Origin: Prosthecobacter debontii
GTDB lineage: Bacteria; Verrucomicrobiota; Verrucomicrobiia; Verrucomicrobiales; Verrucomicrobiaceae
Assembly: GCA_945860295.1 (NCBI GenBank)
Contig: CAMAQH010000016.1
Span: forward strand, 1-64,000
Direction: 5' to 3'
DNA: 64,000 bases
In this document: positions 1 to 64,000 of the stretch, in pieces
Layout: the number at the start of each line of letters is the position of its first letter
How positions within the stretch are numbered: the first letter of the stretch is position 1
The notes under the pieces: generated by a model
Told to the model about the DNA's origin: nothing
Seen by the model: the letters and a program-made list of their open reading frames with translations, nothing else
Databases searched by the model: none
Translations under genes and position numbers: made by a program

Positions 1-636
<636 letters not shown>

Positions 637-645
637 TCGGGAGGA

Positions 646-1014
646 ATGGCAAACGAGACCTCCATCAAAGCTAAATCACCAACCAGCCCCAATGGTTGGT
701 GGATGGCGGCTTCATTGGAAAAGAGAATATCTAGCGCCATTGGTAAAGGAGCTTATTGGGAAAATCTTCGACTGATTAAAGCCTCAAGTTGGCGGGAAGC
801 CTATCGAAAAGCGCTGGCATTTGGAACTGCGGATGCAGCAGTCGGCAACGAAGCGTTTGAAGATCCTCCGAGCTTTTTAGGCATCACTGACCTTGTGCCG
901 ATTTACGAACCGTTTGAAGATGGAGCTGAGTTGATTTGGCCCGAATACCCTGCCGATGATTTTCAAACTGCTCCAGAAGTTTTCTCCGAGGGCGAATTGG
1001 AATTCATCCATTAG
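646..1014 (+). CDS. Small DUF4288-like protein inside the MoxR operon
   Basis: A 122-residue soluble protein with no signal peptide or membrane segment. The core pattern (WWMAASLEKR, then WENLRLIKASSWREAYRKAL, then FLGITDLVPI and DGAELIWP) resembles the DUF4288 family, whose function is unknown. A Shine-Dalgarno-like GGGAGG lies just before the ATG. It starts 9 bases after the moxR stop, so it is probably co-transcribed. Its DNA looks more AT-rich than the flanking genes, and moxR and the DUF58 gene are normally adjacent, so it looks like a later insertion. The family assignment is from memory of the motif spacing and is moderate. Confidence 0.65.
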   Translation: MANETSIKAKSPTSPNGWWMAASLEKRISSAIGKGAYWENLRLIKASSWREAYRKALAFGTADAAVGNEAFEDPPSFLGITDLVPIYEPFEDGAELIWPEYPADDFQTAPEVFSEGELEFIH

Positions 1015-1053
1015 CCTGAAAAGGAATCACGGTCTGTTTAAAAGCCCCTGTTT

Positions 1054-1956
1054 ATGTCTTCTCACCTCGACACCTCCGCCCTTGCGCGCATTCGATCTCT
1101 CGAATTGCGCGCCAAGGTCATCGTCGAGGGCTTGTGGAAAGGCATGCATCGCAGCCCGTATCATGGCTTCTCGGTCGAGTTCTCCGAATACCGGGCCTAC
1201 GTCCAAGGTGATGATCCGCGCTACATCGACTGGAAGGTGTTGGCGCGCAGTGACCGTACCTACATCAAGAAGTTCGAGGACGAGACGAACCTGCGCTGCC
1301 AACTCGTCGTGGATCACAGCCGCTCGATGAGCTTCAACTCGGGGTCGATGACGAAGGCGGATTACGCGGCCACGCTCGCCGCCACCATGGCCCTCTTTCT
1401 CATGCAGCAGGGCGATGCCGTGGGCGTGACGACCTTTGGTCCAACCTTGCAGGAACACATCCCCGCGCGGAATCGCCCCGGTCATCTGCGGCGGCTCATG
1501 CTGGAGCTGGAAAAGCCCGCGCCTACGGGTGCCACATCGCTCGATCTTAGTGTCAGCCAGCTCGCCGATCTCGTCCGCAAGCGTGGCCTGATTTGTCTCG
1601 TGTCGGATCTGCTCGCGCCTGTGGAGAAGCTGGAGCGTCAGCTCGGTCTGCTCGGTGCCATGGGCCACGACGTGGTGCTCTTCCACGTCATGGATCGCGC
1701 CGAGATCGACTTCAGCTTCGACAAAGCCGCGCACTTCCGCGATGCCGAAACCGGCACCGAGCGCTTCATCGACCCCGCCTCCGCCCGCGAGGTCTATTTG
1801 AACCGTTTAAACGTCCACCGCGACTTCATCCGCCGCGCCTGTGAACGTCAAGGCATCGAATACCACTGGACCCCGACCGACACGCCCATCGAACACGTCC
1901 TCTTCGACTTCCTTTCCGCCCGTCTGAAAAAGAAAGGAGGCGTGGCACGCCGATGA
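1054..1956 (+). CDS. DUF58 domain protein (MoxR partner)
   Basis: A 300-residue soluble protein. Residues 49-61 carry YVQGDDPRYIDWK, the diagnostic DUF58 motif, and the rest forms a vWA-like domain with a DHSRSM MIDAS-type motif at about 87-92. DUF58 proteins are almost always encoded beside moxR and are presumed cytoplasmic adaptors or substrates of the ATPase. The 3' end overlaps the next gene by four bases (ATGA, 1953-1956), so the two are translationally coupled. The first of the three MIDAS loops is intact, so metal binding is plausible. The molecular target is unknown. Confidence 0.92.
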   Translation: MSSHLDTSALARIRSLELRAKVIVEGLWKGMHRSPYHGFSVEFSEYRAYVQGDDPRYIDWKVLARSDRTYIKKFEDETNLRCQLVVDHSRSMSFNSGSMTKADYAATLAATMALFLMQQGDAVGVTTFGPTLQEHIPARNRPGHLRRLMLELEKPAPTGATSLDLSVSQLADLVRKRGLICLVSDLLAPVEKLERQLGLLGAMGHDVVLFHVMDRAEIDFSFDKAAHFRDAETGTERFIDPASAREVYLNRLNVHRDFIRRACERQGIEYHWTPTDTPIEHVLFDFLSARLKKKGGVARR

Positions 1957-4019
1957 CCTGGCTATTCCCACTCTATCTCCTCGGCGGTGCGGCCATCATC
2001 GGACCGATCCTGATGCATCTGCGTCGTAAGCCACCGCAGGACCGGGTGGAGTTCAGTTCGCTGATGTTTCTGGATGCGCAGACGCCGATGCCTGTGAGCA
2101 AGCGTCGCCTCGAAAACTGGCTGCTGCTTTTGCTCCGCTGTCTCGCGCTGCTGCTGCTCGTGCTGATGTTTGCGCGGCCTCTCTGGCGTTCGGAGAATGA
2201 AGACACTGTGTCGCAGAATCAAGCCACGGTGCTGCTTCTGGATAGCAGTGCGTCGATGCAGCGCAGTGATCTCTGGAAACAAGCTGTGGCTGCTGCGACT
2301 CAACGACTGGAGAAGATCGCCATCACAGATCGACTCGCTGTGGCGACGATGGATTGCGAGACGAAGCTGCTCTGGTCCTTCGATCAAGACAAGACCTCCG
2401 CCAGCACCCGCATCGCCACTTTGAAGCCACAACTCGCCGCGCTGAAGCCCGGCTGGTCTTCGACCGATCTCGGTCAGGCGCTGGTGGATGCCGCAGGTTG
2501 GTTTGGCAGCGCGCAGGGTCTGAGTGGATTGAGGAAGCGTCTCGTCGTCATCACCGACTTCCAGGAAGGCGCACGGCTCGATGCCCTGAGAGGCATGGTC
2601 TGGCCGGAAAACATCGCCGTTGAAGTGGTGCGTGTGGATGCGCCGAACGCCGACAACTTCACGCTCTCGCTCGTGGCGAGTGCTGAGGAAAGTGATGCGG
2701 GAAATCTTGCCCGCAAAGCCGAAGCTCCCACCACTCGTGTCCGCCTCAGCAACACTCGCGACTCCAATGCCAGCGACTTCAAACTCGCCTGGGACGAGGG
2801 CACCGAATCACCGATCACCGGCTATCTACCGCCTGGAGCCAGTCGAGTGGTCAGCCTTCCCGGCACCACAGGCATACTCAATCTCACTGGCGATGCCTGG
2901 GACTTCGACAACCTTATCTACATCGCTCCCTCGCAACCGAAGGTCGTGAAGATTGTCTTCATCGGCGATGAGAAGACGCGCAGCGAAGCCGCCTCACCTC
3001 TCTTCTATTTGAGCCGCGCCTTGCAGCAGACGCCAAGCCTGCGCCCTGAACTCACTGTCGTGCCGGAGAGCGTTGCGAACATTCCCGCGGGCACGGAGCT
3101 TGTCTTCATTTCAGGCGCACGACTCAGTGCGCCTCTCATGCAAAGCGTGCGCGCATCGGCAGAGAAGGGTGGCTTGGTCATCGCAGTAGTCACGCCAGAG
3201 ATGAAGGCGCAGGACCTAGAAGCACTCACGGGAGTCAGCGGAGTTCTGATCAATCCTTCCGATCCGACAGATCAGTCGGATCAATACCAGATGCTCGCTG
3301 AGGTGCAGACCGCGCATCCGCTACTGCGGCCCTTTGCTGATGAGCGCTTGCGCGACTTCACGAAGCTTCGCTTTTGGAAACACCGCCAACTCACGCTCCC
3401 AAAACAAGCGCCACTCGAAGTACTCGCACGCTTTGACCAAGGTGATCCTGCCATCCTCGCGCGGTCGCTTGGCAAAGGTCGAATAGTCTTGCTCACCAGC
3501 GGCTGGCATCCGGCAGATAGCCAGCTTGCTCTCAGCACCAAGTTCGTCCCGCTGCTCTACGGCTGGCTGGAAGCCGCAGGATTCCGCAACGAACAAGCTG
3601 TGTCGTTGTTGGTTGGAGATGTGCTTCCGCTTGAGGCAGCCACCTCGATCATGACTCCCGACGGTCAGATGCTCACTCCCAAAGCCGGCGACACCATTCG
3701 CGCTGAGACACCTGGCATTTACACCTTGGCCAAAGATCGCCTAATCGCCGTCAATATCGCGCCCGAAGAAGGACGCATTACCCCGATGCATCTGGCCAAG
3801 CTACGTGAACTCGGCGTGCGAGTCGAAGAAGGTGACGTGAAGGCCGCGGCCAGCGCCAAAGCCGAGGACAAAGAACGTCTTGCCATCACCGAGCAGGAGG
3901 CTCAGCAGCGTGCTTGGATATGGCTGCTCGGCAGTCTTCTCGCCATCCTTGCTTGGGAAACCTGGCTAGCTGGAAGAATCAGACAGGGAACACTTCAACC
4001 CGCGTATTCATCACCATGA
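1953..4019 (+). CDS. BatA-type membrane protein with vWA domain
   Basis: A 688-residue membrane protein. Two N-terminal membrane segments (about 3-20 and 55-75) enclose the BatA N-terminal motif (HLRRKPPQDRVEFSSLMFLD). A vWA domain with MIDAS residues DSSAS at 97-101 follows. The central region (about 330-560) looks like a flavodoxin/amidotransferase-like fold, and a last membrane helix sits near residue 660. The architecture matches the large BatA-like proteins of Planctomycetes and Verrucomicrobia, which are longer than the BatA and BatB proteins of Bacteroidetes. The start overlaps the DUF58 stop by four bases, and its stop overlaps the next start by four bases. The bulk of the protein probably lies outside the cytoplasmic membrane between the second and last helices. 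Confidence 0.88.
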   Translation: MTWLFPLYLLGGAAIIGPILMHLRRKPPQDRVEFSSLMFLDAQTPMPVSKRRLENWLLLLLRCLALLLLVLMFARPLWRSENEDTVSQNQATVLLLDSSASMQRSDLWKQAVAAATQRLEKIAITDRLAVATMDCETKLLWSFDQDKTSASTRIATLKPQLAALKPGWSSTDLGQALVDAAGWFGSAQGLSGLRKRLVVITDFQEGARLDALRGMVWPENIAVEVVRVDAPNADNFTLSLVASAEESDAGNLARKAEAPTTRVRLSNTRDSNASDFKLAWDEGTESPITGYLPPGASRVVSLPGTTGILNLTGDAWDFDNLIYIAPSQPKVVKIVFIGDEKTRSEAASPLFYLSRALQQTPSLRPELTVVPESVANIPAGTELVFISGARLSAPLMQSVRASAEKGGLVIAVVTPEMKAQDLEALTGVSGVLINPSDPTDQSDQYQMLAEVQTAHPLLRPFADERLRDFTKLRFWKHRQLTLPKQAPLEVLARFDQGDPAILARSLGKGRIVLLTSGWHPADSQLALSTKFVPLLYGWLEAAGFRNEQAVSLLVGDVLPLEAATSIMTPDGQMLTPKAGDTIRAETPGIYTLAKDRLIAVNIAPEEGRITPMHLAKLRELGVRVEEGDVKAAASAKAEDKERLAITEQEAQQRAWIWLLGSLLAILAWETWLAGRIRQGTLQPAYSSP

Positions 4020-7000
4020 TCGAAGCCGAAATACTCGAAGAGAAGTTCCGCGTGGTCATCGGCGCGTCTCGAACCATGCGACGTCAACGTTTCGGTATCC
4101 TGAGTTATCTGCTTTTAAGTGCTGCGTTGCTCATGTTGGCGGCACATCCTGAATGGCTGCCAAAGGCGCAGCAATCCCGCTTTGTGCCAGCGGTGTTGAT
4201 CGCGATTCTTTGTCTGGTCTTGCTTTCGTGGCTGCTGTTTCTTCGACGTGCCAGCAGCCTTGAAATGGCACGCCAGCTCGAAGCCAAAGATCCCAAGCTC
4301 AATGGCTTAGCCATCACCGCAGCGGAGTTGCTGCACAAAACGGAGCCGACATTTCTCGATCACCGCGTCATCTCTGAATTCACCGACTACTCGGCTACCC
4401 ATGATTGGAAGAAGCTGCTCTTCGGCTGGCGGCAGAAGGTCTGGGGATCGGCCGCCATGATTGCCGCATGTGTGCTGCTTGTTTTCAGCGTTACGAGTGC
4501 GGACCGTGCTGTGCGTGAGCATAACCAGCCAAAGTTCAAACTGGCTGAAGCTCAGATCACAACCACATCTGTAGAACTCTCCGCCACAATTACTCCAGGA
4601 GACACCGAGATCGAGCGCGGCTCACGGCTCGTCGTCGAGGCGAAGTTTGCCAAAGATGTGCCTGCTGAGGCCATGCTCATCGTCACCGAACTCGATGGCA
4701 AGGAACGCGATCGCATCCCCATGCGGCTGACGGTGGATGAAAAAGTCTTCGGCGGCATGATCGCGAAGGTGGACAAGGACGCGCGCTATCATGTCGAGTT
4801 CGGCGAGGGCAAATCCAAGCAGCACACGATCACGACTTTTGTGTGCCCGAAGTTGGAACAGGTGGATGTGAAGATCACTCCGCCGACATACACGAAGCTG
4901 CCGCCGAAGGAGATCAAGAACACGAAGAAGATCTCGGCGATGGAAGGCAGCTCGATTGACTTCAGTTTAAAGGTCAACAAGCCGCTCAAAGATGCGGAGC
5001 TTTTTGGCGAAGACAAAACGGTGCTCAAGCTCGTGCCATCGGCCAAAGATCAGACGATCCTCGTGGCGACGATGAAGGCGGAGAAGACGCAGAAGTGGCG
5101 CGTGCATCTCGTCGATGACAAGGAGCGAGCGAACAAGAACCCGCCTTGGATCAGCGTGACAGTGCAGTCGAACCAACTCGCCAAGATCGAGGTCGTCTTC
5201 CCAAAGCGCGATGTGCAGGTCTCGCAGATCCAGGAGTTGTCAGTCGAGGCGAAGGTTTGGGATGATCTCGGTGTGACGAAGAGTGGCGCGAGTTTCAGCA
5301 TCGCGGGCAAGACGAAGGACGTCATTTTCAAACACGGCGTCACTGAGCCCTCGAAGAAGCAGGATGTGAAGGAACTGCTCTCCATGGAACAGGAGAACGC
5401 GGAACCGCGTCAACTCGTGAGCTACCATTTCTGGGCGGAGGACAAAGGCCCGCAGGGTGAAGTGCGCCGTGCGATGAGCGACATGTTCTTTGCCGACGTG
5501 CGCCACTTTGAAGACATCTTCCGTGAAGGTGAATCGCCTCCAGGACCGCCAGGTAAGGAACCTAAAGGCGACACGGACAAGCTCGTCGAGCTGGAGAAGC
5601 AGATCGTGAACGCCACTTGGCGGCTCGTGCGTGGTACCAATTCGGGCAAGACCATGGAAGCCGTGGCACCTGATGCTGGAGTCGTGCAGGAGTCCCAGGC
5701 ATTGGCTTTGGAGCAAACTAAAGAGGCAATGGAAAAAGCCGAAGATGCCCAGATCAAGACCGCGCTCACCGAAGCCTGGAAGAGCATGAAGGACGCGCTC
5801 GATCCGCTCGGCATGGCGGCGGAGGAGAAGAAGCGCGCCTCTCTGAATCAAGCGCTGACCTTTGAGCAAAGCGCACTGGAGTGGCTGCATCAGGCGCAGA
5901 GCCGTGAGCACAAGATCATGCGCTCGAAGTCGTCGAAGAGCGCCAGTGGTAAACAAAAGCAGATGCAGAATCAGCTCATGGAGCTGGAAATGAAGCAGGA
6001 TGAGCAGCGTTACGAAGAAGAGAAGCAGGCAACCGAAGAACAAACCGCCGAGCAGCAGGAGAACCTGCAAGTGCTGAACCGGCTAAAGGAACTCGCACGT
6101 CGTCAGGAAGCCTTGGCCGAGAAGATGAAGGAACTGCAAAAGCAGCTCGATAAAGCCAAGACCGAGCAGGAGAAGGAGGAACTGCAAAACCAGCTCAAGC
6201 GTCTCGAAGAAGAGCAAAAGCAACTCGTGAATGATCTCGATGATCTCAAGGAGCGCATGGAGAAGCCCGAGAACGCAGCGAACATGGCAGATGCCAAACA
6301 GCAGCTCGAACAAACCCGCGAGCAGGTGAATGAAGCCGCCGAGAAACTGAAGGAGCAACATCTCGCCGAAGCCGCGAACTCCGCCACTCGCGCGCAACGT
6401 GAGCTGGAGAAGATGCAGGAAGATTTTAAAGAGAAGACCGCCAAGCGCTTTGGCGATGAGATGAAGCAGATGCGCCAGCAGGCACGTGAAGTGGCTGAGA
6501 AGCAGAAGCAGATCAGCGAGTCCCTGGAGAACCAGAAAACCGGTGAGCCCAGTGGAGATACCAGCGCTGATCTCGACAAGATGCTGAAGGGCGGCGAGGC
6601 CTCACGCCAGATCCAGGAGCAACAGGATAAAGTGGCAAAGCTGCTCGAAGACATGAAGCGGGTGAGCGAGCAAGCTGAGGGCAATAACCCGCTGCTGCAT
6701 CGTCGTCTTTACGAAGCTGTGCGCGAAGCCAAGACGGGTGGGCTTGAAGAACACCTCGACGAAGCGCGGATGCAGTCCCGTTATGGCCAACGAGTCGAAG
6801 CCCAAGACGCCGAACGCAAAGCCAACACGCTCGTGGATCAACTCCAGCAAGGCGTGGAGAATGCCGCCGAGAGTGTGCTCGGCAGCGAGACCGAAGCACT
6901 GCGGATGGCGCGGACGGAATTGGACAAGTTGATCCTAGAAGCCGGGCAGAAAGGTCAATCCAGTCAACCGGGTCAAGACGCCGAGAAAGCGCAGGCATCT

Positions 7001-7960
7001 GCAATCTCACCCAAAGCCGATAGCAAGCCTTCGGATGAATCTAAAGGTGAAGCGGAAGCCGCCGGTCAGCAGCCGGGAGACAAGCCCTCTGAAATGGCTG
7101 TGAAGGAACCTGAAGACAAAGGTTCGCCTTCAGGCCAGCCTTCGAAGCAAAGCCCGAAAGGTGATGCTAAAGGCGAGGGCAAGGAGCCTGGTCAGATGGC
7201 AGGCAATGAACTTGGACAATCCAAGGGCGGCGAACAGCCTGGGCTTTCTCTAGGCCGGGGACAAAAGCTCGGTGAGCAGCAAGCGAATGCACCTTCAGGT
7301 CAAGGAGGTCAAGAAGGCAAGCAGCCAGGACAAGGCAAGCAACCCGACGAGTCACCCGGCCAGATGGCTCAAGGTGAAGGTCAGGGCCAGGGGCAACAAC
7401 CTGGACAACCGGGTTCGCCTTCGGGGAAGGGTGTTCAATCGGCTGGAAGACCTGGAGCGTCTCCATCGGAGTCGAAGCAAGGCGGTGCGCAGCAACTTTC
7501 CGCCAATCGCTCGCCTCAGCAGCAGCCCGGCGGACGTGAGCGCAACAGCGCTGGAGGCGGAGGTGGTGGCGAGGACGGCGGTGCCTTCTTCTTTGATCAA
7601 GGTGTCGAGACCCAAGACACACGCCCGCTCAGTGGCAGCGGCTATGACCAATGGACGGATCGCCTGCGCAATGTGGAGGAGCTTTTGAGTCAGCCTGAAC
7701 TCCGTAACGAAGCCGCCAAGGTGCTCGACAATGCCCGCGCGATGCGGATCGATCACGAACGCAACGATGCTGCCCCACAGGTCGATCACTTGCAGATGCG
7801 CATTCTGAATCCGCTTGTCGAACTGCGAGATCGTGTGGCCGAAGAACTCGCCAAACGCGACACCAAGAACCCCATGGTCCCCGTGGACCGCGACCCTGTG
7901 CCGCCCGCGTTCCGCGAATTGGTGAAACGCTATTATCAGGAGCTCGGGAATGGTAATTGA
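4016..7960 (+). CDS. Giant DUF4175-like coiled-coil membrane protein
   Basis: The ATG at 4016 overlaps the previous stop (ATGA) and gives 1314 residues. An upstream in-frame ATG at 3914 would overlap the previous gene by about 100 bases and is rejected. Three membrane helices lie near residues 27-43, 56-76 and 140-160. A beta-rich region follows with WDDLGVTKSGASFSI and FWAEDKGPQGE, as in the DUF4175 family. Residues about 520-970 are Lys/Glu/Gln-rich heptads that predict long coiled coils. About 980-1200 is low-complexity Gly/Gln/Pro/Ser sequence, and a short folded domain ends the protein. It is probably an envelope scaffold of the MoxR/vWA complex. Alphaproteobacterial DUF4175 proteins are shorter, at roughly 850 residues. 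Confidence 0.85.
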   Translation: MIEAEILEEKFRVVIGASRTMRRQRFGILSYLLLSAALLMLAAHPEWLPKAQQSRFVPAVLIAILCLVLLSWLLFLRRASSLEMARQLEAKDPKLNGLAITAAELLHKTEPTFLDHRVISEFTDYSATHDWKKLLFGWRQKVWGSAAMIAACVLLVFSVTSADRAVREHNQPKFKLAEAQITTTSVELSATITPGDTEIERGSRLVVEAKFAKDVPAEAMLIVTELDGKERDRIPMRLTVDEKVFGGMIAKVDKDARYHVEFGEGKSKQHTITTFVCPKLEQVDVKITPPTYTKLPPKEIKNTKKISAMEGSSIDFSLKVNKPLKDAELFGEDKTVLKLVPSAKDQTILVATMKAEKTQKWRVHLVDDKERANKNPPWISVTVQSNQLAKIEVVFPKRDVQVSQIQELSVEAKVWDDLGVTKSGASFSIAGKTKDVIFKHGVTEPSKKQDVKELLSMEQENAEPRQLVSYHFWAEDKGPQGEVRRAMSDMFFADVRHFEDIFREGESPPGPPGKEPKGDTDKLVELEKQIVNATWRLVRGTNSGKTMEAVAPDAGVVQESQALALEQTKEAMEKAEDAQIKTALTEAWKSMKDALDPLGMAAEEKKRASLNQALTFEQSALEWLHQAQSREHKIMRSKSSKSASGKQKQMQNQLMELEMKQDEQRYEEEKQATEEQTAEQQENLQVLNRLKELARRQEALAEKMKELQKQLDKAKTEQEKEELQNQLKRLEEEQKQLVNDLDDLKERMEKPENAANMADAKQQLEQTREQVNEAAEKLKEQHLAEAANSATRAQRELEKMQEDFKEKTAKRFGDEMKQMRQQAREVAEKQKQISESLENQKTGEPSGDTSADLDKMLKGGEASRQIQEQQDKVAKLLEDMKRVSEQAEGNNPLLHRRLYEAVREAKTGGLEEHLDEARMQSRYGQRVEAQDAERKANTLVDQLQQGVENAAESVLGSETEALRMARTELDKLILEAGQKGQSSQPGQDAEKAQASAISPKADSKPSDESKGEAEAAGQQPGDKPSEMAVKEPEDKGSPSGQPSKQSPKGDAKGEGKEPGQMAGNELGQSKGGEQPGLSLGRGQKLGEQQANAPSGQGGQEGKQPGQGKQPDESPGQMAQGEGQGQGQQPGQPGSPSGKGVQSAGRPGASPSESKQGGAQQLSANRSPQQQPGGRERNSAGGGGGGEDGGAFFFDQGVETQDTRPLSGSGYDQWTDRLRNVEELLSQPELRNEAAKVLDNARAMRIDHERNDAAPQVDHLQMRILNPLVELRDRVAEELAKRDTKNPMVPVDRDPVPPAFRELVKRYYQELGNGN

Positions 7961-10286
7961 GTCGCATATGACCCTTGCCCTGCAACATCCTGAGCGGCTT
8001 TGGCTCGTCGCTGCGATCCTCGCGGTGGCGGCGGTGGTCCTTTTGTGGGGCTATTGGAAATCACCGCTGCGGGGCTTTACCAAACTGGCGGCGGTGTCCT
8101 GCAAGCTGGGTGCGTGGGGATTGCTGCTCTTTTGTCTCACAGATCCGGTTTGGTCGCGCAAGCAACCAAAGACGGGCGAGAACGAAGTCGTGATCGTGGC
8201 GGACAACAGCGCCTCATTGCAGGTGGCCGAAACTTCCGGTGGTGTGACTCGTGGTGAATCCATGCGCGAGGCGCTCGGCAAGGATGCCAAGTCACCGCCA
8301 TCCTGGCTGGATGAACTTGGTCGCATGTTTCGCGTGAAGACACAGATCGTTGATGAGCGCCTGCAAAACGTGCCTGATTTCAGCAAGCTGGACTTCACGG
8401 GGGCGAAGTCGGAGCTTGAGAGTGCCCTGAAAACTTTGGGCGGTGGTGGTGCTGGCAATCGCACAGCGGCGGTTGTGCTAATCACCGATGGTGCGGTGAC
8501 TGATAAGTCCGATTCGACCGATCCCAAGACGAGCAACGTGCCGGTCTTCCCTGTGCTCGTTGGCAAAGACGAACCCGCGCCCGATCTGCGCATCGTGGAG
8601 CATTCGATTACCCAGACTTCGTTTGAGGATACGCCCGTCACGATCACGGCGCGCATTGCAGGCACGGGCTTCGTTGGCAAAGAGGTGGCGGTCGTGGTTC
8701 TCAATGAAGCCGGGATAGTTGTTATCACGGAGAAGGTGGAAATCGCAAAGGATGGCGAAGCACAAACGCTGCGACTTAAGGTGCCTGCGGTGAAGCCGGG
8801 TATCTCGTTTTATCGACTCGCAGTGAAGGGCACTGCACCTGAGGTGACGCTGGCGAATAACGAACGCCACATTGCCGTGGATCGTGGCGCGGGGCCGTAT
8901 CGGGTGCTGTATGTTTCGGGTCGGCCGAACTGGGAGTATAAGTTTCTTCGCCGTGCGCTGGCGGGCGACACGGAGGTGCAGATACCATCCTTGATTCGTA
9001 TCGCGAAGCGCGAGCCGAAGTTTGAATGGCGTGGCCGCACAGGGGAAACGAGCAATCCGCTGTTCCGTGGCTTTGGCGATCAAGGTGTGGCGCAACGCTA
9101 TGATCAACCGGTGCTCACGCGACTCGGCACGAAGGACGCGAAGGAACTCAGTGCGGGCTTTCCGAAGACAGCGGAGGAACTGATGGGCGAGTATCGGGCG
9201 ATCATTCTGGATGACATCGAGGCGGCGTTTTTCACGCAGGAGCAGATGAATTTGATGGAGCGTTTCGTCAGCGAACGCGGCGGTGCTTTACTCATGCTCG
9301 GTGGGCAGGAAAGCTATCAGCAGGGCGGCTACGATAACACACCTGTGGGGCGGATGCTGCCGGTATATCTGGATCGCATTTCGCAGTCACCAGCCGTCGA
9401 GAATGGGCGATTCGATCTAACGCGCGAGGGTTGGCTGGAGCCGTGGACGAGAGTGCGTGCGGGACGTGAGGATGATGAAAAGCGGCTAACCGAGATGCCG
9501 GGCTTCTTTTCTGTGAATCAGACCTTCTCTATCAAACCAGGCGCGAGTGTGTTGGCAACGATCAAGGCAGGCGAAGAGGCTACCACGTATCCAGCTCTCG
9601 CGGCGCAGCGTTTTGGCGAAGGTCGCGTGGCTTCCGTGATGATCGGCGACCTCTGGCGCTGGGGGATGCGCGATGAAGACGCACGCAAGGATCTCGACAA
9701 GGCCTGGCGTCAGCTCATGCGTTGGCTGGTCGTGGATGTGCCGGATAAGATTCAGTTCACGGCGGTGCCAGATGCTAAGCGGATGAAGCTTGAGGTGCGC
9801 GTGCGTGACGAATCCTTCCTAGCCAAGGATGATGCCGTTGTGAAAATCGAGGTCACCGGACCAGGTGGAAGGAAGAGCGAGTTGTTTACCGAGCCGAGCT
9901 TGAAGGAAGCCGGGTTATTTGAAGCAGAGTTCTACTCGCGCGAGACGGGCGCATATCGGGCTGTGGCGACTGTTATTTTAGCCGCAGAGATCGCAAAGGT
10001 TGAGACGAAGACAACGGCAACGGGGTGGGTTCATGATCCGTTAGCGGCGGAGTTTGCTTCGTTGAAGCCAGGGCGTGAATGGGCTGATCGAGTCGCAAAA
10101 GAGTCGGGGGGGCGGGTGCTGAGCTTGGCCGACTTACTGAATCTGCCGGAGATTTTGAAGGACATCCGCGTGCCTGTGGAAGAGACGATCACGACGCCTT
10201 TCTGGCACGCCCCATGGGTGTTTGCCGTCGTGCTTGGACTGCTGAGTGCGGAGTGGTATTTGAGACGGAAAGGAGGCATGGCCTGA
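7950..10286 (+). CDS. vWA / amidotransferase-like membrane protein
   Basis: A 778-residue protein. AGGAG at 7938-7942, seven bases upstream, supports the ATG at 7950, which overlaps the previous gene by 11 bases. An ATG at 7968 is the alternative. Helices at about 18-36 and 46-64 precede a vWA domain with DNSAS at 85-89. From about 315 a class I amidotransferase-like fold is suggested by RVLYVSGRPNWEYKFLRR and by LLMLGGQESYQQGGY near 447. No catalytic Cys-His pair is evident, so this is probably a non-catalytic fold. A final helix lies near 752-770. The topology places the large middle part in the periplasm. It belongs to the coupled MoxR operon and looks like a distant relative of the BatA-like protein two genes upstream. 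Confidence 0.87.
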   Translation: MVIESHMTLALQHPERLWLVAAILAVAAVVLLWGYWKSPLRGFTKLAAVSCKLGAWGLLLFCLTDPVWSRKQPKTGENEVVIVADNSASLQVAETSGGVTRGESMREALGKDAKSPPSWLDELGRMFRVKTQIVDERLQNVPDFSKLDFTGAKSELESALKTLGGGGAGNRTAAVVLITDGAVTDKSDSTDPKTSNVPVFPVLVGKDEPAPDLRIVEHSITQTSFEDTPVTITARIAGTGFVGKEVAVVVLNEAGIVVITEKVEIAKDGEAQTLRLKVPAVKPGISFYRLAVKGTAPEVTLANNERHIAVDRGAGPYRVLYVSGRPNWEYKFLRRALAGDTEVQIPSLIRIAKREPKFEWRGRTGETSNPLFRGFGDQGVAQRYDQPVLTRLGTKDAKELSAGFPKTAEELMGEYRAIILDDIEAAFFTQEQMNLMERFVSERGGALLMLGGQESYQQGGYDNTPVGRMLPVYLDRISQSPAVENGRFDLTREGWLEPWTRVRAGREDDEKRLTEMPGFFSVNQTFSIKPGASVLATIKAGEEATTYPALAAQRFGEGRVASVMIGDLWRWGMRDEDARKDLDKAWRQLMRWLVVDVPDKIQFTAVPDAKRMKLEVRVRDESFLAKDDAVVKIEVTGPGGRKSELFTEPSLKEAGLFEAEFYSRETGAYRAVATVILAAEIAKVETKTTATGWVHDPLAAEFASLKPGREWADRVAKESGGRVLSLADLLNLPEILKDIRVPVEETITTPFWHAPWVFAVVLGLLSAEWYLRRKGGMA
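10271..10276 (+). promoter_or_regulatory. Ribosome binding site deciding the start at 10286
   Basis: AGGAGG lies nine bases before the ATG at 10286, which itself overlaps the previous TGA. This supports starting the caspase-like gene inside the copy of the dispersed repeat, rather than at the in-frame ATGs at 10307 or 10325. Confidence 0.55.
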
Positions 10287-11260
10287 TGAGGAATGACGAA
10301 ACCCTAATGACGAATGACGAAGGTATGTGGAAGCTCGTGGGTCTGTGCTTGCTGGTGTTTGTCTTCATGATGCCCCTCGGTCTGGCCAATGCAGCGCAGA
10401 GGGATGTCGAGGTATTGATCGTCAGCGGTGCCCCAGGTGATGACGAATATACCGAGAAGTTCGAGAAGCAGGTGACAACGTGGAAAGCAGCTTGTGAGAA
10501 GTCGGGCATCGCGGTCCAAGTCATTGGCAAGGACAAGCATGACGCGGAGGCGCTGGAGGATGCTTTGAAAAAGGCTGCGACCAAGCCAACCGGCCAGATG
10601 TGGCTTGTGCTCATCGGGCATGGGACTTTTGATAATCGCGAGGTGAAATTCAATCTGCGTGGACCTGATGTCTCAGCGAAGCAACTCGCGGCGTGGTGTC
10701 AGCCGGTTCAGCGGGAGATGATCATCATTGGTGGCGGTTCATCCAGTGCTGGATTCCTCCAACCACTGGCGGGGAAGAATCGGATCATCGTCACGGGGAC
10801 GAAGAGCGCCGATGAAATCTACTACACACGCTTTGGTGAGTTCTTCGCGCCGGCCATTGCAGGAGATCTGACGGCGGACTTGGATAAAGACAAGCAGGTG
10901 TCTATTCTGGAAGCCTTCCGCCACGCCAGCAAACTAGTCGCCGAGTTTTACGAGAAGGAAGAGCGCATCTCCACCGAGCACGCACTCATTGAGGACAATG
11001 GTGACGGTGTGGGCACGCGCGCGGAGCTTTTCAGCGGTGAAACTAAAGAATTCAAAGATGGCAAACGTGCGAGCCAGATCTCTCTGGTGCTGAGTGAGGA
11101 GGAGATGAAACTCAGTGATGCCCAGAGGCAGAAGCGAGATGAGATGGAGCGTAAACTTGAGACGTTGAAAGCTAAGCGACCAGAGATGAAGGAAGAACTC
11201 TATTACAGCCAGATTGAAGCATTGCTGCGACAGTTGGCTGCTGTGTATGGCTCAAACTAA
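10286..11260 (+). CDS. Secreted caspase/legumain (clan CD)-like protein, catalytic Cys apparently missing
   Basis: A 324-residue protein. The ATG overlaps the previous stop (ATGA). The first dozen residues are encoded by a copy of the dispersed GAATGACGAA repeat, followed by a hydrophobic leader (about 15-37). The fold resembles clan CD peptidases: a strand ending in LIGHGTFD with a His at 112, a second strand IIIGGGSSSAGF at 146-157, then VTGTKSADE. In active members the second strand reads DxCxSG. Here serines occupy the nucleophile position, so the protein is predicted to be inactive or altered. Residues 198-209 (DLDKDKQVSILE) fit an EF-hand-like calcium loop. It closes the MoxR operon and meets the next gene tail-to-tail with overlapping stops. 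Confidence 0.72.
   Translation: MRNDETLMTNDEGMWKLVGLCLLVFVFMMPLGLANAAQRDVEVLIVSGAPGDDEYTEKFEKQVTTWKAACEKSGIAVQVIGKDKHDAEALEDALKKAATKPTGQMWLVLIGHGTFDNREVKFNLRGPDVSAKQLAAWCQPVQREMIIIGGGSSSAGFLQPLAGKNRIIVTGTKSADEIYYTRFGEFFAPAIAGDLTADLDKDKQVSILEAFRHASKLVAEFYEKEERISTEHALIEDNGDGVGTRAELFSGETKEFKDGKRASQISLVLSEEEMKLSDAQRQKRDEMERKLETLKAKRPEMKEELYYSQIEALLRQLAAVYGSN
10289..10322 (+). repeat. Dispersed repeat copy 1 (GAATGACGAA family)
   Basis: The stretch contains GAATGACGAA, the linker ACCCT, then AATGACGAATGACGAA. The same words recur at 53985-54018, 54944-54973 and 55023-55052. This copy lies at the start of a coding region and supplies its first codons (translated as RNDETLMTNDEG). Confidence 0.6.
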
Positions 11261-11808
11261 AGCGGCTCTCTTCCCGTGGCTTCGATGAACTGTTGGCGAA
11301 GGATGCCGTGAGCGCGCTTCCATTCATCGAGGCTGTGCTGGTATTCCATGACTTGCCTTTCGAGAAGCTTCACGCGCTGCTGGAGCAGGGCGTCACCACT
11401 GCCTTTGTGCTGATCGGGCCACTGCGTGCCGACGTGGGTGGTGCTGGCGCTGCGGACTTGATGGGGGCTGGCTTGGAAGAAGGGAAGGTCGCGCAGGTGG
11501 GCCTCGGTTCCGTCCACACAGTTGATTAGCGTGACGCTTTCGTCGATCTCTCCGGTAGCAAGGAATTCCTGAATGGTGGAGACATTGGTGGGGCCATAGA
11601 GATAGAGATCAGGCATCTGAATGAGCCAATCCATCTTCAATTCGCGAACCATCGGGGCACGTCTCCAGGTCTGGCGTCCATCATTGGAGAGCTTGTCCAT
11701 GGATGAAATCTTGGCCTCAGAGGCTAGGCCCAAGAGGCCATCGTTTGAGAGTGGTCCGTATTCCTCGTTGGTTGCCGCTTTGATGAGATGCCAAGTGGTG
11801 TGGGACAT
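11257..11808 (-). CDS. GYF_2-like domain protein with C-terminal coiled coil
   Basis: A 183-residue soluble protein. Residues about 4-55 (WHLIKAATNEEYGPLSNDGL, then RQTWRRAP) match the bacterial GYF_2 pattern, which is thought to bind proline-rich peptides. A second, weaker GYF-like stretch may lie at 60-110 (LYLYGPTNVSTIQEFL). Residues 135-180 are a predicted coiled coil (LLQQRVKLLERQVMEYQ). The gene converges on the MoxR operon, and the two stop codons share CTAA at 11257-11260. No signal peptide is visible. The function is unknown. A role in protein assembly near the neighbouring Pro-rich giant protein is possible, but that is speculation. Confidence 0.75.
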   Translation of the reverse strand: MSHTTWHLIKAATNEEYGPLSNDGLLGLASEAKISSMDKLSNDGRQTWRRAPMVRELKMDWLIQMPDLYLYGPTNVSTIQEFLATGEIDESVTLINCVDGTEAHLRDLPFFQASPHQVRSASTTHVGTQWPDQHKGSGDALLQQRVKLLERQVMEYQHSLDEWKRAHGILRQQFIEATGREPL

Positions 11809-11934
11809 GAGAGGAGTTTACCGTGATCAGTGACAGTTGGGGAAGCATAAAAGGTGACTCAGCGGCGGATAACCTCTTCATTCGACAATAGCCCCGTTCT
11901 GTTTATTCTCGGCCCTCCCATTATCGAACCACCT

Positions 11935-13179
11935 ATGAATAAGAAAATCGTCCTCGCCTATTCCGGCGGCCTCGACACCTCCGTCCTCCTTTCCTGGATC
12001 AAAGAAACCTATGATGCTGAGGTGATCGCCTTTTGTGCCAACATCGGCCAAGACGATGAACTGAAAGGTCTGAATGCTAAGGCTAAGAAGACCGGCGCTT
12101 CCAAGATCTATGTAGACGATCTACAAGAGGAGTTTGCCAAGGATTTTATCTTTCCGATGATGCAGGCCGGGGCCATCTACGAAGGTCAATATTTCCTGGG
12201 AACCAGCATCGCGCGACCTTTGATTGCGAAGCGCATGGTAGAAATCGCCAAGGCTGAAGGTGCTACCGCGATCGCTCACGGAGCGACAGGGAAGGGTAAT
12301 GACCAAGTGCGTTTTGAGCTGACTACAGCGGCGTTGGCTCCTGATTTAGAAATCATCGCCCCATGGCGTGATGAGCGTTTCCGTACCCAGTTCCCTGGCC
12401 GTGCGGAGATGATCGCGTATTGCGATGAGAAGAAAATTCCCGTTCATGCCAGCACGAAGAAGCCGTTCTCCATGGACCGCAATCTTCTGCACATAAGCTA
12501 TGAGGCGGGCATCTTGGAAGACCCCTGGTTCAATGCGGGTGACGTGAAGTATCGCGACTACTTTACCACGCTGTCCGTGTTTCCTGAAGATGCGCCGGAC
12601 AAGGCGGAGTATGTCGTGCTCGACTTCGACAAGGGCAACTGCGTGGCCGTGAATAGCAAGCCGTTGAATCCGCTTCAGGTCATGAAGGCGCTGAATAAAC
12701 TCGGCGGCAAGCATGGCGTGGGTCGTGTGGACATGGTGGAGAATCGTTTCGTCGGAATGAAGAGCCGTGGTGTCTATGAAACACCGGGCGGCGCGATACT
12801 ACACTTTGCGCATCGCCAGATTGAGTCGCTGACTATGGACCGCGAAGTGATGCATATTCGGGACGGCCTGATCCCTGAGTATGCCAAGCTGGTATACAAT
12901 GGTTTCTGGTATGCGCCAGAGCGTCTCCTGCTTCAGTCTCTGGTGACCGAGAGCCAAAGGAATGTGTCTGGAACAGTGCGCGTGAAACTCTACAAAGGCG
13001 GCATCCATGCGGCGGGCCGCCAGTCTCAGTTCAGCCTGTACAATCCACACATCGCCACAATGGAGGCCGACCCGACGAAGGCTTACAATCAGGATGATGC
13101 CACCGGCTTCATCCAGCTCAACGGCCTGCGCTTGAGAGTGAATTCACGCGTCAACGGGGTGAAGAACCTGGGGAACTAA
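11935..13179 (+). CDS. argG: Argininosuccinate synthase
   Basis: A 414-residue enzyme joining citrulline and aspartate with ATP to form argininosuccinate, the penultimate step of arginine synthesis in the cytoplasm. The ATG at 11935 puts the ATP-pyrophosphatase loop at the N-terminus (AYSGGLDTS, residues 8-16), as in the family. An upstream in-frame ATG at 11854 would add 27 unrelated residues. [13 protein letters not shown] and [10 protein letters not shown] are further ArgG signatures, and the length is typical. The gene stands alone, with a large hairpin after the stop (13204-13247). No arg operator could be recognised. Confidence 0.97.
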
Positions 13180-13203
13180 TTTTCCCGACAGAACCTTTCA
13201 TTT

Positions 13204-13247
13204 AAGATCCTCCATGAAGCTTCCGAGAAGCATTCATTGAGGATCTT
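13204..13247 (+). repeat. 44-bp near-perfect inverted repeat after argG
   Basis: Outer arms AAGATCCTC (13204-13212) and GAGGATCTT (13239-13247) enclose inner arms ATGAAGCTT and AAGCATTCAT around a CCGAG loop, with one mismatch and one bulge. It would form a long stable hairpin but lacks a T-tract on either side. It may act as an RNA 3'-end stabiliser, a weak terminator, or a small repetitive element. Confidence 0.6.
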
Positions 13248-13347
13248 GCGCTTTAAGGGCAGTGGATATTTCAGGCTTGTCAGAGATGCTATGAAATCGC
13301 TAGTGTAGCATTTGCGTATTGAAGCGCGTCAATCTGACCCCAACCTC

Positions 13348-14715
13348 ATGAAACCCATATTTACATTCCTGACTCTCACCGCACTTTTGACGAGTGTGCG
13401 TGCCGCTGATATCAAACCAGCCCAACCAGGCGGCAAGCTGCCCGGCAATGTGGCCGTCAGCCTCGTGAAAGTGGCAGATGATCTTGTCGATCCCGTGAGC
13501 GTGGCTGCGCCGAATGATGGCACTGGTCGTGTGTTCGTGATCGAGCGCCCTGGTGTGATCCAAATCATCAAAGGTGGCAACAAAACGAAAAAGCCGTTTC
13601 TGGATTTGAAGGACAAGACTATCTCATCTTTCCTAGAGTTGGGCATGTACAGCATGGCCTTTCACCCGGACTTTAAGAGCAACGGCAAAGTTTACATCGC
13701 CTATGCAGACCTGTGGTTCAATGGCGCGACGATGATCGCCGAATACCAAGTGTCGAAGAGCAATCCTGACAAGCTTGATCCTGAAAGTGTAAAAATCCTT
13801 ATGCAGATTGATTTTCCGTACTGCAATCATCACGGCGGACAGATCGCTTTTGGACCTGATGGCTACCTTTACATCGGCGTCGGTGACGGCGGCTGGGAAG
13901 GAGATGTGATCAATGCCGGCCAGGATCTGCATACTCTGTTAGGCAAGATGTTGCGAATCGACGTGAACAAATCGTCGGGTGATCGCGCCTACGACATCCC
14001 GAAGGACAATCCTTTCATCACGCCGTTGCAGCAAATGACGTTGTTTGGCGTGAGTGAGGAGGCGTTTTCAAAGGTGCATCCGAAGGCCAAGCCAGAGATT
14101 TGGGCTTTCGGTCTGCGTAATCCATGGACTTTCAGCTTCGATTCGAAGACGGGCGACATGTACATCGCTGACATTGGCCAGAATCACTGGGAGGAAATCA
14201 ATATGCAGCCAGCCAGCAGCAAGGGTGGCGAGAACTACGGCTGGAAGTTCATGTGCGGCAGTCACCCGTTCCCGATGATTCTAAAGAAGAATGCAGATGG
14301 CACCGAAGCGTCTTCTGATCCGGCGAACTTCCCGAATGTCGGTGTGCCGCCGATCGGTGAATACAGCCATGTCGATCAGGGTATCTGCGTCATCAATCTG
14401 GGTGTCTATCGTGGCAAAGAATATCCTGAACTCGATGGCGTGTACTTTGCTGCTGACTGGGGCAGCGGTAAGGTGTGGGGAATGAAGCAGACCGCTGGCA
14501 AATGGGCCATGCAAGAGATGCTCGATCTCGCCGACGGAATCCGCCCCACAGGTTCTGGTATCGGCCCTGATGGCGCTATCTATCTGACCCATGCCACAGC
14601 AAACTACGGCGGCCCGGTCGATCCCTACACTAGCGAGCGCGGTGCGGTCTGGAAGATTGTCCCGACCAGCAGGGTTGCCAAAGGCGCTGCATTAGCGCCG
14701 CTAGCAGCCAAGTAA
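13348..14715 (+). CDS. Secreted PQQ-type glucose/sorbosone dehydrogenase-like protein
   Basis: A 455-residue protein. The ATG at 13348 opens a clear signal peptide ending near VRAAD, while a TTG 36 bases upstream is less likely. The beta-propeller pattern of the GSDH family is visible: MAFHPDFKSNGKVYIAY, HHGGQIAFGPDGYLYIGVGDGG, FGLRNPWTFSFD, DIGQNHWEEIN and ENYGWKFMCG. The HHGG motif is the region of the proposed catalytic His in quinoprotein sugar dehydrogenases. It probably oxidises sugars or polyols in the periplasm. The gene stands alone and is followed by an intrinsic terminator at 14735-14767. The substrate and true PQQ dependence are not evident from sequence. Confidence 0.88.
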   Translation: MKPIFTFLTLTALLTSVRAADIKPAQPGGKLPGNVAVSLVKVADDLVDPVSVAAPNDGTGRVFVIERPGVIQIIKGGNKTKKPFLDLKDKTISSFLELGMYSMAFHPDFKSNGKVYIAYADLWFNGATMIAEYQVSKSNPDKLDPESVKILMQIDFPYCNHHGGQIAFGPDGYLYIGVGDGGWEGDVINAGQDLHTLLGKMLRIDVNKSSGDRAYDIPKDNPFITPLQQMTLFGVSEEAFSKVHPKAKPEIWAFGLRNPWTFSFDSKTGDMYIADIGQNHWEEINMQPASSKGGENYGWKFMCGSHPFPMILKKNADGTEASSDPANFPNVGVPPIGEYSHVDQGICVINLGVYRGKEYPELDGVYFAADWGSGKVWGMKQTAGKWAMQEMLDLADGIRPTGSGIGPDGAIYLTHATANYGGPVDPYTSERGAVWKIVPTSRVAKGAALAPLAAK

Positions 14716-14734
14716 CGTTTCTCATCCACTCGAT

Positions 14735-14767
14735 AAGCGGAGCACTCACAAGGTGCTCCGCTTTTTG
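14735..14767 (+). terminator. Intrinsic terminator of the sugar dehydrogenase gene
   Basis: An 11-bp perfect stem (AAGCGGAGCAC / GTGCTCCGCTT) with a 7-base loop, followed by a T-run, lies 20 bases after the stop codon. Confidence 0.9.
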
Positions 14768-14918
14768 TTGACTAAATCTTGCGTCTATTGGCGATGATGC
14801 TGCTGATGTTGTTTGTGGCTTGTGGTGGCGTGGGCTGGCGCGTTAGCCTGAGCGCACGAACCCTCAAATTTGCAGAACGCTGAGCACTGTTTGTTTCCAA
14901 GCAGGCATCCATTCCATC

Positions 14919-15107
14919 ATGCTCTCTATCTGGATGTGGTGGTTCCTGAAGGGGGATGATGTCGAGCAAAAAGCCCACGCGGAACGCTTTGGTATTTTCA
15001 GCGGTCTGTGGTCACCAACGCTGCTGATTCTATCAAAACGTTTCGACCGTTACGCGGATAAAGCTCGGCCAGTTCCTGGCTTGGTGGATCGCTCTGCTGA
15101 TCAGTGA
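14919..15107 (+). CDS. Small conserved-looking protein (62 aa)
   Basis: A 62-residue ORF in an otherwise empty gap. It contains AERFGIFSGLWSPTLLILSKR, a pattern I associate with small bacterial proteins of unknown function that carry an AERxGIFxGLWxPTxL core. A hydrophobic stretch covers about residues 27-38. It ends seven bases before the 3' end of the convergent TPR gene, so nothing overlaps it. No strong ribosome binding site is visible. Confidence is limited by its size. Confidence 0.5.
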   Translation: MLSIWMWWFLKGDDVEQKAHAERFGIFSGLWSPTLLILSKRFDRYADKARPVPGLVDRSADQ

Positions 15108-15113
15108 TGCCGC

Positions 15114-16841
15114 TCAGAGGGCTCGCGCCAGAAAGCGCTTTTCCTCTTTGAGTAGTAGCACGGATGGTATCTCTTCAGCCATTAGAAAAGCTGGCCCTAC
15201 TTGGCCGCTGATGGACAGCAGTCCAGCATGAACCGCGCGTTGGCCAAGTGTAAGAGAACTGATGTCTTGGAGGTGGCTGAGCTTGATGCGCAAACTGGCT
15301 AGATCACCTATGCGGTAAGCTGCTAGCGCCTGAAATAGTTGGTGCTCAATGCTCATTGTTTTTGTCCCGGCTTTTTCATACAACTTTTGTAGATTTAACT
15401 CTAGATCATAGCCTGCGACGAGCTGCAGATAGGTGACGCGGTCAGCGTATTGTTCACTCTCTGGGCGTAGTGTGAGCAGTCGCTTTGCTATTTGTAAAAC
15501 GCGCTCTGTGTCATGTCCTCGCATGTCCATTTCATAGGCTTTTTCCAACATGGGTAGTTTTAATTTGGGCTGATGCTCGGATAGACCTTCATAAAACTTC
15601 GCTGCTAAATCATAAATGCCTGCCTCTTCTGCGATGCTACCTGCGGCTGTGGCGGCTGCTGCGTCTCGGCCCTGTCCAGAGGCTTTATAAACGATGAGTA
15701 GGTGCTGGCGTGTGCGTGAGATGTCACCCTGATTGATGTGCTGGCTGGCTCGGGCACGCCACAGGGAGGCATAGGAATTGGAGATGGGCATTCCGGCTGG
15801 CTTGGAAAGGGTCTTGTCGATCTCTTCCCACCGATCAAGATCGGCGAGGGCTTGAAGATAGGACTCGATCAGCAGGGGGGATTTGGTGAATATATCTCCC
15901 GTGTGCATGCTGAGCACTTTTTTGGGTTCATGTTCGCGCAATAGCCAGGTAAGTAGTGGAGCGAGTTTTTCAGGGCCTTTTTTTGCGTAGCGCTCGACCT
16001 CCGCAGATAGAATCTCTTCTTTCCGTTGCGGGCACACGCGAATGAGTGCCGATAGCACATGGAGTCTGGATTCAGCTCTCTTGTTGGGGTGGGCGTCGAT
16101 GCTCTGAAGTAAGCTGTCGGCTTCGAGACTACTTAGACTTGAATCATTCGCCATGAAATCGATGGCGAGGAGGGCTGCTCGGTCTTTACCGGTGGAGAGT
16201 TGTAGGATGACCTCACGGCCCTGCTGGCGCATTTCGATAAAGGTGGCCTGCTGATCCATGATGGCTAAGCGGAGTCTGCAAATGGGGTCGTCTTTGTCGA
16301 GTGTCAGGGCGCGACGCAGTGTGTCCTCAGCCTCTTTGACTCGATCTTGTAGGCGTAGAATATTTGCCTGTAATTCGAGGGCTGGGCGCTGAGTTCGAGT
16401 GGTTGCTGTGAGCTTATCTAGGCTTTTCTGCGTGTTTAAGATGTCCTGCTGCTGAATGTAGATCTGCCCCATCTTCAGGAAATCAGCCTCGATTGCCTGA
16501 CCACTGGCAGCTATTAGCTGGAGTGAGTTCAATATGGTGGCCGGCTCTCCACCAATAGCGATCAAGAAGTCTGCAGTGACACGCAGTGTTCGAGGGTTTT
16601 GACTGCTCCACTGCTGGGCTAAAGTGAGGGCAGCATTAGCCTGTGGCCACTCTGCGCTTTTTATGTGTTTCTCTGCTTTGTCAGCGTAGAACTGTGCGGC
16701 TAATGAGCGAGCTTTCGACAAGCTACTGGGTCCGATCATCCAGGCGATAAGTCCGAAGATAGAAAGGCTGATGAGGCACCAGGTGATCCACGGCTGTCTC
16801 GACTTGGCGAGTAGTTCATGAGGCAGGTTATGATCTTTCAT
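15114..16841 (-). CDS. Membrane-anchored TPR-repeat protein
   Basis: A 575-residue protein with one N-terminal membrane anchor (about 19-37, WCLISLSIFGLIAWMI). The rest is helical and built from degenerate TPR units (for example ADKAEKHIKSAEWPQANAAL and KEAEDTLRRALTLDKDDP). The basic N-terminus before the anchor and the long soluble part after it predict a periplasmic repeat domain. It starts 10 bases after the stop of the tandem FGE-fold gene on the same strand, so the two form an operon and may act together. TPR proteins of this type are scaffolds. No enzyme motif was seen. Confidence 0.8.
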   Translation of the reverse strand: MKDHNLPHELLAKSRQPWITWCLISLSIFGLIAWMIGPSSLSKARSLAAQFYADKAEKHIKSAEWPQANAALTLAQQWSSQNPRTLRVTADFLIAIGGEPATILNSLQLIAASGQAIEADFLKMGQIYIQQQDILNTQKSLDKLTATTRTQRPALELQANILRLQDRVKEAEDTLRRALTLDKDDPICRLRLAIMDQQATFIEMRQQGREVILQLSTGKDRAALLAIDFMANDSSLSSLEADSLLQSIDAHPNKRAESRLHVLSALIRVCPQRKEEILSAEVERYAKKGPEKLAPLLTWLLREHEPKKVLSMHTGDIFTKSPLLIESYLQALADLDRWEEIDKTLSKPAGMPISNSYASLWRARASQHINQGDISRTRQHLLIVYKASGQGRDAAAATAAGSIAEEAGIYDLAAKFYEGLSEHQPKLKLPMLEKAYEMDMRGHDTERVLQIAKRLLTLRPESEQYADRVTYLQLVAGYDLELNLQKLYEKAGTKTMSIEHQLFQALAAYRIGDLASLRIKLSHLQDISSLTLGQRAVHAGLLSISGQVGPAFLMAEEIPSVLLLKEEKRFLARAL

Positions 16842-16851
16842 GAGTGATTGA

Positions 16852-18486
16852 TCAAGGGGCTTTCATATCCAGAACGATCCGGAAGCCGACATCAGGTGTG
16901 GCGCTGTCACTGGCGGCGTGGCGTCGGGTCGAGGTTAGTAGCTGAGTTTTGTCAAAACCAAGCCAGGAGCCACCTCTGATGACATGCTCTGTATCTGCTC
17001 CTGGCCAGGTATCAGCGCACCACTCGGAGACGTTGCCGCCGAGTCCGGAGATGCCTATTTCGTTGGCTGCCTCAGCCGTGACGGGTGCGGTGTAAGAGTA
17101 GCTGTCACTGAAGCCGGGTAGATTGGCCGCGTCCAGATTCGTCGTCATGGATGTGGGCGGAAAGATTCCTACTGCGGACCAGGGATAGTGTTTGATGGTT
17201 ACACCATTTCTGGCGGCTGGGTCTGCCCCCACTTCGTCCTTCAATCCTGCCATGAGACTCCACTCGGTGTCTGCTGGTAGGCGGTAGCTGGCGCTCGCTG
17301 GAATGAGCTTATTGGTGCGGTCACGCTTGGTGAGCCAATCGCAAAAGTCATGCGCGTCCTTCCAAGATAATCCAGATGCGGGGTGTGTGCCACCCAGTAG
17401 GAAGCTGGGCTTCTTTCCCCAAGTACGATCGGCGCTCTTCAGCCATGTCTCGAAGTCCTGCACGCGCACCTCAGTGCGTCCTGCTAGAAGCTTATCTCCA
17501 AGAGGGGCAAACTCCATACCAAGAGAGTTTTTAAAAGGGGTGCCGGCTAGGGCTGGTTTGAGCTTCACTATGTCTGGGACGGTCGAGCTTTGACCGCTAC
17601 CCCGGAGTTTCTTTTTCATGGTCTCTAATTCATCTTTGTTCACAGTGCCGCCCATGATTTGTTGCCGCCTTTCAGCGCGATTTTTTTCCTTCTTCGTTTC
17701 GACCATGGCTAGCAGGACAGCGCTGCGTTGCTTGTCTTCAAAAACACAACGGAAGCCGATGGTCGGCATGCGCAGCTCAGCTGGCACTCGATAGGCATAG
17801 GCGGAGATGAGGCATTCGGCACGAAAGTACGCCCAGGAGCCGCCACGCAGAACGCCTTCCTGCTCGACACGAATTTCTGGCTCCCAACACCACTCCCAGA
17901 CGTTGCCTGATAAATCATAGAGGCCTTCGCCGCTTGGTGTGAATTGACCAACTGGCGAGGTGAATGGAAAGCCATCCTCGTAGCCTGGAATTTCACCTTC
18001 AGCAAAGTTGCCAGCCTTTGGTGGCGGCGGCCAGCGAGTGCCCCAGGGGAAGGTGCGCTGATCCGAGACTTGCTCATCCACGGTGAGATCTGGTTTACGT
18101 GTCCTGAGGAGTCCGACGGCGGTGTCCCACTCTTGCAGTGTGGGCAGGCGATAGGATTGGGCTGGGTTGATCTTGCTGGTCAGGCGCTCTTTATCTGTGA
18201 GCCAAGCACAGAAAAGTTTGGCATCTTGGAGTGTGACGCCTACAACGGGGTGATCGGCACCTTGCTTGAAGTGTGGCTTATAGGCCCACTCAGTCTTTGT
18301 TTCATCTATGAAAGTTTGCCACTGAGCCACGGTCGTCTCATACGTGGCAAAGAGGACGCTGCAACCGGGCACGGCCAAAAATTTGATACCATGGCTGCTA
18401 GAGTGCTCGGTCATCTCCTCCGGCTTTTGGGCGGTCCCGACGATTGGCAGGATTAAGGAAAAGAATAGTAGGCTGAAGAAACGCAT
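16852..18486 (-). CDS. Secreted protein with two FGE-sulfatase (SUMF1) domains, probably non-catalytic
   Basis: A 544-residue protein with a signal peptide (first about 19 residues, ending GTAQ). Two FGE-fold domains lie in tandem, at about 25-255 and 320-540. Each has the typical order: a VVGVTLQDAKLFCAWLT-like segment, SYRLPTLQEWD / SYRLPADTEWS, GNVWEWC / GNVSEWC, RGGSW and GFR. Formylglycine-generating enzymes need two cysteines just after RGGS. Neither domain has the pair (RGGSWAYFRAECL and RGGSWLGFDKTQ), so both are probably structural or binding modules. It lies upstream of, and is probably co-transcribed with, the TPR gene. Confidence 0.88.
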   Translation of the reverse strand: MRFFSLLFFSLILPIVGTAQKPEEMTEHSSSHGIKFLAVPGCSVLFATYETTVAQWQTFIDETKTEWAYKPHFKQGADHPVVGVTLQDAKLFCAWLTDKERLTSKINPAQSYRLPTLQEWDTAVGLLRTRKPDLTVDEQVSDQRTFPWGTRWPPPPKAGNFAEGEIPGYEDGFPFTSPVGQFTPSGEGLYDLSGNVWEWCWEPEIRVEQEGVLRGGSWAYFRAECLISAYAYRVPAELRMPTIGFRCVFEDKQRSAVLLAMVETKKEKNRAERRQQIMGGTVNKDELETMKKKLRGSGQSSTVPDIVKLKPALAGTPFKNSLGMEFAPLGDKLLAGRTEVRVQDFETWLKSADRTWGKKPSFLLGGTHPASGLSWKDAHDFCDWLTKRDRTNKLIPASASYRLPADTEWSLMAGLKDEVGADPAARNGVTIKHYPWSAVGIFPPTSMTTNLDAANLPGFSDSYSYTAPVTAEAANEIGISGLGGNVSEWCADTWPGADTEHVIRGGSWLGFDKTQLLTSTRRHAASDSATPDVGFRIVLDMKAP

Positions 18487-18552
18487 GGCTTGGTCGGGTG
18501 ACTGAGCGGATGGTCAGCGAAGGAGTTTCAAAGGTCAATCCTGCCGAGTGTA

Positions 18553-18586
18553 TAAAAAAAGAGTCCGACATCGCTGCCGGACTCTT
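18553..18586 (-). terminator. Intrinsic terminator for the small secreted protein gene
   Basis: Read on the minus strand, a 9-bp perfect stem (AAGAGTCCG / CGGACTCTT) is followed by seven T residues. It lies 26 bases beyond the stop codon at 18612. Confidence 0.88.
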
Positions 18587-18611
18587 CCAGATTCAGAACT
18601 GGAAAAGCGAA

Positions 18612-18881
18612 TTAGGCTTTAGCAATGCTGGTGATCTTGCCGTGTTCGCTGTCCACTTTGACGTTCTTGCCGACGAGCTTATCAGCGCCATCAGCACCTT
18701 TTGATGTGGGTGTCAGTGTCAGGGTGGCGGACTTGCCGTCAGCTCCTTCAACGACGACCTTCTTGGTCGCTGCGTCGAATTCCTTCAACTTGCCTTCATT
18801 GGTGACGACCTTACCGCAGCCAGCGTAAGCGGAGCCGAGGGCGATGGTGGTGATAGCGAGGATGGTGAGTGCTTTCTTCAT
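18612..18881 (-). CDS. Small secreted hypothetical protein (89 aa)
   Basis: The ATG at 18881 opens a clear signal peptide (MKKALTILAITTIALGSAYA) followed by a mature part of about 69 residues, rich in Lys, Thr and Gly. A longer in-frame start at 18965 adds 28 residues of unlikely sequence. The mature domain has alternating hydrophobic and polar residues (KEFDAATKKVVVEG, SATLTLTP), suggesting a small beta-barrel similar to bacterial OB-like folds. It has its own terminator and is divergent from the phosphatase gene. The function is unknown. Confidence 0.8.
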   Translation of the reverse strand: MKKALTILAITTIALGSAYAGCGKVVTNEGKLKEFDAATKKVVVEGADGKSATLTLTPTSKGADGADKLVGKNVKVDSEHGKITSIAKA

Positions 18882-18978
18882 AGTTTGGTGGTGTTTGATG
18901 GACTTGAGCAACGAATACCGTTGCTCTTCATTAAACGATTCTTCATACACGTTCGTTGCACACAAGACCTATTTTCTC

Positions 18979-20481
18979 ATGCGTATTGCCCTTTTTTTGA
19001 CTGCTCTAGCTTTTCCTCTGATGATCCGCGCCCATGCCGTGCCGGATATTCCTGTGCGGACTTATTTCACTCAGGATGGAAAATGCACGGTTATGGTGGA
19101 GGTCGATCCGCGCTGCTTTTCACCCGATCCGAACACGGCGGCCTCACTACTCAAGCCGATCCTGCCGACATTGAGTGAAGCGCGGAAAGCTGAGTTGCGC
19201 ATGAAAGCCGCCGAACTGGTGAAGCGCTACATCGAGTTCCTTTTTGAGCCTACTGGGGCATTTTCACCAGATTTCAGCTTCGAGTTCACCGGGCATGACC
19301 GCACGCCGCTTGCTACGGATGAGGACGTTGTGGTTCTCACGGGTTTATGGGAGACACGAGTGCCGTCTGGAGCGGTGTCTTGGCGTATTCGAGCCACCAA
19401 AGAGACGCCTCTTGCCGTCGTCTTTCGCAATTACATCGAGGGCATCGAGAACCCCAAGTTCTCTGTCCTGTTTCCTGGTGAGACGAGTTTTCCCTTTCAG
19501 ATAAACAAACCTACTGAGCCGCTTCAGCACATCGTCTTTGGCTCATGCCTGAATGTCACCGACCACCCCATGTTGAACCGCACGCTCACGCTGCCGATGG
19601 ATCTGTTTTTATTCATGGGGGACAACATCTACGCTGACACTACCGATATGGTCATCATGAGAGAGAAATATCATGCGCTGAGCCAGAGCACTTTTTTCCA
19701 AGGACTGCGCACTAAAGCGCCCATCCTCGCGACCTGGGACGATCACGACATGGGCCTCAATGATGGCGGTGCCGACTACACCATGCGACCGCAGGCTGAG
19801 AAGGAATTTTGGGATTGGCTCGGTGAACCCACGGGTTCAAAACTGCGCCAGCAGGAAGGCGTTTATCAGTCCCGAATCTTTGGCCCGGCTGGAAAGAGCA
19901 CCCAGGTCGTCATGCTCGACACTCGCTATTTTCGCAGTCCTCTGAAGCGCGTACCCAAAGAGCAGGCTGGGGATGGTGGCCGCGCTGTGCCTACTGATGA
20001 TACATCTACCACCATGCTTGGTTCAGCGCAGTGGGCATGGCTGGAAAAGATACTCCAGCAACCCGCCGATCTACGCCTCATCGTCAGCAGCATCCAGTTC
20101 GCTGCCGATGCTTCTGGCAGTGAAAGCTGGGCTAATTTTCCTCACGAGCAAAAGCGCCTTGTTGATCTGATCCAAAACACCCAGGTCAAAGGTGTCGTCT
20201 TTGTCAGCGGAGATCGCCACTGGTGTGAGATGTCCTGCCTCAAAGCAGGCGCGGCTTACCCACTCTACGACCTAACGGCTAGCTCGATGACTCAGATCCA
20301 TCAGCGCGGCACACCGACACCCAACAAGAACCGAGTCATCGAAAAGACCTATCATCAGCCAAATGTCGGCACATTAGATATCGACTGGTCGCAACCTGAT
20401 GTGCCGCTCACCTTGCGTATTCTAGATGTCGATGGCAAGACGCAGATCGAAAAGCAAATCAGGCTCGCCGAATTGAAGTGA
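18979..20481 (+). CDS. PhoD-like alkaline phosphatase family protein
   Basis: A 500-residue exported protein. The ATG at 18979 begins a signal peptide ending near IRAHA. In-frame starts further upstream would run into the divergent gene. The metallophosphatase core is clear: FGSCLN, then FLFMGDNIYADT, ATWDDHDMGLNDGG, MLDTRYFRSP, and GVVFVSGDRHWCEMS near the C-terminus. These carry the metal-binding Asp, Asn and His residues of the PhoD family. A preceding domain of about 170 residues is not recognised. It probably hydrolyses phosphodiesters or phosphomonoesters in the periplasm. No Tat twin-arginine motif is evident, which is unusual for PhoD. Confidence 0.9.
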   Translation: MRIALFLTALAFPLMIRAHAVPDIPVRTYFTQDGKCTVMVEVDPRCFSPDPNTAASLLKPILPTLSEARKAELRMKAAELVKRYIEFLFEPTGAFSPDFSFEFTGHDRTPLATDEDVVVLTGLWETRVPSGAVSWRIRATKETPLAVVFRNYIEGIENPKFSVLFPGETSFPFQINKPTEPLQHIVFGSCLNVTDHPMLNRTLTLPMDLFLFMGDNIYADTTDMVIMREKYHALSQSTFFQGLRTKAPILATWDDHDMGLNDGGADYTMRPQAEKEFWDWLGEPTGSKLRQQEGVYQSRIFGPAGKSTQVVMLDTRYFRSPLKRVPKEQAGDGGRAVPTDDTSTTMLGSAQWAWLEKILQQPADLRLIVSSIQFAADASGSESWANFPHEQKRLVDLIQNTQVKGVVFVSGDRHWCEMSCLKAGAAYPLYDLTASSMTQIHQRGTPTPNKNRVIEKTYHQPNVGTLDIDWSQPDVPLTLRILDVDGKTQIEKQIRLAELK

Positions 20482-20610
20482 GACCTGAGAAATTAACTTT
20501 AGTCACAAAGACAGCCAGCATACTTCCGCAGCCTTCTAAATTTCGCTGGATTTCGCTTTTGAGTCGTTCACCTTTGCAGCTCTTCATTCACCGACCAACC
20601 CAACAATACC

Positions 20611-21120
20611 ATGTCTGACAAATCCTGCTCCACTCCATGCTGCCCCCGCCTAGATCTTGCTTTCGCCAATCTTATTACACGCCTCTGGGTCGGTATGCGT
20701 CTCTTCATGGCAGGTGTGGATAAATTCCGCTCAGGCGATGGCGCTGCCGCCACATTCAATGCTGGCAACTACGAGACGAAAACAGGCGTGATCGCCAAGC
20801 TCATGACAGACAATAGTTTTCTGCCAACCTTCCTCCCACCGTCCGTCATTGATGCTTATGCTCATGGCATCGGCTACGCACTTCTATTCGTCGGCGTCTG
20901 GGTGGTGCTTGGTCTGTTCAGCGAACTCTCTCTTCTCGCTGCTGGTCTGACTTTCCTTTCCCTTGGTTTTGGGCTCGCGGCGCTGCCAGATGATACGGAA
21001 CTCGGTGTGAATATCGGTATCGGCATTATCATCACTTACCTTGCATTGACGACAGCGAAGCATGGCTTCCTCTCTCTTGATGGCATTCTTTGTGGTAAAA
21101 AGAAAAGTGCAGACGCCTGA
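20611..21120 (+). CDS. DoxX-like integral membrane protein
   Basis: A 169-residue protein. After a Cys-rich cytoplasmic start (CSTPCCPRLD), about four hydrophobic segments are predicted (about 17-35, 82-100, 103-122 and 124-145). The pattern RLWVGMRLFMAGVDKF at the first helix resembles the DoxX/DoxD family, some of whose members are quinone-linked membrane subunits. It lies 33 bases before the exported Gfo/Idh gene and probably forms an operon with it and the discoidin gene. The DoxX assignment is moderate and rests on topology and the first helix. Confidence 0.72.
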   Translation: MSDKSCSTPCCPRLDLAFANLITRLWVGMRLFMAGVDKFRSGDGAAATFNAGNYETKTGVIAKLMTDNSFLPTFLPPSVIDAYAHGIGYALLFVGVWVVLGLFSELSLLAAGLTFLSLGFGLAALPDDTELGVNIGIGIIITYLALTTAKHGFLSLDGILCGKKKSADA

Positions 21121-21153
21121 TCTTAGACAGGACGTAAACCTCGAATCCATCCT

Positions 21154-22641
21154 ATGAGCACCGAGATATCTTCTTCCCAGCCTACTGGCTTGTCCAAGTT
21201 CATGGACCGCCGCTCTTTCCTTCGCACTAGCGCCGTCAGCGGAGCCGGTGTTTACCTCGCCACCAGCAAGAGCGCCATCGCTCAGGGTGAGAAGGCAGGT
21301 CGCACCATCAAGTGTGCCCTCGTCGGTTGCGGTGCCCAAGGCGACCGCCTGCGCGCAGGGGCTTCCCAGATCTCTTCCGGCATCCAATGGGTGGCCGTTT
21401 CAGACATCCGTGAGGACAAACGCCGCGTCATGGCCCGCTATATGGAGCTGCAAAACAAGCATCAGGTCACAGGCCCGGTGACTCAGTTTGAAACCATCGA
21501 AGAGATGCTCGACAAGCAGACCGACATCGAAGCCGTCTTCATCGCCACGCCTGACTTCCTGCACGCACCGTTTTCCCGCATGGCATTGTCGAAAGGCAAG
21601 TCGGTGTATTGTGAGAAGATGATGTCCAATACCATCGAAGGTGCTCGGGACATGGTGAAGGCTGGTCGTGAGTTCAACGGCATTTTCCAGATAGGTCATC
21701 AGCGCCACTCGAACCCGCGTTACATCCACTTGCGTGAGCAAGTCATCAAAAAGGCAGGGCTCCTGGGTCGTGTCACTCATTGCTACGGTCAGTGGAATCG
21801 TGGCGTCTCCGCCAGCACGCCTTTGGGTGCTCCGAAGAAGAACCCTGTCTCTCCCGAATTGCTTGCTCGCTACGGCTACGGCAGCATGGAGGAGTTCCTC
21901 AACTGGCGCTGGTTCGCCAAATACGGCGGCGGTCCGATCTCCGATCTCGGTGCTCATCAGATCGACATGTTTAATTGGATGTACGAGACCACTCCCGTGT
22001 CACTCTTTGCCTCCGGCGGAGTCGATTACTACGATGGTACTCCTGGCGTAGACGGCGCGGCCAAAGCCAAGTTTGAGCTGCCTGACAACGTCATGTGCCT
22101 CTATGAATACAAGCTGCCGACGGGCACGATGCGCGCCTATTATCAGGTTCTCACCACTACTGGCAGCCAGGGCTACTTTGAGAAGCACATGGGCGTGAAT
22201 GGCTCTGCCATCATCTCAGAAAGCCCCACCTCTAACCAAGTCTATGCTGAGCCAGGCCAAGACTGGAGTCAGTGGACCACGGGTGATAATCCCGTGCTGG
22301 TCAAAGCGCCAGACAACATCAAAAATAAGTTCTGGGAACACACGCGGAACTGGGCCAAGCCCGCCCCTAAATCCTACGCCGTCTCTGGCGTGGCCAAGGC
22401 CGTGGCTGATGCTCGTGAGTCCAAGGCGCTCGATCCATGGGAAATCCCAGTCACCCTCAACGTCTATCCTCACACACCGCACGTCGCGAACTTCATCGAG
22501 TCTGTGCAGACGAAGAAGCCTGAGCATCTCACCTGCAACGTCATGGATGCCTTTAAGTCCTGTGTCACTGTGCTTAAGGCCTACGAGTGCCTGAAGACCA
22601 ACCAGAAATACACGTTCACGCCTGAAGACTTCACCGTCTAA
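21154..22641 (+). CDS. Tat-exported Gfo/Idh/MocA family oxidoreductase
   Basis: A 495-residue protein. A twin-arginine leader (DRRSFLRTSAVSG, residues 17-29) precedes a Rossmann domain (CALVGCGAQGDR). The family continues with DIEAVFIATPDFLHA, YCEKMMSNTIEGA, a variant of the usual EKP motif, and IGHQRHSNPRY. A C-terminal alpha/beta domain includes ISDLGAHQIDMFNWM. Family members oxidise or epimerise sugars and cyclitols with NAD(P). Tat export implies that it folds with its cofactor in the cytoplasm and acts outside the membrane. It sits between a DoxX-like membrane protein and a secreted discoidin-domain protein. Confidence 0.93.
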   Translation: MSTEISSSQPTGLSKFMDRRSFLRTSAVSGAGVYLATSKSAIAQGEKAGRTIKCALVGCGAQGDRLRAGASQISSGIQWVAVSDIREDKRRVMARYMELQNKHQVTGPVTQFETIEEMLDKQTDIEAVFIATPDFLHAPFSRMALSKGKSVYCEKMMSNTIEGARDMVKAGREFNGIFQIGHQRHSNPRYIHLREQVIKKAGLLGRVTHCYGQWNRGVSASTPLGAPKKNPVSPELLARYGYGSMEEFLNWRWFAKYGGGPISDLGAHQIDMFNWMYETTPVSLFASGGVDYYDGTPGVDGAAKAKFELPDNVMCLYEYKLPTGTMRAYYQVLTTTGSQGYFEKHMGVNGSAIISESPTSNQVYAEPGQDWSQWTTGDNPVLVKAPDNIKNKFWEHTRNWAKPAPKSYAVSGVAKAVADARESKALDPWEIPVTLNVYPHTPHVANFIESVQTKKPEHLTCNVMDAFKSCVTVLKAYECLKTNQKYTFTPEDFTV

Positions 22642-22679
22642 TTACGCCCACTTGATTTGCTTCCAAAAAATCCCCCAAT

Positions 22680-23342
22680 ATGAAACACACCACCCTCGCC
22701 ATCGCTGCTATCGCAGCTTTCAGCTCCGCCATTTCCGCTCAGGAGATGGAAGAAATTAAACTCGAATTTCCGAAGCCGATGTTCATCGGGACCCCGGTTC
22801 CAGCTAAGCTACCAAATCTTGAAACACCTGATCCGTCCAAGATCGTGAAGACCTTCATGGCACCGAAAGGCACCGTGAATCTCGCCAAAGACAAGGCCGT
22901 CACTTCCAGTGATCCTGCTCCGATCATCGGCGATCTGCCACTGGTCACGGATGGTGATGCCGACGGCTCTGATGGCTGTTTCGTCGAACTCGCTCCTGGA
23001 CCCCAATGGGTGCAGATCGACCTTGGCGCTCCTCTGAGCATCAACAAGATCGCCATGTGGCACTACCACAAACAGGCTCAGGCTTATGTCGATGTCGTCG
23101 TTCAAGTGTCCGATGACAAAGACTTCAAGACCGCTGTCACCACTGTCTTCAATTCTGATCACGACGACACCCTCAAGCTTGGTGCCGGCGCTGACCCAGC
23201 TTACATCGAAACCAACCATGGCCGCGTCGTGGACGGCAAGAACACCAAGGCCCAGTTTGTCCGCCTCACTAGCAATGGCAACACCTCCAACGAGATGAAT
23301 CATTATTGCGAAGTGCAGGTCTTCGGCGTTCCCGGCAAATAA
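22680..23342 (+). CDS. Secreted discoidin (F5/8 type C)-like domain protein
   Basis: A 220-residue protein with a signal peptide (first about 20 residues, ending ISAQE). The mature part has the discoidin-like pattern: NLAKDKAVTSSD, VTDGDADGSDGCFVEL, QWVQIDLGAPLSINKIAMWH, and a terminal EVQVFGV strand. Such domains bind carbohydrates or surfaces. It follows the Gfo/Idh gene by 38 bases and ends in a strong terminator, so it is the last gene of a three-gene unit that may bind and process sugars at the cell surface. No catalytic motif is visible. Confidence 0.85.
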   Translation: MKHTTLAIAAIAAFSSAISAQEMEEIKLEFPKPMFIGTPVPAKLPNLETPDPSKIVKTFMAPKGTVNLAKDKAVTSSDPAPIIGDLPLVTDGDADGSDGCFVELAPGPQWVQIDLGAPLSINKIAMWHYHKQAQAYVDVVVQVSDDKDFKTAVTTVFNSDHDDTLKLGAGADPAYIETNHGRVVDGKNTKAQFVRLTSNGNTSNEMNHYCEVQVFGVPGK

Positions 23343-23372
23343 GTCTTTCGGCCACTAGCCGACCATTCATTA

Positions 23373-23406
23373 ACCGCCGCCGGAGTCATCCAGCGGCGGT
23401 TTTTTT
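23373..23406 (+). terminator. Intrinsic terminator of the DoxX / Gfo-Idh / discoidin operon
   Basis: An 8-bp perfect stem (ACCGCCGC / GCGGCGGT), a 12-base loop and a T-run lie 30 bases after the stop codon. Confidence 0.9.
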
Positions 23407-23564
23407 GCGCCCAGTACGGAGTTCCTCTTTGAGGTGGTCCCTGAGCTTTGGTTTAATTGTGGATTCGGCCTTTACGCGACCGCTTAAAAGCGGGGCTCCG
23501 AACGGTTTTCCAAAGGTGAAACACAAAACTTCCCTACTGTGCTCGTTTGTGGTAATCCTCAATC

Positions 23565-24512
23565 ATGTTACTGCGCAGACTCCTCATTCTAGGCTTACTC
23601 TCGACTGCGACTGCGCAGGATGAGAGCCCCTTTGCGAATGCTAAGCGTGACCGCGATGCAGCTGTTCAGCGTGCACTTGATCGCATCAAGAAGCCGACTT
23701 TACGTCCGATACAAGTAGGCAACCCGCTGTTAAAAAGCGAGAACGCGCGCGCTGCCGCCCTTCAGCGCGCCTTTGATCGCGGTCAGCGCACGGCTTTACC
23801 AGCAGCGGAGGAGCGTGAAAGCATAGGCAAGCTGGAGGGGGTTCCGAAGGGTGCAAAGCGTTCTGAGGATGGCAAGGTTGTCTATCAAGGGCCACCTGCC
23901 GCAGCCGTTTATAATCGTGTCATGGAGACTGCGCGGCACTTCAAACACTACGGGGATGTAAACCTGCGCAATGCCAACGATACCTTCACAGACAGCTCTG
24001 AGGTGGCTGAAAAAATGAGCGAAGAAGCGCATGGTCTTTATCCAGATCTGGACAAGCCGCAGTCGGCCTTTGTGCTGCGTTATACGGCTATCAATCGTTG
24101 GGTGGATTCACGTCAGCCACCGCTCGTCAAAGATGCACGACGTGTGCTGCTGGTCGCTCACATGGTCAGCCTTGAACTCACCGGTCAAGTCAGGCCAGAC
24201 AGGTTTAATCTTGGCCAGATTCCAGCCATGCATTTCCTCGGTCAGATCCCGCCCGCTTTTATCAAGCGTAGTAGTTTTGAAATCATTGTTCAGGGAAATC
24301 TTGCCCTTCTACCTGATGGCCTGCGCGGAACAGTGATTCGTGGTACGGAAGACAAGCCTGACATCATCCAGTGGCTCGATAATGAGGGCGCGCACAGGGT
24401 ACTCTTTCCTGCGGCGGACTCAGGGCGGATCACACTTTTCCATGCGTATGACTGCAACTACCGCCGCATCGAGACACTCGGCAGCGATTTCCGACTTCTT
24501 GTCACACCCTAG
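23565..24512 (+). CDS. Secreted hypothetical protein (315 aa)
   Basis: A short signal peptide (MLLRRLLILGLLSTATAQ) precedes about 80 residues that are Arg/Ala/Lys-rich and probably helical. These include two similar stretches (RDAAVQRALDRIKKPTLRPI and RAAALQRAFDRGQRTALPA), an internal duplication. A globular region from about residue 95 to the end has no recognised motif. The gene stands alone between the discoidin operon terminator and the convergent pbpC remnant. I do not recognise a family, and restricted distribution in Verrucomicrobia is likely. Confidence 0.75.
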   Translation: MLLRRLLILGLLSTATAQDESPFANAKRDRDAAVQRALDRIKKPTLRPIQVGNPLLKSENARAAALQRAFDRGQRTALPAAEERESIGKLEGVPKGAKRSEDGKVVYQGPPAAAVYNRVMETARHFKHYGDVNLRNANDTFTDSSEVAEKMSEEAHGLYPDLDKPQSAFVLRYTAINRWVDSRQPPLVKDARRVLLVAHMVSLELTGQVRPDRFNLGQIPAMHFLGQIPPAFIKRSSFEIIVQGNLALLPDGLRGTVIRGTEDKPDIIQWLDNEGAHRVLFPAADSGRITLFHAYDCNYRRIETLGSDFRLLVTP

Positions 24513-24529
24513 TGGGGTAGCGGACTCAA

Positions 24530-25187
24530 TCACTCAGGTAGCACGATGACAAAGGTGCGCTTTATCTCGCCAGTGCTTGGATCGCGTGCGGAGAGGTTAT
24601 GGCGTCCAGGATTGAGTAGGACGTAGGCTGCTGCGCCGTCTCGCTTAATCTTGAGCGTGTCACTCTGCCAGTCGAGTTCACGCTGCGGACCCGCTTCTAA
24701 AAAGAGGTGTTTCCCGTGGTCAGGGAGATCGGGATCGAGGTGAATGACCGTGCCTGGGATGGGGCTGGTGATGCGCCAAGGCATCGGCCCGTGCTTCGCA
24801 GCAAGAGTGACGACATCTCCCATCCAGTTATCGGTGCTGCGAAGCCACCGATCATAATCATTCGTTAGAAGCCCGCTCCCACGACTATCGTAATCCTGTG
24901 CGCTGGTGTGGTGGCAGGGTGTCTTTGATGAAGAGTTCCTCACCGCTGACACGGGTTGGCGGAGACTGGGCCGTGAGAAGATTGCCAGTGCGCGGGTCGA
25001 TCCGTGCTCGTGTGAATTCGCTCGGTTCCAGATACTGAGTCTGCGTGTGGTGCGCGTGCAGATGTAGAAGAATATCACGCCAAATAGATGCGGCAACTGT
25101 GACGCCGGAGACTTCCTGCATGGGCGTGTTTCTCCCTTTGTGGTGAGGAGCTCGCGCAGGGGGGTCATCGCGCGCTGTGTAGGTCAC
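24530..25187 (-). pseudogene. pbpC: Decayed C-terminal fragment of penicillin-binding protein 1C
   Basis: Two overlapping minus-strand frames together read as the end of a PBP1C. One frame (25187 down to about 24905) contains RNTPMQEVSGVTVAASIWRD, as at the end of the transpeptidase domain. The frame then shifts by one base near 24905. The other continues with NDYDRWLRSTDNWMG and a C-terminal domain of the PBP1C type (ITSPIPGTVIHLDPDLP to the stop at 24530). About 220 of the roughly 780 residues expected remain. The glycosyltransferase domain and the catalytic SxxK part of the transpeptidase are absent upstream. It is read as an inactivated, truncated copy. Confidence 0.68.
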
Positions 25188-25349
25188 GGACGCCGTTAAC
25201 GCCTCGAGCTAAGCGTCCGGTAAAGACGCACACCAAGGCAGAATCCACCAGCCCAGTGCGGCGCAAAGAACGGGCAGGGCAGCGATTAGTATCCATCACA
25301 GGCGGTTACTCATCAGGCTTATGCTATCGCGTGGATTATGTTGTTAAGG

Positions 25350-25367
25350 TGTGACGTTATCGTCACA
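25350..25367. promoter_or_regulatory. 18-bp perfect palindrome, candidate operator
   Basis: TGTGACG and CGTCACA flank TTAT. It lies about 60 bases before the TPR gene start at 25426, where a regulator could act. The half-site resembles those of CRP/FNR proteins, but the spacing between TGTGA and TCACA is eight bases instead of six. Confidence 0.4.
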
Positions 25368-25425
25368 TGCTTGTGGAGTGCTTCTTTTCTTTTGCTTGGG
25401 GAAGTTGGGCCGCTATCATAGAAAT

Positions 25426-26133
25426 ATGAATACTCGTTCCCTCTCCTGTATAGCCATCATTTCGACACTCTTTAGCCTCGCTCATGCGCAGCAGGCCACG
25501 AAGCCCATGTCTCCAGAGGTGATGAAGAAGCTCCAGGAAGCTCAAGAGCTGCAGCAGCGGCAGCGCTTTGTCGATGCGATGGCAAAGCTCGATGAACTGG
25601 AAGTGATCGCACCCGAGCTGCCAGATCTCTACAACATGCGCGGCTCCATTTATTTATCACCCTCGCTTCGTGACTTTGCCAAAGCGTCAGAGATGTTTGA
25701 TAAGGCGGAGACTATGCAGCCAGACGCGCTGGCTCCACGCTTTAATAAAGCGGAACTACTTTTCGTGAAGCACGACTGGCCAGGTGCAGGTGCGGCTTTT
25801 CAAAAACTGCTGGCCGACTTCCCAAAAATCCCCATGCAGGTGCGCCATCTAGTGATCTATAAGCGCCTCGTTTGTGAGGTGAAACAAGATCAAATGCTGG
25901 TTGCTGAGAAGACACTGAAGGACAGTTTCACCTTCATGGATGACACACCAGCTTATTATTACGGCCATGCGGCCATGGCTTTCCAAAAAAAGGACGAAGC
26001 TGCGGCTAAGGACTGGATGACACGTGCTGCTGGCATTTTTAAAGAACAGGAAAATTCGGCATATGTGGACACGCTGATGGAGGTGCGCTGGGTGCCAAAC
26101 ATCGGCCTCCCCTCGGTAGAAGAAACCAAGTGA
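25426..26133 (+). CDS. Secreted TPR-repeat protein
   Basis: A 235-residue protein. The ATG at 25426 starts a signal peptide ending near LAHAQ. An upstream in-frame start at 25351 would overlap the palindrome and is less likely. Residues 30-130 contain two to three TPR-like units (AQELQQRQRFVDAMAKLDEL, DFAKASEMFDKAETMQPDAL, PRFNKAELLFVKHDWPGA). The rest is helical (YYYGHAAMAFQKKDEAAAKD). It is probably a periplasmic scaffold or adaptor. It is followed by hisF after 48 bases, but a functional link with histidine synthesis is not evident. Confidence 0.8.
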   Translation: MNTRSLSCIAIISTLFSLAHAQQATKPMSPEVMKKLQEAQELQQRQRFVDAMAKLDELEVIAPELPDLYNMRGSIYLSPSLRDFAKASEMFDKAETMQPDALAPRFNKAELLFVKHDWPGAGAAFQKLLADFPKIPMQVRHLVIYKRLVCEVKQDQMLVAEKTLKDSFTFMDDTPAYYYGHAAMAFQKKDEAAAKDWMTRAAGIFKEQENSAYVDTLMEVRWVPNIGLPSVEETK

Positions 26134-26181
26134 TCATCACATGCGCTTGCTTCGCTCGGCTTGCCTCTGTATGGCGGGATG

Positions 26182-26940
26182 ATGCTCACCAAGCGCATCA
26201 TTCCCTGTCTAGACGTCAAAGAAGGCCGTGTCGTCAAAGGCACGCAGTTCCTACAACTGCGTGACGCAGGTGATCCCGTTGAGTGTGCTAAACTCTACAA
26301 TGCTCAGGGCGCAGATGAACTGGTGTTTTTAGACATCACCGCCAGTCACGAAGAGCGCAAAACCATTGCTGAAGTGGTGGCGCGCACGGCGGAGAGTTGC
26401 TTTATGCCGCTGACCGTCGGTGGCGGCATCCGCACCGTAGCAGACATGCGAGAGATGCTCTTGGCCGGAGCTGATAAAGTGGGCATCAACACCGCAGCGG
26501 TAAAGACACCTGAAGTGATCGACGCAGCCGCTGAGGCCTTTGGTTGCCAGTGTCTCGTGGTGGCCATTGATGCAAAGCGCAATGCTCGCGGTTCGTGGAC
26601 GGTTTACACTCATGGCGGGAGAAATCCCACCGAGCTTGATGCCGTCGAGTGGGCCATCGAAGTATGCCGTCGTGGGGCCGGAGAGATCCTTCTCACGAGC
26701 ATGGATGCTGATGGAACCAAGGCTGGCTACGACATCGCTTTGACGCGGGCGGTGAGTGAGGCGGTGACGATTCCCGTCATCGCCAGTGGTGGTGCGGGGA
26801 ATCTCCAGCACATGGCAGATGTGCTCAGTCAAGGCAAAGCAGATGCCGTGCTAGCAGCTAGCGTTTTCCACTTTGGCGAATACACCGTCGGTGATGTGAA
26901 GCGCTTCCTCGACGGACATGGTGTGCCCGTTCGGCTCTAG
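26182..26940 (+). CDS. hisF: Imidazole glycerol phosphate synthase cyclase subunit
   Basis: A 252-residue TIM barrel that uses ammonia from HisH to convert PRFAR into imidazole-glycerol phosphate and AICAR in histidine synthesis. The start at 26182 gives [11 protein letters not shown] with the catalytic Asp at residue 11, the canonical position. A second catalytic Asp lies in [17 protein letters not shown] and VIASGGAGN are the phosphate-binding loops. No other his gene is in the window, so the pathway is dispersed. The stop is TAG within CTAG, shared with the stop of the convergent PSCyt1 gene. Confidence 0.96.
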
Positions 26941-29477
26941 CGCAGATAGATGAACTCGTTCGCCATAAAGAGCGTCTGGCAATACAGGCTCCAGGCGCGG
27001 TTTTCACGCTGGTTTGCATCACTGATGTCAGAGGCGAGCGCGGCGTCGGTGACGGTGATGAAATTGCGCGCGCGCTGGATTTCACTGGGCTGAGCTTCAC
27101 GACCAAAGGCCAGTTGATAGGCAAGATGGAGGCGCTTCTCGACCCCACTCAGCGGCCTCAGCTTGGACGCTAGTGCATCCGCAGCTTGCATCACCAGATC
27201 ACTGTTCATTAGCAGTAGCGCCTGTGGGGAAACGATAGTGCTGTTGCGCAGACCCGTGGAGGTGGATGGATCGGGATAGTCGAACTGCTGGAAGAGATCG
27301 TACAAATTGTTGCGGATGATCGGCATGTACAGTGCACGGCGCGTGCTCACATAGGTCGTGGCGTCTTTGGAGGTGTGATTGAAAACAAACTGCCGATTGC
27401 GCAGCGGTACGGTCTTACCGCCGATGCGCCCATCGAGCTGACCAGCCACAGCCAGCAGCGCATCTCGGATCTCCTCTGCCTGCAAACGCTGAATAGGAAA
27501 ATGATTCAGCAGACGGTTCTCAGGATCAGAAATCGCGGCAGCAGCACTGGCCGTATTCGTGCTGCTTTGCTGATACACGGAACTGGTCATGATCAGCCTG
27601 TGCAGGTCTTTGATGCCCCAGCCCTCTTGAGTGAACCAGCGCGCCAACCAGTCGAGTAGCTCAGGCTGAGTCGGCGCTTGACCGAGCAGGCCGAAGTTGT
27701 CCGTCGTGGAGACAATGCCTTGGCCGAAATGCCAGCTCCACACACGATTCACCAGCACACGGGAAGTCAGCGGGTGCTCTGGATTGACCAGCCAGCGAGC
27801 GAGTTCCAGACGACCACTACGATCTTTTTGGAAGCTGGGTTTCTCCGACTTGCTGGTCTGCATGACCAAGGGAAAGCCGCGTAAGATCGGTTTACCCAGC
27901 GTGAGGTGGCTACCGCGAATGTGGATGGCTAGCTCAGGCAGTACTTTTTCTTCATCAGTGACTCCGATCACGGTTGGCAGGTCGGGTAGATTTTTTTCGA
28001 TGCGCTCCTGCTCATGCATGAGCCGATCAACGGTGGCCAGCGTCTCGGGTGTCTTGTTTTTCTTGAGTGCAGCAGAGGCTGTGGCGACCTCTTTGGTTTT
28101 GGTTTCCAATGCGCGTTCAGCAGATTTCACTGCGGCAAATTCATAGAGTCCTGCGATTGGTGTTTCAAAGGGTGTGGAGAGCGCGCCGATGCGATCGCTG
28201 CTGTAGGCACGGGTGCTTTTAAAAATGGCAGCGAGCGCGTAGTAGTCGTCGTGGCGGATCGGATCAAACTTGTGATCATGGCAGCGCACGCAGCCTAAAG
28301 TCATGCCGAGAAAGGCGCGGCCCATCGTCTCGATTTGTTCATCGACAGTATCCATGACCAGCTTCTCCTTGTCCGGCTCGGCTAGCACCTTGGCTCCGAG
28401 ATTCAGAAAAGCGGTGGCCGTGGCATGCTCACGCCGAGTTTCCAAATCTGCCGCAGGCAGCAGATCACCAGCGATCTGCTCCGTGAGAAATTGGTCGAAG
28501 GGTTTGTCCGTGTTAAACGCCTTCACCACATAGTCGCGGTATCTCCACGCGGTGCCGAGAGCGATGTTTTCATCCAGCCCATTCGAGTCGGCGTAGCGGG
28601 CTACATCAAGCCAATGACGCCCCCATTTTTCACCGTAATGGGGTGAGGCGAGCAGTCGCTCGATCAGGGCCCTGTAGGCTTGATGGTGCCCTTGCGTAGT
28701 CTGTGAATCACGCAAAAAAGCCGCCACTTCTTCAGGTGTCGGTGGCAGGCCGGTGAGGTCAAACGTCGCGCGTCGAATGAGCGTGGCTGGATCAGCAGGC
28801 GCAGCGAGCCTCAGGTTCTTCTCGGCGAGCTTCGCTGTGATGAATGCGTCGATAGGATTAGCTGCATCGGACTTCGGTTTCTTTGAGGTTGCTATAGGTC
28901 GGAAGGCCCAGTGCTGACGACCAGCCTCGATGTCGATCACACGCGGACCTTTCGTTTTCATGGCCGTGACTTCACGCGGATCAGGTGCGCCCATCTTTAT
29001 CCAGTCTTCCAGGATCTTCTTTTCAGCGGCTGGCAGCGCGCTCTTCGGCGGCATCAGCATGTCACGGTTTTGGTAGCGGACCGCCTCGATGATTAGGCTC
29101 TTGTCGGGGTTCCCAGCGATCAGTGCTGGACCCGTGTCACCACCGCTCAGGAGTGTTTCACGGGCGTCCACCCGCAGCCCACCTTTCGTCTTACCCGACT
29201 CCGCCGAGTGGCACTCGTAGCAGCGCTCGACCAGGATCGGACGGACCTTCTTTTCAAAGAAATCGAGCTGCGTAGCAGTCGGAGCCGCAACGGACAAGCG
29301 GGGAACAGTCAGCATGCCCATGAGAGCGGCCTGACCGAGGAGAAATCTAGAGCGCGGGAGGATCACGCCTGAAACTACGAGCGCGCTGGGCGGCTTCTTG
29401 CGTGGTGGCTTCAGGCGGGGGCCATCGGTTCTCGGTGATGAACTAAAACGAAACACTCCACAACTCACACCTCGCAC
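26937..29477 (-). CDS. Planctomycete-type cytochrome protein (PSCyt1-DUF1549-DUF1553)
   Basis: A protein of up to 846 residues. A leader (about residues 40-65, [20 protein letters not shown]) precedes a PSCyt1 haem-binding motif, CYECH, in the first 100 residues. DUF1549 follows ([32 protein letters not shown]) with a second CxxCH motif, CVRCH. DUF1553 completes the C-terminus ([39 protein letters not shown]). Family members are exported and probably take part in polysaccharide or sulfated-sugar catabolism, usually paired with a DUF1501 protein that is absent here. The start is uncertain: GTG at 29477 is the longest and GTG at 29366 is the alternative. Confidence 0.93.
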
Positions 29478-29519
29478 CCCGCCCCGAGCTGCGTATAATA
29501 TTCAACCCTCGCCGCGCCC

Positions 29520-30680
29520 ATGCTTCGACTCGCCCTCAAAATGCTCTTTGGTGACACTGGCAAGTTTATCATGCTGGTGGCTGGCATCATCTTTGCCACT
29601 TTTCTCATGGCGCAGCAGATCGCTGTGTTTTGTGGACTCATGAGCTGGACCACGGCCACACTCAAAAACGTCCCCGCACCCATATGGGTCGTCGAAGCCA
29701 AGGTGGATCAGGTGAATGAAACCAACCCACTGCTCGACACCGACGTCGCTCGTGTGCGCAGTGTGGACAGTGTCGCTTGGGCCGCCCCGCTTTACTCCGG
29801 CATTCAGCGCGTGCGCTTGGCTAATGGCAACTTTAAAATCGTCCAGCTCATCGGTATCGACGCTACCACGCTGGCCGGTGCTCCGGTGAAGATCAAAGCT
29901 GGCAACCTGGCCGATCTACGCCTACCCCATGCCGTCGTGATCGACGACCTCGCCGTTACACGTCTGGCAGAGATCAGAGGCCAGGCCGTGAAGATCGGCG
30001 ACATGTTTGAAATCAATGATCAGGAAGCGCGCGTCGTCGCCATTGCGGACACCATGAAAAATTTCACCGGTGGCCCCTACATCTGGACAACCTATGAGCG
30101 CGCACTTCAGTTCTCACCCGCGCAGCGTAAGATGCTCAGCGCCGTCATCGCCGCACCGCGTGCAGGCGTCACCGAAAAGCAGTGCGTGGCGGACATTCAA
30201 AAAGAGACCGGATTGAAAGCCTACCTCAATCACGGCTTTGCCAGTGGGGAAGGGGATTTTAATTACTCCACGGTTTGGTGGTTTGTGAAGAACACCGGCA
30301 TTCCCTTTTCATTCGGCATCACAGTGCTCATCGGATTCATTGTCGGTATCGCCATTTCATGTCAGACGTTTTACAGTTTTGTCTTGGATCACATGAAGCA
30401 TCTCGGTGCCCTCAAGGCGATGGGAACTTCGACTTGGACGCTTTGCCTCATGCTCCTCACGCAGGCCTTCACCGTCGGGCTGATCGGTTTTGGCATCGGC
30501 ATGTTTTTCACCGCCCGTTTTGCCTTCCCAGCCTTAGCGCATGAAGAGCCCCCCTTCTACATGCCCGAGATCATCCCGCCCGCCGTGCTCGGCGTCATTC
30601 TCTTCATTTGCGCCCTCTCCGCCCTCCTTGGCATCTGGCGCGTCGCCCGGCTAGAGCCTGCCATGGTCTTCCGGGGGTGA
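29520..30680 (+). CDS. FtsX/MacB-type ABC transporter permease, orphan
   Basis: A 386-residue permease. One N-terminal helix (about 17-40), a periplasmic domain (45-250, including LIGIDATTLAGAP), and three C-terminal helices (about 258-280, 300-330 and 350-375) give the four-helix FtsX topology. The sequence around MKHLGALKAMGTSTWTL is the coupling-helix region that contacts the ATPase. No ABC ATPase or membrane-fusion gene is adjacent: the left neighbour is the divergent PSCyt1 gene and the right one is convergent ApbE. The partners must be encoded elsewhere. The DevC-like permeases are the closest type I recognise. Confidence 0.82.
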   Translation: MLRLALKMLFGDTGKFIMLVAGIIFATFLMAQQIAVFCGLMSWTTATLKNVPAPIWVVEAKVDQVNETNPLLDTDVARVRSVDSVAWAAPLYSGIQRVRLANGNFKIVQLIGIDATTLAGAPVKIKAGNLADLRLPHAVVIDDLAVTRLAEIRGQAVKIGDMFEINDQEARVVAIADTMKNFTGGPYIWTTYERALQFSPAQRKMLSAVIAAPRAGVTEKQCVADIQKETGLKAYLNHGFASGEGDFNYSTVWWFVKNTGIPFSFGITVLIGFIVGIAISCQTFYSFVLDHMKHLGALKAMGTSTWTLCLMLLTQAFTVGLIGFGIGMFFTARFAFPALAHEEPPFYMPEIIPPAVLGVILFICALSALLGIWRVARLEPAMVFRG

Positions 30681-30804
30681 GGCTGATAGGGTGCCTCGTC
30701 CTCGACGCGCCGTTCTTTGAAGGCGACTGGCGTTCTAGCCTTTCTACTGTCAGGATTTCAAAGTCGCAAATCTGCATGGATTCACCCGCATCTTCAGATT
30801 GGCA

Positions 30805-31662
30805 TTACGCCCAAAGCACTTCAACTTGCCCGGCGTATTTGTCACAGAGGGCCTGGGCCTCGGTGGGGTCCATGATCATGAAGGCGGTGGAGAGTGCGTC
30901 GGACAAGGCGGCGCTGGGGGCGAGGGCGTAGCTGCGCTGCTCCTGAATGGGGTGCGGGCGCAGGGTGCGGGGATTCATGAGATGGGCACCTTTGACCATG
31001 AAACCGCTGCCACTGAGGGCGCGGTCACGAAGGTCCATGCTGCGGGTGCCATCGGCGAGGGTGATGCTCCAGGGCTCTTTGTCAGCAGGACTGCCAAGGG
31101 CGAGGAGGGTGCTGTCGCCAGCGTTGAGGAGGGCGTTGGGGATGCTCCATTCTTCAAGAATGGCGGCGGCCTGATCGAGGGCGTAGCCTTTGCCGATGGC
31201 TCCGAGATCGAAGACCATGTGATCGGCGTGAACGGTGACGCGGAGGTCGCTTTCATCGAGATCGAAGAGCTGGGAGCCGATGCTGCGGCGGGCGTGGGCG
31301 AGGCGATCTGGCTGTGGCTCGCGGAGGCTGCCGTCTTCGTTGCGCCAGAGCTGCATGAGGGGGCCGATAGTGATGTCGAAGGCTCCGGCGGATTCTTCAA
31401 AGACGGTCTTGGCGAGGGCGAGGCAGTCCCATGTGGCGAGGGAGACGCTGAGGCTCTGCCCGGCGCTGAGTTGATTGAGCTGGGAGATGTAGCTGCCGTG
31501 GCGGAAGCGGCTGAGTTCGTCCTCCAAACGGGCGATCTCGGTGAAGATGGCCTCGGCGGCCTGGGCGGCGTAGAGGGCATCGACTTCGGGTGAGCCGGGG
31601 ATGATCACCTCGAAGGTGGTGGCCATCGCGTCCTGACTGAAGCGATGCAACTCCAAGCTCAT
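30805..31662 (-). CDS. apbE: FAD:protein FMN transferase (ApbE family)
   Basis: A 285-residue enzyme that attaches FMN covalently to threonine in target flavoproteins. Seen: an N-terminal MATTFEV strand, DITIGPLMQLWR, and DLGAIGKGYALD, the FAD/Mg site. LLNAGDSTLLAL and HLMNPRT follow, and ALSDALSTAFMIM carries the catalytic Asp equivalent of the family. There is no lipobox or signal peptide, so it may act in the cytoplasm, whereas many ApbE proteins are periplasmic lipoproteins. It overlaps the upstream glycosyltransferase gene by four bases (31659-31662), so it is coupled to it. Confidence 0.9.
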   Translation of the reverse strand: MSLELHRFSQDAMATTFEVIIPGSPEVDALYAAQAAEAIFTEIARLEDELSRFRHGSYISQLNQLSAGQSLSVSLATWDCLALAKTVFEESAGAFDITIGPLMQLWRNEDGSLREPQPDRLAHARRSIGSQLFDLDESDLRVTVHADHMVFDLGAIGKGYALDQAAAILEEWSIPNALLNAGDSTLLALGSPADKEPWSITLADGTRSMDLRDRALSGSGFMVKGAHLMNPRTLRPHPIQEQRSYALAPSAALSDALSTAFMIMDPTEAQALCDKYAGQVEVLWA

Positions 31663-33389
31663 GGTTGGGCAGGCGTGGTGGCTGCGGGTAGGGCTGGCAA
31701 AACGGGGGCGGACGGCATGAGCGTGGGCGCGGTTGAGATGGTGCCTGCGGGCGGAGTGAGTGAGGGACTCGTGGCTGCGGGCGCGGGCACTGCTGCTGGC
31801 TCTAGCATTGGGATGACTTGGGCGACGGGCTGCGGCTCGGTCTGTTTTTCGACAAAGAGGCTGAGGTAGTGGCCAGGACGCAGCCCATAGGGGCCACGTT
31901 CGACGTAGTCGCGGCCTTCGAGCCTAGCTTTGACGATGGGGGCCTGATCTGCATCGACGATGATGAGGGGTGCGTCGAGCTTTTCGGGTGGTGTCATTTG
32001 ATAACCGATCTTGGGCAGGGCGCGCCAATACCAGGGCAGGGGCCAACCGGAGTCGTGATTGATGACTTGGGCGCTGAAGGTGGGGCCTTTTTCAGCGGCG
32101 ATCTTTTTCACTTCAGCGACGAGGCGTAGGAGATCGGTGGTGGTGTGTGAATAGACGTACGGGTTACGCTGATCGGCGCGGTATTCGTCGGTGGCAAATT
32201 TGCTCTGACCGCAGAGGAAGTAGATGCCGACTCCGATGGCGATCTTGTAGAAGAAGCGTGAGATGCGCCCGTCGAGCCAAGTCCAGATCCAGCCCGCGCC
32301 AGCACCGGCGAGGAGGGTGAGGGAATACTGGGCGGAAAGGATACACCAGGGGGTCTTGTAGCTGAGCAGGGAATAGACGCCAAAGAGGACGAGGGTGTAA
32401 ACAGAAAGGAAGACAAGAAAGGCCTGACGAGGTGAGTTTTTAAACTCGCCGACGAATGAGTAAAACATGCCGATGAGACCGAGAATGCCGATCATGGACT
32501 CGCTCCATTTGAGGCCGTCCTGACGCCAAAAGAGCAGGGTGATATAGTAATGCCAGGGTTTCTCATGACCGCTGCCGGTGCTGCGCTCCAGGTAGTTCAT
32601 GTAAGTCATGAGGCTGTCCTGCACGGCATGCCAGTCGCGGAAACCGCTGGAGAATGAGGCGACGGAAATGAGCACGGCGGGGATGAGTACCCAGACTGTG
32701 GGCAGGGTGGCGCGGTTCTTTGAGCTGTAGGAGCTGAGACGCAGGCTGTTGCTCTTTTGCGGCTGGAAATCACCGACAATCACACGCGCAACGATCCACC
32801 CAGCGATGGCGGCGGCGACATTGATGATGAAGGTTTCTTTGGTCGCATGCTGAAAGCCGAGTGAGCAGCCTGCCAGAAGTAACCAGAGCCGACTGCCGCC
32901 CTGTGAGTAGCGCCAAAAGCAACCAATGGTGATGGCCACGAGCAGGGTGAGCTGCATCTCCATGATGAAGTAACGGCTGTAATATATCATCATGGGTGAT
33001 ACAGCACTCATGAGCATGGCGAGCGCGGTGCCGAGCCTGCCGAGCACATCACGAAAAAGGAGTGTGACGAAGAGTAATCCCATGCCGCAAAGCACGGCGA
33101 CGAGGCGCAGATCGGCCTCTGTCCAGGTCATTGGGTCACCCCAACCGGCGATCTTACCCCAGAGGTTGCTGAACTGATGTAGGGCTGGGCCGTGGTAATC
33201 CTTGGGGTCGTATTGAAAATGGCCTGTCTGAGTGTAGTCGGCGAGCTTGATGCCGAGGATGGCTTCATCCGTATGCATGGGGCGGCGGTCGAGTCCGGGG
33301 AAGCGGTAAAAAGAACCGAGGCTCAAGGCCAGAACGACCAGGAACAGAAAGGAGAAAATGGAGATGGAGACCTCTTTGCGAACAGCCAT
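31659..33389 (-). CDS. Agl23/TIGR03663-like membrane glycosyltransferase
   Basis: A 576-residue polytopic protein with about 10-11 membrane helices between residues 12 and 405. The first loop, RRPMHTDEAILGIKLADY followed by YDPKDYHGPALHQFS, is the acidic DE motif region of the dolichyl-phosphate-mannose transferase-like (PMT/GT-C) superfamily. The spacing fits the TIGR03663 (Agl23-like) subgroup. A soluble C-terminal part ends in about 60 Pro/Ala/Thr-rich residues. It probably transfers a sugar from a polyprenyl carrier on the outer face of the membrane. It overlaps apbE by four bases. Confidence 0.85.
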   Translation of the reverse strand: MAVRKEVSISIFSFLFLVVLALSLGSFYRFPGLDRRPMHTDEAILGIKLADYTQTGHFQYDPKDYHGPALHQFSNLWGKIAGWGDPMTWTEADLRLVAVLCGMGLLFVTLLFRDVLGRLGTALAMLMSAVSPMMIYYSRYFIMEMQLTLLVAITIGCFWRYSQGGSRLWLLLAGCSLGFQHATKETFIINVAAAIAGWIVARVIVGDFQPQKSNSLRLSSYSSKNRATLPTVWVLIPAVLISVASFSSGFRDWHAVQDSLMTYMNYLERSTGSGHEKPWHYYITLLFWRQDGLKWSESMIGILGLIGMFYSFVGEFKNSPRQAFLVFLSVYTLVLFGVYSLLSYKTPWCILSAQYSLTLLAGAGAGWIWTWLDGRISRFFYKIAIGVGIYFLCGQSKFATDEYRADQRNPYVYSHTTTDLLRLVAEVKKIAAEKGPTFSAQVINHDSGWPLPWYWRALPKIGYQMTPPEKLDAPLIIVDADQAPIVKARLEGRDYVERGPYGLRPGHYLSLFVEKQTEPQPVAQVIPMLEPAAVPAPAATSPSLTPPAGTISTAPTLMPSAPVLPALPAATTPAQP

Positions 33390-33443
33390 GGGACGCGCAT
33401 CATGGCGGCATCTGGGCTGCGTGCTAGCAGGAAATGGTGATCA

Positions 33444-34712
33444 TCAAATACGTCTGGCCTCAGACACGTCGAGCTTCATGATTTTCCAGGCGGACTTGAC
33501 GGGTGCCACGGTGACTTTGGCGGTGTAGCGGTTCACGCGAGTATGAGCGTGACCCCAGTGGCCGACGGTACCCATCGCCGTCCATTGGCACTCGGAGATG
33601 AAGCCTGAGCTATCTGGATCAGGCTGCACGCTGATGATGTCGGCACTGAATTCGCTGATGGTGACGCGGGTGCCTTCACGGCCTTCGAGTGTGAGTGCCT
33701 GGATGGTCTCTAGATATAGTTTCCTCAAAAGCTCACCCTCCACGCTAAGTGCTAGGACATCATAAATCTCGGACTCGGCCCGGTGATCGAAAGCACGGTA
33801 AACATTGCGCAGTAGTGGCGTGAGTATCTTTTCAGCCGCCTGCTTATTCGTCACTGGTGGGATGTCGGCGCGGCCAGCGATGTTTACATTGAGCAGTGGC
33901 CAACTGAGTATGGCACCCAATATCCACATGGCTAAAAACGGCATGGAGCCGCCTGGTAGATGATGCTGGCGGATGCGGATGAAAGAATAGAATAAAAGTC
34001 CTCCGAACACCCAAATGATACTGGCTAGCGGGATGACTACGGGGGCTGAAACGTTGATGCTAGGAACCTCGGCTAAGGGGGGCGGCATGGGCAGGTGCCC
34101 TTTGCTTTTCCAAGTGGTCTTGGGGCGTGCTGCGCTGACTTCAAGCATCTCTGATTTGGGTCCGTAAAAAACTCGGATGGGCAGTGTCTGGAGGTCTTCG
34201 ATGAAGCCCGACCATTCGATGGTGATTTGATCGGGATTTGGTGGTGTGGGGATTTCCCAAATGAAGCCGATCATGGCTTCGTGAGTGGGGACCGCTGCTC
34301 CAATCTCTAGTGGCAGTGTGGCTCCGGGTTTACCTTTGATGATAGAGACGCCGAGGAAGCTGCCATCGGCGGGTTGTGTGCCGACATTAAGGTGACACCA
34401 TTCTTGAGTCTGCTTGGCTGCGGCATCTGTCAGAGATTGCTGTGCGGCTGCATCCAGCACGGCTGGAACTTCCTTCAGCGGGTTCAGCCAATGCAGCACG
34501 CGAGTGGCGTCAATGAGTGCCTCATAACGCACCTGGTAGGATTCCACATAGAGGTAGCCATGCGCGACCTTTTCATGAGTCGCGATGGCGGCATGTTCTT
34601 TGCTCTTATTTAGCGTCTGCGCTGATGCAGACGCAAGGCAGAGACAGATGACAGCGCACCGCAGCGCCCATTTCAAAGCGGGCCCTTTCACAGCGCCCAA
34701 GGCTTCCTCCAT
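33444..34712 (-). CDS. Hypothetical membrane protein (422 aa)
   Basis: A leader (CAVICLCLASASAQ) is followed by a periplasmic beta-rich domain (about 45-225) and two membrane helices (about 232-255 and 268-288). A second folded domain (about 300-420) resembles an NTF2-like fold (LRNVYRAFDHRAESEIYDVL, WTAMGTVGHWGHAHTRVN). No named family is recognised. The ATG at 34712 overlaps the broken Gfo/Idh gene by 25 bases. A GTG at 34691 makes a GTGA overlap with that stop and is a good alternative start, giving MKGPALKWALRC. Translational coupling to the upstream gene is likely. Confidence 0.72.
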   Translation of the reverse strand: MEEALGAVKGPALKWALRCAVICLCLASASAQTLNKSKEHAAIATHEKVAHGYLYVESYQVRYEALIDATRVLHWLNPLKEVPAVLDAAAQQSLTDAAAKQTQEWCHLNVGTQPADGSFLGVSIIKGKPGATLPLEIGAAVPTHEAMIGFIWEIPTPPNPDQITIEWSGFIEDLQTLPIRVFYGPKSEMLEVSAARPKTTWKSKGHLPMPPPLAEVPSINVSAPVVIPLASIIWVFGGLLFYSFIRIRQHHLPGGSMPFLAMWILGAILSWPLLNVNIAGRADIPPVTNKQAAEKILTPLLRNVYRAFDHRAESEIYDVLALSVEGELLRKLYLETIQALTLEGREGTRVTISEFSADIISVQPDPDSSGFISECQWTAMGTVGHWGHAHTRVNRYTAKVTVAPVKSAWKIMKLDVSEARRI

Positions 34713-36132
34713 TCTTTGGAAAGCAGTTTCGACGCGGCTTCATTGGCCTCGATTTTTTCCATCTGTGGATTCCACTTCAAAGCAACGCTGTCAGTGCGAA
34801 TGGCGATATTGGCAAGATGCGCGATGCTGATGCTGCGATGGGAAATTTCGATCGGCGCTGCGGTGATTTTACCGTCATAGATGCAGCTCAGGAAGTTATC
34901 CGTGTGTTCCTTGCTTTCGTAGAGATGTATTTCGTTAGGGCCGATTTTTTCACGAAGAATAGCAGGATCGCTGGCAGAGATTTTGCCGCGATTCACATAG
35001 ATCCATTTTCCAGCATCGCCTTCAAAGAGAATGCCCACATGATCAAAGGGCTTCTTGCCAGCGCTAGGCTGCATGGCCGCTTCGATCTCAGGCATGAGTT
35101 TGTGCTCTGGGCTGGCGACGTGCATGATGACGCCACTTTCATAGACGCACTCAAAGGAGAACTCGGTGGCGGTGTTGTAGAGAGCGTCTTTGTCACGCTT
35201 GCCGGAGATGGCGCGCAGTTCTTGGGGGCCTGTGTGATCGGTGCCCATGGCCCATTGGGCGATGTCGATGTGATGCGCTCCGAAGTCAGTGATCATGCCG
35301 CCACTGAAGTTGTAGTTATGCCGCCACTGAAGTTGTAGTTATGCCGCCAATTCAATGGCAGCAGGGCAGGGCGGTAGTCTATCTCTTCCGCTGGACCGAG
35401 CCACATTTCATAGTCAAAATCGGCTGGCACAGGTGCCTTTTCCGTCCTGTCGGCCATGCCATTCCAGTTCGAGTGACCGCCCGGCAATCCGACGCGCACG
35501 CGCTTGAGTTTACCGATGCGTTCATTGCGCACCATCTCACAAGCCATGCGGAAATAAATATCACTGCGCTGCTGACTACCTGTCTGCCAAGTCACGCCCG
35601 CTTTGGCCACTTCATCTGCCATAAGACGGCCTTCGGCGATGTTTAAGGCGAGCGGCTTTTGCCCGTAGATATGCTTGCCTTTGCGTGCTGCATAAATGGC
35701 CATGTAAGCGTGCCAATGATCAGGTGTGGAGATTTGCACGGCATCGAGATCTTCCTTCTCCATCATCTCGCGAAAGTCGGAGTAGGCAGCGCAGGCCCTC
35801 ACGGACTTGTTGGCAGCCTGAGAGTAGTGAGCATCAATGATTTTCTTCCCAACTTCACGACCGCCGGTTTCTTTGCCATCGTAGCTGTAGTGGCCGTATT
35901 CCTTCATCGGATCAGCCACGGCGATGACCTGGCACTTTTCATTATTCAAGAATGATGGCGTCCAGTCACCCGCGATGGTGCCCCAGCCAATAGCACCGAC
36001 CGTGATGCGCTCCGATGGCGCGGGACGGCCAGCTTTTCCAAAGACGGATGAAGGAACAATGGTCGGGAAACCCAGAGCAGCAGCACTGCTGCTGAGGAAG
36101 CGGCGGCGGGAAAAAGTAATGGTTCGGTTCAT
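34688..36132 (-). pseudogene. Tat-exported Gfo/Idh/MocA oxidoreductase split by a 23-bp tandem duplication
   Basis: Two minus-strand pieces belong to one gene. 36132 to 35293 encodes 279 residues (Tat leader SRRRFLSSSAA, Rossmann GAIGWGTIAG, QISTPDHWHA, GQKPLALNIAEG). 35296 to 34688 encodes 202 residues starting MITDFGAHHIDIAQWAMG. At the join a 23-bp sequence occurs twice (35295-35317 and 35318-35340). Removing one copy joins NYNFSGG to MITDFGAHH in frame and gives a normal 473-residue protein. As it stands, translation ends ITTTSVAA and stops. The two parts keep full similarity, so the break is very recent, is reversible, or is an assembly error. Confidence 0.9.
35295..35340. repeat. 23-bp direct tandem duplication breaking the Gfo/Idh gene
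   Basis: Two perfect 23-bp copies (35295-35317, 35318-35340) are followed at 35341 by the first nine bases of the unit (ATGCCGCCA). The single-copy ancestor therefore had nine-base direct repeats 23 bp apart, an ideal substrate for slipped-strand duplication. Confidence 0.97.
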
Positions 36133-36250
36133 GAACTAGAGTTATAGCGGCGAGCGGTCAGGCAGGGCAACCCTTGAGTTTGAGTTTCACGCGTCGCAGA
36201 AGCAAAACTCGGCGATTGTGAATAAGTTGCTGCTGTCATGCACCACGCAT

Positions 36251-36278
36251 TTGACAAGAGAGTGCGTCCGCGTAATCT
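36251..36278 (+). promoter_or_regulatory. Candidate sigma-70-type promoter of rpmH
   Basis: A perfect TTGACA at 36251-36256 and TAATCT at 36273-36278 with a 16-bp spacer lie about 90 bases before the rpmH start. Confidence 0.45.
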
Positions 36279-36370
36279 CACTCCCCCTGTTGCCAGGGCT
36301 TGGTATTTTTTGAAATCCCTGCCCTACTGGCTGCGGATACTCAGACTGCCTTCCTACATCCTACACGACT

Positions 36371-36553
36371 ATGCCCAAAAGAACCTATCAAGCCTCCAAA
36401 CGCACCCGGAAGCGTCAGTTCGGTTTCCGCGCCCGAATGAAGACCGCCAATGGCCGCGACATTATCCGTCGTCGTCGCCGTCAAGGCCGCAAGCGCCTCG
36501 TGCCAGTCGGTGTGGAAGTCCATTACAAGCGCCACGTCCAGCAGCACGCTTAG
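36371..36553 (+). CDS. rpmH: 50S ribosomal protein L34
   Basis: A 60-residue Arg/Lys-rich protein of the large subunit. [20 protein letters not shown], then [21 protein letters not shown], match L34 throughout. Most bacterial L34 proteins end near residue 44-46. Here about 14 additional residues follow ([16 protein letters not shown] region), a C-terminal extension. It heads the conserved rpmH-rnpA-yidD-yidC order usually found near the replication origin. rnpA starts 30 bases later. Confidence 0.96.
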
Positions 36554-36583
36554 TGCTGGGGATTCTCGGCGTCTCCCTCAACT

Positions 36584-36949
36584 ATGCGCCTGCCATCTCG
36601 CCTTCATCTGAAGGAGTCTCGCGACTTCGCCTGCATCAAGGCGAATGGCAGGAGTCAAGCGGGCCGGTATTACGTCCTGGCCATGTTAAAGGTAGAAACG
36701 CTGACTGAATTTCAGTTTGGCCTAGTCACTGGAAAGCGGCTGGGCAATGCTGTCACAAGAAACCGACTCCGCCGACAGATGCGTGAAATCATTCGAGAGC
36801 ATCGGGCAGAAATAGCCCCCGGCTGGCAGTTTGTCACCATTGCCCGCTGGCGTGCTCCTGAGGCTGACTATGCTGATCTGGAGCAGGACTGGGTTAAGCT
36901 GGCGAAGCGCCAGGGACTCTTCTCGAAACCCACGATCTCAGTTCCATGA
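36584..36949 (+). CDS. rnpA: Ribonuclease P protein component
   Basis: A 121-residue basic protein that binds the catalytic RNase P RNA to mature tRNA 5' ends. The RNR signature is RNRLRRQMREIIRE (about 64-77), preceded by GLVTGKRLGNAV. Order and spacing after rpmH are canonical. Its stop overlaps the yidD start by four bases (36946-36949). The start at 36584 gives MRLPSRLHLKESRDF, typical of the family, where the LKxSxDF segment precedes the first strand. Confidence 0.95.
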   Translation: MRLPSRLHLKESRDFACIKANGRSQAGRYYVLAMLKVETLTEFQFGLVTGKRLGNAVTRNRLRRQMREIIREHRAEIAPGWQFVTIARWRAPEADYADLEQDWVKLAKRQGLFSKPTISVP

Positions 36950-37188
36950 GATTGGTTGTACGCATACTCATTCGTGGTTATCAGCGTTTCATCTCTCCTG
37001 TCATTCATTTCATCGGTGGCCCAGGTTCGGGCTGTCGTTTCGCTCCGACTTGTTCGGAATATTTTCTTCAAGCCGTGGAAAAACACGGCTTTTTTCGTGG
37101 TGCATGGTTCGGAACGCTCCGCATCCTCCGCTGCCAACCCTGGGGTGGTCAAGGTCACGACCCCGTACCAGAAAAAGCAAAACCTTAA
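36946..37188 (+). CDS. yidD: Membrane protein insertion efficiency factor
   Basis: An 80-residue protein assisting YidC-mediated membrane insertion. IRGYQRFISPVI, then GCRFAPTCSEYFLQAVEKHG and RCQPWGGQGHDPVP are the conserved elements, including the three cysteines. An amphipathic N-terminal helix probably attaches it to the inner membrane. It is coupled to rnpA by a four-base overlap and lies 16 bases before yidC. Confidence 0.96.
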   Translation: MRLVVRILIRGYQRFISPVIHFIGGPGSGCRFAPTCSEYFLQAVEKHGFFRGAWFGTLRILRCQPWGGQGHDPVPEKAKP

Positions 37189-37204
37189 ATTTTAAAAACA
37201 CCTC

Positions 37205-39016
37205 ATGGATCGTAAAGCTTGGCTCGTTATCGTCCTCTGTACCGTCGGCATTGGTATCAATGCATGGTTCGCTAGTAACCAGCAGCCTGCTCAGCCGCTG
37301 CCCACCACCAAAACGGTAGCGACAGCACCCGCCGCTACGGTGGCTGCACCAGTCTCTGCTGTTGCAAATGCACCAACGGCCCCCGTGCCGTCTGCTGCCG
37401 GCAGCACCCCTGAAGAAACACACACGCTCACTCAGGGTAGCGTAACGTGGCATTTCTCTACCAAAGGAGCAGGTGTCGTCAAATCGGTGCTGGCTGGCAC
37501 CGACCAGATCACATTGAACGAGTTCGGACGCGAACCCATCGGCGCATTGCGTCGTGAGGCAGCGGGCAATGACGCCGTCGCCTACAAGATTACCGCCAAG
37601 TCTGACAAGAGTATTACCTTTGATGGAACGGCTCAAGATGGCATCAGCATCCGCAAGACCTATGCTTTAACCGAGGGTGAAAAGTCAGACGATCACCTCA
37701 TCACACTGAATGTGACGCTAACCAATACCAGCGCGGCTGCCTTCAAGTCTGAAGAAATTTATCTCTATGCGGGAGCCGCGAACTCCATGAGTCCTGATGA
37801 AGCTTTGAAGCCCAGTTTCTTTTGGAACGATGCAGGAGACGCAACTCAAAAGGACACCAATGCTTTCGGTGGTGGGTGGTTTTCCACCGAACAAAAGGAG
37901 ATGCGCTCCAGTCATCCGCATCTGCGCTTCGGTGGTGTGATGAGCCGCTTCGATGCCACCATACTAAATCACATCAGCAAGGGTGATTCGATGGGCAAGC
38001 CTGGAAAGATTTGGGGCACACGCTTCCTCATTGATCATAGCAAAGACAAATTCAAGGACATGTCGGCAGCCGCCAATGATCATGCGATTGAGGCCGCTGT
38101 CAGTCTGCCACCCGTCGAGTTGGCACCCTCAGCTAGTTTGTCAGAAGACTACGAGATCTATGTTGGCCCAAAGGAATACCACCGACTAACACTCCTCGGC
38201 GGTCAGCGTGAAGAAGTGATGTTCTATGGCATGTGGGGCTTCATCAGCCGCATCCTGACTCAAGTGATGCGCTGGATGCATGATGTCAGTGGTAACTGGG
38301 GCGTGGCCATCATCCTGCTCACACTCTGCATCCGCACCGTCCTTTGGCCGCTCCAGTCGAAGGCTCAGTCCTCCATGAAGCGCATGGGCCTACTGGCTCC
38401 GAAGATGAAAGAGCTACAGGATAAGTATAAAGACGACCCGACCAAGCAGCAGACGGAAGTCATGAAGATGTACAAGGAGTATGGAGTTAACCCCGTCGGT
38501 GGTTGCCTGCCGATGATGTTGCAGATTCCCATCTTCTTCGGCTTTTACAGCGTGCTTCAAAACGCTGCCGAGTTGCGTGGTCAGCCCTGGATGTGGGTGA
38601 AGGATCTCTCACTGGCAGACACGATTCACACGCTGCACTTCTCATCGAGTCTGCCGCTCGTCGGCACGCACTTCGACATCAATCCGCTGCCACTCATTAT
38701 GGGCGTCACCATGATCCTTCAGATGAAGCTCACACCGCAGCCTGCAACCGTGGACAAGAGCCAGAAGATGATGTTTACCATCATGCCCTTCTTCTTCCTC
38801 TTCATCTGCTATAACTTTGCCGCAGCCTTGTCCCTCTACTGGTCCACCCAAAATATCTTTGCCATCTTCCAGAGCTGGATCATGAAGCTCTACATGAAGG
38901 ACCCTGTGTTGGAAAAAATCGCCATTCAGCCCAAAGCAAATGCCCCTAAAAACCCAGCGAATCCAAACGACAAGGACAAGAAGACCAAGCCCAAAACGCC
39001 GAAACTTGGTGGTTAG
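37205..39016 (+). CDS. yidC: Membrane protein insertase YidC
   Basis: A 603-residue insertase. An N-terminal helix (about 5-20), an Ala/Pro-rich linker and a large periplasmic beta-domain (about 75-340) precede the conserved core: GNWGVAIILLTLCIRTVLWPLQ (helix 2 region with the functional Arg), EYGVNPVGGCLPMMLQIPIF, and three further helices to about 565. The C-terminal tail is Lys/Pro-rich (NDKDKKTKPKTPK), as in species where YidC binds ribosomes. It inserts membrane proteins alone or with SecYEG, and belongs to the rpmH cluster. Confidence 0.97.
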   Translation: MDRKAWLVIVLCTVGIGINAWFASNQQPAQPLPTTKTVATAPAATVAAPVSAVANAPTAPVPSAAGSTPEETHTLTQGSVTWHFSTKGAGVVKSVLAGTDQITLNEFGREPIGALRREAAGNDAVAYKITAKSDKSITFDGTAQDGISIRKTYALTEGEKSDDHLITLNVTLTNTSAAAFKSEEIYLYAGAANSMSPDEALKPSFFWNDAGDATQKDTNAFGGGWFSTEQKEMRSSHPHLRFGGVMSRFDATILNHISKGDSMGKPGKIWGTRFLIDHSKDKFKDMSAAANDHAIEAAVSLPPVELAPSASLSEDYEIYVGPKEYHRLTLLGGQREEVMFYGMWGFISRILTQVMRWMHDVSGNWGVAIILLTLCIRTVLWPLQSKAQSSMKRMGLLAPKMKELQDKYKDDPTKQQTEVMKMYKEYGVNPVGGCLPMMLQIPIFFGFYSVLQNAAELRGQPWMWVKDLSLADTIHTLHFSSSLPLVGTHFDINPLPLIMGVTMILQMKLTPQPATVDKSQKMMFTIMPFFFLFICYNFAAALSLYWSTQNIFAIFQSWIMKLYMKDPVLEKIAIQPKANAPKNPANPNDKDKKTKPKTPKLGG

Positions 39017-39106
39017 TCGTTGCTGTTGGTAGTCATGCCACACCTCACCGAAAATAGCCTTGCTGCATTGCATGCTTGAATGCATGACTGCGCAGTTTTT
39101 CAGCCC

Positions 39107-39829
39107 ATGCAATTCGTCTTTCCCACCCACCTCCAGCTCGGCAGCGAGCACAGTGAAGGTTTTCACCAGGAATTGCTTCGTGGCTTAACCCACAAGTTGA
39201 ACAACCTGCTCGCCGTCATCCAGGGTTTCTCCAGCCTCGTGCTCATGACCGACGACCTCGACCCAGGTGTGGCGGAAAATGTCCAGCACATCCGTGAAGC
39301 CTCTGTTGGTGTAGCGGCCCTCAGCGAGCGTATCCGCTCAGCAGGTGGTTGTGCAAAACTCACACCTCAAGCTCTCAGCCTAAATGAATATTTCAGTGTC
39401 GTTGAGGGGGCTTTGTTAGAGCCTTTCTCCAAAAACAAACTGCAACTCGAAGCTGAAGTGCAGCCCGGCCTGCCTCCTGTATTGGTGGACCCGACCAAGT
39501 TCAAAGACATCCTCATCGAACTCCTAAAAAATGCGGCTGAAGCCGCAGGTAGTACCGGTGGACGCGCTATGTTAAAGATCGCCGGTCCGGGCGTAATCAC
39601 ACCTACCGAGCAGCGCCGCGTGGACATCTTGATCAGCAACACAGGCTCCCAGATTCCTCAGGACAAACTGGCTCAGATGTTCCGCCCCTTCACAGGCTCC
39701 AAAAACAGCAATCACCTCGGCCTTGGTCTCACCATCGCTACCATGCTTTGCCATCAGATGGGCCTGCAAATAGGCCTCGCCTCAGAGAACAACACTACCA
39801 CAGCTTGGTTGAGTTGCCCGATGGCTTGA
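39107..39829 (+). CDS. Soluble histidine-kinase-like protein
   Basis: A 240-residue protein (an ATG at 39080 would add nine residues). GLTHKLNNLLAVIQGFSSLV carries a HisKA-type phosphoacceptor His near residue 29. ILIELLKNAAEAAG is the N box, ILISNTGSQIPQ the G1 region and HLGLGLTIATML the G2 box of an HATPase_c domain. There is no sensor domain, membrane segment or receiver. It resembles the catalytic halves of NtrB-type kinases. It lies 90 bases after yidC, where mnmE or a KH-domain gene is more usual, and no response regulator is adjacent. Confidence 0.85.
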   Translation: MQFVFPTHLQLGSEHSEGFHQELLRGLTHKLNNLLAVIQGFSSLVLMTDDLDPGVAENVQHIREASVGVAALSERIRSAGGCAKLTPQALSLNEYFSVVEGALLEPFSKNKLQLEAEVQPGLPPVLVDPTKFKDILIELLKNAAEAAGSTGGRAMLKIAGPGVITPTEQRRVDILISNTGSQIPQDKLAQMFRPFTGSKNSNHLGLGLTIATMLCHQMGLQIGLASENNTTTAWLSCPMA

Positions 39830-39834
39830 TCCAA

Positions 39835-39880
39835 GTGGCGGACTTGAAGTCCACCACCCATCAGGCGGGCTGAAGCCCGC
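39835..39880. repeat. Double-hairpin REP-like element
   Basis: Two neighbouring palindromes lie between two convergent genes. The first is GTGGCGGACTTG with its complement (39835-39857). The second is GCGGGCT-GA-AGCCCGC (39865-39880). It probably serves as a bidirectional terminator and looks like a REP/BIME-type element. Confidence 0.55.
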
Positions 39881-39891
39881 GCGCCACCCTC

Positions 39892-41847
39892 CTATGTTTC
39901 AAAGTAGGTGTAGCCGCGCAGACCTGCTTCAAAAGCACCCATGATCTCTTTGCGCTCAGAAGGCGTGATGCGGTTAGAAACCACGGCGCTCTCAGCAAGA
40001 TTGCGGAAACGTGTGGCCAGATCTTTGGGATCGTATTCCACGTAGCTGAGCACTTCAGAGACGCTGTCGCCTTCTTGCTCGCGGCGATATTTGAGTTTGC
40101 CGTTTTCAATTGAGACACTGACGACGTTGGTATCGCCGAGCAGGTTATGCAGATCACCAAGCGTCTCCTGATAAGCACCCACCAGGAAGATGCCGAGCAT
40201 GTAGTCTTCACCCGACTCAAAGTCCGGATCATGCAAAGGCAAGCTACCGCAAATCTCGCCGCTATGGGCAAACTTGTCGATCTTACCATCGCTGTCACAA
40301 GTAATGTCTGAAAGCACCGCATTACGTGTTGGCTTTTCCTTCAAACGATGAATCGGCATGACTGGGAAAATCTGGTCGATGGCCCAAAGGTCAGGCAGAC
40401 TCTGGAAGACGCTGAAGTTGCCGTAATAGTAGTCCGTCATCACCGTGGACATGCGCTCCATTTGGCTACCATCATGGCCCACAGACTCTAGCTTGCCAGA
40501 GATCCAGGTCATGATGTCCCAATACATTTCTTCACCCTGCGAGCGCTCGCGGAGACTTACTTTACCATAGTTGAACTCACTGCGTAGCTTGTCGCGGTAA
40601 TAGACCGCATCGTTGTAGATCTCCTGCACGCGATCGCGTGAAAGTTTGGTGGGATCTTTCTGCTTCTCAGCACGCAGTTCTGCCAGATGGCGCACCATCG
40701 GCGGCGTGTCTTTGTTCACGACCACTTCACGATTCAGCGTTTCAAAACGATTCACATCTAGGATGTTGATGACCAACACCGAGTAGTAAGCCACGATAGC
40801 GCGACCAGACTCGGTGATGATGTCAGGATGCGGCACACCAGCCTCCGTCGTCACTTCGCTGATGGCTTCGATCACATCAGCGCAGTATTCCTTCGTGCCG
40901 TAGTTGCTTGAGGCCGAGGTCGCACCTTTAAAGCCGTCGTAGCTGATCGCTAGACCACCACCGAGATCAAGGATGCCCATGCGCGCACCTTCTTTAACGA
41001 GGCCACAATAGACACGAGTCGCTTCCGTTACAGCTTGGCGGATGGCGCGGATGTTTGGGATCTGGCTGCCTTGGTGATAATGCAACATGCGCAAGCAATC
41101 GAGCATCCCCTCATCGCGCAGTGTATCCACCACGTTCATGAGCTGTGAGATGTTCAGACCAAACACGCTCGCATCACCACCCGAGCCTGCCCAGTGGCCA
41201 GCACTTTCTGCACTGAGTTTGAAGCGCACGCCGAGAGTGGGCCGCACGCCCATCTTCTTTGAGCGATCCATGATCAGCTTCAATTCTGAAGGCATCTCCA
41301 GCACCAAGATCACTTGCAGCCCCATCTTCTGTGCAAACAAAGCTAGGTCGATGAATTCCTCATCTTTGTAGCCATTGCACACGATGTAAGCCTCAGGGTC
41401 ATGCATGTAAGCCAGTGCAGCGATGAGCTCTGGCTTGCTGCCGGCTTCGAGACCGTAATGATACTTGCGGCCATAGCGTGTGATCTCGTCGATCACCTCT
41501 TGCTGCTGATTCACTTTGATTGGATACACGCCGCGATAAGCACCCTGATATTTTGCCTCACGGATCGAGCTGGCAAAGCCTTCGTTCAGTTCATCAATGC
41601 GCCAGCGTAGCAGGTCACCAAAACGAATCAGTACCGGTAGTTGCGTCCCACGGTCGCGCAGACCTTTAACGATCTGGGCTAAAGAAACTGGCTTAGTCTT
41701 GGTGCCGTCCTTGAGATTAACCACCACTTCACCTTTCGTGGAGATGTCGAAGTAGCCATGACCCCATTCACGGATGCCGTAAAGTTCGGCACTGTCTTCG
41801 GTGTTCCAAGCGGGTGGTTTTGGGCGTCGTTCCATGTTCGTATTCAA
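39892..41847 (-). CDS. speA: Biosynthetic arginine decarboxylase
   Basis: A 651-residue PLP enzyme that decarboxylates arginine to agmatine, the first step of the agmatine route to putrescine. GVYPIKVNQQ holds the PLP-binding Lys at about 111. YGLEAGSKPELIAAL, LGVRFKLSAESAGHWAGSGG and ILDLGGGLAISYDG are typical of SpeA, and CGSLPLHDPDFESGEDYMLG near the C-terminus carries a likely active-site Cys. Length and order match the family. It stands alone, divergent from the transglutaminase-DUF2126 gene (164-bp gap). No regulatory site was recognised. Confidence 0.96.
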   Translation of the reverse strand: MNTNMERRPKPPAWNTEDSAELYGIREWGHGYFDISTKGEVVVNLKDGTKTKPVSLAQIVKGLRDRGTQLPVLIRFGDLLRWRIDELNEGFASSIREAKYQGAYRGVYPIKVNQQQEVIDEITRYGRKYHYGLEAGSKPELIAALAYMHDPEAYIVCNGYKDEEFIDLALFAQKMGLQVILVLEMPSELKLIMDRSKKMGVRPTLGVRFKLSAESAGHWAGSGGDASVFGLNISQLMNVVDTLRDEGMLDCLRMLHYHQGSQIPNIRAIRQAVTEATRVYCGLVKEGARMGILDLGGGLAISYDGFKGATSASSNYGTKEYCADVIEAISEVTTEAGVPHPDIITESGRAIVAYYSVLVINILDVNRFETLNREVVVNKDTPPMVRHLAELRAEKQKDPTKLSRDRVQEIYNDAVYYRDKLRSEFNYGKVSLRERSQGEEMYWDIMTWISGKLESVGHDGSQMERMSTVMTDYYYGNFSVFQSLPDLWAIDQIFPVMPIHRLKEKPTRNAVLSDITCDSDGKIDKFAHSGEICGSLPLHDPDFESGEDYMLGIFLVGAYQETLGDLHNLLGDTNVVSVSIENGKLKYRREQEGDSVSEVLSYVEYDPKDLATRFRNLAESAVVSNRITPSERKEIMGAFEAGLRGYTYFET

Positions 41848-42011
41848 GACCCGCGATTATGGGGGCATTCGCAGGGATGAAAAGTGAAACTCTTGCCTCA
41901 TGAGAAATACTCAACAGACCAAACATTCTTGGCTGTAACAGTTGCTGCTTTGAGATGCTCCGGCGCACTGGCACGCGCTGTGCTTTGTCATATCTTGTCC
42001 TACCAACCTGC

Positions 42012-45000
42012 ATGTCTATCCACGTCGCTCTTCGTCATGTCACTCAGTACAAATTTGATCGACCCGTTTCGCTCTCACCCCATGTGGTAAGGCTGCGGCC
42101 CGCGCCCCACTGCCGGACACAGTTATTGAGCTATTCGCTGAAGATCACCCCCGAGAATCATTTCATCAATTGGCAGCAGGATCCGCAGGCAAACTATCTG
42201 GCTCGATTAGTCTTCCCTGAAAAAGCGACGGAGCTGACCGTTGAAGTCGATCTGGTGGCTGAAATGGCGGTCTATAACCCCTTTGATTTTTTCCTCGAAC
42301 CCGCTGCCGAGCATGTGCCCTTTCACTATGATCCAGTGCTGGCTCATGAGCTAGAACCCTACCAACGGAAACTCCCCCTGACGCCACTCCTGGGAGCCTA
42401 CATGCGTGAGGTCAGGCAGGTCATTTCTAGTTCAAAGGTACCACTCCGCACGATCGACTTCCTCGTCGCACTCAATCAAATGATCTGGAAGGACGTGAGC
42501 TACGGCATCCGCATGGAGCCTGGCGTGCAGTCACCAGAGGAGACGCTGGAAATCGGCAGCGGTTCGTGCCGTGACTCCGCGTGGCTCATGGTGCAGGTCT
42601 TCCGTACTTTGGGGATGGCTGCACGTTTTGTTAGCGGCTACTTGATTCAGCTCAAAGCAGATGTGAAATCCCTCGACGGCCCGAGTGGTGCTGAAGTGGA
42701 CTTCACCGACCTCCACGCTTGGTGTGAGGTCTATCTGCCGGGTGCAGGCTGGGTCGGGCTGGACCCCACATCCGGCCTCATGGCTGGTGAAGGCCACCTG
42801 CCGCTCGCTGCCACACCTGATCCACAAAGCGCCGCGCCTGTGAGTGGTGCTAGCGATAAGTGTGAGGTGACTTTTCACCACGAAATGAGCGTGACAAGGA
42901 TATTTGAATCTCCGCGTGTCACGAAGCCCTACACGCCTGAACAATGGGCAGAGATCGACGCGCTGGGACACCTCGTGGATGCCGATCTGATCCGCAATGA
43001 TGTTCGCCTGACGATGGGCGGTGAGCCGACCTTTGTCAGCATCGACGACATGGAAGGTGAGGAGTGGAACACCGCCGCCGTAGGACCCAAAAAGCGCGTG
43101 CTCTCTGGCAAACTCATTCGTCGTCTGCGTGATCAATTCGGTCCTGGTGGACTGCTCCACTTCGGTATGGGCAAGTGGTATCCCGGTGAGCCATTGCCAC
43201 GCTGGGCGCTCGGTTGCTACTGGCGAAAAGATGGTGTGCCCGTGTGGAGAGATGATTCGCTCATCGGCGATGAGACGAAGAACTACGGCTATGACAGCAC
43301 CCAGGCACGGCGCTTTGGTTTAGCTCTCGCCGCCTCTCTCGGAGTTGATCCCAAATGGCTAAAGCCCGGCTATGAAGACGCCTTCTATTATCTGTGGAAA
43401 GAGAAGCGTCTGCCAGTGAATGTCGATCCGCTAAAATCCAATTTAAAGAACGCGAATGATCGTCTGCGCTTGGCGCGTCTCTTTGAACAAGGTCTAGATG
43501 AAGTCGTCGGATTTGCTCTGCCTCTTCAACGCGCTGAGTCTCTCGGTAAGCCACGCTGGCAGAGTGGACCGTGGTTTGTGCGTGACGATGCCATGTACCT
43601 AATTCCCGGTGATTCACCGATGGGGCTGCGTCTGCCGCTAGACACTTTGCCATGGGTCAGTGCCACCGATTATCCTTGGATCTATCCGGTCGATCCCTCC
43701 AGCGACTGGCCCGATCTGCCGCCGCGCCCAGAGGGCAGGCAGCGCTTCCTCGGCGCTGTGGCGGAGTGGTTGGACGGCTCTTCAGGCGTGCCCACGAGTT
43801 ATGGCAAAGGCATTTATGCCGGCCAGGGCAAACCAGGGCGAGTGAAGCTGGAGCCGCAGGATGAAAATGAATTGCCAGAGGCTGAGCGCTACCCGCAACC
43901 TCAAACATCCGCCTCCAAAGTCATTCGCACCGCAGTCTGCATCGAGCCGCGTGAAGGCCGTCTGCATGTCTTCATGCCACCCGTGGAAAAGGTGGAGGAC
44001 TACCTCGACCTCGTGACAGCAGTTGAAGACGTGGCGGTAGCATTAAAAATGCCCGTCATCATTGAAGGCACGCCACCACCCTATGATCCACGTTTGAATG
44101 TGCTGAAGGTGACGCCTGATCCAGGCGTGATCGAGGTGAACATGCATCCGGTTAAAACTTGGACCGATCTTGTGCACAACACCCAGACACTCTATGAAGA
44201 AGCGCGCCTCACGCGTCTCGGCACAGAGAAGTTCATGGTCGATGGTCGCCACACTGGCACAGGCGGCGGCAATCACATCGTCTTTGGCGGTGAGCGCCCC
44301 GTGGACTCACCACTGCTGCGCCGACCTGATTTGTTGAAAAGCTTGTTGGGCTACTGGCATAATCACCCGAGCCTCAGCTATCTTTTCAGCGGCCTGTTCA
44401 TCGGCCCGACGAGCCAATCTCCACGTATTGATGAAGCCCGCAACGACGCTGTGTTTGAGATCGAACTCGCCTTCCGAGAACTCGACCGCTACACGACTGA
44501 AAAAGGCAGCGCGCCACCCTGGCTCGTGGATCGACTTTTCCGCAATCTATTGGCTGACTCCTCTGGCAATACGCACCGCACGGAGTTCTCCATCGACAAG
44601 CTCTTTGATCCCGGCAGCAGCACGGGCAGACTCGGACTGGTGGAACTGCGCTCGTTTGAGATGCCACCTCATGCCGAGATGAGTCTCGCTCAAAACCTGC
44701 TGGTGCGCGCTGCCATCTCACGCTTCTGGGATCAGCCCTATAAAACAAAGCTCGTGCGCTGGGGCACTGAACTGCATGATCGCTTTCTCCTCCCGCAATT
44801 TGTCTGGGATGATTTTTGCGATGTGCTCGGAGACATGAAGGAGTTCGGTTATGATCTTAAACCAGAATGGTTCAAGCCGCATTACGAGTTCAAGTTCCCC
44901 AACATCGGCCACATCAATCAGCGTGGCATTAATCTAGAAATCCGCACGGCTCTGGAGCCTTGGCATGTCTTGGGTGAAGACGGCAGTGCTGGTAGCACCG

Positions 45001-45434
45001 TTCGTTATGTCGATAGCAGCCTTGAACGTGTGCAGGTAAAAACCAGCGGCCTCTTGGGCAGTCGTTACCTCGTCACCTGCAATGGCTACGAAGTCCCGCT
45101 TCATGCCACCGGCACCGTCGGTGAATTTGTCTCCGGTGTGCGCTACCGCGCGTGGCAGCCACCGAACTGCTTGCAGCCGACCATTGGCATTCACAGCCCG
45201 CTCGTGTTCGACATCGTGGACACCTGGAATAAGCGCAGTCTCGGTGGTTGCACCTGTCATGTCGTGCATCCCGGTGGCCGCAGTTACGACACCTTCCCGG
45301 TGAATGGCTACGAGGCTGAAAGCCGCCGTCACGGGCGCTTCTTCCCCACTGGTCACACGGCTGGCGAGATTGATCCGATTAAGCTGACCATCCTCCCTGA
45401 GTTCCCGCTCACGCTGGATCTACGAATGGAGTGA
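42012..45434 (+). CDS. Transglutaminase-like and DUF2126 amidoligase-type fusion protein
   Basis: A 1140-residue cytoplasmic protein. The ATG at 42012 opens SIHVALRHVTQYKFDRPV, the standard beginning of bacterial transglutaminase-like proteins. The triad is visible: Cys in GSGSCRDSAWLM (about 185), His in DLHAWCEVYLPG (about 234) and Asp in LDPTSG (about 250). From about 320 the DUF2126 region begins (RLTMGGEPTFVSIDDMEG) and continues to the C-terminus (THRTEFSIDKLFDPGSSTGR, HAEMSLAQNLLVRA). DUF2126 is predicted to be a glutamine-synthetase-like amidoligase that works with an alpha-E and an ATP-grasp protein. Those two are missing here. Confidence 0.93.
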   Translation: MSIHVALRHVTQYKFDRPVSLSPHVVRLRPAPHCRTQLLSYSLKITPENHFINWQQDPQANYLARLVFPEKATELTVEVDLVAEMAVYNPFDFFLEPAAEHVPFHYDPVLAHELEPYQRKLPLTPLLGAYMREVRQVISSSKVPLRTIDFLVALNQMIWKDVSYGIRMEPGVQSPEETLEIGSGSCRDSAWLMVQVFRTLGMAARFVSGYLIQLKADVKSLDGPSGAEVDFTDLHAWCEVYLPGAGWVGLDPTSGLMAGEGHLPLAATPDPQSAAPVSGASDKCEVTFHHEMSVTRIFESPRVTKPYTPEQWAEIDALGHLVDADLIRNDVRLTMGGEPTFVSIDDMEGEEWNTAAVGPKKRVLSGKLIRRLRDQFGPGGLLHFGMGKWYPGEPLPRWALGCYWRKDGVPVWRDDSLIGDETKNYGYDSTQARRFGLALAASLGVDPKWLKPGYEDAFYYLWKEKRLPVNVDPLKSNLKNANDRLRLARLFEQGLDEVVGFALPLQRAESLGKPRWQSGPWFVRDDAMYLIPGDSPMGLRLPLDTLPWVSATDYPWIYPVDPSSDWPDLPPRPEGRQRFLGAVAEWLDGSSGVPTSYGKGIYAGQGKPGRVKLEPQDENELPEAERYPQPQTSASKVIRTAVCIEPREGRLHVFMPPVEKVEDYLDLVTAVEDVAVALKMPVIIEGTPPPYDPRLNVLKVTPDPGVIEVNMHPVKTWTDLVHNTQTLYEEARLTRLGTEKFMVDGRHTGTGGGNHIVFGGERPVDSPLLRRPDLLKSLLGYWHNHPSLSYLFSGLFIGPTSQSPRIDEARNDAVFEIELAFRELDRYTTEKGSAPPWLVDRLFRNLLADSSGNTHRTEFSIDKLFDPGSSTGRLGLVELRSFEMPPHAEMSLAQNLLVRAAISRFWDQPYKTKLVRWGTELHDRFLLPQFVWDDFCDVLGDMKEFGYDLKPEWFKPHYEFKFPNIGHINQRGINLEIRTALEPWHVLGEDGSAGSTVRYVDSSLERVQVKTSGLLGSRYLVTCNGYEVPLHATGTVGEFVSGVRYRAWQPPNCLQPTIGIHSPLVFDIVDTWNKRSLGGCTCHVVHPGGRSYDTFPVNGYEAESRRHGRFFPTGHTAGEIDPIKLTILPEFPLTLDLRME

Positions 45435-47141
45435 TCATCCATCCCCCTGCATCACCAGCGCGCTCTCGACGATGGATTTACCCGCTTCGAGTTCGTCGTT
45501 CACCACCACGGCTGCTCCGAGTCGTTTCAGACGTTCAACGTCGGAGGCAAAGCGCGCACGGGCAAGCACCGGAACATCAGGGCGCAGCTCGCGAACAATC
45601 GAGAGCGCCCCCGCAGTGACCGTGGCATCTGGGAAGGTGAAAGCGACCATGCGCGCGTGCTGGAGCCGGGTGAGTTCCCACGTCTCGTGATGTGCGGCGT
45701 CAGCGAAAAGCACCGCCTGTCCTTGCCGCTTCAGAGTACGCACCGTCTCAGCATTCAGATCAATCACGAGCGTGGGAATGCCCTGATCATGCAGGGCTTT
45801 ATTCAGCCGCTCGCCGACAGGGCCATGACCGACGATGATCGCGTGTCCGGTCATCTCTTTCATGCGCTGACGCAGGATGTCGGACTCAGGCAGCTTGGGT
45901 TTGCGGCGACCCCAGCCTTTCTTTTCTAGCCACACACCAAGAGGTTCACCGACTCGCATGAGAACTGGTAGCAGCCCCATGCTGAGTGCCGCACTGGCGA
46001 TCAGCATCTGCTGCGTGCCCGCGCTCCACAGATGTGAGGAGCCAGTCTTTTGCAGCAGCACGAGAGAGAACTCACCCGCACTGCTTAAGCCGATTCCGGT
46101 CATCAGCGCCTGCCGATGCACCAGTCCAAGCCGACGCGCGATCAGTGTGATCAACCCCGCTTTGATCAGCATCAAATTCACCGTCAGAGCCATGATGGGT
46201 CGCCAGTAAACCAGTGCCGTCGGCACATCGATCATGAGTCCGACTGACACAAAGAACAGTGTGAGAAATAGATCCTTGATCGGCATCACATCTGCGAGGA
46301 TGCGTGGCTTAAAGATCGATTCACTCACCGCCAATCCAGCAATGAAGGCCCCGAGCGCCAGTCCCAGATTCAACATGCCGCCGATGAAAGCTAGGCCGAT
46401 GCAGCAGCCGATGACACTGAGCGTAAACAGCTCGCGGTTACGGGTGCGCGTCACCGCATTCAACAGCATCGGGATCAGCCACCGCGCCGAGACCCAGGCC
46501 AGCACGACAAATAATCCACCGCGAGCTATCAGCGAACCAAGCCTAGCCATCAAACTGCCGACATTACCTTCAGCCGGTAGCAGCAGTGGCAGCGCCAAAA
46601 AGAAGACGATGATGAACAGATCCTGGAAGATCGCTACGGCCAACGCCATGCGCGCACCGGGACTCGACTCCAGGCCGAGATCCTGAAACGATTTTAAACT
46701 TACCGCCGTGGAGCTCATCGCCAGCGCCACCGCGACGATCACGGCTGCGGCTGCCGGGAATCCGGAGATCAAAGCACCCGCACCAGAGATGAAGATGCAC
46801 ATTCCCATCTGCCAGCCACCACCGACAAAGGCGAGCCGCCGGACATATTTCAAATCACTCAACGAGAACTCCAGCCCGAGCGTGAACATCAGCAGCATCA
46901 CCCCGAACTCTGACATCTGCGAGATACCCGTCTGCGTCTGCCCGCCCCCTAGCAGCTCCAGCACACCACTGTTCGCGATCAGCACACCACAAAGAAAATA
47001 ACCTGCGAGCAGGGACTGCTGAAGATGCAGTAACAGCAGAGATACGAGCACCACCGCAACAAGCATCAGTGCCAGCAGAATAAACAGCGGCGGCAGGCTT
47101 TCAGCGGCGGCAAGTAAGATGGGCATGATGGACAATGCCAT
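45435..47141 (-). CDS. CPA2-family monovalent cation/proton antiporter with TrkA-N domain
   Basis: A 568-residue protein. The start at 47141 (ATG preceded by GGAAG) is preferred over an upstream TTG. Some 12 membrane helices cover residues about 15-390, including FGVMLLMFTLGLEFSL and AMSSTAVSLKSFQDLG, typical of KefB/RosB antiporters. A cytosolic Rossmann TrkA-N domain follows (HAIIVGHGPVGERLNKAL, LVIDLNAE, LFADAAHHETWE) and binds NAD(H) to gate exchange of K+ or Na+ for H+. It lies two bases after the SMUG1-like gene on the same strand, so the two are co-transcribed. Confidence 0.93.
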   Translation of the reverse strand: MALSIMPILLAAAESLPPLFILLALMLVAVVLVSLLLLHLQQSLLAGYFLCGVLIANSGVLELLGGGQTQTGISQMSEFGVMLLMFTLGLEFSLSDLKYVRRLAFVGGGWQMGMCIFISGAGALISGFPAAAAVIVAVALAMSSTAVSLKSFQDLGLESSPGARMALAVAIFQDLFIIVFFLALPLLLPAEGNVGSLMARLGSLIARGGLFVVLAWVSARWLIPMLLNAVTRTRNRELFTLSVIGCCIGLAFIGGMLNLGLALGAFIAGLAVSESIFKPRILADVMPIKDLFLTLFFVSVGLMIDVPTALVYWRPIMALTVNLMLIKAGLITLIARRLGLVHRQALMTGIGLSSAGEFSLVLLQKTGSSHLWSAGTQQMLIASAALSMGLLPVLMRVGEPLGVWLEKKGWGRRKPKLPESDILRQRMKEMTGHAIIVGHGPVGERLNKALHDQGIPTLVIDLNAETVRTLKRQGQAVLFADAAHHETWELTRLQHARMVAFTFPDATVTAGALSIVRELRPDVPVLARARFASDVERLKRLGAAVVVNDELEAGKSIVESALVMQGDG

Positions 47142-47143
47142 GA

Positions 47144-47872
47144 TTACTTCCAAACTCCCAACTGAATCAGTTGCTTCGTCACTGTGCCTGCCCAGTCGCG
47201 ATTGGCGGCGGGGCTGGCGGGGCTGGGGTGGAGAATGCGGCCTACTTGAAGGCCTCCGTTGAGTGCGTCATGGGCACGCTGGGCGCGCTCTTGGGCGAAA
47301 GCGCCGACGCCGACGACCCATTCCGGTTGTAGGGCTGCGATGACGGATAGCAAATGGGTGTCGCAAGGGTTCTCCATGGCGGCGGTTTCCGCGGCGGGCA
47401 GTTTGTCGGGCGTGCGATTGCGACCGCTGTCCTCCATGAAGACAAGCGGGCAGTAGTTGACGACGAAGTGATCTTTAAAGAAAGCATCAGCACTGCCGAA
47501 GCGCTCTTTGAACAAGCCCCACAAGCGCCGCCCACTGACCTCCGACTGTTCGCAGGCGAAGCCGACGACGCGGCGTTTAAGATGTTCGTTCTCGGGCTTG
47601 CCGACGTTTTCGTTGATGCACATCCAATCACGCACTGCAGAGATCTCGCCAAATGGCACACCGGTTTGTGTCATGCCCCAAGGGCCGGGATTCATACCGA
47701 TAAATACGACTTTTTTCCGGCTGCCGCCAAAGCTTCGCAGATAGGCCTCATGCGGTGCCCAGGCGTAGTCGAGCGGACAATAGACATGCGTCGTCGGTGC
47801 TGCGAATCGCAAAGGGCGCAAGTCATCGCGAAGACGTTTGGCGGCGGTGACGAGTTGATCAGAAGTGGACAT
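47144..47872 (-). CDS. SMUG1-type single-strand-selective uracil-DNA glycosylase
   Basis: A 242-residue enzyme that removes uracil or 5-hydroxymethyluracil from DNA in base-excision repair. GMNPGPWGMTQTGVPFGE is the active-site motif, followed by CEQSEVSGRRLW, NYCPLVFMEDSGRNRTPD, and HPSPASPAANRDW with the second catalytic His. All match the SMUG1 branch of the UDG superfamily. The ATG at 47872 is chosen over an upstream TTG at 47908. The neighbouring antiporter is probably unrelated in function. Confidence 0.92.
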   Translation of the reverse strand: MSTSDQLVTAAKRLRDDLRPLRFAAPTTHVYCPLDYAWAPHEAYLRSFGGSRKKVVFIGMNPGPWGMTQTGVPFGEISAVRDWMCINENVGKPENEHLKRRVVGFACEQSEVSGRRLWGLFKERFGSADAFFKDHFVVNYCPLVFMEDSGRNRTPDKLPAAETAAMENPCDTHLLSVIAALQPEWVVGVGAFAQERAQRAHDALNGGLQVGRILHPSPASPAANRDWAGTVTKQLIQLGVWK

Positions 47873-47995
47873 GATGAGCGAGTTCGTGGAATCAGTCGTT
47901 AGTGTCAAGTTTCAGGGATGGGCAGACACATTCAGTCCACATCACGTAGCGCGGAGATGCAAAGGCGGAACCGACGTGAGCGTTTAATAAAGTCT

Positions 47996-48970
47996 ATGAC
48001 ACGATTATTCTTCATCGCACTCGCTGTACTCACTCTGGCGGCACAGGTTCAGGCTCAAAACATCCGCGCAGGGATCATCGGGCTGGATACATCTCATGTG
48101 CTGGCATTCAGCAAGACGCTGAATGCCACGCCACAGAAGCCGGAGGTGATGGGTGTGCGGATGGTGGCGGCCTATCCACAAGGATCGAAAGACATCGAGT
48201 CCAGCACTGCGCGTGTGCCGGAGTACACGGACAAGGTGAAGGCTCTGGGCGTGGAGATCGTGCCGAGTATTGAGGCGCTGATGGACAAGGTGGACGTGAT
48301 TTTCCTGGAGACGAATGATGGCCGCCCACATCTGGAGCAGATCCGCCCATGTCTCGTCGCGCACAAGCCAGTCTTCATCGACAAGCCCATCGCCGCTTCG
48401 CTATCAGATGCGATCAAGATCTTCGATGAAGCGAAGAAGGCTGGCGTGCCGATCTTTTCATCCTCGTCGCTGCGCTTTGGTAAGACGACTCAGGCCGTGC
48501 GTGGCGGCAGTATCGGCAAAGTGAGCAAGGCGGAGACCACCAGCCCGGCCTCACTTGAGCCGCATCATCCTGATCTATTCTGGTATGGTATCCATGGCGT
48601 GGAGAGTCTTTTCACCACGATGGGCACTGGCTGTGTTTCAGTCAAACGCGGCACGACGGCGGATGGCAAGATCATGGTCACCGGCACCTGGGAAGGTGGC
48701 CGCACCGGCACCTTTTCAGAGAGCAAAGGCTACGGTGGAAAAGCCATCGGTGACAAAGGTGAGTCACCTGTCGGTTCATACGATGGCTATGATCCGCTGT
48801 TGTATGCCGCCGTGCATTTCTTCCGCACTGGTGTGGCTCCGGTGACACCTGAAGAGACGCTTGAGATCTATGCCTTCATGGAAGCTGCTGATGAGAGTAA
48901 GCGCCGTGACGGAGCCGAAGTCACTATCAAAGAAGTCATGGACAAAGCCATGCTTGAAGCTCGCAAATAG
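47996..48970 (+). CDS. Secreted Gfo/Idh/MocA-type oxidoreductase
   Basis: A 324-residue protein. The ATG at 47996 gives a signal peptide (MTRLFFIALAVLTLAAQVQ) followed by a Rossmann core with an altered glycine motif, AGIIGLDTSHVLAF. VDVIFLETNDGRPHLEQI and FIDKPIAASLSDAIKIF are the second nucleotide-binding motifs, including the EKP-like DKP. It is shorter than the Tat-exported paralogue at 21154 and carries a Sec-type leader instead of a twin arginine. The substrate is unknown, and loss of the standard GxGxxG suggests altered cofactor use. It ends 40 bases before a terminator. Confidence 0.88.
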   Translation: MTRLFFIALAVLTLAAQVQAQNIRAGIIGLDTSHVLAFSKTLNATPQKPEVMGVRMVAAYPQGSKDIESSTARVPEYTDKVKALGVEIVPSIEALMDKVDVIFLETNDGRPHLEQIRPCLVAHKPVFIDKPIAASLSDAIKIFDEAKKAGVPIFSSSSLRFGKTTQAVRGGSIGKVSKAETTSPASLEPHHPDLFWYGIHGVESLFTTMGTGCVSVKRGTTADGKIMVTGTWEGGRTGTFSESKGYGGKAIGDKGESPVGSYDGYDPLLYAAVHFFRTGVAPVTPEETLEIYAFMEAADESKRRDGAEVTIKEVMDKAMLEARK

Positions 48971-49010
48971 CAGCACAAGCATCTCGCATCTCGCCCAGTG
49001 AAGTGCGCCC

Positions 49011-49033
49011 AAACGCCGCTGCTGGGCGTTTTT
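49011..49033 (+). terminator. Intrinsic terminator of the secreted Gfo/Idh gene
   Basis: A 7-bp stem (AAACGCC / GGCGTTT) with a 7-base loop continues into a T-run. Confidence 0.75.
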
Positions 49034-49117
49034 GTATGTAGAATAGTTTTCAACATGCGGTGAACGTTCCCGTCATAGGTTCTGCGTTAATATCGCGTTT
49101 ACAAACACACCCCCACC

Positions 49118-50734
49118 ATGAATAACACGACCCGTTTCACATTTGCTCTTGCCTCTGCCAGCGTGCTTGCCCTGAGTCCGGCTCACGGAATGGAAAATAA
49201 GGACGCGCCGAAACTAGCCCCGGCGGATTTCCACACACGACTGACCCGCGATGACGCGCCTCTGCCCAATGGCGGCCAACTCCAGATGAGCTATGCCAAT
49301 GTGGTGGAAAAGATCCTGCCAAGCGTGGTCACCATTTTCTCTTATGGTAAGGCGGCTGACCCGCATGAGATGCCAGACATCGAAGATGTGCCGCCGCAAT
49401 TGCGCCCTTTTTATGATTACTTCCGGGGTCAGCAGGAGCAGAAGGAACAGGAAGAGCAGCAGCGCCCTAATCCACGTGGGCGCCGTAGCGCTCCTCGTCA
49501 GCAGGAGGAGCTTAAAGAAGAGGATCTCCAGCCCAATGGTGTCGGCTCAGGCGTCATCATCTCGGCTGATGGTTACATTCTAACTAACAACCATGTCGTC
49601 GGTGAAGCTGATAAGTTGGAAGCCATTGTCGATATGAATGGCAGCTCAAAGCGCTACCTCATCAAGGTTATCGGCACTGATCCACAGACCGATGTGGCTT
49701 TGATCAAAATCGAAGCGAAAGGCCTGATCCCGGCCACGCTGTCAGACAGCACAAAGCTGCGAGTTGGCGACATCGTGCTGGCTGCGGGTGCGCCGATGGA
49801 GCTTAGCCGCTCAGTCACTCAGGGCATCGTCAGTGCTTTAGGGCGCAGCGGCATGGGCATCATCGGCAAGCGTAACTCGCAAGGCTATGAAGACTTCATC
49901 CAGACAGATGCAGCCATCAATCCTGGCAACTCTGGCGGCCCGCTAGTAGATGCTCTGGGTCGGGTGGTCGGCATCAACACCGCCATTTATTCGCGCTCAG
50001 GTATGAGTGCAGGGATCGGCTTTGCCATTCCGATCAGCTTAGCTTTGCGGATCGCTGAAGATTTGATCGATGATGGCACGGTGACACGCGGCTATCTGGG
50101 GATCTTTCCGACAGATGTCGATGCTGAGTCGATGAAGCTTTGGGGCTTGAACGATGAAAGCGGTGCTCTGGTGAAAACGGTGAAGAAGAACTCCCCAGCC
50201 GCCAAGGCGGGCCTGCAAGTGGGAGATGTCATCACCAGTGTGTCTGGTCAAAAAGTTGAGAATGCCTCCAAGCTGCCACTGATCGTCAGCACTCATCAGC
50301 CCGATACGGAAATCACCCTCAGCGTCATTCGTGAAGGCAAGCCGCTGACCATGACCGCGAAGCTGGCTAAGCTTACGCCTGAGATCCTGGCGGGTGGTGA
50401 AATCACCGAAGATCCGGTTATTGGCGGCGGCGCGAGCGGTGCCAGCATTGCTGAAATCATCCCTGGAGTCACGGTGCAGAATCTCACCCCGAGCACCCGC
50501 GAGCGGCATGAAGTGCCAGCAGAGATTGCAGGAGTCGTCATCACGAAAGTCGATACCGAAAGCCGCGCCGCTGCCATGGGTGTGGAGGAAGGCGACGTGA
50601 TCACCGAGGTCAATCGCAAGCCTGTCCGTGCCGTCGGAGAGGCTCGCGAGATGGCAAAAGCCAGCTCGAAGACCGTCCTGCTCAAAGTCTGGCGCAAAGG
50701 TGACACCATGCTCTTCATGGTCGGCACGAACTGA
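49118..50734 (+). CDS. HtrA/DegP-type periplasmic serine protease with two PDZ domains
   Basis: A 538-residue protein with a signal peptide (about 1-24). The trypsin-like domain carries the triad His159 (TNNHVV), Asp192 (TDVALI) and Ser272 (GNSGGP). PDZ1 (about 325-415) and PDZ2 (about 465-535) follow. A charged, Gln/Glu/Arg-rich insert at about 104-136 before the protease domain corresponds to the flexible LA loop of DegP. It degrades or refolds damaged envelope proteins. The gene stands alone with a strong terminator after it, and a heat- or envelope-stress promoter was not identified. Confidence 0.95.
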   Translation: MNNTTRFTFALASASVLALSPAHGMENKDAPKLAPADFHTRLTRDDAPLPNGGQLQMSYANVVEKILPSVVTIFSYGKAADPHEMPDIEDVPPQLRPFYDYFRGQQEQKEQEEQQRPNPRGRRSAPRQQEELKEEDLQPNGVGSGVIISADGYILTNNHVVGEADKLEAIVDMNGSSKRYLIKVIGTDPQTDVALIKIEAKGLIPATLSDSTKLRVGDIVLAAGAPMELSRSVTQGIVSALGRSGMGIIGKRNSQGYEDFIQTDAAINPGNSGGPLVDALGRVVGINTAIYSRSGMSAGIGFAIPISLALRIAEDLIDDGTVTRGYLGIFPTDVDAESMKLWGLNDESGALVKTVKKNSPAAKAGLQVGDVITSVSGQKVENASKLPLIVSTHQPDTEITLSVIREGKPLTMTAKLAKLTPEILAGGEITEDPVIGGGASGASIAEIIPGVTVQNLTPSTRERHEVPAEIAGVVITKVDTESRAAAMGVEEGDVITEVNRKPVRAVGEAREMAKASSKTVLLKVWRKGDTMLFMVGTN

Positions 50735-50750
50735 TTACCCATCCAATACT

Positions 50751-50788
50751 AAAGCCCGCGTCTCCGCCTGGAGACGCGGGCTTTTTTT
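50751..50788 (+). terminator. Intrinsic terminator of the HtrA gene
   Basis: A perfect 15-bp stem (AAAGCCCGCGTCTCC and its complement) with a 4-base loop and a T-tract, one of the strongest terminators in the window. Confidence 0.95.
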
Positions 50789-50869
50789 GTGTGGCCGGGT
50801 GTGTTTGGCGCAGGAGATCGAGATCCTAGCGACCATCTTCGCGTCGGACACATTCAGCCTGCCGCCGCC

Positions 50870-51010
50870 CTACCTTCTCAGCGCCAAAATCAGCTCGTTC
50901 ATCTTCACGCGCACCACCTCCATATCCGCCAGAGTCGGCGGGTCATTCACAAAAGGCGTGTCCAGTGTCGTCACGGCGTTGCTGTTGCTGCTGGTGCCAT
51001 TGATCGCACC
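50870..51010 (-). pseudogene. C-terminal remnant of an unidentified protein
   Basis: On the minus strand the frame reads GTSSNSNAVTTLDTPFVNDP, then TLADMEVVRVKMNELILALR, and stops at 50870. The heptad-like ending resembles C-termini of phage-tail-like or surface trimer proteins, but no family can be named. Beyond about 51010 the same frame runs into the complement of the RHS fragment and has no protein-like content, so only the last 45 or so residues remain. Codon content is protein-like, supporting a real but truncated gene. Confidence 0.4.
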
Positions 51011-51020
51011 AGCCAGCGCC

Positions 51021-51671
51021 ACGTTGGTCACCTCTCGGGACGCGCTGGGCAAGGGCTCGGCGACGAGTTTTGATTTGCTGGGTCGCCCGGCACGCACGCT
51101 GACGGGGATCTCGGTTCCTGCCACGGCACCGGGGCCGCAGACCATCACGGCCTGGATCGCCGGACTGAGCTCGGCGGGTGAGGGTGAAACTGAGACGGTT
51201 TATACCTATGACACGGCCCCCGGCTACGGCCTTGGGAAGGTGGCGAGCGTGACGTTCAAGGAGTTTGAGCGCAATGCTGGTGGGGCGATCACGGCGACGC
51301 GGCAGGTGGTGGAAACTTACACTTATGATGCGCTGGGCCGCAGTGTCAGTGGCAGCACGGCGCTGAGTGGTCAGGTGGCTTTCAATGGGACGCACAACGT
51401 GAGCACGAGCTATGATGGCCTGGGCCGGGTGAGCACGGTGACGGATGCGGGCGGTTACACGCGGGCCAGTGTGTACAATGAGCGCGGGTTCCTGGGCGCG
51501 GTGCATGAGTTCAGCGCAGGCGGGCCGATGCTGTGGCGCGGGATGAGCTATGATGCGTCTGGCAAGATGCTCCTTGAGCACAATGGGAACGGCATCGGCA
51601 CACAGAACCGTTACCACCCCACGCGTGGGTTCCTGGAAAGCAGCAAGACCCTGCGCTGGACGAACAAATGA
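51021..51671 (+). pseudogene. RHS/YD-repeat protein fragment
   Basis: About 216 residues in one frame have RHS/YD repeats: SATSFDLLGRPARTLTG, VETYTYDALGRSVSGST, TSYDGLGRVSTVTDAGGYT and MSYDASGKMLLEHNGNG. RHS proteins form large encapsulating shells that deliver toxins and usually exceed 1,000 residues. Here the frame has no proper start: any start upstream lies in HtrA or in unrelated sequence. It ends abruptly at TLRWTNK with no conserved core-ending motif or toxin domain. It is a gene fragment left by recombination, abutting the minus-strand remnant near 51015. Confidence 0.75.
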
Positions 51672-52243
51672 ACCCACAAGCCAACCAATGGCATTGGCTG
51701 TGCCAACCCAATTGAAAAAATAAAATCAGCACAGCATCTCGGTCCCCAACCCTCCTTTGTTTGAAGCAGCGTGGCGAAGTCTTCGCGGCCAGCGTTTTCA
51801 CCCTTGCAGCCACGTTTCCCTCACCACACCCATTTCGTTTTTGACGGAGCTACGCGGACCTACTTCTCACAACGATGCAAAATGAGCATCATAGAAAAAT
51901 GCGGAGCATTTTCCGGAGGGAGAAAGTGTCGAGGTTCGACGCCTTTTATCAAAACACACCAACGCCATGCCCTCCACCGAGCGCTTTCCCGGATCACTCT
52001 TCCAAGATACCGGCGAACGCGGGGCTGTCTGGCTTCGGAAACAACTTACGGTAGGTATGCGACTATCCTGACGATGTCGATGTGCCCTTGCCACCCGAAG
52101 CACTCTCTGGCAATGAGCTTTCTCCAAACGTCCTCTCATTGAAACTCTCAAGCGCCAGCCTTGCCTTCTTTCGCACGCCCACTCTCTGGCGTGAGTGGCT
52201 GGTGGTGGCGCAGGTGGCGCTAACGCTGTTGATGCCGAGCAGA

Positions 52244-52268
52244 AAGGCTCACGCCAGCCTCTACAAAG
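52244..52268 (+). repeat. 25-bp dispersed repeat, copy 1
   Basis: Starts AAGGCT, ends CAGCCTCTACAAAG. It includes the small palindrome AGGCT...AGCCT and matches 52367-52391 at 24 of 25 positions. Confidence 0.8.
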
Positions 52269-52366
52269 ATTGACAGTGCAAGATTGGAACGCCGCATTGT
52301 CAGAGCAGAAGTGTTGTCTCTGCGGTTTCTTGACTCTTGCGGTGTGAGATTCTTTGTCTGGAAAGG

Positions 52367-52391
52367 AAGGCTGACGCCAGCCTCTACAAAG
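52367..52391 (+). repeat. 25-bp dispersed repeat, copy 2
   Basis: Matches copy 1 at 24 of 25 positions, in the same orientation 123 bases downstream. The AGGCTgacgccAGCCT core can form a small hairpin. Confidence 0.8.
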
Positions 52392-52634
52392 GCGCTGGGT
52401 CAGTGTTTTGAAGGTTGAAGACCTTGATGAAGCTGCGGGTTGTTCGGAAGTGTTGTGGCCGCACCCGGCGGCTGAAGGACTAGCAGCCCTGCTACGTTTG
52501 TGCCGCAGCCCAAATCAGTGCGGTAGTTCGGCGATGAAGCATGTCGTGCTGCCAAAGCCCGGCATACCGAACCTATCCAGCCAACTGTGGGCATGACGCG
52601 AAGATGATTTTTCTAGAGTTGCCGTGAGTGGTTT

Positions 52635-52739
52635 CCAGCATGACCACGCTGGCTTTTGAAAAGCTTAAATCCGTGCTGGAAATGCCAGCATTCGCCTCTA
52701 CCATCGCCCTCCCCCCGCCCGACCGTTTCAGGTTCGGGC
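52635..52739 (+). promoter_or_regulatory. Structured leader of ribBA with alternative hairpins
   Basis: Four complementary segments lie in order: CCAGCA (52635-52640), GCTGG (52648-52652), TGCTGG (52674-52679) and CCAGCA (52685-52690). Pairings 1:2 with 3:4, or 1:3, or 2:4, are mutually exclusive, as in attenuators and riboswitches. A further hairpin, GCCCGACC/GGTTCGGGC (52717-52739), ends 22 bases before the ribBA start. The conserved FMN-riboswitch sequence elements were looked for and not found. Confidence 0.35.
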
Positions 52740-52761
52740 ATGGCTCTTTTCCCCACCTCTT

Positions 52762-53976
52762 ATGCCGCGCCCCAAGACCCAAGTCTGCGATCCCATCGAG
52801 TCCATCGTCGCGGACATCCGTGCCGGACGCATGGTGATCGTCACCGATGACGAAGATCGTGAAAACGAAGGGGATCTCATTTGTGCTGCCGAGAAGATCA
52901 CACCGGAGATGGTCACCTTCATGGTACGTGAAGGTGGCGGTATGCTCTGCGTGCCGGTTTCACTCGCCATCGCTCAAGGACTCGGGTTGGAGAGCATGGT
53001 GCCAGAAAATCGTGAAGCCTTCCGCACTGATTTCACCGTGACGGTCGATGCCGCAAAAGGCATCACCACAGGCATCAGCTCCGCCGATCGTGCCCGCACG
53101 ATCAAACTGCTATCGAGCGCCAAAAGCTCGAAGGCCGACTTTGTGCAACCCGGTCATATTAACCCGCTGGTGGCTAAGCCCGGCGGCGTGCTGCGGCGCG
53201 CAGGTCATACGGAAGCGGCCACGGATCTCTGCCGACTCGCTGGACTGCGTGAAGCAGGCGTGCTGATCGAGATCATGAATCCAGATGGCACCATGGCGCG
53301 CGTGCCGGATTTGCGGAAGTTTGCCAAGAAGCACAAACTCAAAATCTGCTCCATCGCCGACCTCATCGCCTGGCGTCGGCGCAGTGAGAAGCTTATTGAA
53401 AAGATCGAGGTGGTGGACATGCCGACCGACTTTGGTGTCTTCAAACTTCATCTCTACAAAAGCTCGCTCGATGGCGTGCACCACATCGCCCTCGTCATGG
53501 GAGATATCGATGCCAAGCAGCCCACCCTCGTGCGTGTGCACAGCGAGTGTCTGACGGGCGACATCTTTGCCTCACGCCGCTGTGACTGTGGCAGCCAACT
53601 GCATGCTGCCATGAAAATGGTCGCTGAAGCCGGACGCGGCATCATCGTTTACATGCGCGGACATGAAGGGCGCGGTATCGGCCTGCATGGCAAAATCATG
53701 GCCTACAAGCTCCAGGAGCAGGGACTCGATACGGTAGAAGCCAATATCAAACTCGGCTTTGGCATGGATCTGCGCGACTACGGAATCGGTGCTCAAATCA
53801 TCTCGGATATTGGTGTGAGAAAGATCCGCCTCATCACCAACAACCCACGGAAAGTCGTCGGCCTCGAAGGTCACAAGCTAGAGATTGTGGAGCAAGTCCC
53901 CGTCATCTCCGAGCCAAATCCGCACAACAAAAAGTATCTCGAAACCAAGAAGAAGAAGCTTGGCCATAAACTCTAA
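52762..53976 (+). CDS. ribBA: Bifunctional DHBP synthase / GTP cyclohydrolase II
   Basis: A 404-residue enzyme supplying both precursors of riboflavin. The N-terminal RibB domain makes dihydroxybutanone phosphate ([32 protein letters not shown]). The C-terminal RibA domain (from about 205) opens GTP, with the zinc ligands in [20 protein letters not shown] and the motif [11 protein letters not shown]. Both active sites appear intact. The linked ribH, nusB and ftsY follow on the same strand with 44 bp or fewer between rib genes. The structured leader upstream suggests control by RNA folding. Confidence 0.97.
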
Positions 53977-53984
53977 GCCTCAAG

Positions 53985-54018
53985 TTTCGTCATTCAGATT
54001 CGTCATTCGTCATTTCAT
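53985..54018 (-). repeat. Dispersed repeat copy 2 (GAATGACGAA family)
   Basis: Between ribBA and ribH. Read on the minus strand it contains AATGACGAATGACGAA, CTG, then AATGACGAAA. Confidence 0.6.
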
Positions 54019-54020
54019 CC

Positions 54021-54527
54021 ATGTCACAACACAGCCCCAGCCGCCCCCGACCGATTCAGGACCGTGTGTCCATCGCCATCGTCGCCAGTTTGTATAATAA
54101 CCAATTCGTCCAGGGACTCCTCGATGCGGGTCGTGAAGAACTCGAAGAACTGGCCCCGAATGCCAGCATCACCGTCTATCGCGTGCCGGGTGCCTTTGAA
54201 ATTCCCGTCTGCGCTGAACTGGTGCTGAAGAGTAGCGAGCCAGATGTGGTGATCGCCTTTGGCGTCATCATCCGCGGCTCTACTGAGCACGCCGATCTCG
54301 TAGGTGCCACCGTCACTGACGCGCTGCAACAGATGGCCGTGCGCCACGTCACGCCGATCATTCATGAAGTGCTACTCGTCAGTAGTGAAGAGCAGGCTGA
54401 GGAACGCTGTCTCGGCGTTACCATGAATCGCGGCACTGAGGCCGCCCAGACAGCTGTGAACATGCTTTCTCTCTTCCGCAAAATGCGCGCAAGCTTTTCT
54501 GGTAACTCACCCCTGGAGGACGCCTGA
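54021..54527 (+). CDS. ribH: 6,7-dimethyl-8-ribityllumazine synthase
   Basis: A 168-residue enzyme forming lumazine from the RibA pathway product and dihydroxybutanone phosphate, the penultimate riboflavin step. SLYNNQFVQGLL, VPGAFEIPVCAEL (substrate phosphate site) and FGVIIRGSTEHADLV, which holds the catalytic His, match the family. A short basic tail follows the last helix. The order ribBA-ribH-nusB is common in bacteria, so the genes are co-transcribed, and nusB starts four bases after the ribH stop. Confidence 0.96.
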   Translation: MSQHSPSRPRPIQDRVSIAIVASLYNNQFVQGLLDAGREELEELAPNASITVYRVPGAFEIPVCAELVLKSSEPDVVIAFGVIIRGSTEHADLVGATVTDALQQMAVRHVTPIIHEVLLVSSEEQAEERCLGVTMNRGTEAAQTAVNMLSLFRKMRASFSGNSPLEDA

Positions 54528-54531
54528 GATC

Positions 54532-55002
54532 ATGGGAAAACGCCGTGAAGGCCGAGAGGCCGCCGTTCAGTTTCTATTCGCTCATGAACTCCATGCCGAG
54601 CACACACTCGAAGAGCAGGAGGCCTTTTGGAGCATCCATAACGCCAAGACCTCTGTCCGAACGTATGCTGAAAAACTCATCCGTGGCGTGCTCGCGCATT
54701 TGACGGAGATCGACGCCGTCATCGGACCCGTGGTGGAAAATTTCCGCATCGAACGTCTCGCCATGGTGGACCGCAATATCCTGCGCCTGGCCGTGTATGA
54801 ATTTCTCCATGTTCCTGAAGTGCCCACGCCTGTAGCCATGAATGAGGCCATTGAGATCGCCAAGAACCTCGGCGGCACCGAGTCCGGCTCCTTTGTGAAC
54901 GGCGTGCTGCACAAAATCGCACAAACCGCGCGGCCCAGGAAGAATGACGAAACCCAAATGACGAATGTCGAAGTCAAACCGGAGGAAGCCCCCACGACCT
55001 AA
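54532..55002 (+). CDS. nusB: Transcription antitermination factor NusB, with repeat-derived tail
   Basis: A 156-residue RNA-binding protein of the rRNA antitermination complex. RREGREAAVQFLFAHEL at the N-terminus and AVYEFLHVPEVPTPVAMNEA, IAKNLGGTESGSFVNGVLHK at the C-terminal half are family hallmarks. The usual protein ends near IAQTARPR (about residue 136). The remaining 20 residues (KNDETQMTNVEVKPEEAPTT) come from a copy of the dispersed repeat and its flank, so the tail is an acquired extension. Confidence 0.95.
   Translation: MGKRREGREAAVQFLFAHELHAEHTLEEQEAFWSIHNAKTSVRTYAEKLIRGVLAHLTEIDAVIGPVVENFRIERLAMVDRNILRLAVYEFLHVPEVPTPVAMNEAIEIAKNLGGTESGSFVNGVLHKIAQTARPRKNDETQMTNVEVKPEEAPTT
54944..54973 (+). 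repeat. Dispersed repeat copy 3 inside nusB
   Basis: GAATGACGAA, ACCCA, then AATGACGAATGTCGAA. It lies in frame in the last codons of nusB and closely matches copy 1 at 10292, including the ACCC linker. Confidence 0.65.
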
Positions 55003-55022
55003 ACATCTCTTCGGTCTTACGC

Positions 55023-55052
55023 ATTCATTCGTCATTCTAAATTCTTCATTCG
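55023..55052 (-). repeat. Dispersed repeat copy 4, inverted, between nusB and ftsY
   Basis: On the minus strand it contains ATGTCGAATGAAGAA, TTTA, then GAATGACGAATGAA. It is inverted relative to copy 3, 50 bases away, with the nusB stop between them, so the pair could form a hairpin in the transcript. Confidence 0.55.
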
Positions 55053-55064
55053 ACATTTCCATTC

Positions 55065-55913
55065 ATGGCCGGCTTTTTTAAATCTCTCCTCCAGCGTTTC
55101 ACGAAGCCCGACATCGACTGGGATGAACTCGAAGCCATGCTCATCAGTGGTGATCTCGGGCCTAAGCTAGCGCTCCAGATCGTCACCGATCTCCAGGCTC
55201 AACAGCGCAAACTCCACGGGGCGGACATCGTGCAAGTCGCGCGTGATCATGTGCGGAAAATCTTACCCGAGAGCACATCAGCGCTGATACCTTTTACTGA
55301 TGGACGACCCAAAGTGCTGCTCGTCATCGGCGTCAATGGAGTCGGCAAGACCACCTCAGTCGCCAAGCTCGCGCATGTCCTGCACCATAGCGGGCATAAG
55401 GTCGTGCTTGCTGCTGCTGACACCTTCCGTGCAGCCGCTGTCGAGCAACTCGAAGTCTGGTCGCAGCGTCTCAACATCCCCATGGTCAAAGGTCCGCCGA
55501 ACGGTGATCCTGCCTCCGTTTGCTTTGAGGCCTACGATCTCGCCTGCCGCACTGGCGCTCAGTTTCTACTCTGTGATACCGCTGGACGACTGCACACCAA
55601 GCACAATCTCATGGAGGAGATGAAGAAGATTCATCGCATCCTCGGTCGCAAAGACGCCACGTCACCGCATGAGGTCATCCTCGTCGTCGATGCCACCACT
55701 GGCTCAAACGCGCTACAGCAGGCACGCGAGTTTCAGAAGGCCATCCCGATCACCGGCCTCATCGTCACCAAGCTGGACGGCAGTGGCAAAGGCGGCATCC
55801 TCATCTCCATCCAGCAAGAACTCGGTGTGCCTACTCGCTTCATCGGCCTCGGAGAAAAAGTCGAAGACTTCCAAGCTTTCGATTCGAAAAAGTTTGTGGA
55901 CGAGTTGCTATAA
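55065..55913 (+). CDS. ftsY: Signal recognition particle receptor FtsY
   Basis: A 282-residue SRP GTPase that docks ribosome-SRP complexes at the membrane. G1 [10 protein letters not shown] (89-98), [12 protein letters not shown] (G2/DTFRAAA), CDTAGR (G3) and [10 protein letters not shown] (G4/G5) are intact. The protein starts directly with a short membrane-targeting helix and lacks the long acidic A domain of E. coli FtsY. It ends a housekeeping unit with ribBA-ribH-nusB. The stop overlaps the 3' end of the convergent sugar-isomerase-like gene by six bases. Confidence 0.96.
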
Positions 55914-56831
55914 GTTGGAGCCAAAGGTCTGCTCCCACATGACTTTTGCAGCGGCGACTTTTTCGTGTTTTTGACTGGGACTGATCTCCCAAATAAGTGG
56001 GACATGCGCGGGCACGAGAGTGAGCAGACGTTTCAAATCGACACCGCCAGTGCTGAGCGGCGCACGGTGATCACGCGCAGGCCATTGCACGTCATGGACA
56101 TGGCAGCCGATGAGACGCGGGGCGATCTGGCTTAGATAAAGTTCATGATCGAGCAAAGCTAGATTGGCCTGCCGCTGTACATGGCCGAAGTCATGCCACG
56201 CGCCAATCCATGGGCAGTCGCGATACTCGTCCATGAGCATGAGCATCTCACTCTGGTTGGGTATCTGCTCGTAGTGGCTGCGTGTCTCGATACCGAGCCG
56301 CACGCCGTGCTTTTCACAGTCGGGAAGCAGCGCGGTCAAAGCAGCGCGGATGCGGTCCAGCGGGATCTTGTTTTCCTTTTCACGCTGAGTCACCAATTTG
56401 AGCTTCAGATCGCAGTAGTCGCCAGAGTAGAGCGCGCCTGCGAGCGTCATCGCTTCGAGACGATCTGTGATGGATTTCATGGGCACGCAGCCGAGATGAA
56501 TCACGACACGATCTGTACCAAAGCACCCAGCCATTTCGATGGTTTTACGGGTGAGACTGATAGCACGCTCACGCTGCCACTGAATGGGTGATGTGAACTC
56601 ATAAACATCAGGCGCGTCCATCATGACCTCGACCGGAGCTGGGCAGAAATTATGCAGGCTGCTGATTTTAATCTCGCCTGCGTTAAAGGCTTCGAGCACG
56701 CCTTGAACCAAGGAAACATTGGTTCCGTGGCTTACCTCGATCCAATCAAAGCCCAGCTCGCAGGCTTCACGAACGATGGCTCGTCCATCCGTGTGATGAC
56801 GACTATTCCAGCAGGTGGAGAGGGAAATCAT
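55908..56831 (-). CDS. Xylose-isomerase-like TIM barrel protein
   Basis: A 307-residue cytoplasmic protein of the AP_endonuc_2/sugar phosphate isomerase-epimerase family. It opens with [16 protein letters not shown], where the ATG at 56831 is preferred over a start at 56867 overlapping the upstream gene. [41 protein letters not shown] and [10 protein letters not shown] carry the Glu, His and Asp metal ligands of the barrel. Substrate specificity is not predictable. It lies seven bases after the stop of the upstream secreted hypothetical on the same strand. Confidence 0.88.
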
Positions 56832-56838
56832 TGAGTGA

Positions 56839-57735
56839 TCAGCGACCTTTCGAAAGCGTTTCCGCATCGATCACAAAGGGTAATTTGATGTTACCGGAGA
56901 ACTTTGGGTCTTTGTTTTCATAGTGGAAAAGACGCACGCCCTTTTGCCCTGCTTTCCTCGGTTGAGCAAAGAGATCCACCTGAATTAAACGTTCCGCGTC
57001 GGCTGGCACATCAGCAGGCTTGATCGTCAATGTCAGCTCATTGATACCATTCTTAACCCCACCGATGACAAAAAATTTTAGCGACCGGTCATCAGCGAAG
57101 TAGTCGTAGCCATTGATTGTTAGCTCCGACTCAAAGCCGAGTGATTGCATTGTGCAGCCCGTCACATGAACAGGCACCGGACACACTGGAGGAACGGCAG
57201 GTGCTTTGCCTGGAGGAGTGAACTCAGGCTGATCGAGAAAGTTGGGGGTTTCACCGCTCAGCAACTGCGCGCGTAGCTCTGGCTGGGTGCGCAGGTGGAT
57301 GAGCTTGTTGCTATCAAACTTCCAACCGCTGGTCTCGCGGAGAAATTTGAGCATCAGTAGATTGTCAGGGATCTGTTCTGGCTCGCCGCCGATGTTCACT
57401 TTTCCAAAGTAGAGCAGATGAGCGGTGTCACCCACGGCCTGGGCTTCTAGCAGACGCAGACCGGTGGTGTCTGCTGGATTTAGGGGTGTCTCGAACACGG
57501 ACTTCGGGAAAGCGAGTCCTTGGCTAACAATTTGGTTCCGCGTGACCACTTGGCGGTACATCGTGATGGAAGCAGCCCATGCCGATGCATCGCCAGCTTC
57601 GACGGACACGCGCCAGCGCTTGTAGGCTTTTTCGAGTGTGGCACGCAGTTCAGTCTCCTGCGCTTGGATCATAGGCGCGATGAGGCAAAGCAGACACAAG
57701 AGACAGCGAAGCAGGGCAGGGGGCATGGGTTTCAT
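56839..57735 (-). CDS. Secreted hypothetical protein (298 aa)
   Basis: A signal peptide (LLRCLLCLLCLIAPMIQAQ, ending about residue 25) precedes an N-terminal helical domain (ATLEKAYKRWRVSVEAGDAS), reminiscent of SnoaL/NTF2-like dimers. A C-terminal beta domain (TINGYDYFADDRSLKFFVIG, LTLTIKPADVPADAERLIQV) follows. I do not recognise a family. It is co-directional with, and seven bases from, the isomerase-like gene. A short gap of 57 bases separates it from the MBL-fold gene downstream in sequence but upstream in transcription. Confidence 0.75.
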   Translation of the reverse strand: MKPMPPALLRCLLCLLCLIAPMIQAQETELRATLEKAYKRWRVSVEAGDASAWAASITMYRQVVTRNQIVSQGLAFPKSVFETPLNPADTTGLRLLEAQAVGDTAHLLYFGKVNIGGEPEQIPDNLLMLKFLRETSGWKFDSNKLIHLRTQPELRAQLLSGETPNFLDQPEFTPPGKAPAVPPVCPVPVHVTGCTMQSLGFESELTINGYDYFADDRSLKFFVIGGVKNGINELTLTIKPADVPADAERLIQVDLFAQPRKAGQKGVRLFHYENKDPKFSGNIKLPFVIDAETLSKGR

Positions 57736-57792
57736 CGTGGGCTATGATTACATCGTGAATGCGGGAGTGCTTTAGCAAAAGATACGGATTCG

Positions 57793-58641
57793 TTATTCAG
57801 GTGCTTTTTCGAGTGTCAGCCTCTCGCCGGACTGCATCACTTTAAAGGGCTGATCGAGGTGTTGGCAGGCCGTGGTAAACTCTTCTGTCGTCACGGTGTT
57901 AAAGGTAAACATGTCGTAGTGGTATGGCACCACGAGTCGTGAATGGCAGGCTTTGGCAAGCGTGGCTGCCTCGGCCCCATTTAGATTACCGGACACGCGG
58001 CGCTCAGGCTTGTTACCATTGATCGGTAGTAACATGAGATCGTAGGCGTGCGGCTTCAGGCTGGCTAACAAATAATCATGCCAGATTGTATCGCCGCTGT
58101 GATAGATCACAAATCCACCGCGCCGGATGATGAGGCCCAAGTAATGGCAGCGGCCCAAGGCGTCACGTTTGAGATCATTGTGCGCAGCCGCAACACCTGT
58201 GATGTGCCATTCGTCAGCATACGTCTCACCAGCATCTAGCCCGACGAGTTGAACTGGCGCATCTCCCAGTCGCAGCTGTGCTTCATCCAGGATCGCATGA
58301 GGCAACAGCAGTTTGATTCCGGGATTGGCCTGAGCCAGTGGCAGCAGCGTCTCAGCATCCAGATGATCCGTGTGGATATGGCTTGCCGTTACGAGATAAA
58401 TGCCTGTGAGCTGCTCAGGTGCTACGCAACGTGCGGTCATGCGCACATGTGGCTTATCCGTGGCCGCATACTTTTCAGTCAATGAATCCGACAGGTATGG
58501 ATCAAGCAACAGGATTGAACCCTGCTGCTTTAAAAGAAACCCGCTTTGCCCCAGCCACCAGAGATGCAGCCGTTTATCGTCCGCAGTGATATTGGCTATA
58601 TCGGCGAGCAGTGCGCTGTCTTTTGAAAAAGGCTCAATCAT
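57793..58641 (-). CDS. MBL-fold metallo-hydrolase (UlaG-like)
   Basis: A 282-residue soluble enzyme. The metallo-beta-lactamase motif is SHIHTDHLD (87-95). VIYHSGDTIWHD provides the later metal-binding Asp and VVPYHYDMF the last His. The N-terminal WWLGQSGFLLKQQGSILLLDP is typical of the UlaG/YtnP-like branch (lactonases and related hydrolases). There is no signal peptide, so it is cytoplasmic. Both neighbours are hypothetical or FHA genes on the same strand with gaps of 57 and 74 bases. The substrate is unknown. Confidence 0.9.
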   Translation of the reverse strand: MIEPFSKDSALLADIANITADDKRLHLWWLGQSGFLLKQQGSILLLDPYLSDSLTEKYAATDKPHVRMTARCVAPEQLTGIYLVTASHIHTDHLDAETLLPLAQANPGIKLLLPHAILDEAQLRLGDAPVQLVGLDAGETYADEWHITGVAAAHNDLKRDALGRCHYLGLIIRRGGFVIYHSGDTIWHDYLLASLKPHAYDLMLLPINGNKPERRVSGNLNGAEAATLAKACHSRLVVPYHYDMFTFNTVTTEEFTTACQHLDQPFKVMQSGERLTLEKAPE

Positions 58642-58715
58642 TGGATAATGAAAAAAGCAGTTCTGCCATCACTGCACAGATCAGGCTGAATGCTCCATGT
58701 CGCAAGCAGCGCGGC

Positions 58716-59360
58716 TCATTTTTCCACCTTAATCTTTGGCAGACTGCCACCTATTTTGCTCATCACGTCTGAGAAGAAATTACCACCTTCCGTTTCCTTG
58801 TTGTGGCGCATGTAAAGACCCGTAAAGAAAGCCGCGATAAATAGAAAAATCACGATCAGTGCCGTTGCGCAACTGCCTTCAGTCGTATCTGGATATCCTA
58901 AAACACGGCGTACGGCCTGTGGCCGCGGTCGAGCATTCTTGGGTGCAGGACTCCTGTTCGTAGATGCCCTGGGTGGCTGAGCATCTCTAATGTCATCAAT
59001 GGGCGGTGGCCCATAATTGGCCTTTGGGGCCGCCTTTACAGCAGGCGTTTTTTCTGCACCCGCCGCAGGTGGCTGATCTTTATAATAGACGGCCTGGATG
59101 TCGCCAAAGGCGATTCGATCACCTTCTTTAAGTCTAGCTTCCTCAACGCCGACACCATTCACGCGGGTGCCATTGCTCGACTGCTGATCGCTCACAAAAC
59201 AGCCATCATCCTGTAGCTCAATGATAGCGTGGTGACCCGAGACAGAAGGGCAATCAAGCACGATCACACTGTCAGGGTGGCGGCCCACAGTGGTGGTGCC
59301 AGACTCCAGCGCGTGGGTCATTGAAACACCATCATCGAGATAGAAAATAAGGGTGGCCAT
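58716..59360 (-). CDS. FHA-domain membrane protein
   Basis: A 214-residue protein. An N-terminal FHA domain (about 20-95) has TTVGRHPDSVIVLDCPSVSG, HHAIIELQDDG and QSSNGTRVNG, the phosphothreonine-binding Arg, Ser and Asn motifs. A Pro/Ala-rich linker leads to one C-terminal membrane helix (about 170-190, ALIVIFLFIAAFFTGLYM) and a short tail. The FHA domain should face the cytoplasm and could read serine/threonine kinase signals at the membrane. No kinase or phosphatase is adjacent. Confidence 0.9.
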   Translation of the reverse strand: MATLIFYLDDGVSMTHALESGTTTVGRHPDSVIVLDCPSVSGHHAIIELQDDGCFVSDQQSSNGTRVNGVGVEEARLKEGDRIAFGDIQAVYYKDQPPAAGAEKTPAVKAAPKANYGPPPIDDIRDAQPPRASTNRSPAPKNARPRPQAVRRVLGYPDTTEGSCATALIVIFLFIAAFFTGLYMRHNKETEGGNFFSDVMSKIGGSLPKIKVEK

Positions 59361-59462
59361 GGTCGTGAGGGGGATAGGGGGCTGACAGAGCAGAATACTT
59401 GCTTACTACTTCCTCCATAGAAGGCTTGGCCTTTTCTTCATGCAATATCAATGTTCGCATAA

Positions 59463-59948
59463 ATGCATTCTTTGCGTAACATCAGCACTATGATTTCAGC
59501 TAATCCGTTTTTTTTGACCCGCCGCTTTTTGTTGCTGGCTATCTCATGCTTCTCCCTAATCATCCATGCAGGTCCTTCGCAGGAAGCTGAGGCAGCCGCC
59601 ATGGCCCTGGCGAGTGATCAAGAAGCTGCGGGTTACATGTTCCGTGCTGAGGCTTGGGTTGGTAATCTGAATAAGGGCATCGGTAAGGCTGTGCGGGTGC
59701 AGCTTTTTAAAGGCAACGAATACTGCATCGGCGTGGCTGTGCCGCGTGACTCCGGTATTCATATCACGGGTGCCGTGCTCGACCTGGATACCAAGCCAGT
59801 CGGTGAAATCCAACCCGTCCTCCATGGCTGGGGTTACCTACTTTTTTTCAAGCCCAAGAAGACCGGAGTCTATGTTGTTACCATACGCGAAGCAGAATCC
59901 GGCAAGCAAGCCGACATCGCCTGCGCTATCATCACTGGCTATAAGTAA
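59463..59948 (+). CDS. Small secreted hypothetical protein (161 aa)
   Basis: A signal peptide (RRFLLLAISCFSLIIHAGP) is present from either start. The ATG at 59463 gives 161 residues and the ATG at 59490 gives 152; neither has a strong ribosome binding site. The mature domain of about 110 residues is beta-rich (GKAVRVQLFKGNEYCIGVAV, HITGAVLDLDTKPVGEIQP, FFKPKKTGVYVVTIREAE), like small CARDB or jelly-roll domains. It is divergent from the FHA gene. No family is recognised. Confidence 0.72.
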   Translation: MHSLRNISTMISANPFFLTRRFLLLAISCFSLIIHAGPSQEAEAAAMALASDQEAAGYMFRAEAWVGNLNKGIGKAVRVQLFKGNEYCIGVAVPRDSGIHITGAVLDLDTKPVGEIQPVLHGWGYLLFFKPKKTGVYVVTIREAESGKQADIACAIITGYK

Positions 59949-60167
59949 GCTAAGCTCTGGAGTTGGCGGACATGGTCGGCGTTGCCATCGTCTATTTTCT
60001 TCTCTTCTGTAGCAGGAATGAATTCGTTCATGCCTAAATAGACAATATTAGTGGTTTGGTCTTAATGCTTTTTTCTTAAAGTGCATCGCTGAATAGTAGT
60101 GGATATTGCCTGTTGTATTCCGCTCTTCTCATTTGGCGCTTTCCTGATTGCACTCTATTTTAAGTCT

Positions 60168-61208
60168 ATGAAACGCAATCGTATTGGTCGAACGGGCATC
60201 GTCGTCACAGATATTTGTATGGGAACCATGACCTTTGGTTTGCAGGCGGATGAGAAGACATCGTTTGCGATCATGGACCGCGCGATTGCTGCGGGGATCG
60301 ATTTCTTTGACACGGCGGAGATGTATCCGGTGCCGCCGAGTGCGGAGTTGTTTGGGGTTACAGAGCAGATCGTTGGGAGGTGGCTGAAAGGCCGCACTCG
60401 AGGTGAGGTGATTATCGCTAGTAAGGTCACTGGGCCGGGCCACGGCTGGTTCCGCCCGCCCATTCGTGGGGGCTTCACGGCACTGGATCGCCGGCAGATT
60501 TTCCAGGCTTGTGAGGACAGTCTTCGCCGTCTTCAAACGGATTACATTGACCTGTATCAGACGCACTGGCCAGATCATGGTATGGAACAGGCAGAGACGC
60601 TGGGTGCGCTGACGGACCTGATCGCGCAGGGGAAAATTCGCGCTTGGGGTAGCAGCAATGAAACCTGCTGGGGCGTGATGAAAAATCTCTGGGAAGCGGA
60701 GAAGCACGGTCTTGCTCGCATGGCCTCGGTGCAGAATAATTTCTCGTTGATCAATCGCCGCTGTGAGAGTGAGCTAGCGCAGGTTTGCCGAAAGGAAGGC
60801 GTGAGTTTGCTGCCTTACTCGCCGCTTGGTGGCGGTGTGCTGTGTGGTAAATATAACGAGGGTGCTTTGCCCAAAGGTGCGCGCTTCACCGACTACATTC
60901 AGAACGGTGGCCCGCGTCAGAAGCGCATGGCGGCCCGCTTTGTGAATGAACGGGGTTTAGAGACGGCGGCACGACTCCGTGTTATCGCGGATGATCTTGG
61001 CGTGAATGTAACAGCACTGGCGTTGGCTTGGAGCAAGCAGCATGATTTTGTCGCATCGACCATTGTCGGCGCTACGACGGTCGCGCAGTTTGAGGAAAGT
61101 CTGCAAGCGGCTGATTTGGTACTTAATGCAGAAACACTGGCGCTTATTGATGCTATCGATGAGGCCATTCCAACGCCGATGACGGAGGATGGACTGAGGA
61201 GACTTTGA
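60168..61208 (+). CDS. Aldo/keto reductase (Tas-like)
   Basis: A 346-residue cytoplasmic oxidoreductase. The ATG at 60168 starts [20 protein letters not shown], a normal beginning of the family, while a longer in-frame start at 60099 would add an unrelated hydrophobic stretch. The tetrad is visible: Asp in [11 protein letters not shown] with Tyr, Lys in IIASKVTG, and His in YQTHWPDHG. The NADP site is near [20 protein letters not shown]. It probably reduces sugar-derived or xenobiotic aldehydes. It stands alone, with an empty gap of 219 bases before it. Confidence 0.93.
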
Positions 61209-61218
61209 TAGAGTGTCT

Positions 61219-62547
61219 TCAGTCACGCAACGCTACGGCGGGATCGACTCGGGCGGCGAACCAGGCGGGGATCAGCGCGGCGATGAGGCAGAGGATAATG
61301 GCTAATCCACAGATGGAGGTCAGGTCGCTGGCCTGAATTTTAGAGGGGATATCACTGAGAAAATAGATGTCCTGCGGGAAGAAGTCGCGCCCAGTCTGGG
61401 CGGTGATGAAGTCGCGCAGGTCATTGCGGAAATGCAGCACGGTCATGCCGCCGATAAGTCCCGCGATGATGCCCATGACGGCGACGATTCCAGCTTGCGC
61501 CAAGAAGATGCCGATGATTTGCCCAGCGCGTGTTCCGAGTGCGGTGAGGATGCCGATTTCGCGACGCTTTTGAACCGTCACGGTGATGGTGGTATTCATC
61601 ACGCAGATGGCGGCGACGAGCATGATGAAGATGAGCAAGAAGTACATGAGCGACTGCTGATTCTCCACACTCTGGAGCATGTAGCCGTGCATGTCGGTCC
61701 AGGTGCGTGGCCGCCAATCATTCGGCAGGGTGGATGTTTCGATCCACTGGATGGCCTGTACATCTGCGGCATCAGGATCAGTGATTTCGATTTCGATCCC
61801 GCTGACATCTCCCTCCAGATTGAATAACTCCTGCGCGACGTGCAACGGCGCGTAGCAGCGCTCGCCAGCGGTATCTGCACGGATGATGGCGGCGACGGTG
61901 AGATCTTTGGGAATCACGACGATTTCCTCGCGTGCGCTTGCCGCTTTCGCTGCGTCCTTTTCTTCTTCGACCTGTCGCAAGTCACGGATCATCTGGCGGA
62001 TGGTATCACTGGCAAGGATCGAAAGAACATCGCCCACCTTCACTTTGAGTTTCTTCGCGAGTCGATCAGTGATGATGATGTTGTTGCCTTTGAGATCAAA
62101 TTCACCCGAGAGTCGGTGCTTACTCAGTTTGGTGAGGAGTGCATTTTCAGTGCCCTGCTTGAGGCCGAAAAGCTCCACACCTTCGGGATTAGATTTACCA
62201 AAACGTGCCGCGACCATGCCCTCTGCCATGGGGGTAGCTGAGATGACTCCGGGCTGCGTTTGTATTTGCTTGAGGACATCACGCCAGTTCGATCTGAAAG
62301 GTGGCGGTGAACCCTGTGGCAGTTCGCCCGTGAAACGTGGCTCTTGCATGAGGACAATATGCGGCTCGAAGCCGAGCAGCATCTGTTTGAACTCGACCTG
62401 CCAGCCTTTGAAGACGGACATCACCACGACAAGGACGCCAACACCGAGCATGACACCTAGCACGGAGATCAGCGTTATGATTGAGACGAGCGAGCGCTTT
62501 GGGCGCAGATAGCGCAGGGCAAGAAAAAAGGGGGCGCTGGAAAGCAT
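61219..62547 (-). CDS. LolC/LolE-type lipoprotein-releasing ABC transporter permease
   Basis: A 442-residue permease. An N-terminal helix (about 20-48, SLVSIITLISVLGVMLGVGV), the periplasmic domain (50-300, HIVLMQEPRFTGELP) and three C-terminal helices (about 305-330, 345-375 and 405-430) match LolC/LolE. LALRYLRPKRS at the start is the coupling region contacting LolD. It probably extracts lipoproteins from the inner membrane for transfer to LolA. No lolD is adjacent, and the downstream gene is convergent. The esterase gene lies upstream 21 bases away. Confidence 0.9.
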   Translation of the reverse strand: MLSSAPFFLALRYLRPKRSLVSIITLISVLGVMLGVGVLVVVMSVFKGWQVEFKQMLLGFEPHIVLMQEPRFTGELPQGSPPPFRSNWRDVLKQIQTQPGVISATPMAEGMVAARFGKSNPEGVELFGLKQGTENALLTKLSKHRLSGEFDLKGNNIIITDRLAKKLKVKVGDVLSILASDTIRQMIRDLRQVEEEKDAAKAASAREEIVVIPKDLTVAAIIRADTAGERCYAPLHVAQELFNLEGDVSGIEIEITDPDAADVQAIQWIETSTLPNDWRPRTWTDMHGYMLQSVENQQSLMYFLLIFIMLVAAICVMNTTITVTVQKRREIGILTALGTRAGQIIGIFLAQAGIVAVMGIIAGLIGGMTVLHFRNDLRDFITAQTGRDFFPQDIYFLSDIPSKIQASDLTSICGLAIILCLIAALIPAWFAARVDPAVALRD

Positions 62548-62568
62548 GAGGTATGTAGCAGGCTTCAG

Positions 62569-63645
62569 TTAGGGCTTTAGCCAATGATCGAAGAATCGAT
62601 AGATAACTTCATTCGATTCAGGGTTCGGATCATGCTTTTCGCGGTTGGTCATCGCCACCCGGTCATCGTGACCAAGTAGAGCATTGACGGCTCGCAGATG
62701 ATTCAGCGGCACCCAGCGCTTTGGCGGATCTTCGGCCCCGCCGGAAACTAGGAATGGGCGCGGTGCCATCAGCGCCTGAAACTCCACAAGATCATGGCCC
62801 TGCTCGATAAGGGCTTTGTAGGCACCGGTTCGCGGGCTGTCAGCGCGCACGAGTCCGGGCTTGCGGGTCGAAGCGGTGTCGAGGCCGAGATACCAGGGTT
62901 CTTGGTAGTTGATGCTTTCCCGAGTTTCATCAAAGACGACGCCAGGATCGGACCACACAGCGCATGCATACTTGTCCCACAAGCAGGCACCGAACATGGA
63001 CCACTTGCCGCCATAAGAGTGGCCGACGATACCGATGCGATTGGCATCTACCTGCGGCATATTGGCCAGCGCTTGCCAGGCATTCGCTGAGATGTAGCCG
63101 AGATAAGATAAGGGCTGGCATTTGGCATTCGCCGTGAGGACTGGAAGACGTGCATCACCACCCGGTGAGCCGATGGCGAGGCTGACGAAACCACGTTTGG
63201 TTAGCTGATAAGCGAAGTCGCGCAGTGGATTCGCTCCGAGTCCCACGCTGGTCTCTGGTTCGTAGTAGGGAACGAAGTCGGCGGGGAAGGGGCCTGCTCC
63301 GTCGGGGATGAGTAAGTAGCCGTCCGCCATCTGATTGGCAGCAATTTGCACTCGAATCTTCTGCTGAGTGAATGTCTCCCGGTGTGTTGTCTCCACGACC
63401 TCGATTTTTGGTTGCGCAATGACTGGCGGCCACTCACCCATGAGGCTGTGCCAGTCGGTCAAAATCTCCGCTCGTCGCTGCCGCCATTCTTCGGCTGTTT
63501 TGACTTCCCGCCCATCTTTAAAAAGCAGTGGTGAGCGATACTCCCCCATCTTTCCTGCCCACTCGGGTGGTATCAGTGATGGACTCAATGGCTCTGCTGC
63601 ATGAGCCGTCAGAGCGATGAGTGAGCAAGCGATGAGTCGTTTCAT
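62569..63645 (-). CDS. Secreted alpha/beta hydrolase (acetylxylan-esterase or dienelactone-hydrolase-like)
   Basis: A 358-residue protein with a signal peptide (MKRLIACSLIALTAHAAEP). The nucleophile elbow is GHSYGG with Ser at about 210. A strand with DGYLLIPDGAGPFPADFVPY leads into an oxyanion region, and FLVSGGAEDPPKRWVPL holds the likely acid. Family resemblance is to bacterial carbohydrate esterases of the large secreted type common in Verrucomicrobia. The substrate is not predictable. Its start overlaps the upstream 112-residue gene by four bases (63642-63645), so the pair is coupled. Confidence 0.88.
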   Translation of the reverse strand: MKRLIACSLIALTAHAAEPLSPSLIPPEWAGKMGEYRSPLLFKDGREVKTAEEWRQRRAEILTDWHSLMGEWPPVIAQPKIEVVETTHRETFTQQKIRVQIAANQMADGYLLIPDGAGPFPADFVPYYEPETSVGLGANPLRDFAYQLTKRGFVSLAIGSPGGDARLPVLTANAKCQPLSYLGYISANAWQALANMPQVDANRIGIVGHSYGGKWSMFGACLWDKYACAVWSDPGVVFDETRESINYQEPWYLGLDTASTRKPGLVRADSPRTGAYKALIEQGHDLVEFQALMAPRPFLVSGGAEDPPKRWVPLNHLRAVNALLGHDDRVAMTNREKHDPNPESNEVIYRFFDHWLKP

Positions 63646-63980
63646 GATCCCTGCGCAGCCAGTGCCGCAGCGCCGCGTGCTTTGGCGATTTGGGCTTTGC
63701 GCAGAATCTCTTCGGTTGATGGAAGTGAGGCTAGAACGTCTGCTGGTATGAAGCCATTATCGACTAGTTTGGTGAGGCATTTTTTGCGCTCGTCGAGAGC
63801 TTTATCCGGACTGCGCTCTTTTCCGAAGCGGCTCTTTGCGGCGGCACTGCGATCTTTTAGAGCGGAGTAAATATCGCCACCGAGAAGGGATGAGATGTCC
63901 ACTTTGATCTTCTCACGTCCCGCTTCGGCCTCGTTGATTTCATCGCCATTGATCGGGCCGGCTTGATACTTGGGGAACAT
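63642..63980 (-). CDS. Hypothetical protein, possibly continuing beyond the window
   Basis: A 112-residue reading frame from the ATG at 63980. The frame remains open to the edge of the window (codons before the ATG read CPEVAI), so the start may lie outside and this may be a C-terminal part. The visible residues are charged and helical (SALKDRSAAAKSRFGKERSP, LDERKKCLTKLVDNGFIPAD), with no membrane segment or known motif. It overlaps the esterase start by four bases, suggesting co-translation. The function is unknown. Confidence 0.65.
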   Translation of the reverse strand: MFPKYQAGPINGDEINEAEAGREKIKVDISSLLGGDIYSALKDRSAAAKSRFGKERSPDKALDERKKCLTKLVDNGFIPADVLASLPSTEEILRKAQIAKARGAAALAAQGS

Positions 63981-64000
63981 GATAGCGACCTCTGGACAGA

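Follow-up and report, generated by a model that had tools for sequence, protein, structure and literature searches.

The question raised by this locus is why a gene of the Gfo/Idh/MocA family, whose members are characterized by one intact reading frame, is present as two overlapping ORFs around a perfect 23-bp tandem duplication. The window, i.e., the whole 64-kb stretch of DNA that was analysed, belongs to a draft genome of 4.68 Mb in 75 contigs with a completeness of 95.3%. Judged by the Gfo/Idh gene, the nearest records are Verrucomicrobia and Verrucomicrobiaceae MAGs, MAGs labelled Prosthecobacter and Brevifollis gellanilyticus. The interruption is likely to be a recent slipped-strand (microhomology-mediated) tandem duplication, which arose in one lineage and probably inactivated the gene. 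All features of the locus are listed in Table 1.

Table 1. Features of the interrupted Gfo/Idh gene, its repeat array and its downstream neighbor (window coordinates).
Feature	Position	Strand	Source
Downstream gene, 422 aa	33444..34712	-	ORF list
C-terminal fragment ORF, 202 aa, begins MITDFGAHHID	34688..35296	-	ORF list, Pfam
N-terminal fragment ORF, 279 aa	35293..36132	-	ORF list, Pfam
ATGA, start of the second ORF overlapping the TGA of the first ORF	35293..35296	-	
23-bp unit, copy A (3' copy in gene direction)	35295..35317	-	Tandem Repeats Finder, tandem scan
23-bp unit, copy B, identical to copy A	35318..35340	-	Tandem Repeats Finder, tandem scan
Nine-base partial copy, TGGCGGCAT in gene direction, codons W-R-H	35341..35349	-	

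The array at 35295-35349 was reported by Tandem Repeats Finder with a period of 23, 2.4 copies and 100% matches, and together with the tandem scan this confirmed the two perfect copies and the nine-base start of a third that had been described in an earlier note. From the span given there (35293-35349) the end could be retained, while the start takes in two extra bases which form the end of the new TGA. Both 23-bp units, which read ATGCCGCCACTGAAGTTGTAGTT on the plus strand, are still identical, and an offset of 23 gives 32 consecutive matches within the array, which is not a product of chance. No other perfect tandem with a period of 12-150 and at least two full copies is present in the 64-kb window. 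In about 800 kb, comprising the window and the fetched loci, 25 perfect tandems of this period range were counted, many of them in loci fetched by means of the 23-bp pattern, so that this number is not a fair background rate. Positions 10282-10321 of the window additionally hold a 21-bp tandem, which is imperfect and contains a 7-bp repeat (ATGACGA); this tandem extends across the stop of ORF 7950-10286 and is located within ORF 10214-11260.

As 23 is not divisible by three, the copy number determines the reading frame: the protein has 473 aa with one copy and 279 aa with two, and the single intact frame of the family is absent in the two-copy allele. Removal of one unit yields 1422 bases, i.e., 473 codons and a stop, and the resulting protein matches its orthologs from end to end, which verifies the restored 473-residue frame of the earlier note. 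In the two-copy allele the 279-aa ORF ends with eight out-of-frame residues after the S-G-G of the motif, followed by TGA. This ORF carries the Rossmann domain PF01408 (E 1.4e-13, 52 bits vs. a cut-off of 24) and then the first part of the C-terminal alpha/beta domain PF19051 (profile positions 36-84). The 202-aa ORF comprises profile positions 178-253 of the latter, which thus occurs in two pieces, one per ORF and each above the cut-off. According to Pfam and to a model of the ortholog L036 (mean pLDDT 75, low around residues 245-259), the break cuts within the C-terminal domain and not between domains; in the model it lies just before the helix 273-286, after the strand 209-213 and before the strands starting at 295. 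The 279-aa fragment is devoid of most of the C-terminal domain and of the segment DFGAHHID, which presumably has a catalytic role in the Gfo/Idh protein. The enzyme encoded by the two-copy allele is most likely inactive.

The product of the undamaged gene is a predicted sugar or glycoside dehydrogenase of the Gfo/Idh/MocA family. Its best NCBIfam profile is NF058561 (glycoside 3-dehydrogenase), against which the 279-aa fragment alone scores 150 bits vs. a curated cut-off of 750, and the 202-aa ORF has no match to this profile. For the first 264 residues, the solved chains closest in sequence are those of the Alistipes glucoside-3-dehydrogenase AL3 (PDB 8tdf/8tdh); the 202-aa part has no sequence match in the PDB. 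8tdf is also the highest-ranking structural match of the ortholog model, and the agreement with structures of the 8tdf type is only moderate (TM 0.55-0.60, 20% identity). In the whole genome 48 matches to PF01408 above the cut-off were found in 4.7 Mb, representing a large set of Gfo/Idh proteins.

The original state of the gene was deduced from its relatives. In a search of the genus, with one genome per species, a match of some kind was obtained in 47 of 48 genomes including the genome under study. An ortholog match extends across the site in 38 of the 47 other genomes, the remaining nine, in which the search met only paralogs, a gene truncated by a contig end, or nothing, having been left out, and the 23-bp insert is absent in all 38. 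In 37 of them the query span exceeds the matched one by exactly 23 bases; G018, the 38th, is matched in two pieces, which leave an identical shortfall of 23 bases. On a broader scale, orthologs were collected by dropping matches below 55% identity or with E values above 1e-30 and by merging sequences identical over a 300-base stretch. All 43 of the other sequence groups in which the motif can be read have one copy, two of these (L034 and L070) resembling paralogs or remote members; no motif was seen in three further groups truncated by contig ends. A single frame running from residue 8 or earlier up to residue 473 was matched in 35 of the 44 ortholog groups outside the window, eight others are cut by contig ends, and one (L035) has a frame break of its own. 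On this comparison of sequences, the single-copy form is the ancestral one. The nearest relative found, the MAG locus L035, carries a one-base deletion of its own near the C-terminus (near 4316), which may be real or a draft error. Comparisons of the one-copy frame, of dN/dS values and of the downstream gene are based on 23 hand-chosen relatives.

The one-copy gene itself contains a plausible substrate for the duplication. The earlier note had proposed nine-base direct repeats in the ancestor, and these were indeed found: TGGCGGCAT occurs twice, 23 bp apart, and represents the only exact direct repeat of at least 8 bp at offsets of 10-100 in the one-copy gene. The partial copy of the array corresponds to the upstream arm of this ancestral repeat. 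In the one-copy window 63,954 duplications of 23 bp are possible; breakpoints with a junction homology of at least 9 bp number 10, which is the number yielded by the array site alone. Direct repeats of up to 13 bp are found elsewhere in the window without any duplication (45 of at least 9 bp at offsets of 10-60), and therefore a repeat of such size does not force a slip. We infer slippage as the route: during replication the growing strand would have re-paired with the wrong nine-base copy, whereby 23 bp would have been copied again, and with these the frame would have been lost, leading via eight wrong residues after S-G-G to the TGA. A hairpin favoring slippage was considered as well and rejected, as the DNA-fold z values of the two strands (-0.71 and -0.12) are no better than those of neighboring controls (-0.82 and 0.64).

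The repeat arises from the codons of the protein motif WR-x6-GG, in which W-R-H is encoded by TGG CGG CAT and S-G-G-M by (AG)T GGC GGC AT(G). At an offset of 23, 11 of 47 WR-x6-GG sites in the collected loci share at least 6 bp, or 10 of 46 without the duplicated site, with one of these ten (L092) sharing different letters; at each of six control offsets this is true for 0 of 47. Nine bp are shared at one other site of the 46, only 4 bp at 20 of the 47 sites, and 2 or 3 bp at 12. The sites are related by descent, and the comparison with the control offsets is consequently a description and not a test.

Both halves of the gene look as if they had been under purifying selection on the branch leading to the window, judged from codon comparisons. 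With L035 and L036 as the other members of a trio, the window branch has a dN of 0.024 and a dS of 0.69, corresponding to a ratio of 0.035 over 403 codons, with 0.021 in the N-terminal and 0.057 in the C-terminal part. Two other trios gave overall ratios of 0.050 and 0.055 and C-terminal ratios of 0.122 and 0.125; the latter are within the range of the intact relative L036 (0.181), and the branch estimates are noisy and in part unusable owing to near-saturation at synonymous sites, with one pair giving no valid dS and one intact gene a ratio of 3.8. In an alignment of 24 sequences, only one residue of the window departs from otherwise invariant columns. The selection apparent in both halves suggests that the break is recent. 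Its date is only loosely constrained, because synonymous sites are almost saturated between the window and its closest relatives (dS 1.17 to L035 and 1.35 to L036). There is thus good support for the proposal that the mutation is very recent and had a nine-base repeat as its slippage substrate: the duplication was found in no relative examined, the halves are undecayed, and the repeat is unique of its kind in the gene.

The alternatives have to be weighed against these observations. An artefact of assembly, binning or library preparation, in which the population carries one copy and the second unit was introduced by a mis-joined overlap or by PCR slippage, is regarded as unlikely. The source genome is a draft, the MAG locus L035 is frame-broken too, by its different one-base deletion, which indicates that such drafts can hold indels, and PCR slippage would use the identical junction homology. 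A mis-joined overlap, however, is not expected to coincide with a junction homology of 9 bp, which is available to a fraction of only 0.00016 of the possible 23-bp duplications, and 47 of the 48 PF01408 hits are located in open frames of at least 323 aa, so that the sequence is not broadly indel-prone, even if this check might overlook a break lying further along one of these genes. At 55 bp, the array would fit within an ordinary short read. The least credible alternative, with a very low probability, is a functionally split or recoded gene, whose product would be a two-piece enzyme translated via the ATGA, or some full-length protein obtained by frameshifting. The ATGA overlap at 35293-35296 and the conservation of both halves would agree with such a gene, but the break cuts the C-terminal domain, no relative examined has a split gene, and a recent origin of the break explains the conserved halves equally well. 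In a scan for the classic form of the -1 slippery heptamer (X XXY YYZ), none was found in the frame overlap and five elsewhere in the gene.

A reversible phase switch, in which one-copy (ON) and two-copy (OFF) cells interconvert by means of the frame-breaking 23-bp spacing, had also been put forward in the earlier note; we consider it very improbable. The geometry of the array would permit an exact reversion, the codons of WR-x6-GG favor homology at an offset of 23 (at least 6 bp in 10 of 46 other sites), and capsule genes of pneumococci are reported (PMC4022640) to vary by spontaneous duplications within genes. Against a switch, the reversion of inserts of up to nine bp is given in PMC4022640 as no more than about 1e-5. 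The copy-number variants expected among relatives of a contingency locus are lacking, since the two-copy allele is found in none of the 38 other genomes of the genus, each representing one species, in which an ortholog extends across the site, and the 9-bp repeat is not conserved, being present at one other site of 46. A phylum-wide pattern search for three TGGCG at 23-bp spacing, which requires TGGCG in every copy and misses other duplications, gave matches in 28 of 387 sampled genomes, the own genome included, with 47 places listed; among the 30 loci examined, inside which some of the remaining 17 places are located, only the locus of the window encodes a Gfo/Idh protein. The idea of a switch is therefore not borne out. 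With 48 PF01408 hits in the genome, the gene is moreover one of many of its kind, and we know of no advantage of switching this enzyme. There is only a very slight chance that the codons of the motif (TGG CGG ... T GGC GG) form a recurrent and exactly reversible slippage site, at which the gene has been caught in the off state. If one-copy and two-copy cells were to coexist in nature, this would represent a phase-variable sugar dehydrogenase in Verrucomicrobia; one search of an open-access library gave no paper combining "Prosthecobacter" and "phase variation". The pattern search additionally revealed minisatellite-like arrays of perfect 23-bp tandems in other families of the phylum (L148, L150, L151, L152, L153, L154, and L170). 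Several of these hold TGGCG and are similar in sequence, and no Gfo/Idh match was found there.

At E 0.001, neither Pfam nor NCBIfam matched the 422-aa downstream protein, and a homolog of it lies downstream of the Gfo/Idh gene in 23 of 23 orthologous loci examined. As had been noted earlier, the downstream gene overlaps the stop of the broken gene; the overlap amounts to 25 bp when translation is taken to begin at the first ATG. An ATG at -24 is found in 10 of 22 loci (L035 was omitted, as its stop differs), and a GTG at -3 is an alternative possible start. The ATGA between the two fragments has a geometry known for translational restart and is thus a possible termination-reinitiation point. 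Ribosomes may restart there, and translation could continue downstream; the coupling to the downstream gene, which according to the earlier note may be affected, need therefore not be lost. A scan for promoters and terminators around the gene gave results near chance (1 vs. 0.8 expected; 2 vs. 1.1).

Two loci harbor the Gfo/Idh gene and the downstream gene as one in-frame fusion (L014, 48-2918, minus strand; L052, approximately 2980-5850, plus strand), with a fused ORF of 956 aa in L014 and an open frame of 963 codons in both, which suggests that the two conserved neighbors work together. Divergently placed genes are found at 36370-39016 of the window, which judging by their sequence and translations resemble rpmH, rnpA, yidD, and yidC.

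The locus provides a clean natural example of a conserved protein motif that, through its codons, can give rise to the very direct repeat by which its gene is broken. Microhomology-mediated tandem duplications have been described in fungi. The present case resembles them in that the duplication is exact and that the unit to be duplicated was bordered by short direct repeats, and differs in that it is a single case on a bacterial chromosome. In Streptococcus pneumoniae, duplications within ORFs cause phase variation of the capsule, as reported for the type 3 locus, cap8E and tts (Waite et al., 2001, 2003, as cited in PMC4022640). In contrast to the capsule genes, neither reversion nor several alleles nor a selected surface phenotype are seen here, and the gene affected encodes a predicted sugar or glycoside dehydrogenase. 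Common to both systems is a short tandem duplication within an ORF which shuts the gene off and which could in principle be removed exactly.
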